A stretch of 64,000 nucleotides of DNA from positions 1,240,001-1,304,000 of the forward strand of contig NJPS01000048.1 in the NCBI GenBank assembly GCA_002946415.1. Reading direction: 5' to 3'. Of this stretch, positions 1 through 64,000 are shown piece by piece (positions within the stretch are counted from its first letter, which is position 1; every line of letters starts with the position of its first letter). Made by a program: the position numbers and the translations under genes. The notes beneath the pieces were generated by a model. The model worked only from the letters and a program-made list of their open reading frames with translations, was not told the DNA's origin and made no database searches. Source of the DNA: Rutstroemia sp. NJR-2017a BVV2 (lineage: Eukaryota > Ascomycota > Leotiomycetes > Helotiales > Rutstroemiaceae).

Positions 1-3000
1 ATGATCTGAATCTGGATCTTGAGACATATGGAGTTGAAGAATTAAGAGATGGTTTCTTTGATGCTGCTTTCTTCAAACCACCAAAGCTGAACCGGAGGGA
101 CTTGATGAGAGATGCGGAATATACACTCCCTTTGGCTCTCAAAAAGAAGCATCCATTATCGCTGAAGCATTTCTTTCCCAGACAATGGCGTGGACTGAAA
201 GAAATAACCAAGCGATTGGTGACTACGAGGGCGGGTGTCAAACTTACGAAGTCATTTCTACCATTTTTCATCTCCTACATTCTCTGTCTAGTTCCATCGA
301 TCAGGGACTGGCTGGGTCGTTACAATTATGTCATGGTCATATCCACCATTGTGAATCATTCTGGCCGAAGCGTTGGTGCTCAACTCGATGGAACAGTACT
401 AACAATCTTGGGTACTGCGGGTGGACTTGCCTGGGGTGCCTTTGCCCTGTGGCTATCGGATTCTACAGCTGCCGCAAGAAACGGTTATGGAGGAATTCTG
501 GCAGCTTTCCTCGTTCTTTTCATTGGCACCATCGCAGCCATACGTTCATACTACATTAGATTGTATCAAATGGTTCTGTGTGCTGGAATTGCAGTTATCT
601 TTACACTTCTTGCCGATACATCAACTACTATCGACTGGTACAAGTTGTTCGATTATGGTGTTCCGTGGCTATTTGGACAGGCTCTATGTCTTTTGGTGTG
701 CTGTATTGTGAGTGAGATCTAACCCGCAGGCTCAAGACGAAGTGTTGTGTCTCCTGAATTGTACCTGACTTCTCTGTTTCTAACTTGCTGACAATTCTTC
801 CAGGTAGTTCCCGATGCAGGCGCAAGGTCATTGGCTGTGAGCTTACATAGTGCTTTTGATGTTATGCAAAGGGGTCTCCTCCTTCCTCAGTCTAATCCAG
901 TCACTACACATAGGCAATTAGCTCTCACTTTCGTTGAATTATCCCAGGCTTACCGAGACCTCGTTCTTGACCTGTCACTGACTAGATTCAAACCCTCGGA
1001 TGTTCTGGCTCTACGGAATCTTATGCAAGCAGTCATCAGGTCTCTCTTGTCGTTAAAAATGGAGAACCACTTGTTTGAGAATTTTGAGAGTGATGATTCG
1101 GGTGCGCCTTTATCACCAGCTGCATCTGCTCTCAGCATTCGACGATTCCAATCTTCGTCGGCTATCAACATCGATAATCTGAAGCGTCCAAAATTTCAGC
1201 GATCGGACACAGAAGAGCGAGCAGTGGAGTTGGTTGCTGGCAAACTTGCCGAACCTACCTCGAAACTTCTGGATTGTATTAAAAGTGCTCTGAAAAGATG
1301 TGATGCTGTGTTGATGGATATGTCTGGTCATAGAACACATCTGGGTCCACCCAAGGAAGTATCAGATGATATCGTTGGTGCTTTGACACGGATTCGAAAA
1401 GCCAAGATCAAGTATGATGAGGAAGAAGAAAAGTAAGCATGCCTCCAGCCATATATCCGTACTGGTTTATTGTGCATAATGATAGATACAGGCCCCTGTT
1501 GCGTGAAGTAGTTGGGACCATGCGATTGATCATGTACTGACCAAACTGTCACCAGATTACTGCGAAACCCCGACCTACCCCCAACATATTCTGACCACCC
1601 AGAAGTCGTTGAAATATTCCTTTTCGTTCACCCCATTCGCCAAGCAGCAAACAGCACCGAAGCTCTGCTCGTCAAGGTCAATGAAATGCAACAGAGACGG
1701 CCCGGCTGGCGTCTGTATCTGCCCTCATATCCGTTCGGCAAAGCTCTCGAACGTACCAACGCACAAGTACGCCATGATCGAGGAGGTGTAACGGCAGGTA
1801 ACTTCTTCAGAAGTCAAAACGAACTCGCAACTATGATGAAAGGAATGGCAAATGTTTACAAACCTGCACCACGACAAGTGGAGGGTCAAGAGGGTGAGGA
1901 CCTTGATCTTACACATACAGATACCCATGGTGCATATGAGGAGGAGGAGATTGCAATGACTGGGTCACAGGCTTCGAGAAAGAAGCGTCTGAGGTATAGA
2001 ATGTGGAAAATACTCCATCGACTCCAAGGGTTTGAGACGAGATTCGCATTGAAAGCGGCGATTGTGACGTCTCTTCTAGCCATTCCAGGGTGGCTAGAGC
2101 AAAGTAGGGTGTGGTGGAACCGATACGAAAGTTGGTGGGCTGTAGTGATGGTTTGGATTATGATGCACCCTAGGTACGTGTTTCGTCTCCGCTGTGAGGA
2201 TGAACTAACTTGCGGTAGGGTTGGTGGAAACATCCAAGATTTGGTAACTCGTGCGTTATGTGTAATACTGGGAGCAGTCTGGGGAGGTATAGCATATGGT
2301 GCCGGTGACGGTAATCCTTATGTCATGGCTGTATTCGCGGCCATATTTATGATTCCCATGATGTATCGATATACACAAAGTCCCCATCCCCGATCTGGTA
2401 TCGTTGGATGTATTTCGTTTGTGGTTGTTTCTTTGGGAGCATATACTGCCCCACGTCAAGTTTCTGTTGTTACTGTTGCGTGGACGCGAGGCGTTGCTTT
2501 TGTGGTTGGAGTTGTATCTGCCGTCGTTGTGAATTGGTTTCTTTGGCCATTTGTTGCCAGACATGAGTTAAGAAAGGCGTTATCTTCGATGCTGATTTAT
2601 TCAAGCATCATCTATAGAGGTGCGTGGTACATTCGGTGTGAAGCAGTGCTCTTACTAACAAACCCAGGTGTGGTAGCAAAGTATGTATATTATGAGAATG
2701 GAGAGGAGCCTGGAGCGGATGACGTGGAGCGATCTGGTGAGTTTTCCTATTGACTCCTCCCTGAATAGAATAGAATTAACGATTGCAGAAATGCTTGAGG
2801 GTCGTCTGAGGGAAGGTTTTGTAAGAATACGGCAACTACTGGTATGATGACCTCACTGGATCTCTGCTACTTCTAACACACCAGATTAGGCCCTTACTCG
2901 CCATGAGATCCGCCTACGAGGCCCCTTTGATCCTCTTCCGTACTCCGCATTAATTGATGCATGCGAGAGGTTCTTCGAATATCTCGTCTCGGTACGACAG

Positions 3001-3774
3001 TCCTCGTTGTTCTTCCATCCTCACTACATGTCGGAAAACGAGCAAGCGTCCGAATCCCTCCTTGGATTTCGCCGCGATGCTGTTGCTTGTATATTAATGA
3101 ATTTGTATGTTTTGGCCGGTGCATTGAAAGGCAACAGGCAGGTTCCTGTAAGTTCACTATGATCTCTGTTGTTCGCTAGATCTAACCCTAAGATAGCGTT
3201 ACCTTCCATCCGCAGCATCGGCACGAAAACGTCTTTTAGACCACATGGTTCTTCTCGAATCATTGAATGTCAACCAAACTTCTGGCGATGCAACGCCAAC
3301 GAGGAAAAGAAGGAGGAGTAGAAAGAGACATAGCAAGCTTGAAGATGTGGAGGATTCAAGTGAGAAGGTGGAGCAGATTCCAGAGGGTAGAAAGTGGTCG
3401 CAGATTTATAGTTACAGTGAGTTTTTTTGCTCCTACCCACTTTGCTGTCTGATACTGACAAGGATATCATCAGGTTACAGTCAGTCCCTTACGGGATGTG
3501 TAAAACAGCTGGATCAACTCATCAAGTACACCAAGGAGATTGTTGGAGAGCAAGGGTAAGTCGAATCTTTTTTTATTTGGCCTTTTCTTTGGATGGCAAG
3601 ACATTTTCTGGTCGTTTCTTGAAGGCGCAGAGATCCTCCATACAGTGCAAATACACTAACATCCTTAGATTTGATCCTGCTCTGGAAGATGACGACGATG
3701 ACCCTACGAACGGTAGATCTGGTAGATCTAGTCCGGGTTTCTTCGATGGGTTCATAACACCGCGCTCGAGATGA
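1..3774 (+). CDS. DUF2421/FUSC-type membrane transporter, 5' end outside the window
   Basis: The reading frame is open to the left edge, so the start lies outside. Exons fit 1-707, 804-1432, 1556-2173, 2219-2619, 2668-2736, 2789-2841, 2890-3147, 3197-3416, 3474-3555 and 3669-3774, all with GT-AG borders and continuous frame. The protein shows two blocks of membrane spans. The first contains NYVMVISTIVNHSGRSVGAQ. The second follows WWAVVMVWIMMHPR and VGGNIQDL, a pattern of the fusaric-acid-resistance/aromatic acid exporter-like FUSC fold. A soluble tail with RLRGPFDPLPY and YLPSAASARKRLLDHM is typical of the fungal DUF2421 region. The family is linked by homology to Brefeldin A sensitivity proteins of the endomembrane system; the substrate is unknown. 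The protein ends in an acidic DDDDD patch. Family assignment is good, function is inferred. Confidence 0.85.
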
Positions 3775-4684
3775 TGACTCGTTGTATTCCTTACATTATC
3801 TGCGGAGATGTGTATACGGAGTTGCTGGTATATGTTTATAATGTATATTAATGGGCATGCGTGTATGCAAGCATATTTAAGAAATGGCTAGAGGCGTTTG
3901 TGTTCGAGTTTCTACACTCGCGGGACTGTTCGGTTCAGAGCTTCGGACTTGCTTAATGGACTCATCCAGTTGCGTTTATTATGATTGTAAGGGCGGGTAT
4001 CTCGCTGGCATGGAGTACTTCAATGCGGGATTAATCATGTATTATGTGTTATGTATGGGTGGTAGAATAATATCAGTTAGTCGTATCAGGTTCATAATTT
4101 GTTCGGAAAGGCTGTCAGGCGCGATATGCGGTGGGTGATCTACGGAACATCGTTGATGCGGGATGAGCTCACCGTGCGCCAAGCTCGCCGATCTAGTAAA
4201 AGAAAAGATGGCAGGGAAGTTGATGTTTTCTTAAATGCCTCACAAACAATAGCTATCAATAGTTGCAGATGCAGATGCTATCCATCAAGTGCTCTTTTCT
4301 CCACGCAGATGGCGCGTAAAGGGCCCGTCCGGGGAAGTCTCTTTAAAACATCTACTCGGTAGGCTGGACTTGAACCAAGGTTTAGAACAGAGTCACTGCG
4401 TCACTGCACTGCACTGCACTGTGTTGGTGTTGGTGTATGTTTGTGTTCATGTCCAGTGAACCCTACACACATACCAGGCTACACAGCTCAAACACTCACC
4501 AACAAAACGAAAAGGGTGTCTCGTGAGTCTCTCTTGCCCGTATCCCTCGTACTAAATTAAGAAAAGTACTTGTCTTATGTCTTATTTGGACCTCGACATT
4601 ATCTTTTTCGCCATCATGACCACTCCAAAGATGACTCGATGTTGTCCCACGTGTGGCATTGATTGGTCAACTTCAGCATGAAAG
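3775..4684. other. Intergenic stretch
   Basis: This holds the 3' flank of the transporter gene and the upstream side of the next small gene. Around 4395-4440 there is a low-complexity run of CACTG-like and TGTTGG-like short repeats. No reading frame with convincing coding character was seen, although the missing first exon of the gene starting near 4685 may lie here. Confidence 0.5.
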
Positions 4685-5106
4685 AGAGCAAAACGGCGCA
4701 AGACTCCACCAAAACACCTTGTGAGCTTAGAACAAATCCAGTAGAAAGTGACTTCCACCCGTGTCTTTCAGGTTTTGGAGAGAAACGACATAAGAAACAT
4801 ATGCCCAACTGCTTCATTATCTGACCTTCCCCTCATCCGTCGCTGTCTTGAAAACTCATCCGTCGCAAGATCAACTCACATTATCACACTACTTCGTACA
4901 TTGGACGAGAAGCTTGGACTACAAGAAAGACCGCGCATCCTTCCGACTGTACAGGAAGCTGCTGCCAACAACGTCAGCGTTTTATTCTCCGTATAAGGAT
5001 CAGGGATTTGGCCTCTCAGAATTCCATTCCTGACTCTTTCTTCTAGGATTTGAAAATCCAAACAAATCCTCTTCACCGCATTACCAGAATGTTATCCTCC
5101 TCCTAG
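4685..5106 (+). CDS. Small multi-exon hypothetical gene, 5' end unresolved
   Basis: Three exons join in one frame: 4685-4720, 4772-4990 and 5047-5106. The introns are 51 nt (GTGAGC to TTTCAG) and 56 nt (GTATAA, a CTGAC branch-like site, a pyrimidine tract, then TTCTAG). Both junctions are phase 0 and the last exon ends in TAG. The product contains SLSDLPLIRRCLENSSVARS, then THIITLLRTLDEKLGLQERP, and ends in RITRMLSSS. I do not recognise the family. The middle exon alone has 73 open codons with a protein-like composition. A start codon joined by a plausible intron was not found; an ATG at 4577 opens a short frame nearby but its splice to this exon is not clear. It lies only 60 bp before the polyphosphatase start on the same strand. 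It could be a gene remnant. Confidence 0.45.
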
Positions 5107-5166
5107 ATATATATATCCTCCTGATTGACCGTTTTCCCTATTTCTTTTTATTCAGATTGTTACAAA

Positions 5167-7429
5167 ATGCGTGTAAACGCAATAATCACAGCAGTGCATC
5201 TGTTAGGGCTGCAGCAAATCTCTGTCGCCAAACCCTTTCTTAAAAGCCACTCGAGCCTGCAGGTACCATTGGAGGGCCAAGATCCCGCACACCATCAGCG
5301 TACCTCGCCCAAACATTTGCATGGTAGATTCCTACACATTACAGGTGGGGTTAAATTCTAGCTCGGGTCATTTCCATGGTACTGTGCGATGCTCATATAT
5401 TACAGATTTACACCCAGATCCGCATTACAAGGCTCTTTCGTCGACCGACGAAGACGATGCTTGTCACCGAGGGACAGGAACGGCGGGAACATATGGCGCG
5501 GAAACTTCAGATTGCGACACTCCTCATGCCCTTATCGACGCGACTTTCGAATGGATAAAGGAGAACCTTAGGGATAATATCGATTTTGTGGTATGGACGG
5601 GCGACTCGGCAAGACACGATTCGGATGAGGAGATACCGCGTGAACAGAAGGAAGTTCTTGATTCGAATAAGAGAATCGCAAACAAGTTTTTGGATGTCTT
5701 TGGGAAAGATGGCGAATTATCGATTCCGGTCGTATCGACTTTTGGCAACAACGACATCCTGCCGCACAATATTCTTCTTTCGGGCCCGAATAAATGGTTG
5801 TCGACTTACTCGGAGATATGGGATAAATTCATACCAGAGGAGCAGAGACATGGATTTCAACGAGGAGGTTGGTATTATGTCGAGGTTATTCCGAAGAAAC
5901 TGGCTGTCTTCAGTCTCAATACTCTCTACTTTTTCAGCCACAATGCTGCTGTAGATGGTTGCGCATTACGATCGGAGCCAGGGTATGAACATATGGAATG
6001 GCTTCGGATTCAACTACAATTTATGCGGGAGCGCGGCATGAAAGTTATGTTGACAGGACATGTTCCACCAGCGAGAACAGATAGCAAACAACTTTGGGAC
6101 GAAACTTGCTGGCAGAAGTATACTCTATGGTTGCAACAATATCGGGATATCATTGTTGGGGGTTTGTTCGGCCACATGAATATCGATCATTTCATGCTAC
6201 ACGATACCAAGGATATTGATCTTCTGCTTTTCACAGGGGAATCGACTAGTCCTCCTCGTGCTTTGATGGACGATGAATTTACAATCGATTCGGCCGGGGA
6301 TTATCTAGAGGAGCTGAGGGAAAATTGGTCCGTTCTACCTAATCCATCTGTAGCTCTCAAGGATCTCAGTGCGGAGGAATCGGATGCAGACTTGGAGACT
6401 ATCAACAACGACAAGAAGCAAGGAAAGGGCAAGCAAGATAAGAGAAAGAATGCTTTGAAGAAGATCGGTGGTCCATGGGGTGAACGATTCCAAGTCACGC
6501 AAGTTGGACCAAGTGTTGTTCCAAATTACTTTCCTACATTGAGAGTACTTGAGTATAATATTACAGGTCTGGACACCTCGATCACATGGTCCAAGGCACT
6601 CGCGAAGCGCGGCGAGGAGGTTGACTGGATGGACCAAGATGAAGATACGACGGACGATGTTGAGGTTGATGGTCCTGAGGATGTTTCTACGGAAAAGAAG
6701 GGAAAGAAAGATAAGAAGAAAAGGCCCAAGAAGAAGAAGCCCTCGAACCCCGATTTGGTTGTTCCCACTCCACCCTCCAAGAATGCACCTCCAGGACCCG
6801 CATATTCTCCCCAGACGCTCACATTGCTCGGATATACCCAATATTACGCAAACTTGACCTATATCAACAATCTCGATTTGGCCAAGCCTTCAGCATCTGA
6901 AAAGGACATCGATACAGAGAAATGGCGCAAAGGCAAGCATGGTGATAAAGTTCCCGTGGACAAAGACCCAAATCCGAAAACTTTCCAGTATCAAGTCGAA
7001 TATGATACTTTCACGGATCCGATCTACAAGCTTAAAGATATGACTGTCAAAAGCTATCTTGAGCTTGCTCACCGCATCGGTCAGTATAAACCGCAGAAAG
7101 AGGATCGTGTCTCGGATGGAGAATTTTGGCAGGATTCGGCGGATGAGGAGGATGCTCAACTTTCGACTGTTGAGGACGATGCAGATGCTGAAGATGACGA
7201 CGAAATCGAAGTTGAGAAAAAGAAAGGGAAGAAGCATAAGCACAAGGGGAAGAAGAAGAAGCATCGCAAGCAAAAGGAAAAGAATAGAGTCTGGCTTCGG
7301 TTCATTAGACGTGCTTTTGTGGGTACATTGGATGAAGACGACTTGAATTCTTTCAGTCGTGAGTTCGATGTAGATGACCAAGACACCGAGGCTGGGTTTG
7401 GGGAGGCATTCCATGATTCTGAACTATGA
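5167..7429 (+). CDS. PPN1: Endopolyphosphatase (vacuolar PPN1/PHM5 type)
   Basis: Two exons, 5167-5344 and 5406-7429, give 733 residues. The 61-nt intron lies just before the first metal-binding motif: the joined sequence reads HITDLHPDPHYK. Further calcineurin-type metallophosphoesterase motifs follow: VVWTGDSARHD, STFGNNDILPHN and MLTGHVPPAR, plus GGLFGHMNIDHF. The hydrophobic N-terminus (residues 1-20) would be the signal anchor of a type II vacuolar membrane protein. Two lysine-rich tracts occur, one near the middle (KKGKKDKKKRPKKKK) and one near the C-terminus. The family cleaves inorganic polyphosphate chains internally in the vacuole. The length is close to that of fungal PPN1. The start is chosen because the ATG at 5167 gives the N-terminal anchor; the later ATG at 5321 is inside the intron-spanning frame and would drop the first motif. 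Confidence 0.93.
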
Positions 7430-8277
7430 TGAACTTTAGCGTTGCATGGGATTGGAGTTTGGTGGTATGAATTGGCCGCATGGCTGGCACGGTATGGGCG
7501 TTAGGATTAGGTATAAAGGCGGGAAATTGGAATTCGAGTATGATACCAATCGGGTGGTTTTTGAAGGTTTGAATGAAGAAGAACGCAGCGCATTGTTTAG
7601 AATGAATATGGATACCATTAAATGATACAGCATTCGTTATTTGAAAGCCATGCTGGCACGATTGATGAGGTTGGGGAACTCCCCTTGTGGTTTGTTATTT
7701 TTGTGTCTTCTTGCCGGACAGATGAGGTGGCTCGATTCGTCTCTCAGCATGTCCTCAAGCTTCCTGCCATCAAGCTTTATCCACATTGTAAGCAAGTCAT
7801 TCGTGACAAATTCTCAACGGCGGCCAATACGGGTATGCATAGCTAAAATTATCAGCCAACCATCTTCAGTCGCAAGGAGGGGTCATTCAGATATGACGAA
7901 GTGTGGGGTAACCAATATCTTTTTCTTAAACTTCCATGACACCTCCGGAAATACAATAACTTATGCACAGTAATCATACAGATTTCGGGATTTGAAACTT
8001 AAAAGAAGATTGATGATCTATTGTGCATTACGGGATTTGGTTGCGCTTGTTACGAGAGAGAATTGAGGGTTTAAGTTAGTAAGTTGTGGTTCTAGATCTC
8101 GTTCGAGGGAGACTTGTGCTGATGATAGATAGTATAAGAAGGGATTCTCTCCTGTTCTGTTCGATTCAACTCAGTATTGTGCAATTACTTACTTACGATA
8201 AACACTTCATTTCATTACTTCTACTCCGCTCTATCACCAATTCTCCAACTCCAAACAAAAACATCCAGCCCCTCAAA
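7430..8277. other. Intergenic stretch
   Basis: This is the 3' flank of PPN1 and the promoter of the cyanamide hydratase gene. Pyrimidine-rich sequence with several CTCCAACT-like runs precedes the ATG at 8278, as is usual for fungal promoters. No supported gene was seen. Confidence 0.5.
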
Positions 8278-8910
8278 ATGACCACCGACCAAAAAACTTC
8301 CCGCGCCCACGCCATCGAAGCCTACGGATTCACCCCCGTCCCCGCCTCCCTCTCCGCCTTAATCTCCCAGTCCTCGACCCCCTCCAGCACCCCCGCCCCC
8401 GCTCTCCCCCTCTCCTCCCTCCCCTTCCCCTCCTCCTCCACCATCCACTCCGTCCTCACCTACGCCCGCGCCACGCTCCCTCAGCCCACCCTCCACCACT
8501 CCCTCCGCGTCTACCATTTCGGCGTCGCGATGCTGGTGCACGCGTTCCCGGAGTGGACCGACATCACACCGGAATCGACGTTTTTGGAGACGTATGCCCT
8601 AGCGTGTTTGTTGCATGATATAGGGACTACGGATCAGCATCTCGAGGAGACGTTGTTGAGTTTTGAGTTCTATGGGGGGTTTGTCGCGGAGGGGGTGCTG
8701 AGGGAGAAGGGGGTGCAGAGGGAAATGAGGGACGCGGTGGTGGAGAGCGTGGTGAGACATCAGGATTTAGGGGAGGTGGGGACGCAGACTAGGGTTGGGG
8801 GGTTGTTGCAGTTGGCGACGATTTTTGGTAAGTTGGGGTTTTTTTGTTTGCTGTGTGGGTAGGAGAGGGAGGAGGGGTCAGAGTGAAAAGAAGGGAGATT
8901 GATGGAGTCA

Positions 8911-8955
<45 letters not shown>

Positions 8956-9291
8956 TCAACAGATAAAACTGCGCTAACATAAACGCAACAGACAACATAG
9001 GCAAAAACGCCCAACTTGTTTCCAAAGAAACAATCGAGAATGTGGTGAAGGAATACCCAAGATTGAAATGGAGTATGTTGTTACTTTCCTCTCTGCTACT
9101 TTTACTTTCCTAACCAAATTCTCCGCTGCCCCGTTTATATCATGAGCTAAACAAAGTAACTAGGCACATGTTTTGCGAACACGATTCAGAAGGAAAATAG
9201 TCTGAAGCCGTGGGCTCATACTACGCATCTGGGGGTGAGGGATTTCCCGGAGGGGGTGATGGAGAATAAGTTGATGGCGGAGTATGAGTGA
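8278..9291 (+). CDS. Cyanamide hydratase-like HD-domain protein
   Basis: Three exons, 8278-8827, 8992-9072 and 9164-9291, encode 252 residues. The HD-domain metal motif is visible: HHSLRVYHFG near residue 80, then ACLLHDIGTTD. VVESVVRHQD and, after the first intron, IFDNIGKNA follow. The C-terminal part ends WSTCFANTIQKENSLKPWAH plus a short tail, as in fungal cyanamide hydratases (cyanamide + water to urea; Myrothecium Cah and yeast DDI2/DDI3 family). The length matches the family (about 225-250). The first 220 bp of coding sequence are strongly C-rich and the rest of exon 1 is strongly G-rich. Intron 1 contains a GA microsatellite. The substrate is inferred from the family. Confidence 0.9.
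8925..8953. repeat. GA dinucleotide microsatellite in intron
   Basis: An uninterrupted GA run of about 14 units sits inside intron 1 of the cyanamide hydratase gene (intron 8828-8991). It is likely to vary in length between strains. Confidence 0.9.
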
Positions 9292-9342
9292 GTGAGAGAG
9301 GAGTGAGTGGGTGAGTGAGAGAGGAGTGAGTGGGTGAGTGAC
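9284..9342. repeat. GAGTGAGT-type minisatellite at the stop codon
   Basis: A unit of about 23 bp built from GTGAGTGAGAGAGGAGTGAG-like sequence is repeated about twice, with a partial third copy. It begins at the last codons of the cyanamide hydratase gene and runs into its 3' flank. Confidence 0.8.
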
Positions 9343-9609
9343 TGGTGATGTTGGTGGGTGATGATAATGAGAAGAGAGTGCTTGTTCAGAAAGTTCAGGA
9401 GGAATGAGATTGCAGCGATAGGCGGTGGAAAATGGGTGCTATGTGTTGATGTAATGGCAAATGGTTTTTGGTTCGTTATTAAATCAAGTTTGAAGTCTGG
9501 TAAAGCTGTCAAGTCGATCCACGGTTTACTTATCTTATGTCCTCGAGCTCAATCCTTGAGTCAAAGTCTTCAATGGAGCTATAACTAATTGTCATACTTA
9601 TTCGACGCT

Positions 9610-10167
9610 TCAACCCTCTCCATCTTCAAGAATCCATGTTGGCAAATCGAAAATAGAGGCAGAAATGTTTTCCTGATCAAAATACACCAAAGACAGCAGC
9701 AGCAGCATGTATAAAACTTACTGAAAGTCTGGGGGAACGATGGCTTGAGAAGTTCTTCAACACAACTCGGCTTCTCCCTGGCCCCCGTTCGTTGAGTACT
9801 TCAACATCTCGAAGTGTCCCTACCCGTTGAATGAAATACGGAAATTCTGGCCGGTCAGGAAGTCCTTCGAGCACAAGAGAAGGCCGAAAACTAGCACGGC
9901 GCTCCCGAATCGCTGATTTGATAGGTGAGACCTTCGGCTTGACTGCCCTCGGTGTAGGCCCATCTTCTCCCATTGAAACAAGGCCCTGGCCATTCTTTTA
10001 TCGGAAAGAGCATCTCCGGAGTCAATTTCGCAGGTAGAAGTGATACGGCTGACTTGGATAGGCCATTGTTCTGCATGTTCGAGGAACTCTTGTGGTCGTT
10101 GGATACATCTGCTCAACGCAACGGCTTCGCTCTTAGAAATCTTGGAGGACTTTGCACAGGTATTCTC
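9610..10167 (-). pseudogene. Hypothetical gene with an apparent frame break
   Basis: Read on the minus strand, an open stretch from 10167 to about 9975 looks coding (AVALSRCIQRPQEFLEHAEQ, then EIDSGDALSDKRMARALFQW). Protein-like sequence then continues in another frame from about 9990 to 9722 (RERRASFRPSLVLEGLPDRP, then FPYFIQRVGTLRDVEVLNER). No GT-AG pair can bridge the change near 9973-9995, so a one-base indel is likely. The second frame ends at a 49-nt intron (9673-9721, GTAAGT to TCAG) and a final exon, 9610-9672, ending in TGA. An intact alternative is a short protein starting at the ATG at 9973 (104 residues). I do not recognise the family. It is either a young pseudogene, a sequencing error, or a gene using the later start. 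Confidence 0.5.
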
Positions 10168-11653
10168 TCATCATTCTTTCAATCCTAGATATCAATATGC
10201 AAAGTATATTCCCTATTCCACCCTCGACCTCGACGTATCTGTGAGGTGATTGTCCAGGTGAACTGGATGATTAGGTTCCGCACCTTTCAGGACACTTTGG
10301 CCCGTAAGGCTACGCATAATTCCAGCATACTTAATCCACAACATGAAAGAACCAGCACAGTTAGCTCGGTCTTCGATCCGACAGAATAGCCAGTGAGGGG
10401 TCTCAGAGCTGCACGTTGTGGAAAATGTATTGGTGATAATTTACCCATGAAGTGGGTGCATCCTTAGCTGTGGTGGAACCTACTAAAACTTGGAAACGAT
10501 GCATCTTGGACAGCTAACGGTTAACTTTCAGAGAGCCTTTCTATGCAGATTCCAAATGCGACCTACATGTAACCTTACGGGCATGGGGTGTATTTGAGGC
10601 TGAAAACCGAAACGAGGAGAATTTCTCCCGGCCACTCCTGGTGCCCTAGTCGCTCTGAAATAAGATATAAAGCCTGCTGCTTTTACTTTTTAGTTTAGGT
10701 AAACAGCAACAGTGAAGTACCGATTCAAGAAGATAGATGTGTGATATTGATAAAGCAGCAACAGACTCAACTTTTGGTGTCAGTGACTATTTATCCTCAG
10801 GACCGAGTATGCATATTTACACAACATGGCAGAGAATGAAATTCAATGAATGTGCTGGGGCCTCGTATCGCACCGCTTTCTAGGAGCTTGTTTTGGTATA
10901 TGCGATCTGGGTAACACTGCATCGCTCAATATAGCAATACTTCGACATCAGCAGACTTGGGGTTATCTAGCCTTGCACCGCATACATTCCCTCGCACCAT
11001 ACTGGCTACCAGCCTACCACCACCAAGTTATGTTAGATATATCATATCTCATATATGAAAAAGCAGCTACTTAGTATGCACTCGAATGCATATCAGGCTC
11101 GGTCGAAGACTAAGAATAACCCGGATGAGTTCACTGAGGGTTTACAAATGGTCAGGCCTGCCAGTGCTGGCACTGCTGGTATCGCGATGTTGCACAAGTT
11201 GTGCCTCTCGATTCTGGAACCCAATTCTGGTCATCAATGTGGCCAAAAGAATCATGCATAGTCTCGTATGTTCCTGCCATCGCTGCAGATTCGGTTGTGA
11301 AGCGTTCGTCCCATCAGTATATTTTTAGACATGCAGGTCGTTGTATTGGTTGTGCCTCACATCGCGCCCATTTCGCCTTGATGGAGGGTGAAGTTTATCG
11401 CAGCAGGCTTATATTGTATCGGTAGCACACACAAGCCTTGACACTCAAGGCGGCTATGTCAAGTGAGTTAAATACCAACGTTCTTCCTGCAGAGGCTCGA
11501 AGTTAGGCTTCTTTTGAGCCATTTCGATATCCTACATCTTTCTATATCAACCAAGATCGAAACATTTCACCATTTTCTCTGTCTTCCAGTTTTCCTATCA
11601 TCAATCTTTCAGATTGGTTCCAGTAAATCTTTTACTGCCCGAGTGTCGATAAA
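10168..11653. other. Intergenic stretch
   Basis: Only short scattered open frames are present and none links to another by convincing splice signals. I see no gene, RNA gene or clear repeat. The last 150 bp are pyrimidine-rich and form the promoter of the membrane-protein gene at 11654. Confidence 0.5.
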
Positions 11654-13139
11654 ATGGGGTCGTACGTCTCTCAAGAAGTGTGCAGAACTCAGTATAACAC
11701 AACTTTGAAATGCGATGTTGAACGTAATGAAACTACCAAACAGTATTATGTCAAAAATTTGAGACCCGGGGAGTTCGAGTCAAATCCTGATATCGCTGGT
11801 GATGGGGTGAGTGGCTGGCCTTTTCCTATGCTTTCTTGATAAAGAACTCACCTTTACACAGGTATTGTATGCCTTTTCTGTAATATCGGCCCTGGCTGTC
11901 ATTTTGAGCGGTATATACTTGGGGTTTCAGTTTGTCGGGCACTGTAGGGGTATATATGGAATGACAAGGCGACCGAAGTCACCAAAGCTTTCCCGAGACG
12001 CGCAAAGGTCTGCTTTCCTTCTCTATGCCGCAACTGGTACTCATATATTGGCAGAACACACTCTAAAGTTTCGAAGCGATTAGTGTGGCTCGCGGTTTTT
12101 GAAGGTGTCATTTTATCCTGCAGCGATCAACAAATATTCGCAGCTGGAGCATACGCCATCACCCTTCAGTACGCGCAGCACTGCAAGATTTCTACATATC
12201 ACTACAATATCGTCGCCAGCATGCTGCTTATGACGTGTGCAACACACATCTCATCTGCGCTTGTTGTTACTCAACATCAAAGGGGGTGGGCAATCCACTT
12301 CCTTCGGATCGTTCTCGTGGTCCTGATATTTGCCGTCACTGGCTATACTTTCATGAATCAAAACGTGAAGTATAAAGGTAAACATTTTTGGCCCACCAGA
12401 GTTCCGGCAGACAATCAAAATCAAAGTCTTTTGCTTCTACCAGCTGCATGTTTTGGATCCAACGCCAAAGAGATCCGCGATACGTTGGACGAGACGTTTG
12501 ACACCGAGCAGTTCCTTGAGGTTTTGAAAACGTCAAAACCTAAAAACTTCATCAACGGATGGAATTGGTATGTTATTATGGTTATCATCTATGGAACCAC
12601 TGTCATCGTCAAACTACTCCGCTATTTTATCCTCTGCTGTTATCTCCACCGTCGCGATACTTCAACAGCCTATAAATACAAGTATGCTCAAACCGGCGGC
12701 CGTAAAAAGCTCTGCTACTGGGCATTTTTGATCTGGCAGGCTTTCGGACTAGTAATCTGCATATGCACTGTTTGGCAAAGCTATCATTATATCATGGACC
12801 TCAAAAAGTGGATGAAAGGGTCTGGGTGGATGGCCCATGATCCAATTACGGGCACGCATCCAGAGAAGGATGCTACGACTTTTGGCCAGCTGGTACCCAT
12901 GTTGTTAACCCTGTTAACCGTTTTCACAATAATTCAGTCGATAGAAGGTATGTTCGTCTTCTTAGTGATAAGAATTCTGGAATCACACATCGCATCGATT
13001 TGTATGTTAGGATGTGCTAATATAGATGGTTCTAGAAAAGTTCAGAGAGAGACACAAGCAAAATAAGAAACCCCGTGGTGATATCGAATCTTATAATACT
13101 ACACCAAACAACAGCAAGCCACTTCTAAGTTATGACTAA
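11654..13139 (+). CDS. Multi-span integral membrane protein, unknown function
   Basis: Four exons, 11654-11806, 11862-12007, 12055-12947 and 13036-13139, give 431 residues. The frame is continuous only if the 47-nt intron 12008-12054 (GTCTGC to GGCAG) is removed; otherwise a stop interrupts it. Hydrophobic segments are VLYAFSVISALAVILSGIYL, the LVWLAVFEGVILSCSDQQIF region, SMLLMTCATHISSALVV, FLRIVLVVLIFAVTGY, WYVIMVIIYGTTVIVKLL, YWAFLIWQAFGLVICICTVW and a last one near VPMLLTLLTVFTIIQS. The pattern SDQQ followed by ISTYHYNIVASMLL is shared by a large family of uncharacterised fungal plasma-membrane-like proteins. The N-terminus has several Asn and two Cys residues before the first span. The tail is polar and basic (KFRERHKQNKKPRGD). 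Confidence 0.8.
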
Positions 13140-14734
13140 CTCCATACAACTTCCAAATCGTCTTCTATAAATGTTGGTTTGAATTAATCAGTCAATCATC
13201 AATTTCAATTGCGGGGATAACCCAAGTTGCCTAGGCAGATTGGGCTGGGGTCAAGAAGATGTATCATAACAGCTACGAACTCGTCAGGATCCCTCACCAC
13301 TCTTCAAAGTGCATTCGAAAAACATGCTCGTGAAATTACTACGAGGCTGCGATCATCCTTTCCTTCCACGGAGCATCTTTCGGAAAGGGATTACTACCCG
13401 TATATCCTGGTGCTGCGATGGGTATCAAGGTTTGTGGTAGAGGGACAACGATGGATGTGGCGTGACTGGCTGGAATTGGCCGTAATACGAGAGGATATGC
13501 CCTAATTCATGGTAAAATATGATAGGTTCTGATTGGGATTTGGCTATTATCAATGCCGTGGAGGCGGAGCACTGTTCCCCAAAGTACTCTATCTTTAAGG
13601 CTCGGGCTCTTTCGCATTCTACTGAGAATGCTTCATGCTTCGAATCAAGGTTCTGAATTTAAACCGAAGGAGTACTATTCTATGTGCCCAAACTCGCTCC
13701 TTTATATTCATGATGTGATTGAGACGAACGTAATCTGTCCTACTTAGATGCATTTTGCCAAATCTCACTTGAGAACTGGCCCTGCGATAGCAAGGCCTCA
13801 GCGAGAACGTAGAAATCAATCCAGAGAGAGGAGATACTATTTGAAGTGAAAGGTGGTTGGCTTCGGGGCGATACGATATTGGCCGCAGATATGAAGAATA
13901 CCCTGTCATTTCCTCGGATCGTGCATCTAACTCGAAATGCAAAACATGCCTCTTCGACTATGATACAAGTATCAATGTTTCGTGCCGGTCGGGTGTTGAT
14001 GTTTCTTCGGGTGACACGACGGACTACTCTCGCAGTCAGTTGTATGGGAGATCTCTGCAGTAGCACAAGGCATGAATTTTGCTACTTGCAAGAAGTGAAA
14101 ATCGACCCTGAAAACAATCAAGTGCATCGTATGGCTATCAATGTCTGCGGGGTCACATATGATGACCGTTCGTTGAAAAGGACTGGTGCATACAGCGATT
14201 CGAGAAAACGCACATATGCAGTAACCATCTTGGAATTGCAAAATGGCCGTCTATCGTGGAGGCTCTGCAGTGAATGCAATATCCTGTGCCCCCCCACCTA
14301 ACAACGATGCGGCCAGGCAATGTCTGGCAACCTGTGCAGTTCGTAACCCCAGCTCTACTTGGCGACATATCGATTCGAATAATAATCGCACTTTCATCAA
14401 CCTGAAGACTGATCAAACAGACTTTGGGGGAAGACTTTCCTAGGGTCTTGAGGGTGCACTTGCGATCTTGCAGACTCCTTTGATTGTATTGCTTACGGTC
14501 ATATCAATGATGACTCGAATTCGGATAATGAGGACAACACTATGGGTATTCTTTGATGCCTTCTTGCTGATTTGTTACCTCTGCTCGTTATACGTCTGAA
14601 AGAAAAGAATAAGGATTGTTGACAATCGACGTATCGTTTAGCCGCGTTATATCGTCGTTTATTCTGCTAGGCTCCTCATGTAAAAATGCAATCTTAAGTA
14701 TATTAATCGATAAAAGATTCTTGCTAACCAAAAT
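13140..14734. other. Gene-poor stretch with possible gene remnants
   Basis: Two open stretches look partly coding but do not form a complete gene. One is 13260-13505, plus strand, with SGSLTTLQSAFEKHAREITT and DWLELAVIREDMP, ending in a stop. The other is about 13846-14301, plus strand, with a segment VKIDPENNQVHRMAINVCGV. Neither has a convincing start or splice partner, and I do not recognise either. The rest shows nothing I can name. Confidence 0.35.
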
Positions 14735-14870
14735 GGTGTGATGGCTGAGTGGTCTAAAGCGATTGACTAGAAATCAATTCTCTTCGGAGGGTAAGCTAAT
14801 ATCTTTCAACTATCATTACAACATCAACTAATAATATCTTCCAGCGTAGGTTCAAATCCTACTCACATCG
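14735..14870 (+). tRNA. tRNA-Ser (anticodon AGA) with a 54-nt insert between variable arm and T arm
   Basis: Exon parts are 14735-14790 and 14845-14870. Together they form an 82-nt serine tRNA: acceptor GGTGTGA pairs with TCACATC, the D stem is GCT/AGC, the anticodon stem ATTGA/TCAAT encloses the loop CTAGAAA with anticodon AGA at 14769-14771, the variable arm is CTC-TTCG-GAG, and the T stem GTAGG/CCTAC encloses TTCAAAT. The A box is at 14742-14752 and the B box GGTTCAAATCC at 14849-14859. A T6 run at 14882-14887 can end Pol III transcription. There is no intron at the usual place one base after the anticodon. The insert lies at the end of the variable arm. An identical copy lies inverted at 16270-16405. 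Confidence 0.9.
14791..14844 (+). other. Intron-like insert (GT-AG type) within the tRNA-Ser gene
   Basis: The 54 nt begin GTAAGC and end CTTCCAG. A CTAAT branch-like site in ATCAACTAATAATATC lies about 14 nt before the AG. Size and signals match the spliceosomal introns of the protein genes in this window (45-60 nt is common). Its removal restores a canonical tRNA. A competing view is that the insert is recognised structurally: GGAGG at 14786-14790 can pair with CTTCC at 14838-14842 across the insert. Splicing is not shown by the sequence alone. Confidence 0.7.
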
Positions 14871-16269
14871 TGAGAAATAAATTTTTTCGATCTTTTGGAA
14901 GATACATTTTTTCCTATATAAGAGCACTTCTTTCTTACGATAACTTAGGGTGTTTGTTTTATATTACAGATCTTTTACAGGAGAAGGTGGGGCCGAGGTA
15001 CTGTAAACACACATCTGATCTGTACTGGATTCCGACTCCGAGGCTGTCCTGCAGTTGCGGATTCTTAGAGATGCGGGAGAGATGCGGGAGAGATGCGGGA
15101 GAAATGGTGGACTTGCTTGTGCCCCTTGTATTGGAGGTCTAACGCACCTTAGACTTGTCCTTGACAGGAAATGTCCATTTAACTTCTTTCGCAGACCGGG
15201 CTTCGATTTGGAGGAAGTATAATGGGTGTGTTGTACTCAGTCCGAATTCTTGGTTGAGAAAACATTTGATTCACACTTGCTCCTACGAATACTCCTGTCC
15301 TCATTGTCCAAGAGCGTGCATATCTTTTACCCAGATAATTGGTATTTAAGCTTCATATGAGATGGTCACCAGAAGGTGAAACATTGGCATTTGCTCTCCG
15401 AATCAACATTATCGAGACGGCTAACGGCTGCGATAACCTCGTGTCTGAAAAGGCAGAGTGGAGGTGGCGTATAGGGGAAGAGGGTTAGGAGAGATAGACA
15501 GAGATGAAGCATGGAGCGGGGAGACGAGGCGGGAGAGCGGAAGAGGATTAAGGAGCAGGAATACCAAGCAGAGGTATGTTAGGCATATACCGAAGTGGTC
15601 AGATTCATGCACGAACAGGAGTGGTCGGGATAACTTGGGTACGCCCCGCACAATGCAGAACAGAAGGCACGCCACATTAGAGGTATTGCAGCAAATTGAT
15701 ATGGAAGCAATAATAGAGCACGCAGGAATACATCGAGGGGTGATTAGATTGGAAATTTAAGCAAACGCCATATAATAGCAATGTACGTTGTGCAGCCAAT
15801 GTACTTTTTTTTCAAAACCCTCGCTATGTATAGGGATACCTTGCCAGATATCCCCGTGGCCTAACTCCTTCCCCAGATTCTACGAAATGAGAACTTTACT
15901 TGTTATGGCTTTCTGCCCGTCTCCATGCTAAAAGTTTATATTTACTTCCAGTGTTGATTGCGAAATACATTTTCTGTTCCTACTCGACCATTTCCTGTTC
16001 CGAAGGGAAACATAAAATTCCTCGTGTGCCCTATGCAGTGCGGGGTGGTGGATCTCGCTTGTCGAAATTCACCCCTGATCGAATCCACACAGCATCTGAC
16101 TATCTGTTCTTGCAATAAGACGAGATATATACTACGAAGTTCTACTTCACGCTTTCCATATATAGAAATATAGAGAGAAAAATACATATATTGAGGAAAG
16201 GTAGTCCAAAAAGATCGGTGATTACTTTACTCGAGGATGAAAACCTCCAAAAAAGAAATTTGATTGTCT
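14871..16269. other. Stretch between the two inverted tRNA-Ser genes
   Basis: No supported protein gene. At about 15067-15104 an 11-bp unit (AGATGCGGGAG-like) is repeated three times. The flanks just outside the two tRNA copies differ from each other apart from an AAATTT-like run and a T6 terminator on each side, so the shared sequence is limited to the tRNA genes. Confidence 0.5.
15067..15104. repeat. 11-bp minisatellite, three copies
   Basis: Three tandem copies of AGATGCGGGAG-like sequence, the last slightly changed (GAGAAATGG). No coding role is apparent. Confidence 0.8.
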
Positions 16270-16405
16270 CGATGTGAGTAGGATTTGAACCTACGCTGGA
16301 AGATATTATTAGTTGATGTTGTAATGATAGTTGAAAGATATTAGCTTACCCTCCGAAGAGAATTGATTTCTAGTCAATCGCTTTAGACCACTCAGCCATC
16401 ACACC
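16270..16405 (-). tRNA. Second tRNA-Ser (anticodon AGA) with the same 54-nt insert
   Basis: This is the reverse complement of 14735-14870 with no difference over 136 nt, insert included (insert at 16296-16349). The A box lies at 16388-16398 and the B box at 16281-16291. A run of six T on the minus strand (16249-16254) follows the 3' end by about 16 nt. The sequence directly upstream of the mature 5' end differs from the first copy. Both genes therefore keep promoter, structure and terminator and should be transcribed towards each other. Confidence 0.9.
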
Positions 16406-17487
16406 TATGGATTGTTGTTAAGAAACGCCTCTTAACTGGGTCTATCTAGCAGACAAAAAAGATAGGCTCAGATGTGGGACCAGACGAATATCAACGTGTC
16501 TTCATGGACTACCCAGAGTCTAGACTCATGTTGGCGTACCATATCAAAACACCTACTAATTGGACTGCATTTTGCCTACTACTTACAGAGATTTTCCCGT
16601 GTTTTTCGTTTGCATATCGAGAGATTCAGATTCATCAAAATTTAGTGTATATCTTGATTTTCAATTTGCACAAGCTTATCGACAGGTGTCTCTGTTGTTG
16701 GTATGAACTTCCCCTTCTGACTAGAACTCGTGATATCAGTTTCATTTCGAAGCTGAAGTAAGTTTTAAGTCGAGTAGATAATATATGTGCTGGTTTCGAT
16801 GACTGCACAATGACGGTTATCCTGTCGTATTGTAGGTGGACATGAAGTCATCGTAGATTCGCAGTGTGACGCCGTTGCTTCCTCGGCCGAAAGCTCTATA
16901 TCCTACTTCCTTACTTCCCGTTCCATGAGAACACCTCTGGGGCAGTTCGCTGGCTTCTAATTTCTATCCTATAGGCATCTTAGTGCCAGCCAGAAGACCG
17001 TTGAACCAGGCGGGCGATGAAAAAGCGGTAGCATATGCTCTGGCTATCAATGAGGAGCAATAACTCCTGGGATTCCAGCCACTTAAAGTATCACCAGAGG
17101 CTGGATTCACTGCCCGACCATGCCGACTGCATTTTCAATTTCGAGAAACTTGTTTCTGATCAAAATATCCTCGTTCGAGAAATTACACTCACACTCACTC
17201 CCTGGTACACTCAGCAGTTTGCTTGAATCGGTTAAGAGTCTTCCACTTGAATGTTTGACTTAATGAAATGAAATCCCATTGTTTCCCTGTGCTCCGATCC
17301 CATAAAAATACATTGAACGAATGATTGTGCAAAGTGCACCCACCCAATGTTTCCCTTCCCCCGACCAAAACCACCGACTACTAATTCCAATAAAACCCTC
17401 ACATAAAATCAAGATCAAAGAACCCCACCCAGAAAACACCAAACCCTTGCCAAAAACCCAAAAGCCTGATACCCATAAAAATACATT
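16406..17487. other. Intergenic stretch
   Basis: Short open frames only. I see no gene or repeat that can be supported. The right end is the 3' flank of the hypothetical gene at 17488. Confidence 0.5.
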
Positions 17488-18195
17488 CTACTTCCTAACA
17501 GCCTCACTCAAGCCGCTCATGGCCAAGGCGTACTTAGGCAAATCATCGGCGCCTTCTCCAGAGGCAGAATCCCAAGTTCCAAGCCCCATAAAAAGATCGA
17601 TCTCCCAACCAGGGAATCTAGGTTCGGCAGCAGAGTCTGCACTACCGGAGCTACGAAGGCTGGATTGTCCACGGTTGCTACCCTTCCTAGCTCTCATTGA
17701 AGAGGAACGCTTTCTACCTTGGCCAGTCTGGGGTGCGAAGGTGTATAGAGAATGCTCCGGTTCGTTGAGATAGGTGTCAAGAGGGTAGGAATACCTAGTA
17801 GTATAGGTTCGAGGTTGAATGCTGCTTGCGTTGTTTTTGGTGTGCCCAGAGCCTGCATCGGCAGCAGAAGTCATGTTACCATTGTGATGAACATAATCTG
17901 CCGTAGTTTGTGTAGAGGCTGGGACATAATTTGGAGAAGGTCTCAAGCGTTCATAGACAGAATCCTCAAGGGCCGGATTGTTCGCATCTCGAGTCTGAAT
18001 AACTGGTGGAACGACTGTTGAAGTTCCACTGGCATGTTCGCCAAGCTCGGAGCAACTACAATTATCCGAATTAAAAACAGGAGGTCTGGAAGACGAGATG
18101 GCCTTGAGACAATCACGACATGGGATTATCCAATCGTTGAGATCGTTCTGATAAGTCTCTGCCTCTTTATCGTTCTTGTAATCCGGAACAGGCAT
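17488..18195 (-). CDS. Conserved-looking hypothetical protein, low complexity
   Basis: A single open frame of 235 residues from an ATG at 18195 to TAG at 17488. The start MPVPDYKNDKEAETYQNDLN is followed by a small Cys-containing segment (IPCRDCLKAISSSRPP) and later NCSCSELG. The middle is rich in Ser, Thr, Asn and Pro. A basic, Ser-rich patch (GRKRSSSMRARKGSNRGQSS) comes before a conserved-looking end, FPGWEIDLFMGLGTWDSASG. No membrane span or known domain is visible. The patch could be a nuclear-localisation or phosphorylation site, but that is only a guess. It is the only protein gene in a 7-kb gene-poor stretch. Confidence 0.65.
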   Translation of the reverse strand: MPVPDYKNDKEAETYQNDLNDWIIPCRDCLKAISSSRPPVFNSDNCSCSELGEHASGTSTVVPPVIQTRDANNPALEDSVYERLRPSPNYVPASTQTTADYVHHNGNMTSAADAGSGHTKNNASSIQPRTYTTRYSYPLDTYLNEPEHSLYTFAPQTGQGRKRSSSMRARKGSNRGQSSLRSSGSADSAAEPRFPGWEIDLFMGLGTWDSASGEGADDLPKYALAMSGLSEAVRK

Positions 18196-20203
18196 TCTGA
18201 GTGGTAACAGGGAACTACCCGAGAGTTAGGCACAAGGCGTCTTACAATGGTTGGGTAGACAACCTACAAAATGAGTTGGTGTCGAAGGACGAGTGATATG
18301 ATTGACGAAGACAGATTGATGATTGGTTGTGTGCTACTTAGCAGTGCAGCACAATGCGGGGAAAATGCAGGGATTGAAGGCAAGATAAGGCTGAACAGCG
18401 ATGACGATATATATATTGGAAGCAAGACTCGAAAAATAACGATAACTTCGTTGTTGAGGGAGAATGTTGTGAGCTGAGAAAGAACGGAATATCTGCAAGT
18501 ACTTATAATACTTCAACTGATCCATCAAGTTGAGCTTTCGGGATATCGAAATGCTAGAAAGGCGGCTTAGCACTCCGTCCTGCTCGCTGGAGAGGAGGGC
18601 TTTTTGGTCATCTGAATAGTGCCGAGTATCGGAAGAGACGAGATGTCGGGAGAGTGCATCACCGGAAATGCAAGCCCGCTGGACTATGGGGTTCGCTTCC
18701 TTGTTGACGCCCTACTCTGCGTAAGAAAAGGAAGATGACGCAGCTGGGGTAATTGAACCAATATCCGATGCAGGAGAGACGACCTGCGAGGTTCGAAATG
18801 TCCTTCACCAATCATTCTTTCCATTGCAGTCTGCCTCACTTCGTGATTGCTAGACGTGGTAGAACTGATTGGTGATAATCTCCACTGGAGTTAAGCTTGT
18901 TTTCTATCTCATTGTTGACGGAATCATGTCGATAAAATGCTGTCTGCGCTTATCCTCGGAGTAACGTGAATGATCATATTCGTCAATTAAAATCTCAGGG
19001 TCAAGCCAATCAAAAACAACAATTTGTGCTCATCTTTGTGCCGAGATAGATTTCATATGATGAAATCTCGCCCAAGTCTTCGTCCTGAGAACCGATTTCT
19101 ACGAAACTCAGACGGTGACTCAAATTGTGATATTGGTTGTTATCTTGACGACATATCACCGGTATCGCTTCAGCTCGACGAAGACCATTCAGCTCAGAAC
19201 CTACCTGGACTAACTCAACACATCAACTTCCCCGCAGTTTCTGTGATTAGAAGTATCGCTAGATGTAGTAAAATGACTTCGATCTCGTAAATAATGGATC
19301 GTCTCGGTTTACCGGTCAGGTTTTCCGCGGGCACGAAGCTACAAAGGTATTGCGGTGCAATCTAACTCCCAACCCGGTCCATGGCAAGTGTGAATGGCGA
19401 ACATCGTCAGTATGCACGACGACATACTGCATACGCGGTGTCGACAACAAAAGAAACAAAATCCATCCAAACAGTTCGCCGAGTGCAGCCTCACGTCGCA
19501 CAAGGACGGCTTAAGGAAGAAAGTAGAGCCGTATTTCTCCGAGTAGGCGGAAGTTCCCTCCAACTTCAAACTTTACAACAAGTAATAACTAGAATATTTC
19601 CAAGGGATCCCTTTCTTCTTTTTACCATTACCCCGACTGGTTGACACAAATTACCACCCGGGAGACGCCGCGACCCGTTGGGAGGAAAGCTAACCTCTTA
19701 GAGTGGCTCGTAACTTAGCTGTAATAACTGTAGGCTGTGTAAAGTCCTGGTTCCGATTTCGCTGGATCTTCATTCTTTTGGGCCTCAGAGGTGGGCAACG
19801 GAATCCTTCAAGAACTCGCATGTGATAGCTGTCCCTCGGTGGTAATTACACGGGTTCTTACCAGGTGGACTTGTGAACTAGCTTGCTGCCTTGGGGAAGC
19901 AGATCATTTGAGACACGTGAGTAGTTGAGACGCCCTGCTTGTGCTGCGCGACTATGGCGATCTTAACCTGGAGAACGGTGCGTCATAAAGTGGTAAAACG
20001 ATGCCAGTGTGTGGGAGTTTAATCAGTAATGCACGTTCAATGAGCTCTTGTACTTAGAATGAAGAAGAAGTGCAGCACAGGTTGCGTGCTCAAGCACGTT
20101 CAGGAAATGGCAGAAATTATTGGAATATTCTTTTCACAATTGATATCTAACCATCAACCCATAAACACCTTCATTACTCCTTTCTCGACCCAATTACATC
20201 CTA
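18196..20203. other. Intergenic stretch
   Basis: About 2 kb with no reading frame that I can support. It includes the likely promoter of the hypothetical gene (minus strand, about 18200-18500) and the 3' flank of ERB1. Confidence 0.5.
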
Positions 20204-22542
20204 TCAAGTCCACAATCTGCAAGTACCATCTGCACCAGCACTAACACACCATGGCTCCTTAGGATGCCAATCAACGTCCATAACACCCAAAGCACTCTTC
20301 ACCTTGTGCCCTTTCAAAACCTTGACTGGCACAATAGTAGGATTCTCCATCATATCACTAACCACCTTTCCGTGGAATATTTGTAGACTACCATCATCAC
20401 TAGCATCTGCAAACAATGGAAGTCCTCCCTTGTGGTACTTCACTGCTCGGATAGCTTTTTGATGGAATCGCATAGTCTTATAAGGACGAGTAGAAAGATC
20501 GAGATCATGCCATAACAATCGACGATCATAAGATCCCACAATGAGATTATCACCTCCTGGGTGGATATCGAAGGAAGAAATCCAGCGAGCACCAGGCTGG
20601 ATAATTTTGACCAGCTCCTGCTTCTGAAGATCATAACTGCGGATAGTACGTTGAGTAGCGACGAAGAAAATAGGTCGAGATGGATGGAACTGAACAGTTT
20701 GAGGTATGCCTGGAAGACGGCGGAAAGGTATCTGCGTAAGATGCTTGGATAGAGTGTGGATTGCAACAGCGGACTTTTGTGCGGTGGGAGAGACCGTCGA
20801 GAAGAAATCGCCTCTCCTGTGCCAACTGATAACCTTGACTGTTGTTCTTACAGTAATCTTGATTAGTACACCTTCATCCTGCAGTCGTGAGCTTGGTCGA
20901 GCCCAAGTTGCGACCGGTTCTTTCTTTTGCCCATTTGCTGTGAGGGCTTGTGTAGTATTTTTCGCATAACCGAAACCAGCATCCAAGAGTTCCCGACCAT
21001 TGCTTTCAGCAACAGGGTCAATAATAGTAGGAACCATGAGGTATACATCTTCTCCTGCAGCAGCTGAAAGTATGATTGCATCCTTTGTAGGGCGCCATCT
21101 AACAACATTAACTGCCTCCTCATCCCCGATTTGTGCGCTCCAAAGTTGTTTCCCAGTAAGAAGTTCCCAGACACGGACAGTGCCATCATCACCACCGCTA
21201 GCTAACCAGGTCCCGGATGGATCAATTGCCAGACTTCGAACTCTGCCCTCGTGACCACGGAACAATACTTGTGTAACCGTTGGGTATGGTTTCAATTCCT
21301 CTGGCTTTGGAAGTTTGGGCAGTAGCGATGCAGGATCAATGTTTAGTCTGTTCTTTCTAACTCGAGGAGCGAGATACAAATCAAGCGATCGTTCAAATCT
21401 CTCATTGATAAATCTGTCATATGCAGGGACCTTTCGAAGTGAGTCGTATGCAGTCGGTAGGTATTCCTTTTCTCTGTCCTCCGGATCCATTGCATCCCAT
21501 TCCTTCTTCTCTGCCTTTGAGGGAAGGTACTCCGGAGGTGGGTTGTAACTTAGGTCATAACCTGGTGGAGGTGGCTTTGGTGCTGGGATTTTCATAACAT
21601 GGTCTGGTTGAGCTTCCTCGTTTTGCCAGATATCATAATGATGTTCTTCCTCCTCTTCATTTTCTCGCTCCTCCGGTGGTCGATATGGAAGTATTCTACC
21701 TTCTCGAATGGCGCGAACTATTTTCATTATTCGTTTCGCTTCATGCTTGGACGGCAGGAAACGTCGCTTCGGCTCCGGAGCGCCGCTTAGAGGCATTATT
21801 TCTTCCTTCGAAGTAAAGTATGGAACAGTTTCCTATGATCATTAGAGACGTGCATCGTTAAGCGCAAAGAAATACTCACTGGGTACGGGTCATAACCGTC
21901 TTCCGGCACCTCATTCGTTTGTATCCTGCGTAGAATCTCTAATTCCTCTTGACTCAAATTGAGAGGTTTGCCAGTAGAAGGATCTGTAAGACCTGTCCAG
22001 CCCTTGGGAACCTCAATACTGTCCAGAAGCGCATCAAGAGCCTCCCCCTTCGCGGGGCGCATAATCCTCTTGCCATTGATGTCGTATCCAATGTGAGGGT
22101 ATGAATCATAAAATGATAGAGGAATGTTGCCAATCGTATTCGCCGGTTCTTGAGCATCGGAATCGTCTGAGTCGTATACAGGGTCTATCTCCTCATATAC
22201 ATAACGTTCTCCACCGTTTGCATCCTTTACAACTCGGTAATTTGGCTTGTCGTCGTCGTTTTCAATGCCACTGGGTTTAGCAGAAGTATCCTCAGCCTCC
22301 GCATCCTCGTCTTCGCCTTTATCCTCAGGTATTTCATCACTATCCAGTCCCTCAAGCTCGTCCTCTTCTACGCCTTCCTCGTCACTGTTTTCGTCCTCGC
22401 TTTGGTCGGATTCATCTTCGCTTTGCGACAGTATTCCCTCCAATAGCCCATCACCAAATTCTGCCTCCGATTCTGCATCTGAATGTTCGGGTACATCTCG
22501 AGTTACAGCTTTGCGCTTCCGCTGGTTGGTTAATGGCGCCAT
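20204..22542 (-). CDS. ERB1: ERB1/BOP1 ribosome biogenesis protein
   Basis: Two exons, 21880-22542 and 20204-21832, separated by a 47-nt phase-0 intron, encode 763 residues. The first 100 residues are strongly acidic ([16 protein letters not shown]). The BOP1 N-terminal domain is clear: [40 protein letters not shown], and [16 protein letters not shown] across the splice junction. A C-terminal WD40 propeller follows, with [39 protein letters not shown] and the final [10 protein letters not shown]. Erb1/BOP1 with Nop7/PES1 and Ytm1/WDR12 forms the PeBoW complex for 27S pre-rRNA processing and 60S assembly in the nucleolus. Length is near yeast Erb1 (about 800). It is divergent from the Zn2Cys6 gene; the spacer is 277 bp. 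Confidence 0.96.
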
Positions 22543-22819
22543 TTTCGCGGGTGGGTGAAGATTTTCGGTCTTGAGGTTTCGGGAATCTCAAGTTTTTTTC
22601 CACAGAAAAATTCACGGCACTTATCGTAAATCCTTATCTTAGCGTAGATTTTCTTGAGTCGGATCTGGAGCGTGAACCAACCCCTCAATCCCTGCAGCTT
22701 GGAACCAGGCGCAGAACAAACATCTGACGACTGGAATTGTCAACTTGCTAAATGCATACAAATAACGAACGAGTCGTTGTGTTTTCAAGAACCTTACCTT
22801 GTCTTGACTTGTTATTGTG

Positions 22820-24480
22820 ATGCTCCCAAACAACACAAATGCCGACACTGGCGCGAAGCGTCGCGCTTGCGATGAATGTAGTGAGTGCAGCCTTGGTCTT
22901 TCACCGACATTTAATCACTAATCACACAACATAGGATCAAGAAAACTTGCATGTTCGAAGCACGCAGATGGATGCGAAAGATGCAAGCGGGAGGACATAG
23001 TATGTCATTATTCAGAGCAGAAACCTATGGGTCGCCCCCGAAAGCGACAGTTTATCGAATCTGCGAGGGATGAGCCGACTACTGCCCAGACTCAACAAAA
23101 TGAAAGCTGTCAGGACTCTTACGCAGTGCCATTAATCGATGACTTCAGCGGCTACAATGATAGTCATATTATAGAGCCGTACTTCACCGACATGGACCCC
23201 TTACAACTACTGCCTATGGAAGGACAAAACCTTGACGTCTCGAGTGGCTCTGGGCTCCCAACTATGAACGATGGACAGCTGTCATGGCAGTTTGGAATTC
23301 GTGACTCTACTACCACTCATCCAATTGACTTTAGTGATATAGATGTAAATGTAGGGGCTAACGGCGTGATCTCCGTGGATCGAGAGCCTCAATTGTCTAC
23401 ATCTCCCGACCCTTCGTCTTCCAATAGCAACGGACTTCTTGAGAATTCTACAGTTTCTTGCAGCTGTTTGGCATTAATGTATCTATCACTCGCAGCCCTG
23501 CAACAATTTCCGAGTGACATAACCAAGGCTCTCCAAGTAGTTCGCGCGGCTGCTGCAACAGCAGGGAAGTCTATCTGGGTACGTATCTTCCTTATGGTAT
23601 TGCCTTGTGATTTGATATGGAACTTTCTTTGGTGATGCGAATACACTAGGGGGTGCAATAATATTTGGATTAACGTTCGAATTCCGAATTTTGATTATGT
23701 CTTCTCTAGCCAGAAACGACATCAGATTATTGAACCCTGCTTCGAGCATTGAAGATCCGGGCATCTGGCTATGAAGTGAATTACTCGGAAGTTCAATGAG
23801 ATATCAAAATCTTCGAATTTGGTTTTCGTCCCTGAATTCGTACCCCCTATTTATGTGACTCTCTTATCTACATGTCGCGCTACTCATAACTTATTCTAAT
23901 TCTTACATGGCAGTGTCCTGTCTGTGGCGCCGTCACATTGACAAGCGGAACGCCGCCTATCGAAGCCTTTCAGAACACTATGCTTCTTGGAACAATACTC
24001 CCTATCATAGCCAATGGCTACGGTCGGCTACTAAAGATGATCGATGACGAAACAGCTAACGCCATCGCAACTGGCCAAACCAAAAGATTTGAGTACCTTG
24101 AGTATGGAGGTCTATGTGAGAGGCAAAAGCCACTTCTAGAGTCTGTAGAGTGCATAGGGAAAGCATTGCCACTTGCAAACAAAGAGATGCAGCCTGCGGA
24201 GTGGCGAAGGACTGTGCGTGCTTTACTGCGTGTCGATATATACGGCCACGAGCAACCGGGTTTCGAGGTGAGAGGCCTTAAAGACATCCTTACAGAGATG
24301 GAGCATCGACAAAACGCTCGTCACGATATCCTAGATGCCCAAGCAGCAGCAGGCCTACCGCTACCGGAAGGACATTTTCCAGACTTGAAAGGCAGCCTTT
24401 GTTTGGGGGAGCGGACACGAGGCTGCATGGAAATTCTCAAAATGGCAAAAGTCGCCATCGATAGTATTATTATTGCGTAG
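22820..24480 (+). CDS. Zn2Cys6 transcription factor with AT-hook-like motif
   Basis: Exons 22820-22880, 22935-23578 and 23914-24480 give 423 residues. Intron 1 splits the zinc cluster; the joined sequence has Cys at 17, 20, 27, 34, 37 and 44 (C-x2-C-x6-C-x6-C-x2-C-x6-C). It is followed directly by MGRPRKRQF, an AT-hook-like minor-groove motif. The C-terminal half begins with CPVCGAV after intron 2 and continues PPIEAFQNTMLLGTILPIIA and a long helical part. This matches a group of fungal binuclear zinc cluster regulators of unknown targets. Intron 2 is 335 nt, much longer than most here; reading through it gives a protein ending soon after residue 235 that keeps the DNA-binding part. It acts in the nucleus; targets cannot be told from the sequence. 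Confidence 0.88.
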
Positions 24481-24952
24481 AAGGCTGCGAATGATTCACT
24501 ACCCAGTGCGTAACCGCCCGGTCTGGTAGCTGCTTGCTGAGCACAACGGACGACTTGATAGCGCCACGCTTTGAGCTGGCTGTGGCTCGTTTTTACAAAT
24601 TCCCGAGCACGAAGCTTCAAGAGAACTCATATTCCGAAGAGCCTCCAGCTTTCCAGCTTTCTAGTTGGATTCAATGCATATCTGATCAAATGCTACAATG
24701 CCTACGAACCATTTGCCACATCTATATGGGCCTCTTTGAGCGATGCCTTCGGTCAAGTAGGAGAAGAACAGCCATGGGACGGAGAGGTCGCTGTGAGGTG
24801 CATTTTGTTGATATCCATCACAATGACTCGGCCTCCCTAACGAGCCTGCATCTGCTTACAAAGCTATAAAACGTTTTATGGATATCACGGCTTTCACTAT
24901 GGTCTCAATATACAAACAACTTAGACCTACACATCCAACCATCTGGTGGTGT
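24481..24952. other. Intergenic stretch
   Basis: Convergent 3' flanks of the Zn2Cys6 gene and the HeLo/pseudokinase gene. Nothing else is seen. Confidence 0.5.
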
Positions 24953-26832
24953 CTAAACCCTCAAACTTTCCAAGCTCCCCACCACAAATTCAAAAAGCTG
25001 GCCAACTTCCGCACTACCCAAATCCTCCCTAACACACAAACACCTCTCCACAACCTCTCTATACACCCTTCCTGTTTTGCTTCCTAAACCCGGCACCAAG
25101 TTCTGCAGAACCATCTTATCTCGAAACCGCTCTGCACTATAATGACTCTTATGATATGTCTGCAACGTCTTCCACAAGCCTATTTCCAGTAATATCAAGC
25201 CCAATGAATAAATATCATAGGGTTTGCAGTACGGTTTCCGGGGCATGGCCATGCTGGTATTCAAAGACGACGGATGCCGATGCAGATCTTCAGCGGTCGA
25301 GTTCTTTGAAGCAATAGACATCTCGCCCATCTGGTCGGGACGTGAAGCGTCGAAGCCGAGAAGATAGGGCGTTGATATATCAGGGATATTCGAAGCAGCA
25401 GTCGTGACCGTGGAAGATCTGCTATATGCGGAGGGGAAAAAGAGGATATTGGAAGAACAGAGATTCTTATGCAGCCAGTCAAGCGAGTGGAGCGACCAGA
25501 GTGCAACAGCTAGGGTATGCGCTAGCTTGAAGCGATCACCCAGATCAGGGGTCCGGAAATCATTGCTGAGAATCAAGGAGTTGAGGGTTGAGGATGAGGT
25601 ATGTGAGGACGGGGTTGCGTAGATCAGTCCATAGCGCGAGGAACCGCTGTCGTCGGTATAGCCGAGACAATCGACGGTGTGAAGATCTGGATGGCGGTTT
25701 GAAGCGCTGTGGATCATGCGCGCAAGGTCGTCGATGCGACGGAGGTGATTGAGTCGTGTATCTAGATCTTCTTTGTCGTAGTCTACCCATTCTACCACTA
25801 TTGCCTGCGGTTCCGCTAATGACGGATTCGAGTACGTGCCGTGTACTCTGCTCGCCTCCCTGTTCGTGATCTTTAACGCCGATCGCTGAATTTTGAGCGC
25901 ATATGTAGGCTTGAAATTCTTTGTATCTTTCTCGTCAAGATTGATTCTCAGCTGCTTGAGACTGGCTGAGACATTTAAGCCTGGGTATACTCCGCTACTG
26001 GCTGACTCCAGCATATTAAGTTTGCCCAAGTCCCGATGCGCGTCTTCTAGTAACTCGTTCGTCCATGTACGATGCAATGTTGCCAGTCTCGATGGCGGAA
26101 ATAGCTGTTCCAACCCATCATTATAATCCTTCAAATCCTGTAGCAAAACCACAAACTTCTCCTTATCCCCAATAACCCACTTTACCCTCCTTGACAATTC
26201 CGTCCTCAAACTCAACTTCCCTATTCCCATCCCACCACTTTCCCTCTCCTTCTCCTCACCTACCGGCTCTTCCAAAACACCATACCTCTCCTTCAACCTC
26301 TGAAAGTCCGTGATGGTCCTGTACAATTCACTTAAGATCTCCATCGCCAACGCGCGCATGCGTTCGTTTCCCATTCCTTCTGATAACCGCGCTTCAAATT
26401 CCCCTTCCAGGACGCCCCATTCGCGGCCCCAGACGAGGAGCCGCATTTCCTCGATGCGGATCTTGCAGATGAGACGCTCCGAGTCGCGGGTCAGGTGAGA
26501 AGCGGTGGTGAAGAGGGAGTAGGCTTTTATGCAGCCAGAGAAGATTTCTAGGGATAATGGTTAATGGATTGAGGATGGGTAGGCGACGGGACATTGCGGT
26601 GACAGAAAAGGGTGAAAGGAGTAATAATATCGAAGCAGAGAGATGGGTGATGAAGTGACTAGAACTAAAAGCCAAACATATACCACGAGCACTAAACTCG
26701 TCCAGCGCAGCACGAACTGAAGGATACAACCGCACGGAACACATGATCAAGAAGTAGTAGTAAATAACACTCACGCCCCAGGACGCCCACAGCGCCAACA
26801 ATAGAAAGCGCCGTGCCGAGAACTTCAGCCAT
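24953..26832 (-). CDS. HeLo-like domain protein with C-terminal degenerate kinase fold
   Basis: Exons 26775-26832, 26684-26716 and 24953-26547 encode 561 residues. The N-terminus MAEVLGTALSIVGAVGVLG, then ALDEFSARGEIFSG and ERLICKIRIEEMRLLVWGRE, fits the HeLo (prion-inhibition and propagation) helical domain known from HET-s-like and NLR-type fungal proteins. The C-terminal half resembles a protein kinase without its active site. In LHSLDWLHKNLCSSNILFF the HRD aspartate position holds Asn, and DFG is replaced by LLGFDAS. YDIYSLGLILLEIGLWK matches the end of the kinase fold. No STAND/NLR ATPase follows. HeLo domains can form membrane pores in cell-death responses; a role in heterokaryon or innate immunity is inference only. 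The start is an ATG with good family fit. Confidence 0.82.
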
Positions 26833-27733
26833 GATTGCAGCAATCAAGAATCACTCTACTAGAACCGCACACATACACCGTAGACTCTAGACATTCCTGT
26901 AAGGTGGGGTAGGTTGCACATCAGTCGAATTCACTTGTGCGTAGATATACAAAAACATATACAATGAGTTCCAATTATCTTCAAGAAGTAGGTGAATGAA
27001 AGATATAAAGACACGAGTCTTGACAAATCAAAATCGGGACCAAAATAGTCCAGTAAGAAGAGGACTTTTTTCAAGAGTGGCTGATAGGGATCAGCAATGC
27101 AAGTGCGGGTCATGCGTATGCGGCTGTGCCCGGTATCTGCCCCTCATAGCTAAACTGCGTAGGGTTGTTCCGTGGTAAAGAGTTCTCGTCCAGGACTATT
27201 CGTAGCAAGTTCTTCTCCAGGGAACCAGAAATGCTTCGACTTGGACAATTGCGGGCCTGGAGCTGCCGAAGAAGAATCGGCCTCCTTTTCCCTCGAACCT
27301 CCTCGCCCTTAAAACAATGATCTAGTTTCACATAATGGCCAAGCTTCAGACATTGTCCTTAGCTCCGTATAGAAGACAACTTTTCGTGCTCGATGATGGT
27401 CTTGGTATCTCTCAGGAGAAATGGCTACCAAGCAGTCGCTTTATTGTAGGAGATCCGCTCCTGTTATTTTCCATCATCTACCATGAAATATTGCTATCTT
27501 GAAATTTACATTTTGAAAATTCGATGCTATGATTTGAAACAAGCCCCCTTGTTTCTGTGAATAATCTCTTATTTCTCTCATGAGAGGGAGAAAGATCACA
27601 GTAAACCTATCCATCAATAACAAGCTGAACTCCGCCTGAAATGCAGGGCTTCCCGTTTACTCTTTTTCCAGAACCTTCATTCCTGACCTTCCTCTCTTTG
27701 GCCCCACCATAGCTAACACAGTCAGTAGCCAGC
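26833..27733. other. Intergenic stretch
   Basis: Upstream region of the HeLo/pseudokinase gene and 3' flank of the ERV29 gene. Short open frames only; none supported. Confidence 0.5.
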
Positions 27734-28869
<1,136 letters not shown>

Positions 28870-29736
28870 GGTCGCAAGATCTTGGTGAAGTTGCACCAGG
28901 CTAACAAAACTCCTGTATGAGATGGGGAGGATATCCTCAATACACAATATAATATTTGGTATCTACCGAGGAGAGCAATTGAATAGACTGAGCGAGAACG
29001 AGAAGGAGAAGGAGAGAGAGAAGGTTAAAGATGGTGAATGAGGTGAGGCCGTTGGAGTTTAAGGTTACTATGGATCTCGGTAGAGCAAACTGTCCTTTCA
29101 GGGTCGGAAAACTCTCTACGGAGGACCTACAACCGTCCATTACCTTATTTATTCTTAGGTGCCTTCCTTAAGGAATCTAGCAGATCAGGTGAACTTGCAC
29201 CAAAATGCTCGTACCTTGTTCATTCGTATCGCCTTTTGAGGCCTGAAAGGGTGAAAGGGGTTAAAGGTTCACCTTGTTGTCGATAATCTCATTCATGTAT
29301 GCACAAAGAGTAGTTAGTATTTATTTATCTTTTTCTAGCTATTTTCTATCATATTCATTTCTACAACACTGTGTGGTTCCGCACTTGATAATCGACCGAA
29401 GTTCATCGGGCAGGTTTCAGCTTTTAGAGTTGTGGTCCCAGCTTTCTCCGAGCCATAGAACACGTCTAGAATGCCAATCAATTGTCCTCTCACGACTCTT
29501 GAGATCCGGTTAAACCCATAGGGATGGAAATAGGAGTAACAATCCTATAGCTCCATTGACCATACGTCATGAAAGGAATTATGCTCAATTTTCACAAACT
29601 CCATCCTCCCGTTCGAGTAATCGAATCCCCCTGTTCTAAAACAATATCCACTCGCTACCTAGGTATAACGCCCTAATCATAGTTGGTAGCAATAGATCCA
29701 GCCAAAAAAGTAACCCTAATACGAAACAAGACCTTA
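28870..29736. other. Intergenic stretch
   Basis: Promoter and 5' leader of ERV29 (pyrimidine-rich on the minus strand at 28980-29020) and 3' flank of the verprolin gene. No further gene is seen. Confidence 0.5.
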
Positions 29737-31236
29737 CTAAAAAGCACTCAAATCCAATGGAACACTGCTCCCACGCCCTGCACGATATTTCTTGGTACCC
29801 CCCACAAATTCTTTTGGCTTCGGGAACTCGGATTCGTCCGCGAACTTCCAGCGAGAATCATTGATGACAAGTCTTCTATTCGGACTGGCATTCTTCGGTA
29901 AGCTTCCATTCGAGGACAGAGTATAAGAGCTAGAGTCTATCGCATGACTCCTGCCCAGGTTCTGACTTTGACTCCTCGACATCGGTGCTGCCGGCGCCGG
30001 CGGAGCTGGGGAAGGGGGCAATGGGGGTGAAACGGCTCTGAAAGAAGGTGTAGGGGGTCCGTTAGACGGTGGAGGAGGAGGTGGGGGAGGAGCTCCCATT
30101 GGTGACACTTGGCCAGCAGCGCGAATTGCCGCCTGCATCGCAAGACTTGGACCTCCTCCATTCGTTGCAGGTGGGGAAGTTGGAGGTAGAGGCGGTGGAG
30201 GTGGCGCATGTGATTGGGGCGGACCGCTGGGTGGACGAGGAACAGGAGAAGGTGGTGGTGGAGGAGCAGGAGCGGCAGGCGGAGGAGGCGCTAATGAAGA
30301 AGGCGGAGGTGGTGCGAAAGTTGGAGGAGGTGGTGGTGTTGCCGAGGCACCTGAAAAAGCAGCCGATGAAGGCTTTCGTGAACCCGGAGGTGGTGGGGGA
30401 GGTTTCTTCCCGATCGGAGGTGGAGGCCCCTTTAGAGATGCCGAAGATGGAGAACGAGGTACTGAAGGCGCTCCCGTCTTTCGTAGATTGGCAATTGAGG
30501 GAACAAACGCAGGCGTACTGACAGCTGTTTGGTTCGGTGGCCTGACATTTGGTAAGGGTGGAGCTGCCCCTGTCGGAGGTCTCGGTGCAGCCATGCTAGG
30601 GGGCTTGGGTACAGAACTATGTGAAGATTCCGGATCTGATGCGTATGAAGATTCTCGGTTTGCTAAAATATGTCAGAACTGGTCGTAGATTAAAAAATGT
30701 ATGAACATACCCCCTGTATCAACTCCTCCGCCTCGTTTCTTTAATTTCGGTATGCCACCAGCGAAGATTCCTGCTAATTGGGGTGGCTGTTCCATTCCTG
30801 TAGCGCCGCTGCTATCTCTATCTTGATCACTATTGCTTCGGCCTCTGTTTCCGCCCGGCACAGGTGGTGCGAGTCCTCCAGGGGGTTTCGCCATTCCCGG
30901 AACAGGCGGCGCACTCGCAAAAGATGCCGGACCAGAGCTTCCAGAAACTTTGCCTACGATGGGCGCCGACCGATCGTTCGTCACTGCTTTCTTCAAGGCT
31001 TTTCCCTTTGTGATATCTGAGAGTAGCGCGCCCTAGAGTTATGTTAGCGACACATGTTTACAAGACCAGTAAATCATTCCACTTGAGCACAAATTCTGAG
31101 AACTCACCCTATTTGTAGCGACTTTCGCGGGAGGTCTTGACGGCATACCTCCAGGCGGGGGAGGCCCTGGAGGAGGTGGTGGTCCCCCCAGTCCTCCTGG
31201 CGGAGGAGGGGGAGGAGGAGGTGGTGGTGGAGGCAT
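29737..31236 (-). CDS. VRP1: Verprolin (WIP-like) actin regulator
   Basis: Exons 31108-31236, 30711-31032 and 29737-30662 encode 458 residues. It opens with M followed by twelve Pro, then a WH2 actin-binding motif split by intron 1: NRGALLSDITKGKALKKAVT. The middle is proline-rich throughout with many PPPPP runs suited to profilin and SH3 binding. The C-terminus has RLVINDSRWKFADESEFPKP, the WASP-binding motif of the WIP/verprolin family, ending in GRGSSVPLDLSAF. Verprolin stabilises the yeast WASP homologue Las17 and promotes Arp2/3-dependent actin patches at endocytic sites. The repeats make length variation likely. A second short WH2-like LKKRGGG segment lies at the end of exon 2. Confidence 0.93.
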
Positions 31237-31638
31237 GCTGTCGCGATGTGACCGACGGTTGTTGCAAGGAGACAGTCGGTATGGCTTGGAAGTAGCTTTG
31301 CGATCGCAGACTCGGCCGTGGGTTTAGTTGAAAAGTATAAGAGACGAAGACTTAATGTACAAATGAATGTGGTATGGAGTACTCAAATGATTCAGAGAGA
31401 TGCCTAAACAAGCAACGTACTCAGTAGAAAGTTATCTCCGTTTCATTATGTTCGCGAGTGTTCGTCACAATTGTGGCGCATGAAATGCCAGCCTCGTCTA
31501 GTGGATGTGCAAGGATTAGGGGATCTACTATGCCGAGTGGCTTGAACGATTAGCTCTCAACAGCTTAAACTTTTACTACGACAGCAAACCTCAATTGCAC
31601 ATCACAACTTCAAAGGTATTGTGCGATAGACAGCAAAA
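31237..31638. other. Divergent promoter region
   Basis: 402 bp between the verprolin gene (minus) and the mitochondrial-type protein gene (plus). No other feature is seen. Confidence 0.5.
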
Positions 31639-32922
31639 ATGTCGAAACGTTTATTGAATCGTCGGTCAGATATTTGCAGTTTATGCGACTTTGCAGGAGC
31701 ACGCCAATTTCCCCTTGGACAGCCCCGTCTGACCCCAAGAGCTTTCGACAACCCCCGCACCTTTACTACCAGCAGGAAACATGCAACCAAACCAAGAAGG
31801 GTTCACCCGCTGGTGCAACTGGAGCATTCAAGAAGAATCTCAAGTGCGCCGCCGCCACTGCAGCAAGAGCAGAATCCTCGGAGCCAACCTTCCCGACATA
31901 TCACAGAAGCGGAATTGAGGGAAGAATTGAAGCATGTAACCGCGGCCAGCAAGTCTCTGTTCGAACAGAATGCGATACCTTCGGATAGGGCCACCCTAGA
32001 GATTCTACAAAAATGTCAATTAATAGCAGCAGAGGTAGCCGGAGAGCCAGCGATACCTGCTCAAGAGAAGAAGGAATCTACTGCCGCAGCATCCCTACTC
32101 TCTTCAGTCGATTCAGCTGCCAAAAGAGTACGACTTTCCAAACTTTCGCGCGAGTCTCAACGACTGGTAGACGACCTCTCACAACTTCTTTACTCGATCG
32201 TTAGCCATCCCCTTATTTTCATTACACCAAAAATATTGGAAGTATACGTGAGCGCACAATCAAGTCTAGGCAAACCAAAAACGTTCCCCGAGGTGTTCCA
32301 CCAGTATGCGAACAAGCCATTACCCGTAGAGGGCTCCTCACCCGTACGATACAAGGCGCAAAATCCCAACAACGTCAACAATGCCATCGCCCAGGGCGTC
32401 GCAGACCAAGCGCTACAAACCGCCATCGATGCACGGGAACTCCACGTCGCCATGGGCATCGTCGACACATCCTACGCATTGCCAGCGTTCCGCCGTGCAA
32501 AATTCATCCGCAAAGGTCTAGTACCTAGTACTGGTGTGATCCTCGCGCCTGCCGCAGCCTATGCTCTTGCTTCGCAGGTCGCCATGTTCCAATCGACCAT
32601 GGAGACCAGCATGGCCACCAATGTTGCGTTTGCTGGAATTTTGGCATATTTGGGATTTACAGGGACGATAGGTTTGGTGGCTATTACGACAGCTAATGAT
32701 CAGATGGATCGAGTCACATGGATGCCGGGGATGCCGCTAAGAGAGCGGTGGATTCGGGAGGAAGAGAGGGCTGCGATAGATAAGATAGCGGGGTCATGGG
32801 GATTCCAAGAAAAGTGGCGGCAGGGGGAGGAAGAGGGGCAGGACTGGGAGCTGCTGCGGGAATGGATTGGTAATAAGGGGATGTTACTTGATGCGGTGGA
32901 GCTTATGGAGGGTATGGAGTAG
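31639..32922 (+). CDS. Probable mitochondrial membrane protein, unknown function
   Basis: A single exon of 427 residues from an ATG at 31639. The N-terminus is rich in Arg and Ser with few acids (MSKRLLNRRSDICSLCDFAG, later FTTSRKHATKPRRVHPLVQL), as in mitochondrial presequences. A helical charged region follows (ITEAELREELKHVTAASKSL). Then SLGKPKTFPEVFHQYANKPL and TSYALPAFRRAKFIRKGLVP come before two likely membrane spans (TGVILAPAAAYALASQV and TNVAFAGILAYLGFTGTIGL). The motif DQMDRVTWMPGMPLRERWIR follows the second span. The C-terminal part is acidic and rich in Trp and Glu. I recognise the general type as a conserved ascomycete protein but cannot name it. Inner-membrane location is an inference. 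Confidence 0.8.
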   Translation: MSKRLLNRRSDICSLCDFAGARQFPLGQPRLTPRAFDNPRTFTTSRKHATKPRRVHPLVQLEHSRRISSAPPPLQQEQNPRSQPSRHITEAELREELKHVTAASKSLFEQNAIPSDRATLEILQKCQLIAAEVAGEPAIPAQEKKESTAAASLLSSVDSAAKRVRLSKLSRESQRLVDDLSQLLYSIVSHPLIFITPKILEVYVSAQSSLGKPKTFPEVFHQYANKPLPVEGSSPVRYKAQNPNNVNNAIAQGVADQALQTAIDARELHVAMGIVDTSYALPAFRRAKFIRKGLVPSTGVILAPAAAYALASQVAMFQSTMETSMATNVAFAGILAYLGFTGTIGLVAITTANDQMDRVTWMPGMPLRERWIREEERAAIDKIAGSWGFQEKWRQGEEEGQDWELLREWIGNKGMLLDAVELMEGME

Positions 32923-33233
32923 CCCACCATATGGGGGATTGAAAACATACTACTCATAATTTTTCGGAACAGCAAAAGGAGAGGGGGGCTGAGATGAACG
33001 GACTGGACATGCTATTACCGCGTTGATTGATTCTTCCGCTAGTCGTCGATATGCCATCTTTCCAGCGTGGGAAGTTTGAAGTACCCCTGAACAGGGTTAA
33101 CCGGTAGGCCAAAACTAGCCGCTACCATGTTCATCACATGGCTGGGAGCCGCATATTTGATCGCATCTTAAAAGCTGTGCTTTTGGTTTTTTTTCCATTG
33201 ATCGCCTATCAAGCCTCTATCTATATGCCCCAA
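32923..33233. other. Intergenic stretch
   Basis: Convergent 3' flanks of the mitochondrial-type protein gene and the CHORD gene. Nothing else is seen. Confidence 0.5.
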
Positions 33234-34369
33234 TCATATGGCTCTCCCTGCTTTTCCCACCTGGATAATCTCTCCAGTCCTCTGTTCATCACTTCTCAGA
33301 ACTGGCCATGAAGCACCATCCGCCTTCACCAACGTAACTTCCAGTTTCGTGCCCATGATCTTTGACGTCGATGCCCCCGTGTCAATTGCACCGAATAGTG
33401 GAACTACGGTCTTGTATCGTTTAGGCACGGCGTCCGTGGTAGGTAAGTCGAGGGTGATCTCATGCGGAGATGAGAATTCGATCGTCGCTTTGTCTTTGTT
33501 GATCTTCTTAAGGAAGAATGATGCGATTACTGTAGTAGCCGTCTGGTAGAAGTCGTGTCTGCAATCAACCAAACATTAGTATCATATCATCCCAACCCCT
33601 ACCAATTCTCCCCCCTCCAAAAACAAGCACTCACCTAACCGTCTCCAACACCTCCTCCCCCCCATCCTCCCCGCCCTTCCCCTTTCCCTTCCCCCCACTC
33701 CCCACAAACAAATGCCTCTCCTTCGTCTTACACCCCTCAATCTTCATAAACTCATCAAACTCCAGCACCCTCCTCTTACAACACGTATAGCCCTTGCTCC
33801 CCTCGTGAAAAATCGGCGCGCCGGGATGGAACACGCATTTCTCGTCCGCGCGGTCTTTGCCATCGAACTGTTTCCCGCAGGCTTTGCGGCGGCAGGTCTT
33901 GCCTACCGGGATTTCCAGAGCCGGATCGTCGTCTTCGGATTCCGGGGCGGGGGGTGGTGGGGTCGGAGGGCTCTGCGGGGTAGAGACGGGGAGACGGGGG
34001 TTGGTGGAGGGGGTGGGCTGCGGTTGCGGTGAGGGCGAGGGAGAGACTTGCGCGGGGGCGTCGCCGGCGGGTTTCTTTTCGACTTGTGGGGGGTGGTCGG
34101 TCGTGCTGTGTTTGCCGGTTGTGCAGGGGGGGATGGAGAGGAATTCATCGAAGGTTAGGACGCGGGGTTTGCAGCACTTCCAGCCTGGATTAGAGAGATT
34201 GATGTTAGTTTACCCGAATGAGATTGAGATATGTTAGACGAGCAAGAACTGCCTCGAACTCACCCTTCTGACCCTCATGAAAGATCGGAGGTCCAGGATG
34301 GTACAGACAATCCTCCTCCGGATCAGTATACGTCTTTCCACAAGACTGATGAACACATTTTTGCGCCAT
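33234..34369 (-). CDS. CHORD and CS domain protein (Rar1/CHP1 type co-chaperone)
   Basis: Exons 34264-34369, 33635-34184 and 33234-33558 give 326 residues. Two zinc-binding CHORD domains are visible. The first starts MAQKCVHQSCGKTYTD and continues CLYHPGPPIFHEGQKG and WKCCKPRVLTFDEFL. The second is CRRKACGKQFDGKD, EKCVFHPGAPIFHEGSKG and YTCCKRRVLEFDEFM. They are separated by a Pro-rich linker. The C-terminal CS (p23-like) domain reads FYQTATTVIASFFLKKINKD to LVKADGASWPVL. Proteins of this type bind Hsp90 and work with Sgt1 in client folding. The first CHORD is interrupted by intron 1. The coding strand is strikingly C-rich in the linker and then G-rich before intron 2. It is divergent from the glutaredoxin-like gene. 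Confidence 0.94.
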
Positions 34370-34751
34370 ATTATATGCCGGTTTCTAAGCTCAATGCGAT
34401 GTAGTCGAAACAGAGAATACCGAAGAAACGAACCAAAAGCAATTGTGAGAGAAGCAAACTGTTCGAGATCAAAACGTTTTCTCCCAACTTTCTTCCTCCG
34501 CTTGCACGATTTCTAGAATCGTCCACCAAAGCCATCCCGTTCTGCCCATGTCCTCACCGCCCTTTTATCTCTTATCCTGGCGAAGCTCCGATCGATCGGT
34601 CCAACCTCTTACCCAAAATGGGCTAAGGATACGATGTGCATCCGGGAATCCTTCGAGAAATCGATCTCGTCCGCGCGTGTTTCTAAAACAGTAGAGCGGT
34701 ATCCTGGAAACTTGAGCCTCATTCGGTCAGAAGGACATCGCGGAAGGAAAT
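34370..34751. promoter_or_regulatory. Divergent promoter region
   Basis: 382 bp between the CHORD gene (minus) and the glutaredoxin-like gene (plus). No specific sites can be named with confidence. Confidence 0.4.
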
Positions 34752-35134
34752 ATGCATCCCACCATACGACTATTCCAAGCGTGCCAGATCACATTATTTA
34801 CAAGAGCTAATTGCTCGTTGTGTACGACTGCGAAGGACACTCTGTTTAAGGTTCGTGAGACTAGGCCTTTTGTGTATAAGGAGATCAATGTCATGGAGGC
34901 AGGGCAGACTCATTGGAAAGATCTTTACGAATTTGATACACCTGTAGTAAGTATTCGTCCAGTGGCTGGCCTAGTATGAGGTGCTGAGTTTTGTGTCAGA
35001 TACATGTCAGTAGCGAGAGTGTTGGTGAAGAGAAATCAGAGTTGGCGGCGGAAGCGAAGAAGTTGATGCATAGATTTACGGAGGAAGAAGTCAAAAGGAA
35101 AATGAACGAAGTGGAGGGCTCAGCTGCTGCTTAA
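34752..35134 (+). CDS. Glutaredoxin-like protein (DUF836 type)
   Basis: Two exons, 34752-34946 and 35000-35134, give 109 residues. The sequence ITLFTRANCSLCTTAKDTLF has the CxxC pair of a thioredoxin fold, and FDTPVIHVSS, formed across the splice site, supplies the cis-proline loop (TPV). This matches the small fungal glutaredoxin-like proteins related to yeast YDR286C. The N-terminal sequence MHPTIRLFQACQ is short and could help mitochondrial import. The C-terminus is a charged helix (EEEVKRKMNEVEGSAAA). Function beyond probable redox activity is not known. Confidence 0.88.
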
Positions 35135-35228
35135 TTCACAACAGACATCTTTGCCCTGCTCATACGTTTTGAGGTTACACAGTTGTTGTAATTCCGTGTT
35201 ACTACCACCTGTATACAAATGCTTTTGT

Positions 35229-37023
35229 CTATTTGCCATAAGGTCCTGTCAGCTGTGGTCCTGGCCCCTGGCCCTTTGCCTTGTTCACAGCACCCATTAC
35301 GCCTGCGGGCAATATATGCATATCGGTTGCGACACTGATCATATGGAACCCTTGGTCAGCATATCCTTTCGCCTGTTCTCCACTCGTGCAGAAGATTCCA
35401 GCCTTTTTGCCAGCTGCCTTGGCTGCATTCAAAGTCTTCGTGATTGCAGCATGCAAGTTTTCATGCATGTTGCCTCCAATGATTGGATGTCCGATATTGT
35501 TTCCCAGATCAAAAGGACCAACGAAGAGTACGTCAATACCAGGAACAGCAGCGATGGCCTCGACATTTTCGACCGCTTCTTTGGTCTCAATTTGTACCAT
35601 AGTAAGCAGAGAATCGTTTGCCTGCTGGAGGTAATCCTCGGAATTTAGTTCGGGATGGAAACGCTCGTGTGGAAATGGCGATCCGAATCCTCTCATGCCT
35701 TGCGGAGGAAACTTGGCACTCTGTACAAGCTTTTCTGCACCCTCGGCGGTGTATAGAAGTGGTACCAGGACACCGTGAGCTCCGGAATCCAGTGCGCCTG
35801 TCAACTATATCAACAATTAAGCGCCCAGAGCGTTTATTCGGGGACTTACGCTTGACCATCCATCCCTGATTATCTGGAATTCTGACTATGGGGCTCACCC
35901 CGCACGCTGCGACTGCAGGAACTGCATCGTGCATGGCGGCATCTTTGAATCATTAGATTAGTCTTTGCATAAAAGAAAATGTAAACGAAATGGAATGCTC
36001 AAGATATAACAGAGAACCGAGTGTCTGGAAAGTCGACAATGACGTATTTAGAGGCCGCTATTGATGCTCCTAGACTTTCACAGGCTGAAACCATTGACTG
36101 TAGGGAGCATGATGACCTCCTATCTCGACTAGTCATGCGATATTTTCAATCTTGCGGTGGGAAGAATACTACAATCTAGAGTATTTTTCTTGTCTTCTAG
36201 TCGGGTTGTCGGTCATAATCGACTGTAACTTGTTCCATGATCCACTAGTCCGGACCTCGTGAATTTCTGGGCATCTAAATTCCACTGGACTGAACGCTGA
36301 ACGCATATTGTATGCGTATCTATTCAGGATTGCCGAAACAGAGTCATTAGGGGTAATGGAACTGATCGACCAGCTTTCGGTCTCTGAATATGCAGCAAGA
36401 CAACTTTTCAGGATCCTCACAAAATTTGAACAACCGACTGCCCAATTTTCACATGATATCTGCACCATGAGATATTGCTGGCCAATTAATTGGCCTTAAT
36501 GGTCCAAACTCAGTGCACAACCTATGCAAAGAATAAGTGCATTCTTAATGAGCTGCATATGCGCAACATGGATACAGCTGATTATCTCGGGAATGCACAT
36601 GTATGGTCCGTCACTGAAGAACCTCAATATCCTATAGCCTTTGCCTTTCCAAAGATCGGGGTCGAGCTTGTCACCGATGACGGCGTCGTAGAAGGACAAA
36701 ATGAAAAAGTGATCATGAAGCGTATGAAGAGATCATGACTCACCGTCAATGTTGCCATGCTCGCAATCGACCAACACCCAATCCACCCCCGTCCTAGCAA
36801 GAGTTCTAGAGACGTTGGCTCCCGGTATCATCTGCCAGCATCCCAAAGCAGGTTCCTTCCCCTCCTCCATCACCCTCCGCAAACGGTTTGCTGCTTGCAT
36901 AGACACCATGTTGCCGTAAAGTTTGACGTTGGGGTCTTTTACCGGATTCAATCCGCTTGGTCGAGATAGCGTTTGTTTCAGAGTAGAGTTAACCCTCAGA
37001 ATGTTTTGATGCAAACGAAACAT
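35229..37023 (-). CDS. HpcH/HpaI family aldolase
   Basis: Exons 36744-37023, 35850-35942 and 35229-35797 give 313 residues. Motifs of the 2,4-dihydroxyhept-2-ene-1,7-dioate aldolase / 2-keto-3-deoxy acid aldolase family are present: GVDWVLVDCEHGNID with the catalytic His, then AVPAVAACGVSPIVRIPDNQ, DSGAHGVLVPLLYTAEGA, GSPFPHERFHPELNS, VQIETKEAVENVEAIAAVPG with the metal-binding Glu, and DVLFVGPFDLGNNIG. These enzymes split or form hydroxy-keto acids from pyruvate and an aldehyde with a divalent metal. Intron 1 is 801 nt, far longer than usual, and interrupts the codon after NID. The ATG at 37023 is the first in frame and gives a short, possibly mitochondrial leader. Confidence 0.92.
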
Positions 37024-39918
37024 GAAGTGATAGTTATTGATGTTTTGTGACCTCCGGAAAAGTTTCCGGGGCAAAGGTCGAATACTTACCCCACACTTAG
37101 CGTATCCGGTTCCCTTCTCCTATACAGGAAGGAGGGGTAGAGATTCACGTCATTTCCTGTAGCCGGGACATCAATGCGGACGGGAATCACCTGTATATCC
37201 TTCATGGAAGCGGTATCAACAAGATGAGGATATGCGACAGTAACAGTTTGTACCGTTGTCAAAACACACAACAAGTGCCAGACTGGGTGATAACCGGAAA
37301 TTTTGGTGACGCCAAGGAATTACCAGATAGGGAAGCCGATTCGAGGAATGCCTCACACGGCAAGTGGGGGTTTCATATCCATACTTCGTCGATGGCTAAG
37401 GTTGTTTGGACCGGAAAAGAAGCGTGCATGAAGCTATTCCCATGGACTGCACTTCCGGCGGTTGAGCTATCAATATACTCCCCGGACTGAGGTGAAGCCG
37501 CTGTACTCGGTCAGAGATGTTTGGCTTTCAACAGCGTTTTGACTTTCAACCGATAGCCCCTTATTTATCAAGCCTCATACTGTACTCCGTACTTCGTACG
37601 ACGTCCACGGGAGCAAGGAACTCACCCCGCGTTGTGCTCCAGATCCCAGCCCCAAAGAAGCAAAGAAAGGGTTTGTCATAGAAATGCAAGAACTTCCCCA
37701 ATTCCACGTGGGAGGGGATGCCCAAGCCCAACCTAGCCGAGGGGCTTGAAACCGGTAGGAAAATTGCATGACCCGGTTGACACAACAGCTTGAATTTGTC
37801 TTGGTGCATCATTAATTGCTGACCATTAATGTCTACCTAACGACACAACTGCGACTGTACGAAGTATAGAGGAGGTACAAGTAAAACAAGAGCGGTCAGG
37901 AATTACTTGTAGTCAGGGAGTCACAGCAATAACCGTCAAAGGCCGAGCTCAACGGATTGACGAATGGCGCATGGCGCATGGCGAATGGACGAATTGGAGC
38001 AGCAACTTGGAAATAGTTCTTCTGACCCCCACGCTCCCGGTCTCCACGCAGCGGCGCATACTGGTAAGCCACAACATGGGGTTGGACGCTTGATGCAAGA
38101 GTCTCGATCGATCACCCACTCCACTTCGCAAGGGCGTGACTTCAAGCACGAAACCACGGCTTTGGGAAAAAGCTAAGTTAGAGAGGATGCGGAAAGAAGA
38201 AAGCCATTTCCATTTTTTCCTTTTTCGGTTCACGCTGGTCAAGGCTAGGGGTATGAAACCATTCGTCACGAGGTGCAAGAATTTTATTGAGTATAGGAGC
38301 ACATAGGGGTCAGTGTGCGGACAAAAGTACTAAAGTATGAAATACTTCGTATATGGTTGAAGCAATGAGATTTGTTTGAGGTAGAAAGTGGATGGTGTTG
38401 GGCATCGCCGACATGGTTTCGATAATGTGCATGTGCATGCTCTAAGTATTCTCCTCCCCCAGTTCAACCAAAAAGCGTTCTAGAAAGCACGACACACCTC
38501 GTTTTCCTTCACAATTTTTCCAGAAAATCCTTGCGTGTCTTACTTTATTGTCCGTAATTGTTACCCACGAGCCCCTTACATCATCCTTGCCTTGAACGGG
38601 TCAGCAAGAAAAATGCAAACTGCCCGATCACATCCGTTCACACGGTCCGCATGAATCACTTTCCTCCTATCTCCTTCCCCCCGCCGACTTCTGTTTCGCA
38701 GCTGGCACTTACTTAGTACTTTAGTAGCAGGTGAACCTCGCTGTGGCTAGGGAGGCCCTGATGTCAATACCAAGTATTGACCTCGGTCATAGGCCGGATC
38801 ATTGCAATCAGGCGCACGAAGTATTCTCTTTTTTGCCTCACAGAGCTGGAGAGCGATCCACGGCTGATTGACGTAGCATTTTTGCTGTTCCGCATCTGGG
38901 AAAGTCACTGAATTGGGAGGTCCAGATTCTTCCTGTCCGGTCAGCATGTCCCAATTCTGTTCCAGTGGCTGTCTCTCCATTCTCATTCTGGACTTTGGAT
39001 AGCTGCAGCAACACCTATAGAGCAGAAAGGTAGTATCACCTGGACCTTGCTGTGGAACAAAATATGATGGTTTTCTGTGCTTACATGGTCCTACGGAGGT
39101 AATACATTTGACAAGGATCCGGGGAGAAAAGCTTTCTTTGTTCCCTTTTTCGTCTCATCGGTGTGGAACAAAGCAAAGACGGCCGGAGCGGTGATGAAAA
39201 GAATTGGCTTCGTTTACGGAAGAAACGGTCTGCGTCTTTTACTGGCACTGGCACACAAACACAACAAGTGGAAGGGGAAAGGGTCATCGAGACCTTCTTC
39301 TAATCTTCCATTTGGTGGGTCGCAACGCCATCCGCCATCCGCTTTCCAGGTTATGGCTGGTACCCGCACCGTACCCGTACTTGTACTTCATAGTATGTAC
39401 TCCGTACTTTTTACTCGTAACTAAGTATAATACTGTTTACGAGCTATTTACGAGCTATTTACGAGCTATTTACGACCTTTACCAGGTATTGGCGTAATAT
39501 TTCTCTTGCATTAACTTAACTTCTTGTAAGGCACACGACCGGCCCTACCGTTATTTGCCGTCAACTCTTTCCGTTTAAGTCTCCTGCCTTCCTTCCCTAC
39601 TTTCTTGTGCAAGTATTCTTCATTCTTCCTCGTCGTGGGATTTTGCTTAATTACCTCACTGCCCCCCCAATCCTCTTCGTCATATTCTTTCCACTTTTTC
39701 TTTCCTGGTCACACCGAGTTCATATATATACTCATATGTTCCATCATTGATTCTAGTTTGCTCTACATTACATCATATTATCGCCTATCTATTTACTGTT
39801 AACTCCTTCCCTCTAGTCCAGTAAAATAGACCTCGGACTTTCTCTGACCTTTCTCAATCAACATACCAAATACCTGGCATTATCTTCTCAACGGTAGAAT
39901 TCACATACAACCTCGACC
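37024..39918. other. Long intergenic stretch
   Basis: Nearly 2.9 kb without a supportable gene. It contains several TACTCCGTACTT-like and TACTTCGTAC-like short motifs (near 37580, 38340 and 39395), a small GGCGCATGGCGCATGGCGAAT repeat near 37968, and a 12-bp tandem repeat at 39435-39475. Pyrimidine-rich sequence at 39550-39900 suggests the gluconokinase promoter. Confidence 0.5.
39435..39475. repeat. 12-bp tandem repeat
   Basis: A TTTACGAGCTAT unit is repeated just over three times. It lies about 450 bp upstream of the gluconokinase start. Confidence 0.9.
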
Positions 39919-40656
39919 ATGTTGTCCTACGAGAATCGTTCAACATTGGGCCAACCCACACCTGCTACTGCAGATCACATCCCAATCTCGACTTCCTCAA
40001 ATTCATTGTCGAATAAAACTTCCGCTCGTCAGTCTCGTTCGAAACACCACCATATCTGGTTGATCACCGGCCCTGCTGGATGTGGAAAGAGCACCGTTGC
40101 TCAATATGTTGCCAAAGCAATGAACCTTCCTTTCATTGAAGGAGACGAGGTACATACACGAATTGTTTTCTTCCAAGTGTTCTACGTTCTAACTCAAGTC
40201 AAATTCTAGTTTCACCCAAAAGCCAATGTCGAGAAAATGTCCAAGGGCATCCCTCTGACCGACGCTGATCGATGGGATTGGCTTACAGCTCTTCGCGAAG
40301 AATCCTTACGTCGTCTTACATCCGGCTCCGACGGCGTTGTCCTCACATGCTCAGCCCTAAAGCGCAAATACCGGGACGTTATCCGCGTTGCACCATACTA
40401 CGATCGCGACGTTCTAGTACATTTCGTGTATCTACATGCTAGCGAGGAAGTTCTTTTGAAGCGAGTACAAGAAAGACATGGACACTACATGGGCGCAAAT
40501 ATGGTGCACAGCCAATTTGATATTCTTGAGGAACCAAGCAAAGATGAGACCGACGTCATCAGCGTTGACGTTAGCAAATCCAAGGAGGCAGTCGAAGAGG
40601 ACGCTTTGGCCAAGATCCACGAAGTGATCCAAGGAGAAATGGAGAGAGATTCATGA
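39919..40656 (+). CDS. Gluconokinase
   Basis: Exons 39919-40149 and 40210-40656, with a 60-nt phase-0 intron, give 225 residues. The P-loop GPAGCGKST lies at about residues 51-59, followed by AKAMNLPFIEGDEFHPKANV with the intron inside it. MSKGIPLTDADRWDWL, VLTCSALKRKYRDVIR and HYMGANMVHSQFDILEEP complete the GntK signature. The enzyme phosphorylates D-gluconate to 6-phosphogluconate for the pentose phosphate pathway. A Ser/Thr-rich N-terminal extension of about 45 residues precedes the core, longer than in bacterial GntK. The enzyme is expected in the cytosol. Confidence 0.95.
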
Positions 40657-41949
40657 TACCCCACTACAGAACGGATTGGCGAAAGAAAGATTCTCATACT
40701 CGCAAATGAGAAACAAGATATCACTCGGCTACGGCGAACTATCTATTTCGGTGCTCGGCGTTAATTCGCTGATCAGGCGTATTCGATATCCATGACCGAG
40801 TTTGTCCTTTAGATTCACGTCTTTCAAGGTGCTCGGAGAATTCTAGGTTTTGGCTTCAAGTTTTATTGGCGGGCCCGCTCGGCTCGGATACATTTTTATT
40901 TCACATACGGATCTCTATGGGCTAGGACTAGAATAAAAAAGGTCACCGGCGTTTCTCTGATTTCCGCCTATGGCCAATTGGCTTATGGCTTTTTATCCTT
41001 TTCAAGCATTATTTTTAGCTTAAGCGGCTTACGTCGTGACGACAAGACGCAGAGAACAAGAACAGGAACGGGTGTGGCAGATGAGATGTAGAAAAAGAAC
41101 ATGGATAGCTATGCAGAATAGATTAATAAAGGTCATGAGAGAGTTTCAGACAATGTCTAGAATGTTGCGTTTCTCCCCAGGATATTGATTTTCATGATCT
41201 ACCTCCTGCCTACTTGGATCTCCATCCCCCCCTGATGTGCCTCTCAAATGCGGGGTAGCGGGGGATAAATGTACTGTACCCCAACCACCACATGCCTCTC
41301 ATAATTTATCCCTGGTCAGACAACGCATTGGGTACCACAAGGCTGAACAAACCACCTTGCGGGCTTGTATTACTATGAGCCCTTTAGTCCGAGCTGACCT
41401 CTTTCTTATATGCGGTGAATATCGTATATGTAGGCCAAGGCAAACTGAAACATATCTTCATATTTTTTAATATAACTATCTAGAGTCTACAGTACGGTGT
41501 GTTTCCTACTCCCTTTTTATAGGACAGAAACGCCAGCATCCGTCCCCCTCTTTCAACCCCCCACACATGCAATTTGACGCATCATGCAAAACGGCGGATG
41601 CTAGTTGCGGATAAAGAAGAAAAGGACAGAAAAGGAGAAGATGCAGATTACAAAAAGAAACGCCGCGTCGTAATGGAGAAGCCTCTGTGAGATGGGCTAT
41701 TCGTCATTTCTGGATGAGTGTATGTCGTATCGGGTCGTGGCGCTAATGTTGTATGACGGCGAAGGGCTGGAACGAAATGTGGTCTCGTGCCTGAATGGAT
41801 GGCTGCTGACTCCAAGCAGGCTGCAGCTTTTCGATGGTTTTTGGACGGTTCGTGCAGGTTTACTGTAGCTGGCTAGTTGGGGCAATTGGTAGGTCGGGTA
41901 AATATGAGAAAGATATAATGGGATCCCCACAGGTGTCGTCGATCTTATC
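40657..41949. other. Intergenic stretch
   Basis: 3' flanks of gluconokinase (plus) and of the E2 gene (minus). Short open frames only; nothing is supported. Confidence 0.5.
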
Positions 41950-43447
41950 TCATTTTAGGTGCACAAGCATACTCTCTGGATCTTCCACAAAGCCTCGCAC
42001 CATCTCCGCTGCTCGTGCCATCGTCGCACCGTCTATAACGCGGTGGTCGGCGCTCCAGCTGAAATTCATGATTTTCTTCTGGATGAGCTCGCCGGATGAG
42101 TTGAACGCGGGGATGGTTCGCAGTTTGCCGATGCCGAGGATGGCGAGCTGCGTTTCGACGAGGACGGGTGCAACGTAGGTTCCGCCTATGTTGCCAATGT
42201 TGGAGACGGTTATGGTGCCGCCGGATAGGTGAGTGCTGGTGAGAGAAGAGGTAGATGCGAGGCTTTGGAGCTGGGAGATGGAAGAGGCGATTTCGAGGAC
42301 GGACGCGTTTGATGTGGATTTTATGACAGGCACAAGAAGACCGTTGGATGTGTCCATTGCTACGCCGATGTTATGTTGGGGTCGCATCACTAAAACCGGC
42401 TTCTGTGTGGCAGGGTCGGTGTCTAAGCGGGCGTTGAGGATTGGATATTTTTGAAGAGTTAGTGAAACAGCCTTGATGATGAACGGAAGGTAGGATATTT
42501 TTGTGACATTGTTCATGGGGGTGGCAGATAGTTGCTTGTTGAGCCGCTCACGCAGTTGAGAGAGTCGCGTAAAGTCGATCTCGTCGGCGTATAGGAAGTG
42601 TGGAATATTCAAAGACTTCGTCATAGTTTTGAACATTTGATGTTGTGTAGGCGTTAACTGGGTAATAGTCTCCTTTAGTGGTTCGGCATGTGGAGTTCTC
42701 TCCGAGGAGAGTTGACCATTTGTGGTAGATGATGCAGCTCTTTGCTTCGCGAATTGATGTATATCTTCCTTCAAAACTCTTCCGTCTTTGCCTGTTCCTG
42801 TTACATCCAATATATTCACATCTAGTTCCTTCGTGAGGTGTCGCACTGCGGGGGTAGCTAATGCTGCATGTTTTCCCTTGGGTTTTTTTATGGCATCAGT
42901 CTCCGCAGCTGACTGCGACGCTCCCGGTACATCAACACTGTAGTCTGAGGGATATTCCTCTTCAGTCTGCTTCTTTGACTCCTCGCCAACACGTGATCCT
43001 TCTATGGCATCCAGATCCTCTTGCTTGATCTCCCCCTGGATGTCAATGTCCAGTAAAGGCTTTCCGACTTGTGCCATCTCGCCAGCTTCATAGTGTAGTT
43101 TTTTGATGACACCGGCGAACCGGCTAGTGATCTCAACTGAAGCTTTGTCACTCTGAACTTCACACAGTTTATCCCATTCTTCCACCCGCGCCTCAGGTTC
43201 AACGAACCATTGGATGATTTCACATTCTCGAATGCCTAACGATCAAGTTAGTTCAGAGCCTGGGCTTCATAGAGATGATGGTCCATCTACCTTCACCAAT
43301 ATCTGCCAGCAGAAATGGCTTTACGGCCAATGCTCTCGACGAAGCATGAAAGAACTTATTGACCGCTGGTGATTGCCTCGGGAGTTTCAAACCCCGACGG
43401 AGGCTCGACGGTCTGGTAGACAACCTCAAGAACAAGTGGCGACGCAT
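41950..43447 (-). CDS. Branched-chain alpha-keto acid dehydrogenase E2 (dihydrolipoyl transacylase), mitochondrial
   Basis: Exons 43291-43447 and 41950-43235 give 480 residues. An Arg/Ser-rich presequence (MRRHLFLRLSTRPSSLRRGL) leads to the lipoyl domain KPFLLADIGEGIRECEIIQW and the lipoylated Lys in CEVQSDKASVE at about residue 83. The peripheral subunit-binding domain is ATPAVRHLTKELDVNILDVT followed by GRVLKEDI. The catalytic domain includes IPHFLYADEIDFTRL, MRPQHNIGVAMDTSNGLLVP and the active site FSWSADHRVIDGATMARAAE. WFVEPEARVEEW and the overall pattern fit branched-chain E2 better than pyruvate or 2-oxoglutarate E2. It transfers acyl groups to CoA in Leu, Ile and Val breakdown. It shares a 239-bp divergent promoter with ATP10. 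Confidence 0.94.
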
Positions 43448-43686
43448 ATTGTATGAATTGAAATAAACCTCAGAGGAATTTATGGAAAAAAGTAAAGTGT
43501 TTGGTCTTGCATGTTGGAGAGAATGCGAAGTATCTACGAAAGCACAGTGGAGGAAATCCGGGGTATCGGTTACCCGCGGGACAAAAGGGTCCAAGCTTTC
43601 CTGGAGACAGGGATCGCGGTGTCTTCCGTCTGGGGAACAAATTTTATTCTGGGTGGATGGTGGGACGCGATTCTGCACGTCTTCAT
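43448..43686. promoter_or_regulatory. Short bidirectional promoter between two mitochondrial genes
   Basis: Only 239 bp separate the start codons of the E2 gene (minus) and the ATP10 gene (plus). The open frame upstream of ATP10 continues through it, so the exact ATP10 start is not fixed. No individual site can be named. Confidence 0.5.
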
Positions 43687-44804
43687 ATGACATTGACCAC
43701 CAAGATGATCGCTGCTCGGATACCCTTACGAAATGCGAGCCGCGGATTGAGTACGACGCAATGTCTGCTTTGCCAATGGCGGTCTTTTACAACTACCTAT
43801 CGACGATTGGACGCCAAGGAACCGAAGCTAGCACCCTCCAGGCCGTCAGTTCTAGATGAGGCTCCTCGCTCTTATGGCAAGAAAGTTACAGAATTCACGC
43901 CGAGGCCGCTAGATCGAGCAATTGGTCTTCCGAATCCACCTAGACCTGGAGAAAATACTGGCATAGATCCCAGGACCTGGAGAGAACGAAGAGATGATTT
44001 CGTCAATTATGACAAGCATCTCGCCAGGCGGGAACGGTTGTGAGTATTACTTCAATCACTAGTCGTAGCTGTTCGCTGCACGCATTCTCGGAGAATTTGA
44101 CTCACCACAACCATAGGACTAAAGCGATCGCGAAACCATATTACAGAGATTGGAGCAACTTGAAGTTCTCCAGAGGGAAATCGTTCCTAGCGCCGCCCCG
44201 GTTATTCAAGGCCGAACGAGCACTCTATTTTCCCAATCTGTTCGGGAGAACCTTAGTCAAGAGAGCAAAACGATATGCTGATACGACGCCAGTCTTGATG
44301 GGCAAAATTTCGGTCGTGTCTGTGTTTAGTAGTGCCTGGGGAGAGAATCAAGCTGCGACCTTCGCATCCACCAAACACAATCCCGAATTACACGAGGTCC
44401 TGGAGAACAACAAGGGAAGAGCACAACTAGTCCATATCAACATTGAAGAGAATTATCTGAAAGCTCTGATAATCAAGCTGTTTATACCAGGTCTGAGGAA
44501 AAGACTGAGCGAGCCGAATTGGGGGAAGTATTTCATGGTTCAGAAAGGACTAAATGATGATATCAAGGATGCTATAGGACTGCTAAACAACAAAGTTGGA
44601 TATACCTATTTGCTGGATGAGCAGTGTAAAATCAGATGGGCGGGAAGTGGCGAGGCGGAGCCTGATGAGAGAAGTGATTTGGTCAAAGGTGTGCGACGTT
44701 TGCTGGCAGAGACCAAATTGGCTCAGGATTCTATAGAGGCTGCAAATACCCAGCCGAAGAGCGCTCAAAACCTGGAAACTGCGGCCGTCTCCATAAAGTC
44801 ATAA
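43687..44804 (+). CDS. ATP10: Mitochondrial ATPase assembly factor ATP10
   Basis: Exons 43687-44039 and 44117-44804 give 346 residues; a start at the next Met (43705) is also possible. The basic N-terminal leader (IPLRNASRGLSTTQ) suits matrix import. LPNPPRPGENTGIDPRTWRE and DFVNYDKHLARRERL precede the intron. After it come FLAPPRLFKAERALYFPNLF and the conserved core GKISVVSVFSSAWGENQAAT, then VHINIEENYLKALIIKLF, TYLLDEQCKIRWAGSGEAE and a C-terminal helix. Atp10 is a peripheral inner-membrane chaperone that helps insert subunit 6 into the F0 sector of ATP synthase. The last 50 residues are polar and less conserved. Confidence 0.93.
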
Positions 44805-44921
44805 TCGTACAAAGCGGTCCTCTCTCCAAACCATCAAATTTTCTCCAAACGCCAGCTTCTTGCTACCATGATTAGTCGTTCGCACGAAAGCATTGATCCC
44901 AAACTCCTATATACCCAAACT

Positions 44922-45716
44922 TTACATAAAGTACAAGAACATCAAAAAGCAGAACGCAATAAAACTGCCCATGATGATCCCATCTCTCCGTTTTTTCGCA
45001 CCAATCCTCTGAATTAGACTATTCAACCCAGGCACTTGACTTGCTGCTCCAGTAATTCTGCGATTAATGCTCGCCAATGTCTCTCTTTGTAATCCAAAAC
45101 TTTCATTCACAGCGTATGCCTGACTCAACACACTATCTGTCATGTTATGGCTATTATCAATGCGACTTCGCTCGTCCAACATATAATCTGCTTCCGCAGC
45201 TTCTGGATTGCTGGCATGGTATGCGGAGATATCGTTGCGCACGTTGGAGAGGAGGTTTGCCCGATTGCGGGCATCGGAAATCGAAGATCGCAGACGAGCC
45301 AGCTCGCGGCGGTGGTCGAGGAGAATTTCGCGATGGCGGGAAAGATTGTTCTGTCGAGTGGCTGAGGCTGTTAGGGAAGAATCGCTATCAAGGAGACGGG
45401 AGAGTTGTGATATCAAGGTTTCTCTCTGAGATACTGGTAAGTAAAGGTCCTAGCAGTAGCGGGCGCGTGTATGGATATACCTTCTCCAGAATCTCCTGCA
45501 GCTTCATCTCCGTCGAACGTTCATCTTCTGTCGGTTTAGGGGGAATATTTGGAACGGCGGAGAATTGTGAATACGTGTGGAAAAGTGTCTCGGTCTTTAT
45601 GGCTGGTGATTAGCTTAGGAAGGTATTGAGAACCTGGGGAAGGCATATACTTGTGTTTCTAATGACCGAGCTTGTTGCCGTAACTGCGCCCAACCCTGTC
45701 CTGTAGAGGTAGACAT
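44922..45716 (-). CDS. GOS1: Golgi v-SNARE Gos1 (GS28 type)
   Basis: Exons 45651-45716, 45481-45594 and 44922-45425 with 55-56 nt introns give 227 residues. MSTSTGQGWAQLRQQARSLE starts the N-terminal helical part; TETLFHTYSQFSAVPNIPPK follows. The SNARE heptad region includes MTDSVLSQAYAVNESFGLQR and NRRITGAASQVPGLNSLIQR, the last having the expected polar layer. The C-terminal anchor is IIMGSFIAFCFLMFLYFM directly at the end. Gos1 acts with Sed5, Ykt6 and Sft1 in intra-Golgi and retrograde transport. Size matches yeast Gos1 (223). It is convergent with ATP10; the two stop codons are about 120 bp apart. Confidence 0.95.
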
Positions 45717-46258
45717 TGCCGTGATCTAGTTCCGAAATCTTGTGTATGTGTGAGCATCCGTTATCACTTCAAGTTTGGCTCAACATGGTGTGTTGAACAT
45801 TACGTTGCCGGAGCCGGAAGATCTACAGACCGTGCCTTCTTTGTCAGCACATGGCCAGAAACCACACTAACACTATCGCACTACTACTATGGTGAACTAC
45901 ATTATTATCATGGAACCTTCGCGGTATTGACTCACTTCGAGCTTTAGAAGATTGCATGCGCTGTATGTCAAATATACCAAGTTCTACTATCATTCTATGT
46001 CGAATTCTGTATAATGCTACCCGAATACGACATTCTATCTGCCAAGTCTGTATCACTGTGTTGATGACAACCCTGTAGAACCTTCTTCAAATATCAAATA
46101 AACGCCATACCAAATCATCGCCACGCAGAACAATGCCATGGAAAATGAAAGAGTGCCCATATAAGGTAAAGAGTTGTCATGTGCATTCATCAACCACCTA
46201 CAAACCATGCTATCAAATCGCTCCCAACGCCCATATGCTTGTAATATATTGATCCAAT
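45717..46258. other. Intergenic stretch
   Basis: Promoter of GOS1 and 3' flank of MOB2, both on the minus strand. Nothing else is seen. Confidence 0.5.
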
Positions 46259-47448
46259 CTAATTGACACCAGCAAGTTGAAGAAGTCTCTCACCAGCCTT
46301 GAGGTTGGCGCAGCCGTAAGCTCTTGATTCTGGAGGGAATGTTCCATTGGCAGCCCAGAGGTCGATTAATGGTTGCATAGGCTCAAGTTCTTGTGGCTTT
46401 AACATGTCGATCTCGGTGGCGGTAAGGACAAAGTGACTAAAACAGCTGTTCATGTGCTTGTCGAGGTTGAGGTGATAGAAAGGATCTATGAAGTGCGCCC
46501 AGTAAAGATGAGCATAAACTCGGAACATTTGTCTGAAAATAGTTTGGCAGACATCAACAAATTCAACTGGAAAACCACTGCTTTTGCCAACCCAGTCACC
46601 AGGTCCGGCAAGTTGAGAAAGAGAGGTTGTCAAGCTTGTTGGTCCAGCCGGAATGGGGGTGTTAGAGCCCGGAGTATTGAGACCGCCAGAAGCATAGGTG
46701 GACCCAGCAATTTCTGGTCCGCCACTGTTGTGGCTATACGAGACTCCAGCAGGATCGGTCGGGAAAATTTGAGTGTTATCAATTTTGCCAGAAATCCATC
46801 TTTGCATAAGAGAAATATATTCGTGAGCCGGAACTTCAACCGGCTCTTTGCGAGAGTTCAGCCAAGTAAAGGAGTGATTACTGTGCGGATGATTAGATTC
46901 TGAGCCAAGAAAGGTTGATATTGAGAACTCACGCGCCAGCCGACATGCGAGGGCAAGTCTGAGGGTTGCAAATAGTAGTCCCATCCTCCTCTTTCTCATG
47001 AATGACACGAACGAAGTTCCATAGAATACGGTAGTGTTCGATAACTATAATTTATTAGCAAAAGAATTACAGAATTCAAGATGATTGCCTACCTTGATGA
47101 GCGATCCACTCCCCTGGCTCAACAGTTTTAGGTCGAGCCGATAGGGTCATGAAGTTACCTTTGACGATGTGCTTGGCATAAGCATTGTTGAGCCAAAGTG
47201 GCTTCGGTCGAGGTAGGTTGTAAATAGATAAGGGGTCATTAGAAGTAGGCATGCCAATTGATTGGTCATCCATTGACATGGATTGCGAGAGGGAGGGGGA
47301 GTTTGGAAGCGGGGAGATGCGAGGTGCGATATTTGCGGCAGGCGAAGAGCTTGACGGGGAATTGGCTGTAGGTGATGTTGGCGAAACTCCATTCATGCCA
47401 CCTGGGCTTTTGGTTCCACTGCTCTTACCACCGCGAAAGCGTCCGCTA
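46259..47448 (-). CDS. MOB2: MOB2-type kinase activator, first exon unresolved
   Basis: Exons 47093-47448, 46933-47044 and 46259-46880 join in frame; the first codons lie in an exon upstream of the TTTACAG acceptor at 47449-47450. The start here is therefore an exon edge, not an ATG. SGRFRGGKSSGTKSPGG is followed by a Ser/Pro-rich stretch and LPRPKPLWLNNAYAKHIVKG. The Mob/phocein core is clear: VEPGEWIAHQVIEHYRILWN, VIHEKEEDGTTICNPQTCPR, MSAGANHSFTWLNSRKEPVE, FVDVCQTIFRQMFRVYAHLY and HFIDPFYHLNLDKHMNSCFS. About 50 Gly/Ser-rich residues are inserted between ISGKIDNTQIFPTDP and the C-terminal helices. Mob2 binds and activates the NDR kinase Cbk1/Orb6 for polarity and cell separation; the insert and basic N-terminus fit Mob2 rather than Mob1. 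Confidence 0.9.
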
Positions 47449-48111
47449 CTGTAAATTCGGGAATGTTAGCGAACTCAGTCTATGTGGCAAACGTCTCAGC
47501 AGTAAACTCGTAGAAACAAAAGCGGCAAATGTCGCAAATTACAAGGCCGCCCAGAGAACAACTACAGTAAAAAGACCCGATCTTATGGGTTAGAAAATGT
47601 GTTCCCCATGTGAAGTAAACAGCGAGGCGGTATAGCAAGCTGGTAGTGGTCGTATGCGGGACGTTTGTTCCTCGCCACGCAAGAGCTAGCCGATTTTCTC
47701 CCCAAAATCGACATTAAGAGATATTCTAGCAAACGTTGGCCCATTACCATACACGGGCCTCAAGCAACTAGCTTGCAAATAGGTCCGCCAACACCGAAAG
47801 TAAAGATGGCAAAGCGGTAACTTTCGCGGAACACGCATCTCATCATAACGTTAAGAAATAATGACCCTTCAGCCCATGATGTCCCCCACAAAATGCTTAA
47901 AAATCAAAACCGTCCAGATAACAGGCAAAATCAAGGTAACCAAATCGCTAAGCCTCAACACCACCAAGAATATAAGGTAAAAGATAACCCACATTCCAGA
48001 GAACAGATTTGACATTTTGGATAGATTGCTGATTCAGGTTCGTCGTTTAAGAGTTCTTCTTTGTGTCAGAGGTGATTCGACTTTAGAGCGCAAATTGTCG
48101 ACGATTAAAGA
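47449..48111. other. Upstream region of MOB2
   Basis: The first MOB2 exon should lie here on the minus strand. An ATG-led frame near 47714 (MSILGRKSASS) and another near 47620 (MGNTFSNP) were looked at, but neither has a donor that joins the 47448 acceptor in the right phase with good signals. Confidence 0.4.
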
Positions 48112-48368
48112 TCATATGAGTCGTGGTTGTCTGAAGATCGATTGCTTCTTGATATTGAAAAAGGAATAGGAGATCCCCAAACATACAAAAGCCCAGGTAT
48201 TAAGAAGTAGTTAGCGGCGGCTTCTTCCTTCTTGATGTGTTTGACGTGTCCAATTGGATACGAAGCGAGGGCGGTGAGAAGCTTAAGCATGGCCATCTGG
48301 AGCCTCTCAGCCTTTCTGATCCTTTCCGGGTGATCGATGCTTATCGGAGTGCTCGCATTAAATTTCCT
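48112..48368 (-). CDS. Small hypothetical protein gene, 5' end unresolved
   Basis: An exon at 48187-48368 (minus) holds STPISIDHPERIRKAERLQM followed by AMLKLLTALASYPIGHVKHI and AAANYFLIPGLL. A 56-nt intron (48131-48186, GTATGT to TTCAG) joins it to a 19-nt last exon ending in LQPRLI and TGA at 48112-48114. Upstream, a GTGAGT donor near 48424 and a CCAG acceptor at 48369-48370 suggest another exon, which would run towards or into the LEO1 start on the opposite strand. I do not recognise the protein. The open frame without splicing ends only slightly later, at 48105, so the C-terminus is uncertain. Confidence 0.45.
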
Positions 48369-48521
48369 CTGGTTTAGTTCTCGCGGTCGTTTACTTAATA
48401 TTGTGACAGCAATTGTCACTCACCGTCACGGAAGTCACAACAGTTGCGCGAGCAGCATCAAAAAGCCCGGTATCTCCTCTCCAGACAGTACCGCAGCACC
48501 TTATTACGCGCCAGGCGGAGC

Positions 48522-49882
48522 ATGGCTTCAAATTCTGAAGATGATGTTATGGGCAACGTTTCCGATCTCGATGATGATCTTTTCGGAGATGAAGCTGAGG
48601 AGGAGCCTCCAAAACCAAGAGAGTTGAGCGATGAGGAATTGGATTCAGGAGACGATGAGGGACGCGACGATAGACTACCAGAAAAAGAAATCGCGGAAGA
48701 ACACGACGAAGACTCTACCCGTGATGCGCGCATTCTTGAAGCCGACATCTTCAGACATCCCATACCGAAGCCGTCTGACGGACAGGTAATCAATCGGGTT
48801 TTCGGTTCAAGAGCGCAATGCTAATTTTCGACCAGTTCAATACCTTGCGCCTACCCAAATTCTTTGGCATTGAGCCACGAGCCTATGATCCCAAAACCTT
48901 TGAAATACCCGTCAGTGACCATCACGGAACTACTCAATCTGCGAATTTTTCTGCCAATGCTGTAGCTGCATCAACAATTCGCTACCGCAAAAACTCTTCG
49001 GGAAAGCTCGAGAGCAACACCAACATATACAAATGGAGTGATGGAACTGTAACTATAGCCATTGGCGACCAGCATTATGAACTACAGACGAAACCACTTG
49101 CGCCGCCTCGAGACAGCAAAACATACAGCGAGGTTCAAGATTCGCACTACTACATGGCATCCCCTTCCGTTGCGTCTCAAATTCTAGTCCTTGTTGGGCA
49201 CATGAACAACGAGTATACGGTTCGGCCGAACAAAGACATCGAAGATGATGCTCTAGAGAGATTAAGGAAGAATTTAGCTGCCGCCACTAGAGGCGGTCAG
49301 AAGGGCGATGAAAAGAGTGGACCAGAAATGATTATGGATACTCAAGACCCCGAATTACAGAAGAAACGTGCTGAGTTAGCAGAGAAGGAACGTATGAGGG
49401 CTCAGCGCCGCCGCGAAACTCAAGCCGAGAAAGCAAGCCTACCAGTTGGGCGCCGAGCACCAGCTGGGGGACTGAACATTGATGATTTGGAAGGCCGCTC
49501 TGGTAGGCGTACTACGGGTACTGGGCGCAAACCTTCGGGAGCAAAGCGTCCTCGTCGCAGGCCTGAATATGACTCGGATGACGACCTACCTCGTGGACGA
49601 AACAGGGAAGACGAATACGACAAGGAGGATGATTTCCTTGCTTCTAGTGATGAAGAACTGGAAGTTGGTGACGATGACGACGATGAAGAAATCCTCGAGG
49701 AGAGCGAAGACGAAGCACCAAGATCCAAAAAGCAAAAGACTTCTAAGCCAGAGGAGACAAGCGATGCTGATGCTGACGCAGAGGCTGATCTGGATGACGA
49801 TGAGGCACTTCAAGCTCCACACGCTGACGGCGGCGGAAACCGTAGAAAGCGCAATATCATCGAGGATGATGACGATGAATGA
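48522..49882 (+). CDS. LEO1: Leo1, Paf1 transcription elongation complex subunit
   Basis: Two exons, 48522-48785 and 48836-49882, give 436 residues. The first exon is strongly acidic (MASNSEDDVMGNVSDLDDDL). The conserved Leo1 core lies across and after the 50-nt intron: FRHPIPKPSDGQ, FNTLRLPKFFGIEPRAYDPK, NTNIYKWSDGTVTIAIGDQH, YYMASPSVASQILVLVGHMN. A coiled, basic stretch (AELAEKERMRAQRRRETQAE) precedes an acidic tail ending in IIEDDDDE. Leo1 with Paf1, Ctr9, Cdc73 and Rtf1 travels with RNA polymerase II and supports H2B ubiquitylation and H3K4/K36 methylation. Length matches yeast Leo1 (464). Confidence 0.95.
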
Positions 49883-50451
49883 GCTGTTTTCGTATAGGAC
49901 AGCACCTATTATAAGCTCCAAGCTTCTACAGCGATGTTGGCCTTTCAAACTGCTTTCCGGTCTAATCCATAAGGCGTTTACATCAAAATTGTACAATAAT
50001 AGATTTTTTATGCAGACGGGCATACGCTATATGGCAGCATTTCTCAGATGCGCATATGCTCTTTCATTAATGCGCAACTCATTAAATCACTCTAGTATCT
50101 TTGGATAAACACCTAAGAACGGAGTAGATATTGAGGATTGTAGAAACGTGTAAAACCTCGTAGACTTCGCGAATTCGTGACAAGTTCGAATGTTGACATT
50201 GACTCCTAGAATTGTCCCTCTCAGTACTCTATTAGACGCTTAAAATCCATATTTGTTTATGTTGTGAACTCCACTCGAGCATGTCAATTGGTTGAAGCTC
50301 AATCCCAGAAAATCCGGGGAACCATCACATGCTAAACCTCCCGGCCTTTATGTCAACTTCCGCTCTTTCACAAAGACGATTCATATCCTATCGACAGACT
50401 TCATAAAAGCCATGTAGTTTACACCCGTCTCAGCTTTGTGCCATACGCAAA
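49883..50451. other. Intergenic stretch
   Basis: 3' flank of LEO1 and promoter of the patatin-like gene. Nothing else is seen. Confidence 0.5.
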
Positions 50452-52337
50452 ATGACGGGAATCATATCTGCCATCTGGAGCATGCTCCTGGAAGTAATTT
50501 TCTTCTGGCAACGAGTAAGTGCCTGCTCAAACAAAAGACTACCTAGATATTCTCGAGGCGGGGAACGCGGCTAATTATTCACTCAATGGAAACAGAGATT
50601 CATCAAATGGTGGACACGCAGAAAGCCTGTTGAAATCTGGTTCGATATCCTTAGAGATGCTCAAACGTACGAAGAATGGGAAGAAGCTGCCTTTCAATTG
50701 GATGTTCTGTTGGGAAATGATTTATGGTTTGTTGTCATCATCAATTGCACCCCGTCGACGAAGCAATGTTAACAAGATCTGATTGAACAAAGGCGTCAAA
50801 ATCCTACGTCGAAATACTACGATTATCGGCTCATTCACGAAAGACTTCAGTCAATTATCGTTGCTCGAGAGGAAGGGGATATTCTCGGCCTGGTCAATCT
50901 GCTACGCTCAGGTCTCGTCCGTAATCTGGGCAATATATCCGCACCCCGTCTTTTTAATCGCGCATTCGCCGGCACAAAACTGTTGATCGAAGATTATATC
51001 ACCCAGGTTGCGCAGGCCGTGGCAGATGTGACGCAATTACCTACAACGCCGGGCGCAGATGGGAAAGTGAATGGCAGTGTGGTGGGATTCAGTAGTCAGG
51101 CAAAATTGGACCTCCTTCATGATACTAGGCAGGCTTTTGGAAGAAGCACGTTGGTTTTACAAGGTGGCGCGATCTTTGGTCTGTGCCATTTAGGAGTTGT
51201 GAAAGCGTTATTCAACAGGGGTTTGTTGCCTCGAATAGTGACCGGTACGGCGACAGGAGCTTTGATCGCAGCGCTGGTGGGGATTCATACTGAGGACGAG
51301 CTTCCTAGATTTCTGAATGGGGAGAGTATCGATTTGACTGCCTTTGCGGTGAAGGATAGAGCTGGGGCAAAAGAAAATGGCACCGGGTGGTGGGAAACAT
51401 TGTCAAGAAGAGTTAGGAGATTCTACCGCGAAGGATACTTTTTAGATGTGAAAGTACTTGAGGAATGCGTAAGAGCAAATGTTGGAGATCTGACGTTCGA
51501 AGAAGCCTACACGAGGACAAAGAGGGTGCTCAATATCACAGTCGCGACCACCGGAAGAGGGGGTGTTCCCAATCTTCTCAACTATCTCACAGCGCCTAAT
51601 GTGGTAAGTGTTACTCTTAGAGACTTGGACGACGTGCTGACACCCTCTAGTTGATATGGTCCGCCGCGCTTGCATCTAATGCCTCTTCTCCCTCTCTTTA
51701 TGGCCGCTCCATAACACTAAAATGTAAAGATCCCAGCGGAGCTATTGTCCCCTGGTCAGCTGCCACCGACACCACCTTCCGTCCCTGGACTCATGCATCC
51801 TACACTGACCGAGACTCGCCCCTCTCCCGCATCGCCGAGCTCTTCAACGTGAACCACTTCATCGTATCTCAAGCACGTCCCTATCTTGTTCCTTTCCTCC
51901 AATCCGACATGCACGGACCGTCTCGTCTCTACACTCGCGGCGGACGCACTTCATTGACTGGAGGACTACTTCGACTGATAACCATGGAGATCCATCATCG
52001 TTTACAACAACTTGACTCACTACAGCTACTTCCACTGAGTATCAGAAGGTTCCTCGTAGATGAACATATTCCTGCGGCCTCTGTGACGTTAGTTCCCGTG
52101 TTGTCAGCTGGAGATTTCGTCCGCTTGTTGGAGACGCCTACCCAGGAGAGTCTGGATTATTGGATTTTGAGAGGTGAGAGAAGTGTTTGGCCTGCAGTCG
52201 GCGCCCTGAAAGTCCGGTGTGCCGTCGAGACGGAATTGGATAGGGGCTATCAGATTGTGAGGAGAAGGAAAGCAGGGGGACTGAGAAGAAGAGGAAGCGT
52301 ACCCGCTAATGGAGAACATAACGGAAAGAATATGTAA
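50452..52337 (+). CDS. Patatin-like (Tgl3/4/5-type) protein lacking the catalytic residues
   Basis: Exons 50452-50514, 50596-50726, 50793-51603 and 51651-52337 give 563 residues. The N-terminus MTGIISAIWSMLLEVIFFWQ is a likely membrane-associated helix. The DUF3336 region includes TYEEWEEAAFQLDVLLGNDL and SKYYDYRLIHERL. The patatin fold is visible: STLVLQGGAIFGLCHLGVVK is the glycine-rich loop. The nucleophile motif G-x-S-x-G is GTATG at residues 216-220, with Ala in place of Ser. Near the expected DG dyad the sequence is FRPWTHASYTDRDSPLSRIA with no DG. ELFNVNHFIVSQARPYLVPF and FLQSDMHGPSRL follow as in fungal family members. Yeast relatives are lipid-droplet triacylglycerol lipases; this protein is probably a non-catalytic or altered relative. 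Confidence 0.9.
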
Positions 52338-52638
52338 GGCATACTAGTGGTTAAGCGAAAGTAACGACAGCAAAAGTATGGGACGAATATGGGCAATGGG
52401 TAATAATTACTTCTAGCACTGGCGTTTTGTACTAATCTTTATATATGGGCGGCGTTTTCGAAGGAGGGTTCATGTTGAACATAAGGTTGCACATTTGTAT
52501 GTATAATTTTAGTTTGGCTTATATTTTGATAGCATATGTATGATATTCATGCTCTATACTAGATTAATGTATAATGAGACGATGGACTAAAAGGTGGCAT
52601 GGTCATAATTTTATAGTTGTATACATAATACATGGGAA
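52338..52638. other. Short convergent 3' flank
   Basis: 3' flanks of the patatin-like gene and the SR140-like gene. AT-rich; nothing else is seen. Confidence 0.5.
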
Positions 52639-55011
52639 TTATTCATCATCCGAATCCGCAAACATATCTACTGCTCTTGGCCTAGCCCTTCGCTGCGGTT
52701 TTCCTTCCATGGGTATATTCTCACCTTCTTTGGGGTCTGTTGCAGTATCAGGAGGAGGTGGTTCGTAAGGCTCTCCATCGTCCTGCATTGGCTCTCCATC
52801 CGCCTCGCCAACATCCTCTGCCATAGGCTCACCATCTACGTCATCATCCTCTTCCATTGGGACGCCATCCACATCTTCGTCGTCCTCAGCCATAGGTTCT
52901 CCATCTACATCTTCATCATCCTCTCCCGCCTTCATGTCCAATATAGGCGCCACAGCAGGGGCCACCTCAACAGCCTTCCATTTACTCTTCTCTTTATTTT
53001 GCACCTCTTTAGCTTTTTTTTCCGCTTCCTTAACTTCTTCGGGTAGCATTGGTGGTTCCTTGAACACCCTAGTAAACTCGTCTTGACTTTCCTGCGGAAA
53101 GACACACCATCCTTCCCATAATCCTAACACATTCCCTACACTTCTCTTCCACTTCTCCGCTCTCAATCTCCCCCACTTCATCTTCCTTTCCATTCTACCG
53201 AGTCCTTGGAAAGTTTTACGCTTCCTCATTTCTTGCTCAAATAGTTGTCGATAGCGCCACGCTTGGCGGACACCACTCGTGGAACTACTTGACAAGATGT
53301 CGGAAATAAGATACAGACCTATAAGTGATGCGGAGCTGGTATCTTCTTCCTCGGTACCGTCTTCATTGTCGTCACCGCTCGTGTCTTTCTCCTTTTTACG
53401 ATCAGGGTTTGCAGATGTGTAGGCAAATGGTTTCTCGACGTTTGCAACCAGAGCGGAAACAACTTCATCGGCTCCTCGACCTGCGTGAGAAATTGCAAAG
53501 GCAGTCACTCGTGCCACGTCTCCTTTGCGCAGCTTGCCGGTACTGGTAGGTAGTCGAGATAGTAGATGTGTGAGCTTGGCCTTTTCCAAAGGATTTAAAT
53601 ATGCTTTTCCCTCGTCATTGAGCGTACTTGGATCGATTGGTGGCCGACGGGCACCTTCATCACCCGAATCGTCTTCATCAGAGGAATTGTATTCAGATTC
53701 GGATACAAATTCTTCGAGCCGAGTTGTATACTCGTAGGCTAATGGCTGGTCTGGCTGTTTCCAGGCAGAAGAACCTTCGAACAGTGGAAGGTATTTGCCT
53801 TGACCCCTCCGCGATTGTGAACCCGTAAGAACTTCCCAAAGTCGCCATCGGTACCAAACACCACCTGTACTTCGCGAATCCCATAACCAAGCCCACTTCT
53901 CCTCTCGCTGCACGGAAGGTCGCGACATCAGTAAAGCTTCAAACTCTGGACCATGAGTGAGCAGTGATTCGATGGTCTTATGTATAAGCTTCAACTCCTT
54001 GATGTCTTGTGGAGGCTGCACGGGCACAAACAATGTTGAACGACTCAACTGTGGAGTTGAACTGTAGGAAGACGGCGGAGCAAAACCTCCTCGGTGAGGC
54101 GGAGGGGCATGTCCACGACCGGCTGGTGGGTTGACTGGTTTGGCACCGAAAGGTTGCGAAGTTGCAGTTCCTCCAAGACTAGAAACCTGCGTTGTGCTGG
54201 AGATTGCAGCTGAAGATAGATGTCTGTGCAAATTTAAGTAGTATCCAAAGCCTAGATATTTGTTCTGCAGAGTGTTCACAGTCGTATCGATGTCGTTGGC
54301 GGGTGTGTCCTTTGCCAAAGTAACAATCGCAGACATCGATTTTCTCTCCATATTGGATGTCGGCCCAGAAGGTGGTATAATCCGAATAGCATCAACAGTT
54401 AGGTTGTTGGGAAGTAATGCTTTTATAACAGCGGGCGAAGTTCCAGGAGGCAACGAAGCCAGGCGTAGAGTGGGTTTAGCCACGGCTCTTTCTTCTTCTC
54501 TTCTGCTGCTGGTCTTTTCATCTTCGTCGTCTGAAGTTTTGAGAGCTTTCAATGCTGGGCCGTCATTGTCATAATCGTCAAATGCGAGTAATCCTCTATC
54601 GTCTTTGCGCGATGCGCCTTGCGCAAAACCGTCAAATGTCCTTTTCCTAGGCCCAGTCATACCGCCTATATTTCCTGGTAAGGATCCTAAGCTTCCCGGA
54701 CCACTGCTCATACCCATTCCTCCTCGCGACATATATCCTCCTCTGTTGTTTCCCATGCCCATACCCCCTCTGCCGAAATGTCTCCCTCCTCCCATGCCGC
54801 CTGTTCCACCACTGCCCACCGGAAATCCACCATTGTCATCATCATCGTCGAAGCTTTTTACGAAGTCCTCGTAGACAGCCTTTGTCTCTGCCTCCTCCTT
54901 CAATCTCTTAGCTTCTGCATCTGCCCTCTGCCGTTCGAATAATGATTTCCTGGTAGGAGCTTGTAATTTGTTCGACACGTCAGGAAATTCGAGAATCTTC
55001 TTGGAACTCAT
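52639..55011 (-). CDS. SR140/U2SURP-like splicing factor
   Basis: A single exon of 790 residues from an ATG at 55011. MSSKKILEFPDVSNKLQAPT and a charged helix (RQRADAEAKRLKEEAETKAV) lead to a Gly/Met-rich stretch. An RRM-like part follows (LRLASLPPGTSPAVIKALLP to KYLGFGYYLNLHRHL). A SURP domain reads LIHKTIESLLTHGPEFEALL. A CID-type helical domain is present (KAKLTHLLSRLPTSTGKLRK, then ASLIGLYLISDILSSSSTSG). This order matches the U2 snRNP-associated SURP protein SR140. The C-terminus carries tandem acidic repeats of the form DEDVDGEPMAED, about four copies at 52790-52920, and ends in DMFADSDDE. It is expected in the nucleus, in U2 snRNP recruitment. Confidence 0.9.
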   Translation of the reverse strand: MSSKKILEFPDVSNKLQAPTRKSLFERQRADAEAKRLKEEAETKAVYEDFVKSFDDDDDNGGFPVGSGGTGGMGGGRHFGRGGMGMGNNRGGYMSRGGMGMSSGPGSLGSLPGNIGGMTGPRKRTFDGFAQGASRKDDRGLLAFDDYDNDGPALKALKTSDDEDEKTSSRREEERAVAKPTLRLASLPPGTSPAVIKALLPNNLTVDAIRIIPPSGPTSNMERKSMSAIVTLAKDTPANDIDTTVNTLQNKYLGFGYYLNLHRHLSSAAISSTTQVSSLGGTATSQPFGAKPVNPPAGRGHAPPPHRGGFAPPSSYSSTPQLSRSTLFVPVQPPQDIKELKLIHKTIESLLTHGPEFEALLMSRPSVQREEKWAWLWDSRSTGGVWYRWRLWEVLTGSQSRRGQGKYLPLFEGSSAWKQPDQPLAYEYTTRLEEFVSESEYNSSDEDDSGDEGARRPPIDPSTLNDEGKAYLNPLEKAKLTHLLSRLPTSTGKLRKGDVARVTAFAISHAGRGADEVVSALVANVEKPFAYTSANPDRKKEKDTSGDDNEDGTEEEDTSSASLIGLYLISDILSSSSTSGVRQAWRYRQLFEQEMRKRKTFQGLGRMERKMKWGRLRAEKWKRSVGNVLGLWEGWCVFPQESQDEFTRVFKEPPMLPEEVKEAEKKAKEVQNKEKSKWKAVEVAPAVAPILDMKAGEDDEDVDGEPMAEDDEDVDGVPMEEDDDVDGEPMAEDVGEADGEPMQDDGEPYEPPPPDTATDPKEGENIPMEGKPQRRARPRAVDMFADSDDE

Positions 55012-55338
55012 GTTCGCCGTCTGTTATCGCTATCACCGTGTTCGTTACACAGGGATTCTACGAGCAGTTGTCAATGCAATCATCATTCGTAATAGTTGTG
55101 GAAAGCTTGAGGAACGCCGCGACGAGGCTATGGACGTGTTTGATTGGCCAACTATCTGTACTAGCTCTCGATAGCTTTTTGCTTAGTAATCCTCACAACC
55201 TCTACGCAAAGCTCTCGCGCCGACAAGTACTTCATTCGTACTCAAAAAACCATTTCTTGGAGCGAATTTATTTCTCGATCATGCATTATAATTCTGGCTA
55301 ATTACTAGCACTTACTTCTAAATTTGCCCACCACACCA

Positions 55339-57378
55339 CTACAGGTGCACTTCAATAATCGGGCCCTTCCACTCATGTCTCCCTCGCACCAGATAGTACA
55401 GCACACTGAATATCATCACGGATCCTGTGACCAGAGAACTATAGTTCATCGTTGCTGCTGTTACGGGTATTACAGGTGGCCAAAAGCTGAAGAATAGTAT
55501 GATTGTCAGATAAACGATGGCAAACGTGTTGTTGAGAATCCCAAACAATCCAGGTATATGCCATGGTCCTAGATATCATAATGTGTTAGTTTTGCAACAA
55601 CATATAGGGGACTTGAAATCAGAGGTGCAAGGGTGGCTGCTCTTGGAAGAATTTTGGCCTACCCCATATTAATTGAGCTCCTGCGGTATTGACAATTATT
55701 GGTCTGTCAGAATTGTTCGATGATACTTCTTGGAATCCTCCTGTCGTTCGACGGTAAAGCAGAAGAACAGCACAGATTAAGTATGATGTGTAAAGGCCTG
55801 CTACGGAAAGAGATATGATATTGTTAAAAGCTGTTGCTGATCCGATGTTGATCAATGCGAGAAGGCATGAGACTATGGTAGTAATGGCGATTGACCATAA
55901 GGGAATTGTAGTGCTGGGGTTGACCTAAAAGATATATATATGTCAGCTGCTCGAACAACTTTCCGTGTTCCAAGCGGATTAGTCCTTGGGGCTGGATGAA
56001 TCCAACTCACTTGTTGAAGAGTTCTCCAGCCGGGCAAACCACGATCCCTCGCAAATGCCCAGAACATCCGAGAGGTAGAAGCCAAAATGCCGACAGTAGC
56101 ACATAGAGCTAGGATAGTGACTATGGAGGCCATTGTCGCAGCACCGCTGACTGATTGAGTTGCCTGGAGGAATATCTCCATGAATGGATAACCTGTGTTA
56201 GTTCCCAGCACGTTGTCAACATTGCCAATGCAGAAAAGTAACGCGACGACCATGGCAAATCCTAGGCTTCCATTGATTACAACGCTCAACATAATGGATC
56301 GAGGCACGACGATTGATGGATTGCGGATTTCCTCGGACATCTGTAAAGCGCGTTAATTCAACGTACATGCATTGCTGGTTTCGGAAGCGTGGCACTTACA
56401 TGAAATGCTCCATCCGCACCTAGCCATTGTTAGTTCTTTCCAGACTGTGCATTCAAGGGACTGCTTACCGACGAAAGCAAAGACATTCCCAATTAAGCCG
56501 ACGAAGAATGAAACGCCTTGAGTCGGCCACCCTCCCCCATTCAGCCATACAGTGAAGACATTCTCGGCCGTGTCGTGCGGCGCGAGTATGATTAGTGGAA
56601 TTAGGATCACAAAGAACCCCAAGATATGCAACACCAGTATCAACCCCTCGAATTTTGGCAGCAAGCTACTGACAATCGCGTTAATGAACACAGCAAAGAA
56701 TATAACCGACCAGTAGAGCAAAGTTCCTTGCCATGCTTTAGGTTCATAACTCGGTACCGTCAAAGCAATAAGCCCTTGGATAAGTGTGCCGGTAAGGTAC
56801 CCTCCTGAAGCCACTGCTCCTTGCCAGCCTCCGACCGTCAACCACCCCGTTATATAACTTAGGAACTTCGAGCACGATGGTGGAGCAAGCATGGACACCC
56901 AATGGTACTGCCCACCAGATGTTGGAGCCATTGATACAAGTTCGGAGAGAGTAGAGAACACAGAGAGGTTGCCAACCCATATTAGAAGAAAGCCATATAC
57001 AATTCCGGCAGGGCCACCATTTTGCAGGCCACTTAAGAAGAGAATGAGACTTCCTTCCCAAGTGATGAGGACAGTGCAGCTGAAACCCAATATTGACATA
57101 AATCCGAAGTTCCTCTAGTACATATAATCCATTAGCGACAGATGCGAACGCATTGCGGTAACCATGACAAGAGGAGCATAGGTAGAGCGAGGAGAAAATT
57201 CTAATCATCGATAGGGAAAAGATTAAAACCAAGAACGAACCTTAAGAACTGGTTTCTTTCCTAATCGTGCCAATTCATTCCGATCTCTGCTGTCACTGAG
57301 ATGTCGTGCTGCACCATTATTCTCGAGTGGGCCGAGCTCCACAACCCCCGTCTCTTGGCCCTTCGTGCTGAAAGCCAT
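55339..57378 (-). CDS. Amino acid/GABA permease-type transporter
   Basis: Six exons, 57241-57378, 56469-57114, 56400-56419, 56011-56340, 55663-55924 and 55339-55568, give 541 residues. Exon 3 is only 20 nt and encodes GADGAFH across its borders; without it the frame is lost. The signature region of the amino acid/choline transporter (ACT) branch of the APC superfamily is present: FGFMSILGFSCTVLITWEG, GGPAGIVYGFLLIWVGNLSV, MAPTSGGQYHWVSMLAPPS and MSEEIRNPSIVVPRSIMLS. About twelve membrane spans can be counted. ASTSRMFWAFARDRGLPGW and VNPSTTIPLWSIAITTIVS are also typical. Yeast Uga4 (GABA) is a relative; the substrate cannot be told from the sequence. Cytosolic N-terminal tail of about 45 residues. 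Confidence 0.93.
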
Positions 57379-57952
57379 TGTCCGCGAAGAGAAGCAACTT
57401 TGCGATTCTGAGTCCGAAGTCTCGGTGATGATATTATGTTGCTTTTGAGTCAATTGCAGGAACTCAAAGACTTCTCCCCTTTAAGTGAAAATACTTATTG
57501 TGACTTGTGAAAAGTCAAACGGTCAACACAAAAAGCATTAGGTTCGTGAAACAGGGCTGCTTCAAGAAAAGGGAAAAGGAAGGAAGAAAGCGAGATGGAA
57601 GGAGTTCTTCGATGAACGATATCTATTTCGGTCTAGCCAAGTGTTAAATTGTTACAGTAATTGCAAGGGGTTGCATGAATTGGATGCACTCCATGTGCTT
57701 GTGTTCATACTTTGGTGGCGTTTGGATGTCGTTCAATTTGCCATTCTGCACAACATGAAGTGAATCAGCACTACTGCCTACCCTAACATGTGCAGGGTCG
57801 AGTCGGATATGACCCGGGAGGAGTCCAGGGAAAGGAAGGTACGCTCCTTCCACTTTCAAACTTAAGCAGAACGAAAGATACAGCCAAACGCCTATCTACG
57901 GATTAAGCATTCATAAATTCGTATTATGCATTATATACAGAAGAGACGGAGG
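57379..57952. other. Intergenic stretch
   Basis: Promoter of the permease gene and 3' flank of the rhodopsin-like gene. No other feature is seen. Confidence 0.5.
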
Positions 57953-59349
57953 CTATTCGCTGGCACTACTAGGCTCCCTCCTATGTCCGTTATTCTGCAC
58001 GTCTATGTTCCAAGTACGGGTCTCTCGTATGATTCTAGATTCACTCGTTTGACTCAGTCCATCCCAGCCATGGTCATCACCGGTCACTACTGTCGCCGTT
58101 CTGTCTGAATGTGCAACTGGATCTGGTGCCGCAATGCTCGACAGCTCATGACTCTGCGTAGTTCCACGGCTAGGCAAGCTAATAGACCACTTCCCGCTCA
58201 GAAATTTACTTCCCTTAGACTTCGTGCCTGTCACTCGACTACCTGATTCTCTGGAGTTATAAATATTGTAATCATCGATAGTTGTGTCGCCCCTTCGACG
58301 CAGGTCGTCTGCTCGCATGAGACCGGATTCGAGACTGGCGAGAAACGGCTTGAGGTAGGGGAAGCATGCTGTGACTATGCTCAGACACTGCACGAGTTGA
58401 GTACTGATCGATGCTGGCCAGGGATCGAAGGCTGGGTCATGCACAGGTTTGTTCATATAGTACATCTGGACTGCTACTGCAGCAATGACGCTCGTTTCTG
58501 TTAGCTAGGAGAGTGGTCGCTAGATGTTGAAAGGAGAACTTACAAGATACGCGTCCCAAATACTACAATGATGGTAGCTTTCCGGTTCCAACGCACTTGT
58601 ATGTGCAGTGCTATTACCGTAATGATCAATATCAATCCAGCATCGGTTATGATGTTCATAGCGGAAACGTAGTTCCAAAAGGCAACCTCACAAAGAGTCA
58701 GTCTAGAAGTTTCACCACGGTCAGGGACTGCAAACCCGATTGAAGCATATGCCATGGATGGTGTCCCATACTATTGGTAGATGGCACTGAAATAAAGTAG
58801 TAACAATGGAGCTGACGGCCCAGAGCAATATGATCAACCCAAGAAATTGAGATATTCTTCTCTCGGAAGATATAGGTGTCATACTATGAAAGAAAACCAC
58901 TGTTGACATCTTTGCGAAGCATAAACTCGCGATGAAGAGTGGACTCGATGCATATTCGGCCTGTGCGAAACGGTCAGTAGAGGTTCGTGCATTGGACTGG
59001 CAGGAATCAAGCTCACTTTCAGCATCGTTTCTTCATCATTGCGGCTGAGCGTTGTGATGAGCTGTCCAAATCCATTTGCGCATTGAATCGCAACAGCTAC
59101 GGATTGACCTATTGCAAATAGCTGAGAATGACGCGGTTAGTAGGATATTACATCCATGAGTACTGACTTTAATACCAGCGATATCGTTATAAGATAGTCC
59201 TGCAATTCAAGCTTCTTCAGCACTCCCAGCTTCGTAGCAAGACGCGCAAATACGCTGAGAAAAGCAACGACAAGGGATATCCACACAAAGATCTGTACTA
59301 ATGGAGTCTTGTTGGTGTCGGTGATCAACGCCTGCGTCTGATTCATCAT
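57953..59349 (-). CDS. Fungal rhodopsin-domain (SAT4/PTH11-like) membrane protein, one junction unresolved
   Basis: Supported exons are 59176-59349, 59017-59121, about 58740-58960, about 58551-58702 and 57953-58497. The seven-span pattern of the fungal rhodopsin domain is visible: IFVWISLVVAFLSVFARLAT, LELQDYLITISL, LFIASLCFAKMSTVVFFHSM, FLGLIILLWAVSSIVTTLFQ, CHLPIVWD, FWNYVSAMNIITDAGLILII and TSVIAAVAVQMYY. The tail is polar and Ser-rich. Between VWD (about 58755) and LTLCEVAFWNY (about 58700) the frame changes by one, and no GT-AG pair joins the two parts in phase while keeping both. The gene may have a one-base change, or use an unusual splice site. Relatives include PTH11-like receptors, but no CFEM domain is present. 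Confidence 0.75.
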
Positions 59350-59855
59350 GGGAAAAATATGGAGAAGGCTCGATCAGAAAACCGAGAGATCCAGACGCGG
59401 GCAAGAAGACCTCGAGCTGTGGCCATTTTGGCCATTTTGGCCATGGGTGGGCTTGTTACAAGATACATGAACAATACTTACAGCTGTTACTAGACACGGT
59501 GTGCTCAAACAGATGGAGGGTGGTCAGCAAGAGGATTCGTAAGTGTGCAAAACTGTCGTACGATCGCACTGGCGGTCCTTGTACGAGAGGAAGCTGCGAT
59601 TGGTTGCAGCAGCTATCTGCCGATAACAGAGAGATTGCCCCAGATGTAGGTTACACGATACATACTCTATTCACTTGGGTCTAAAAGTTACACAAAATAC
59701 GCACCTGCACCTGCACCTGCATCTGCACCGGTTAAAGCTTTAAAGGTCGCGAATTCCAAACTTTGTATTACTCGATCTTATACGGATTCCCTTCACCCGT
59801 GCTCAACCTGAATCCTAAGATTCTTCTTTCGAAACCCCAACAATCTACTGTCATC
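59350..59855. other. Divergent promoter region with short repeats
   Basis: The region contains GGCCATTTT repeated at 59421-59445 and CACCTG/CATCTG hexamers at 59702-59729. It separates the rhodopsin-like gene (minus) from the GNAT gene (plus). No gene is seen. Confidence 0.5.
59702..59729. repeat. Hexamer repeat (CACCTG)
   Basis: Four tandem copies of a GCACCT-like hexamer, one with a C-to-T change, lie about 130 bp upstream of the GNAT start codon. Confidence 0.8.
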
Positions 59856-60631
59856 ATGTCTTTCAAATTGGAAGAAGTCGATCCAGCCAAGGATTTCAGC
59901 GAGCTTATTGAGTGTGAATGGATTTCTTACGAGAACCCTCCCCAAACCTTCTTCCGTCTCTTCTGTCCAATCATTGGTGATGGCCCCAACGCTCGCGAAG
60001 AGTCTCTGAAAGAATCAACAGCACGTCAACTCGAATGGCATCAATCTGATCCAACCAGCTACTGGCAGAAAATCGTCGATCCCAAATCTGGAAAAATCGC
60101 AGCAGCCGCACTATGGAAGATTTGTCCCACCAATCCATTTGCGCACGAAGAGGATCATTCTGAAGCATACTGGTTCCCGGAAGGAGGTCAACGAGACTTC
60201 GTCACCCAAGCCTTGCAACGTTTCGATGCACCTCGAGCTAGGATGGGACGACGACCTCAAGTTTGTAAGTACATGAACCCTATTCCTAGTCACCTGCTCA
60301 TAACCGTTTAGATTTGAATATCATCTACACCCATCCGGACTTCAGACGAATGGGCCTTGGTGATATGATTATGGACTGGGGTATCAACAAGGCGAAGGAC
60401 ATGGGGGTTGAAATGTGGCTTGATGCAACTGTTTACGGCGTTCCCCTATACAAGAAGCATGGCTTCGTGGTTGTGAATGAGAACAGTCTAAGTCCCGAGG
60501 CAACTGGGGAAGTCAGTGAGGAGTGGAAGAAGATTGACAAGGAGCTTTCTCCTATGACCTTGTGGCAGATGTGGAGGCCTGCAGGAGGTCCTTTCCAGGA
60601 AGGGGTGACGACCAAACCATGGGAGGTCTAG
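59856..60631 (+). CDS. GNAT-family N-acetyltransferase
   Basis: Exons 59856-60264 and 60312-60631, with a 47-nt intron, give 242 residues. After SFKLEEVDPAKDFSELIECE comes a family-specific insert, then GKIAAAALWKICPTNPF. The acetyl-CoA site lies after the intron: YLNIIYTHPDFRRMGLGDMI, where RRMGLGD is the Q/R-x-x-G-x-G/A loop. MWLDATVYGVPLYKKHGFVV is the usual beta6 to alpha4 part. The C-terminus ends in TLWQMWRPAGGPF and a short tail. This layout fits uncharacterised fungal small-molecule acetyltransferases. The substrate is unknown. No targeting signal is visible, so cytosolic action is likely. Confidence 0.9.
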
Positions 60632-62066
60632 CTCGGCGATCATTCCGGGGACATTTACTATATGCTTGGCCAGGACTTGGGACAGGGCGTACATTTCGGG
60701 TGCGGGGGTAGCTTTTGCTTACAGGGTTGTATTTGCAGCCTCCCGATTAGCAAACGCAATCATGTAGAGGTTAAATGAAATACATGCAGAAAAGAAAAGA
60801 AGTCCCAACAATTTTCACTGGATCCTTCAAATGGTCCGAGCTGCATGAAACTAGCTGTGCGTATACATTCTCCCCCTTTTTATCCGACCTAAAGAAAAGT
60901 TATTCTGCCACGCTTCATTTCATCACATCGCAAGACTACAACTTTGACACCATAAGGTCGACTTGATCCCGTCACATAATCACATATTGGTTATTCTATA
61001 TTTCCGGACGATTCATCTTCTGAATTTGCTACACAAGGGAATGACTTGCCACTCATTGCTTTATTTACGTATCACTCTATGTTCCACAAGAAGCTTATCA
61101 CTGTACGACCGTCCGGTTGCACGTCCCATCAAATGACTTATGCCTTCTCCGTATGAGTGGACAGAATAAGATTTGTAGGGTTCTATGCGGCAGGTTTCCA
61201 GCTCCGGATGTATGACAGACCTTGGCGGATTGGTGTGGTCCTAGGTTCTGCTGTGGGTTTTCACAAGCTGAGAAAATAGGGCTTCACTCGACTGATGAAG
61301 CATACTGCGGCGTAGTATACCCATCTTACGAAGCCACACCTCCGTATGATTCGGCAGTGTAGGTATTCATTTCAGGGTGGCTAGCCGTCCATACTCTCGG
61401 GTCACACTAGCCTTAACCCCGCTGCAACATAAGCAGACTATAAGACTATATCTTCTTGGACCAATCGGTTCCTCTGGCTGCTATTAGCATTTCGAACTTG
61501 GAGCGTTGCAACCGGACATCATTATCGTAGTCGGTGTGGGCGGGGCAAAACTTTATCTTGAGCTCTATTTCAATTTTCAACTGCATTCATTCCTTCCATT
61601 ACAAACCATATCGGACCGTCTGTCCATTCGTCATACTTCATGGTGTAGTAACATTGGACGAACAGATTAGCTCTGCCCTACTGATAGTCCTCGCTGCAAT
61701 GGTAGTCTGAATGTAGCATGAGATGAACCAATGCTTCTTCCTTTTGCAACCAAATGTATGACAAGGCCGTGCGGCAGAGTTACCTCCATGGCTGAACGCC
61801 CCTAGTACTACATCTATGTCAGATATCGGTGCTTCACCTTCACATGTTTGGATCAGATACGAAATTCAACGTTCGTCCTGCGTCTTGGCTGAGTGGCATC
61901 GATCCTCATGGCCTGTATTCCTCATTCCTTGTAATTTCACTAATGCAGTGCCACGGGACCTAGCGCTTGTACCTCTATAATCAACATTGATAGGAAGGTG
62001 GAGATCGATCGATGTTAGACGTTGTCTTGAACCCACGGGCCCATTTTCACCTGCGAATTTCCAAGA
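60632..62066. other. Intergenic stretch
   Basis: About 1.4 kb without a supported gene. Short open frames are present but lack coding character. Confidence 0.5.
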
Positions 62067-63142
62067 ATGTCTCCTGAATCTGAAGTCGACTACGAAATTG
62101 GAAGGGTGCAGTTCCTTCAATGGACAGATCTGTATCTGACAGAGAAACCATTTCAGTTGTTTCTAGACATTGATCCTAATGCAGCGGACCAACGAAGAAC
62201 CAATCTTGTTTTCGAAGAGAAGGATATCCATGTGACTAATTTGCGTGGACAGGAACATCTGTTCTCGTTGGATCAGAATGGTTTCATTGTTCGAAAGTTC
62301 CCTGAAGCTGCGTCATGTTTCCGGGAGACGCCTCCTGATGAAAGTCTAGTAGAAACAAAGTACTTTCCAGCCGTCGAACGCCTACTGAGGAAAGAAGTGG
62401 ATGGGATAGATCGATTGTTTCTTCTAGATTGGAGAGTGAGTGCGCACCACTGAGGTTAAATCTGGCCGAGCATGATCAGAGACTCACGGCGTATAGGTCA
62501 GAAGTGCGAATCCTATCACTCATGAGAAAGCCACATCCATCGATCTCTTAGACCGAACATCGAGTCTCAAACCTGCGAACTATGCACATATCGATCAGTC
62601 TCCACTCGCATCCATCAACCACGTTCTACGTGAGCTTCCGAATGATGCCGAATATCTCCTAAGCGGGCGTACGCGTGTGATAAAGTAAGACTTTCTAAGC
62701 CTTCCTTTCTTAAGACAAAGGTCTCGGAAGCTCATTTTAGGAAACAGTGTCTGGCTACCACTCCGCCACGTTGTAACAGACTGGCCACTAGCGCTCTGCG
62801 ACGGCAGCACTGTGTCTTTGCAGGATGACCTCATAGAGACAGATACGGTGCGACGGAATTATCAAGGCGCAAACATGTATATGATTCATCGGAGTGAACA
62901 CCGATGGTACTTTCTTCGGGCACAAGGGACAGATGAGGTATTGATCTTTAAGCAATTTGATACGAATGATACGGAGGCTGGAGGTGAGTGGATACCCTTT
63001 ATTTTATAAAGAGATAAAGCACTGACTCGAGCCGTGGATAGTGTGTCCACATGTTTCCTTCAAGCTGAATAACAGTCCTGAGAATTCAGCACCACGGGAG
63101 AGTATCGAGATGAGAATTCTGGCATTTACGTACCCAGATTGA
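62067..63142 (+). CDS. asaB/CmcJ-type (GA4 desaturase-like) protein
   Basis: Exons 62067-62435, 62497-62684, 62748-62983 and 63042-63142 give 297 residues. The third exon is joined at GAAACAG, giving RVINVWLPLRHVVTDWPLAL, the core motif of the family. HRWYFLRAQGTDEVLIFKQF and, after intron 3, VCPHVSFKLNN follow. ERLLRKEVDGIDRLFLLDWR and SANPITHEKATSIDLLDRT in the middle also fit. Members include AsaB, the CmcJ-like proteins and so-called GA4 desaturase-related proteins; many are found near biosynthetic genes and are thought to be oxidoreductases. No biosynthetic partner is visible next to it in this window. The first 60 residues are acidic and less conserved. Confidence 0.88.
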
Positions 63143-63610
63143 GCTTCACCAGTCCAGTCAGTTGAAGAGCAATAGGGGAAAGTTTGTAGCCTTAAGATAC
63201 ACCAAATAGTTTGGAATTCACTTTTTCTGAAGACAACCACTTCGTACCTACATCACCATCATCGTAGCTTTTGAATGCATCGCCAGAACCATCATTGATA
63301 TGCATACACAAACAACCTAAAGAGGAGAAAGTTCGTACTTGGCCAAGTATATTTGAATTTAAGCTATAGCGAAAGACTTCATATCCAAACTCTCCGCGTC
63401 GAGAACCAAAATATTCCAATTTGACACGCGTGGTTATCGAGCCTTAAAAAATAGAAACTGAGCGACGAGCCAACTAGCTGCAAAGTATCATCAATAGTTA
63501 TCACCATAATCCTGACATGCCATGATTGTGCCTTCGGCTATGTGTCTCGATGGACTGATAGCTTCTGTCAGCGGGATGATACTTTCGGTGAGGGTTACAA
63601 GCTTACCGTA
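63143..63610. other. Intergenic stretch
   Basis: Convergent 3' flanks of the asaB-like gene and the small minus-strand frame at 63611. Nothing else is seen. Confidence 0.5.
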
Positions 63611-63793
63611 TCATGCAGTGAAAAAGTTAGTCAAGACGTCAAGTGGTCCACCGGTCTTGACAACTTCTCTGTCCTCATTGTCATTATCCTTGTTGGCAGC
63701 AGCATTTGTGAGAGCCGCTTTCCATGGTTGTTCGCGAGTATCTTTGGCGGCCTGGGCCAGGATTTGGGATACGATGCTTTGTTGGGCAGGCAT
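63611..63793 (-). CDS. Small hypothetical protein (60 residues)
   Basis: An ATG at 63793 with a favourable ACCATC context opens 60 codons ending in TGA at 63611. The sequence MPAQQSIVSQILAQAAKDTR is followed by WKAALTNAAANKDNDNEDRE and ends in GPLDVLTNFFTA. It is hydrophilic and Ala-rich with no span or signal peptide. A possible intron in the 5' leader (GTAGTA near 63896) suggests a spliced mRNA. It could also be the first exon of a longer gene, but no convincing donor in phase is seen before the stop. I do not recognise the family. Confidence 0.5.
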   Translation of the reverse strand: MPAQQSIVSQILAQAAKDTREQPWKAALTNAAANKDNDNEDREVVKTGGPLDVLTNFFTA

Positions 63794-64000
63794 GATGGTG
63801 GTGGGGGGCCTTTGGCGGTCTGACTGGAGTCCAGAGATGTTAGTATTCAGCTCAATGATCCGAGGAGGAAGAAAATGATAACAGCTAGGAATACTACCTT
63901 CGAAAGTTGAGTTTTGAGCTGAAAGTTGATGTGTGGTTGAAGGGGATGCTGTGACTGGAAGTGACGAGGGATTTAGATGAAATGACGAGGAGAAGTATAA
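63794..64000 (-). promoter_or_regulatory. Upstream leader of the small minus-strand gene
   Basis: On the minus strand the sequence is pyrimidine-rich (TTCTCCTCGTCATTTCATC-like), typical of a fungal promoter and leader. The window ends here. Confidence 0.35.

Follow-up and report, generated by a model that had tools for sequence, protein, structure and literature searches.

Can a tRNA gene contain an intron that is removed by the spliceosome? The removal of introns from tRNAs is commonly ascribed to a protein endonuclease, and a tRNA that depended on the spliceosome would, if true, break that separation. The question is raised by two genes for tRNA-Ser(AGA) in the fungus Rutstroemia sp. NJR-2017a BVV2. 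Both lie in a 64,000-nucleotide stretch of contig NJPS01000048.1, here called the window.

The tRNA-Ser(AGA) genes of the window

The Rfam tRNA model (RF00005) matches the window at 14735-14870 on the forward strand and at 16270-16405 on the reverse strand, with 54.1 bits each. In its alignment, the variable arm and an insert form a single unmodelled stretch ahead of the T arm. The insert is 54 nt long in both copies, begins with GT, ends with AG and is located between the variable arm and base 48 (Table 1). In the first copy, positions 14791-14844 read GTAAGC...ACTAAT...TTCCAG. The register of the junction is ambiguous by one base, a shared G, and GT..AG is found in just one of the two registers; the chance of GT..AG occurring in one of two registers is about 0.007.

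The two copies are identical at 136 of 136 bases. The second is inverted and lies 1.4 kb from the first, and no BLAST match (E <= 1) was found between the flanks of the two. Because the identity covers the gene, intron included, and the flanks are dissimilar, gene conversion confined to the gene would be the simplest explanation for it.

Table 1. Positions of the window tRNA-Ser(AGA) genes and of the U6 gene. Positions are those of the window unless a contig is named.
Feature	Position	Strand	Evidence
Copy 1, exon 1: acceptor 5' strand, D arm (A box), anticodon arm with AGA, variable arm	14735..14790	+	sequence, RF00005, pairing, serine model
Copy 1, 54-nt insert, proposed U2-type spliceosomal intron	14791..14844	+	sequence, profile score, copy comparison
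Copy 1, 5' splice site GTAAGC, same in the diverged third copy	14791..14796	+	copy comparison
Copy 1, branch-site motif ACTAAT, proposed branch A at 14831, 13 nt from the intron end; the third copy reads ACTAAC here	14827..14832	+	
Copy 1, 3' splice site CAG, inside TTCCAG	14842..14844	+	sequence, copy comparison
Copy 1, exon 2: base 48, T arm (B box), acceptor 3' strand, discriminator G	14845..14870	+	sequence, pairing, serine model
T6 run 3' of copy 1, likely Pol III terminator (presumed function)	14882..14887	+	sequence
Copy 2, exon 1	16350..16405	-	RF00005, sequence
Copy 2, insert, same sequence as in copy 1	16296..16349	-	sequence, BLAST
Copy 2, exon 2	16270..16295	-	RF00005, sequence
T6 run 3' of copy 2, likely Pol III terminator (presumed function)	16249..16254	-	sequence
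U6 snRNA gene, with 57-nt GTAAGT...GCTAAC...CACCAG between ATTTG and GTCAATTTG	contig C23, ~42069-42240	-	sequence

Structure of the tRNA without the insert

When the insert is removed, all 23 pairs of a class II cloverleaf with an AGA anticodon form, in agreement with an earlier note on this DNA, made from the letters alone, which had described a complete tRNA once 14791-14844 is taken out. The two spliced Ser(AGA) forms can be aligned with the Ser(GCT) and Ser(CGA) tRNAs of the same genome, and all 92 cells of the 23-pair structure then pair. Changes on both sides are seen at 16 of the 23 pairs, in an alignment that is small (four rows) and whose exon joins were picked by the analyst.

An independent test used a model made from Ser(GCT), Ser(CGA) and two Ser(TGA) genes and from no Ser(AGA) gene. 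In the window this model matches exon 1 through the variable arm with 44.4 bits; the end of that match is pushed into the intron, where non-standard pairs are used. Model positions 55-73 are found in a separate 15-bit match at 14844-14862. A third copy of the gene, on contig C33, is likewise split (38.1 and 14.4 bits). Since the match splits at the insert, the break can be placed at the 3' end of the variable arm.

Canonical introns of nuclear tRNA genes resemble the insert in being short and in lying within a tRNA gene, and the genome's other serine tRNAs have them. Five more serine genes were seen, two for Ser(GCT), one for Ser(CGA) and two for Ser(TGA). ARAGORN reports anticodon introns in all five, and no variable-arm insert was found when they were read by eye. 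Canonical introns occupy position 37/38. The Ser(AGA) insert, in contrast, is found between the variable arm and base 48, and it has the splice signals of mRNA.

The third copy and the search for genes without an insert

The genome searched comprises 43.4 Mb in 79 contigs. A query of the 136 bases finds three places in it, namely the two window copies and C33:391037-391173, which the earlier note does not mention. This copy is 88% identical to the window copies. It carries an insert of 55 nt at the same site, reading GTAAGCTAAATATCCC...TTACTAACAATGTCTTCCAG, and a run of eight T is found downstream. Beyond the gene itself, the only match between this 3-kb locus and the window is one of 20 bases (E 0.59).

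A comparison of the diverged copies shows differences at 3 of the 82 exon positions and at 13 of the 56 aligned intron columns, gaps counted (Fisher p = 0.0007). Two of the exon changes, at 3 and 79, turn one acceptor pair from U-A to C-G; the third, at 73, turns a T-stem U-A into U-G. The sequences GTAAGC, ACTAAY at 13 nt from the end, and TTCCAG are common to both versions of the intron. Judged from the letters, such a pattern is to be expected if both the tRNA and the splice signals are under constraint.

A Ser(AGA) gene lacking the insert, which the earlier note had proposed to look for, was found neither by BLAST, nor by a pattern for exon 1, nor by a generic tRNA search, none of them exhaustive. 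The exon 1 pattern, with up to 3 mismatches and applied genome-wide, gives the same three insert-bearing places alone (control 0). A pattern with a shorter D loop gives 14 places against 12 in its control, and 3 of the 14 were identified, as two Ser(TGA) genes and one Ser(CGA) gene. In the generic search, 63 of 1404 candidates were scored and 62 listed. Given these last two fractions, an intronless Ser(AGA) gene may still exist in the genome. A scan of viral contigs for a stretch of exon 1 gave no match.

Several matches were seen at equal coordinates on contigs C25 and C74, and a tRNA of C8 is repeated letter for letter on C37. The assembly thus has duplicated contigs, and raw gene counts are inflated.

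Comparison with the mRNA introns of the genome

To obtain reference introns, actin, Ypt1, calmodulin and ERB1 were aligned, in spliced form, to 22 of the 33 loci that homology searches gave, plus one stretch of the window (the ERB1 gene). The requirements were GT..AG and a length of 42-199 nt, and nothing else. Of 56 distinct introns, the 32 with at least 5 identities in 12 alignment steps on both sides were retained and the other 24 dropped; a few of the 32 have odd 5' ends and may be wrong.

This homology-defined set was adopted after the results of ab initio gene models and of a loose motif scan had been seen. The ab initio models of the window gave unreliable introns and were set aside as a source. 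The loose scan, over 153,188 bases, found no excess over shuffled sequence (23 real and 23.2 shuffled at 50-59 nt), so that the case rests on the homology-defined introns.

The reference introns are 47-169 nt long, with a median of 58, a range into which the tRNA inserts of 54 and 55 nt fall. Their best branch match is CTRAY in 24 of 32, and RCTRAY is found 6-36 nt before the end in 20 of 32. Both inserts have RCTRAY at 13 nt from the end (ACTAAT and ACTAAC), as is found in U2-type branch sites, and both read GTAAGC...CAG, with the GT..AG ends of U2-type introns and a fungal 5' splice site. The absence of TTTT from the inserts lends no support, since TTTT is also missing from 24 of the 32 mRNA introns.

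A profile was made from these 32 introns, the branch site in each being chosen as the best match. The two versions of the insert score 10.99 and 11.04 on it, at the 62.5th percentile of the reference introns. A score at least equal to that of the insert is reached by 15 of the 11,512 GT..AG spans of 45-70 nt in the window. Under a stricter rule (GTRAG, RCTRAY, YAG) both inserts pass, together with 20 of the 11,512 spans and 10 of the 32 reference introns. The description given in the earlier note, of an insert that begins with GTAAGC, holds a branch motif, ends with CCAG and has the length of an mRNA intron, therefore agrees with the reference set.

Two patterns were used to look for other tRNAs with such introns. 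The first gives 10 places, against 4 in a backward control. Three of these belong to the Ser(AGA) genes. Among the remaining seven, two lie in tRNAs with anticodon introns according to ARAGORN (contigs C38 and C2), four lie where no tRNA was seen, and one is on C74, with the coordinates and letters of a place on C25. The second pattern gives 4 places, against 5 in its backward control: the three Ser(AGA) genes and one place where no tRNA was seen. With such control counts, both patterns are weakly specific.

Two adjoining tRNA matches of 137 and 146 nt were seen at C34:1184940-1186000. ARAGORN calls one of them with a 65-nt anticodon intron, its longest, and does not call the other.

Introns in other small RNA genes

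The genome has a single U6 match, in which 3 of the 5 pairs of the 5' hairpin are non-standard. Upstream of it the DNA reads GCCTTCGGGCATTTG, then GTAAGT...GCTAAC...CACCAG (57 nt), then GTCAATTTGAAACGATACAGAG, and the Rfam match mistakes part of the 57-nt stretch for the 5' end of U6. When the 57 nt are left out, the usual U6 5' hairpin and ATTTGGTCAA join, as in the U6 consensus. By its sequence, the stretch seems to be an mRNA-type intron, which would make U6 a further Pol III gene of this genome to carry one. For SRP RNA, the whole model is matched over 281 nt, by the model match alone.

The intron of the third Ser(AGA) copy and that of U6 share CTAACAAT at the branch site, which may be due to chance.

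Introns of this kind are known from other fungi. The U6 intron of fission yeast is called mRNA-type in the part of the source available, where it is thought to derive from reverse splicing (PMC10484740). Fungal U6 introns, in fission yeast and others, resemble the Ser(AGA) insert in that a spliceosomal intron with GT..AG and a branch site interrupts a short, structured Pol III RNA gene. They differ in their host, which is a part of the spliceosome and not a tRNA. The reverse-splicing account, as given there, relies on the nearness of U6 to the catalytic core, and so it cannot be transferred to a tRNA.

Fungal U3 snoRNA genes are likewise known hosts of spliceosomal introns, as described in the available text of PMC5832005, with branch sites that read RCTRAY at 6-36 nt before the intron end. 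The earlier note had named U6 as the main Pol III host of mRNA-type introns; U3 has to be added as a host of such introns. U3 introns share with the Ser(AGA) insert a normal GT-AG, RCTRAY and a small structured host RNA, and they occur in Leotiomycetes too; they differ in the host RNA, in their average length of 92 nt and in lying mostly in the 5' stem-loop (same source). According to the portion available of one survey, U3 and U6 are the only small structured RNAs known to be interrupted often. The Ser(AGA) insert does not belong to a class defined by U6 or U3 as host, its own host being a tRNA. It is best read as an intron that would work as the U6 and U3 introns do, the host RNA being new.

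A probable spliceosomal intron and its alternatives

The insert resembles the mRNA introns at its splice sites, at its branch site and in its length. This agreement, the signals kept in the third copy and the apparent U6 intron together support a spliceosomal intron. The best reading of the sequence, and in our judgement a highly probable one, is that all three tRNA-Ser(AGA) copies found carry an intron of the spliceosomal type, as the earlier note had proposed from the window copies.

Alternatively, the tRNA-splicing endonuclease could cut the insert as an ectopic tRNA intron, at a bulge-helix-bulge (BHB) or a relaxed form of it, with the pairing of GGAGG and CTTCC as a guide, in the manner of some archaea and of the red alga C. 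merolae. Such introns also lie outside the anticodon loop. The variable arm is among the archaeal sites outside 37/38 named in the available text of PMC3978253, which adds ectopic introns in C. merolae and a nucleomorph. Both GGAGG and CTTCC are kept in the two intron versions and their pairing, the structural alternative of the earlier note, can be written in each; in the minimum-energy folds of both versions, however, the partner of GGAGG is a stretch nearer the start of the intron and not CTTCC. In the GT..AG register, 3 of the 4 central BHB pairs form, but only 1 of 3 on each flank, in both versions, which falls short of an hBHBh' structure. The other register gives 2 of 4 central pairs and 1 of 3 and 3 of 3 flanking pairs. 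Endonuclease cutting offers no reason for GTAAGC, ACTAAY and YAG, and the yeast enzyme cuts only at 37/38, according to the available part of a review (PMC4033280). We regard it as improbable. As covered in the available parts of two reviews of tRNA diversity and permuted tRNAs, the ectopic introns described are those of archaea, algae and a nucleomorph, and spliceosomal ones are not mentioned (PMC3978253, PMC4033280); tRNAscan-SE 2.0 treats noncanonical introns as archaeal, according to the available text of PMC8450103.

A slightly smaller chance is given to dead copies, that is, tRNA pseudogenes in which an insertion was later duplicated, with an intact gene elsewhere. An assembly of 79 contigs and searches that are not exhaustive leave some room for such a gene, but neither BLAST nor the 3-mismatch pattern yields an intronless copy. 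Runs of 6, 6 and 8 T follow the three genes, and the third copy, with both bases of one acceptor pair replaced and one U-A turned into U-G, has changed less in the tRNA than in the intron. It is most unlikely of all that the genes hold a canonical anticodon intron and an unusual 3' exon. This is how ARAGORN reads them, calling all three Ser(aga) with anticodon introns of 50, 50 and 48 nt, but its product is without a variable-arm helix and its boundaries vary by copy (after 38 or after 36), for which the reading was rejected. The independent serine model, moreover, keeps the anticodon arm and the variable arm ahead of the break. A self-splicing intron of group I or II was also rejected: the insert has 54 nt, as against a few hundred for a ribozyme core, and at gathering scores the Rfam matches in the window are to tRNA only.

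Proposed mechanism and its significance

If the insert is a spliceosomal intron, the Ser(AGA) genes would be working nuclear genes, transcribed by Pol III from the internal A and B boxes, with transcription ending at the T run. In each, a U2-type intron would part the variable arm from base 48. The spliceosome, and not the tRNA-splicing endonuclease, would remove this intron, with branching at ACTAAY, and splicing would join GGAGG to CGTAGG to give a class II tRNA of 82 nt. Given the splicing that we infer, the making of this tRNA probably needs the spliceosome.

In standard decoding, UCU and UCC need the AGA (IGA) tRNA. These codons make up 107 of 324 serine codons in 9 of the 12 window ORFs of at least 250 aa, and their use suggests that translation needs Ser(AGA).

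The matches listed in a search of open-licence full-text literature, judged by titles and the starts of abstracts, included none that reports a tRNA gene with a spliceosomal intron. As far as the searches show, this is likely to be the first tRNA that relies on the spliceosome for its making: every gene for an essential tRNA of this fungus would need pre-mRNA splicing, the reading of UCU and UCC would be tied to the spliceosome, and the lineage would be one in which Pol III transcripts, U6 too, take up spliceosomal introns.

There is also a warning for annotation. A finder limited to anticodon introns still calls the Ser(AGA) genes, with wrong boundaries, and further such cases may therefore be hidden.

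If true, the finding means that intron gain reaches structured RNAs outside the spliceosome, and that such gain can be tested in relatives that possibly still hold the empty site. By its ERB1 protein, encoded at 20207-21796 of the window, the fungus is most likely a leotiomycete close to Rutstroemia: this one protein shares 99% identity with its counterpart in Rutstroemia sp. NJR-2017a BBW, and its next five matches, Monilinia and Botrytis among them, are 93-95% identical.
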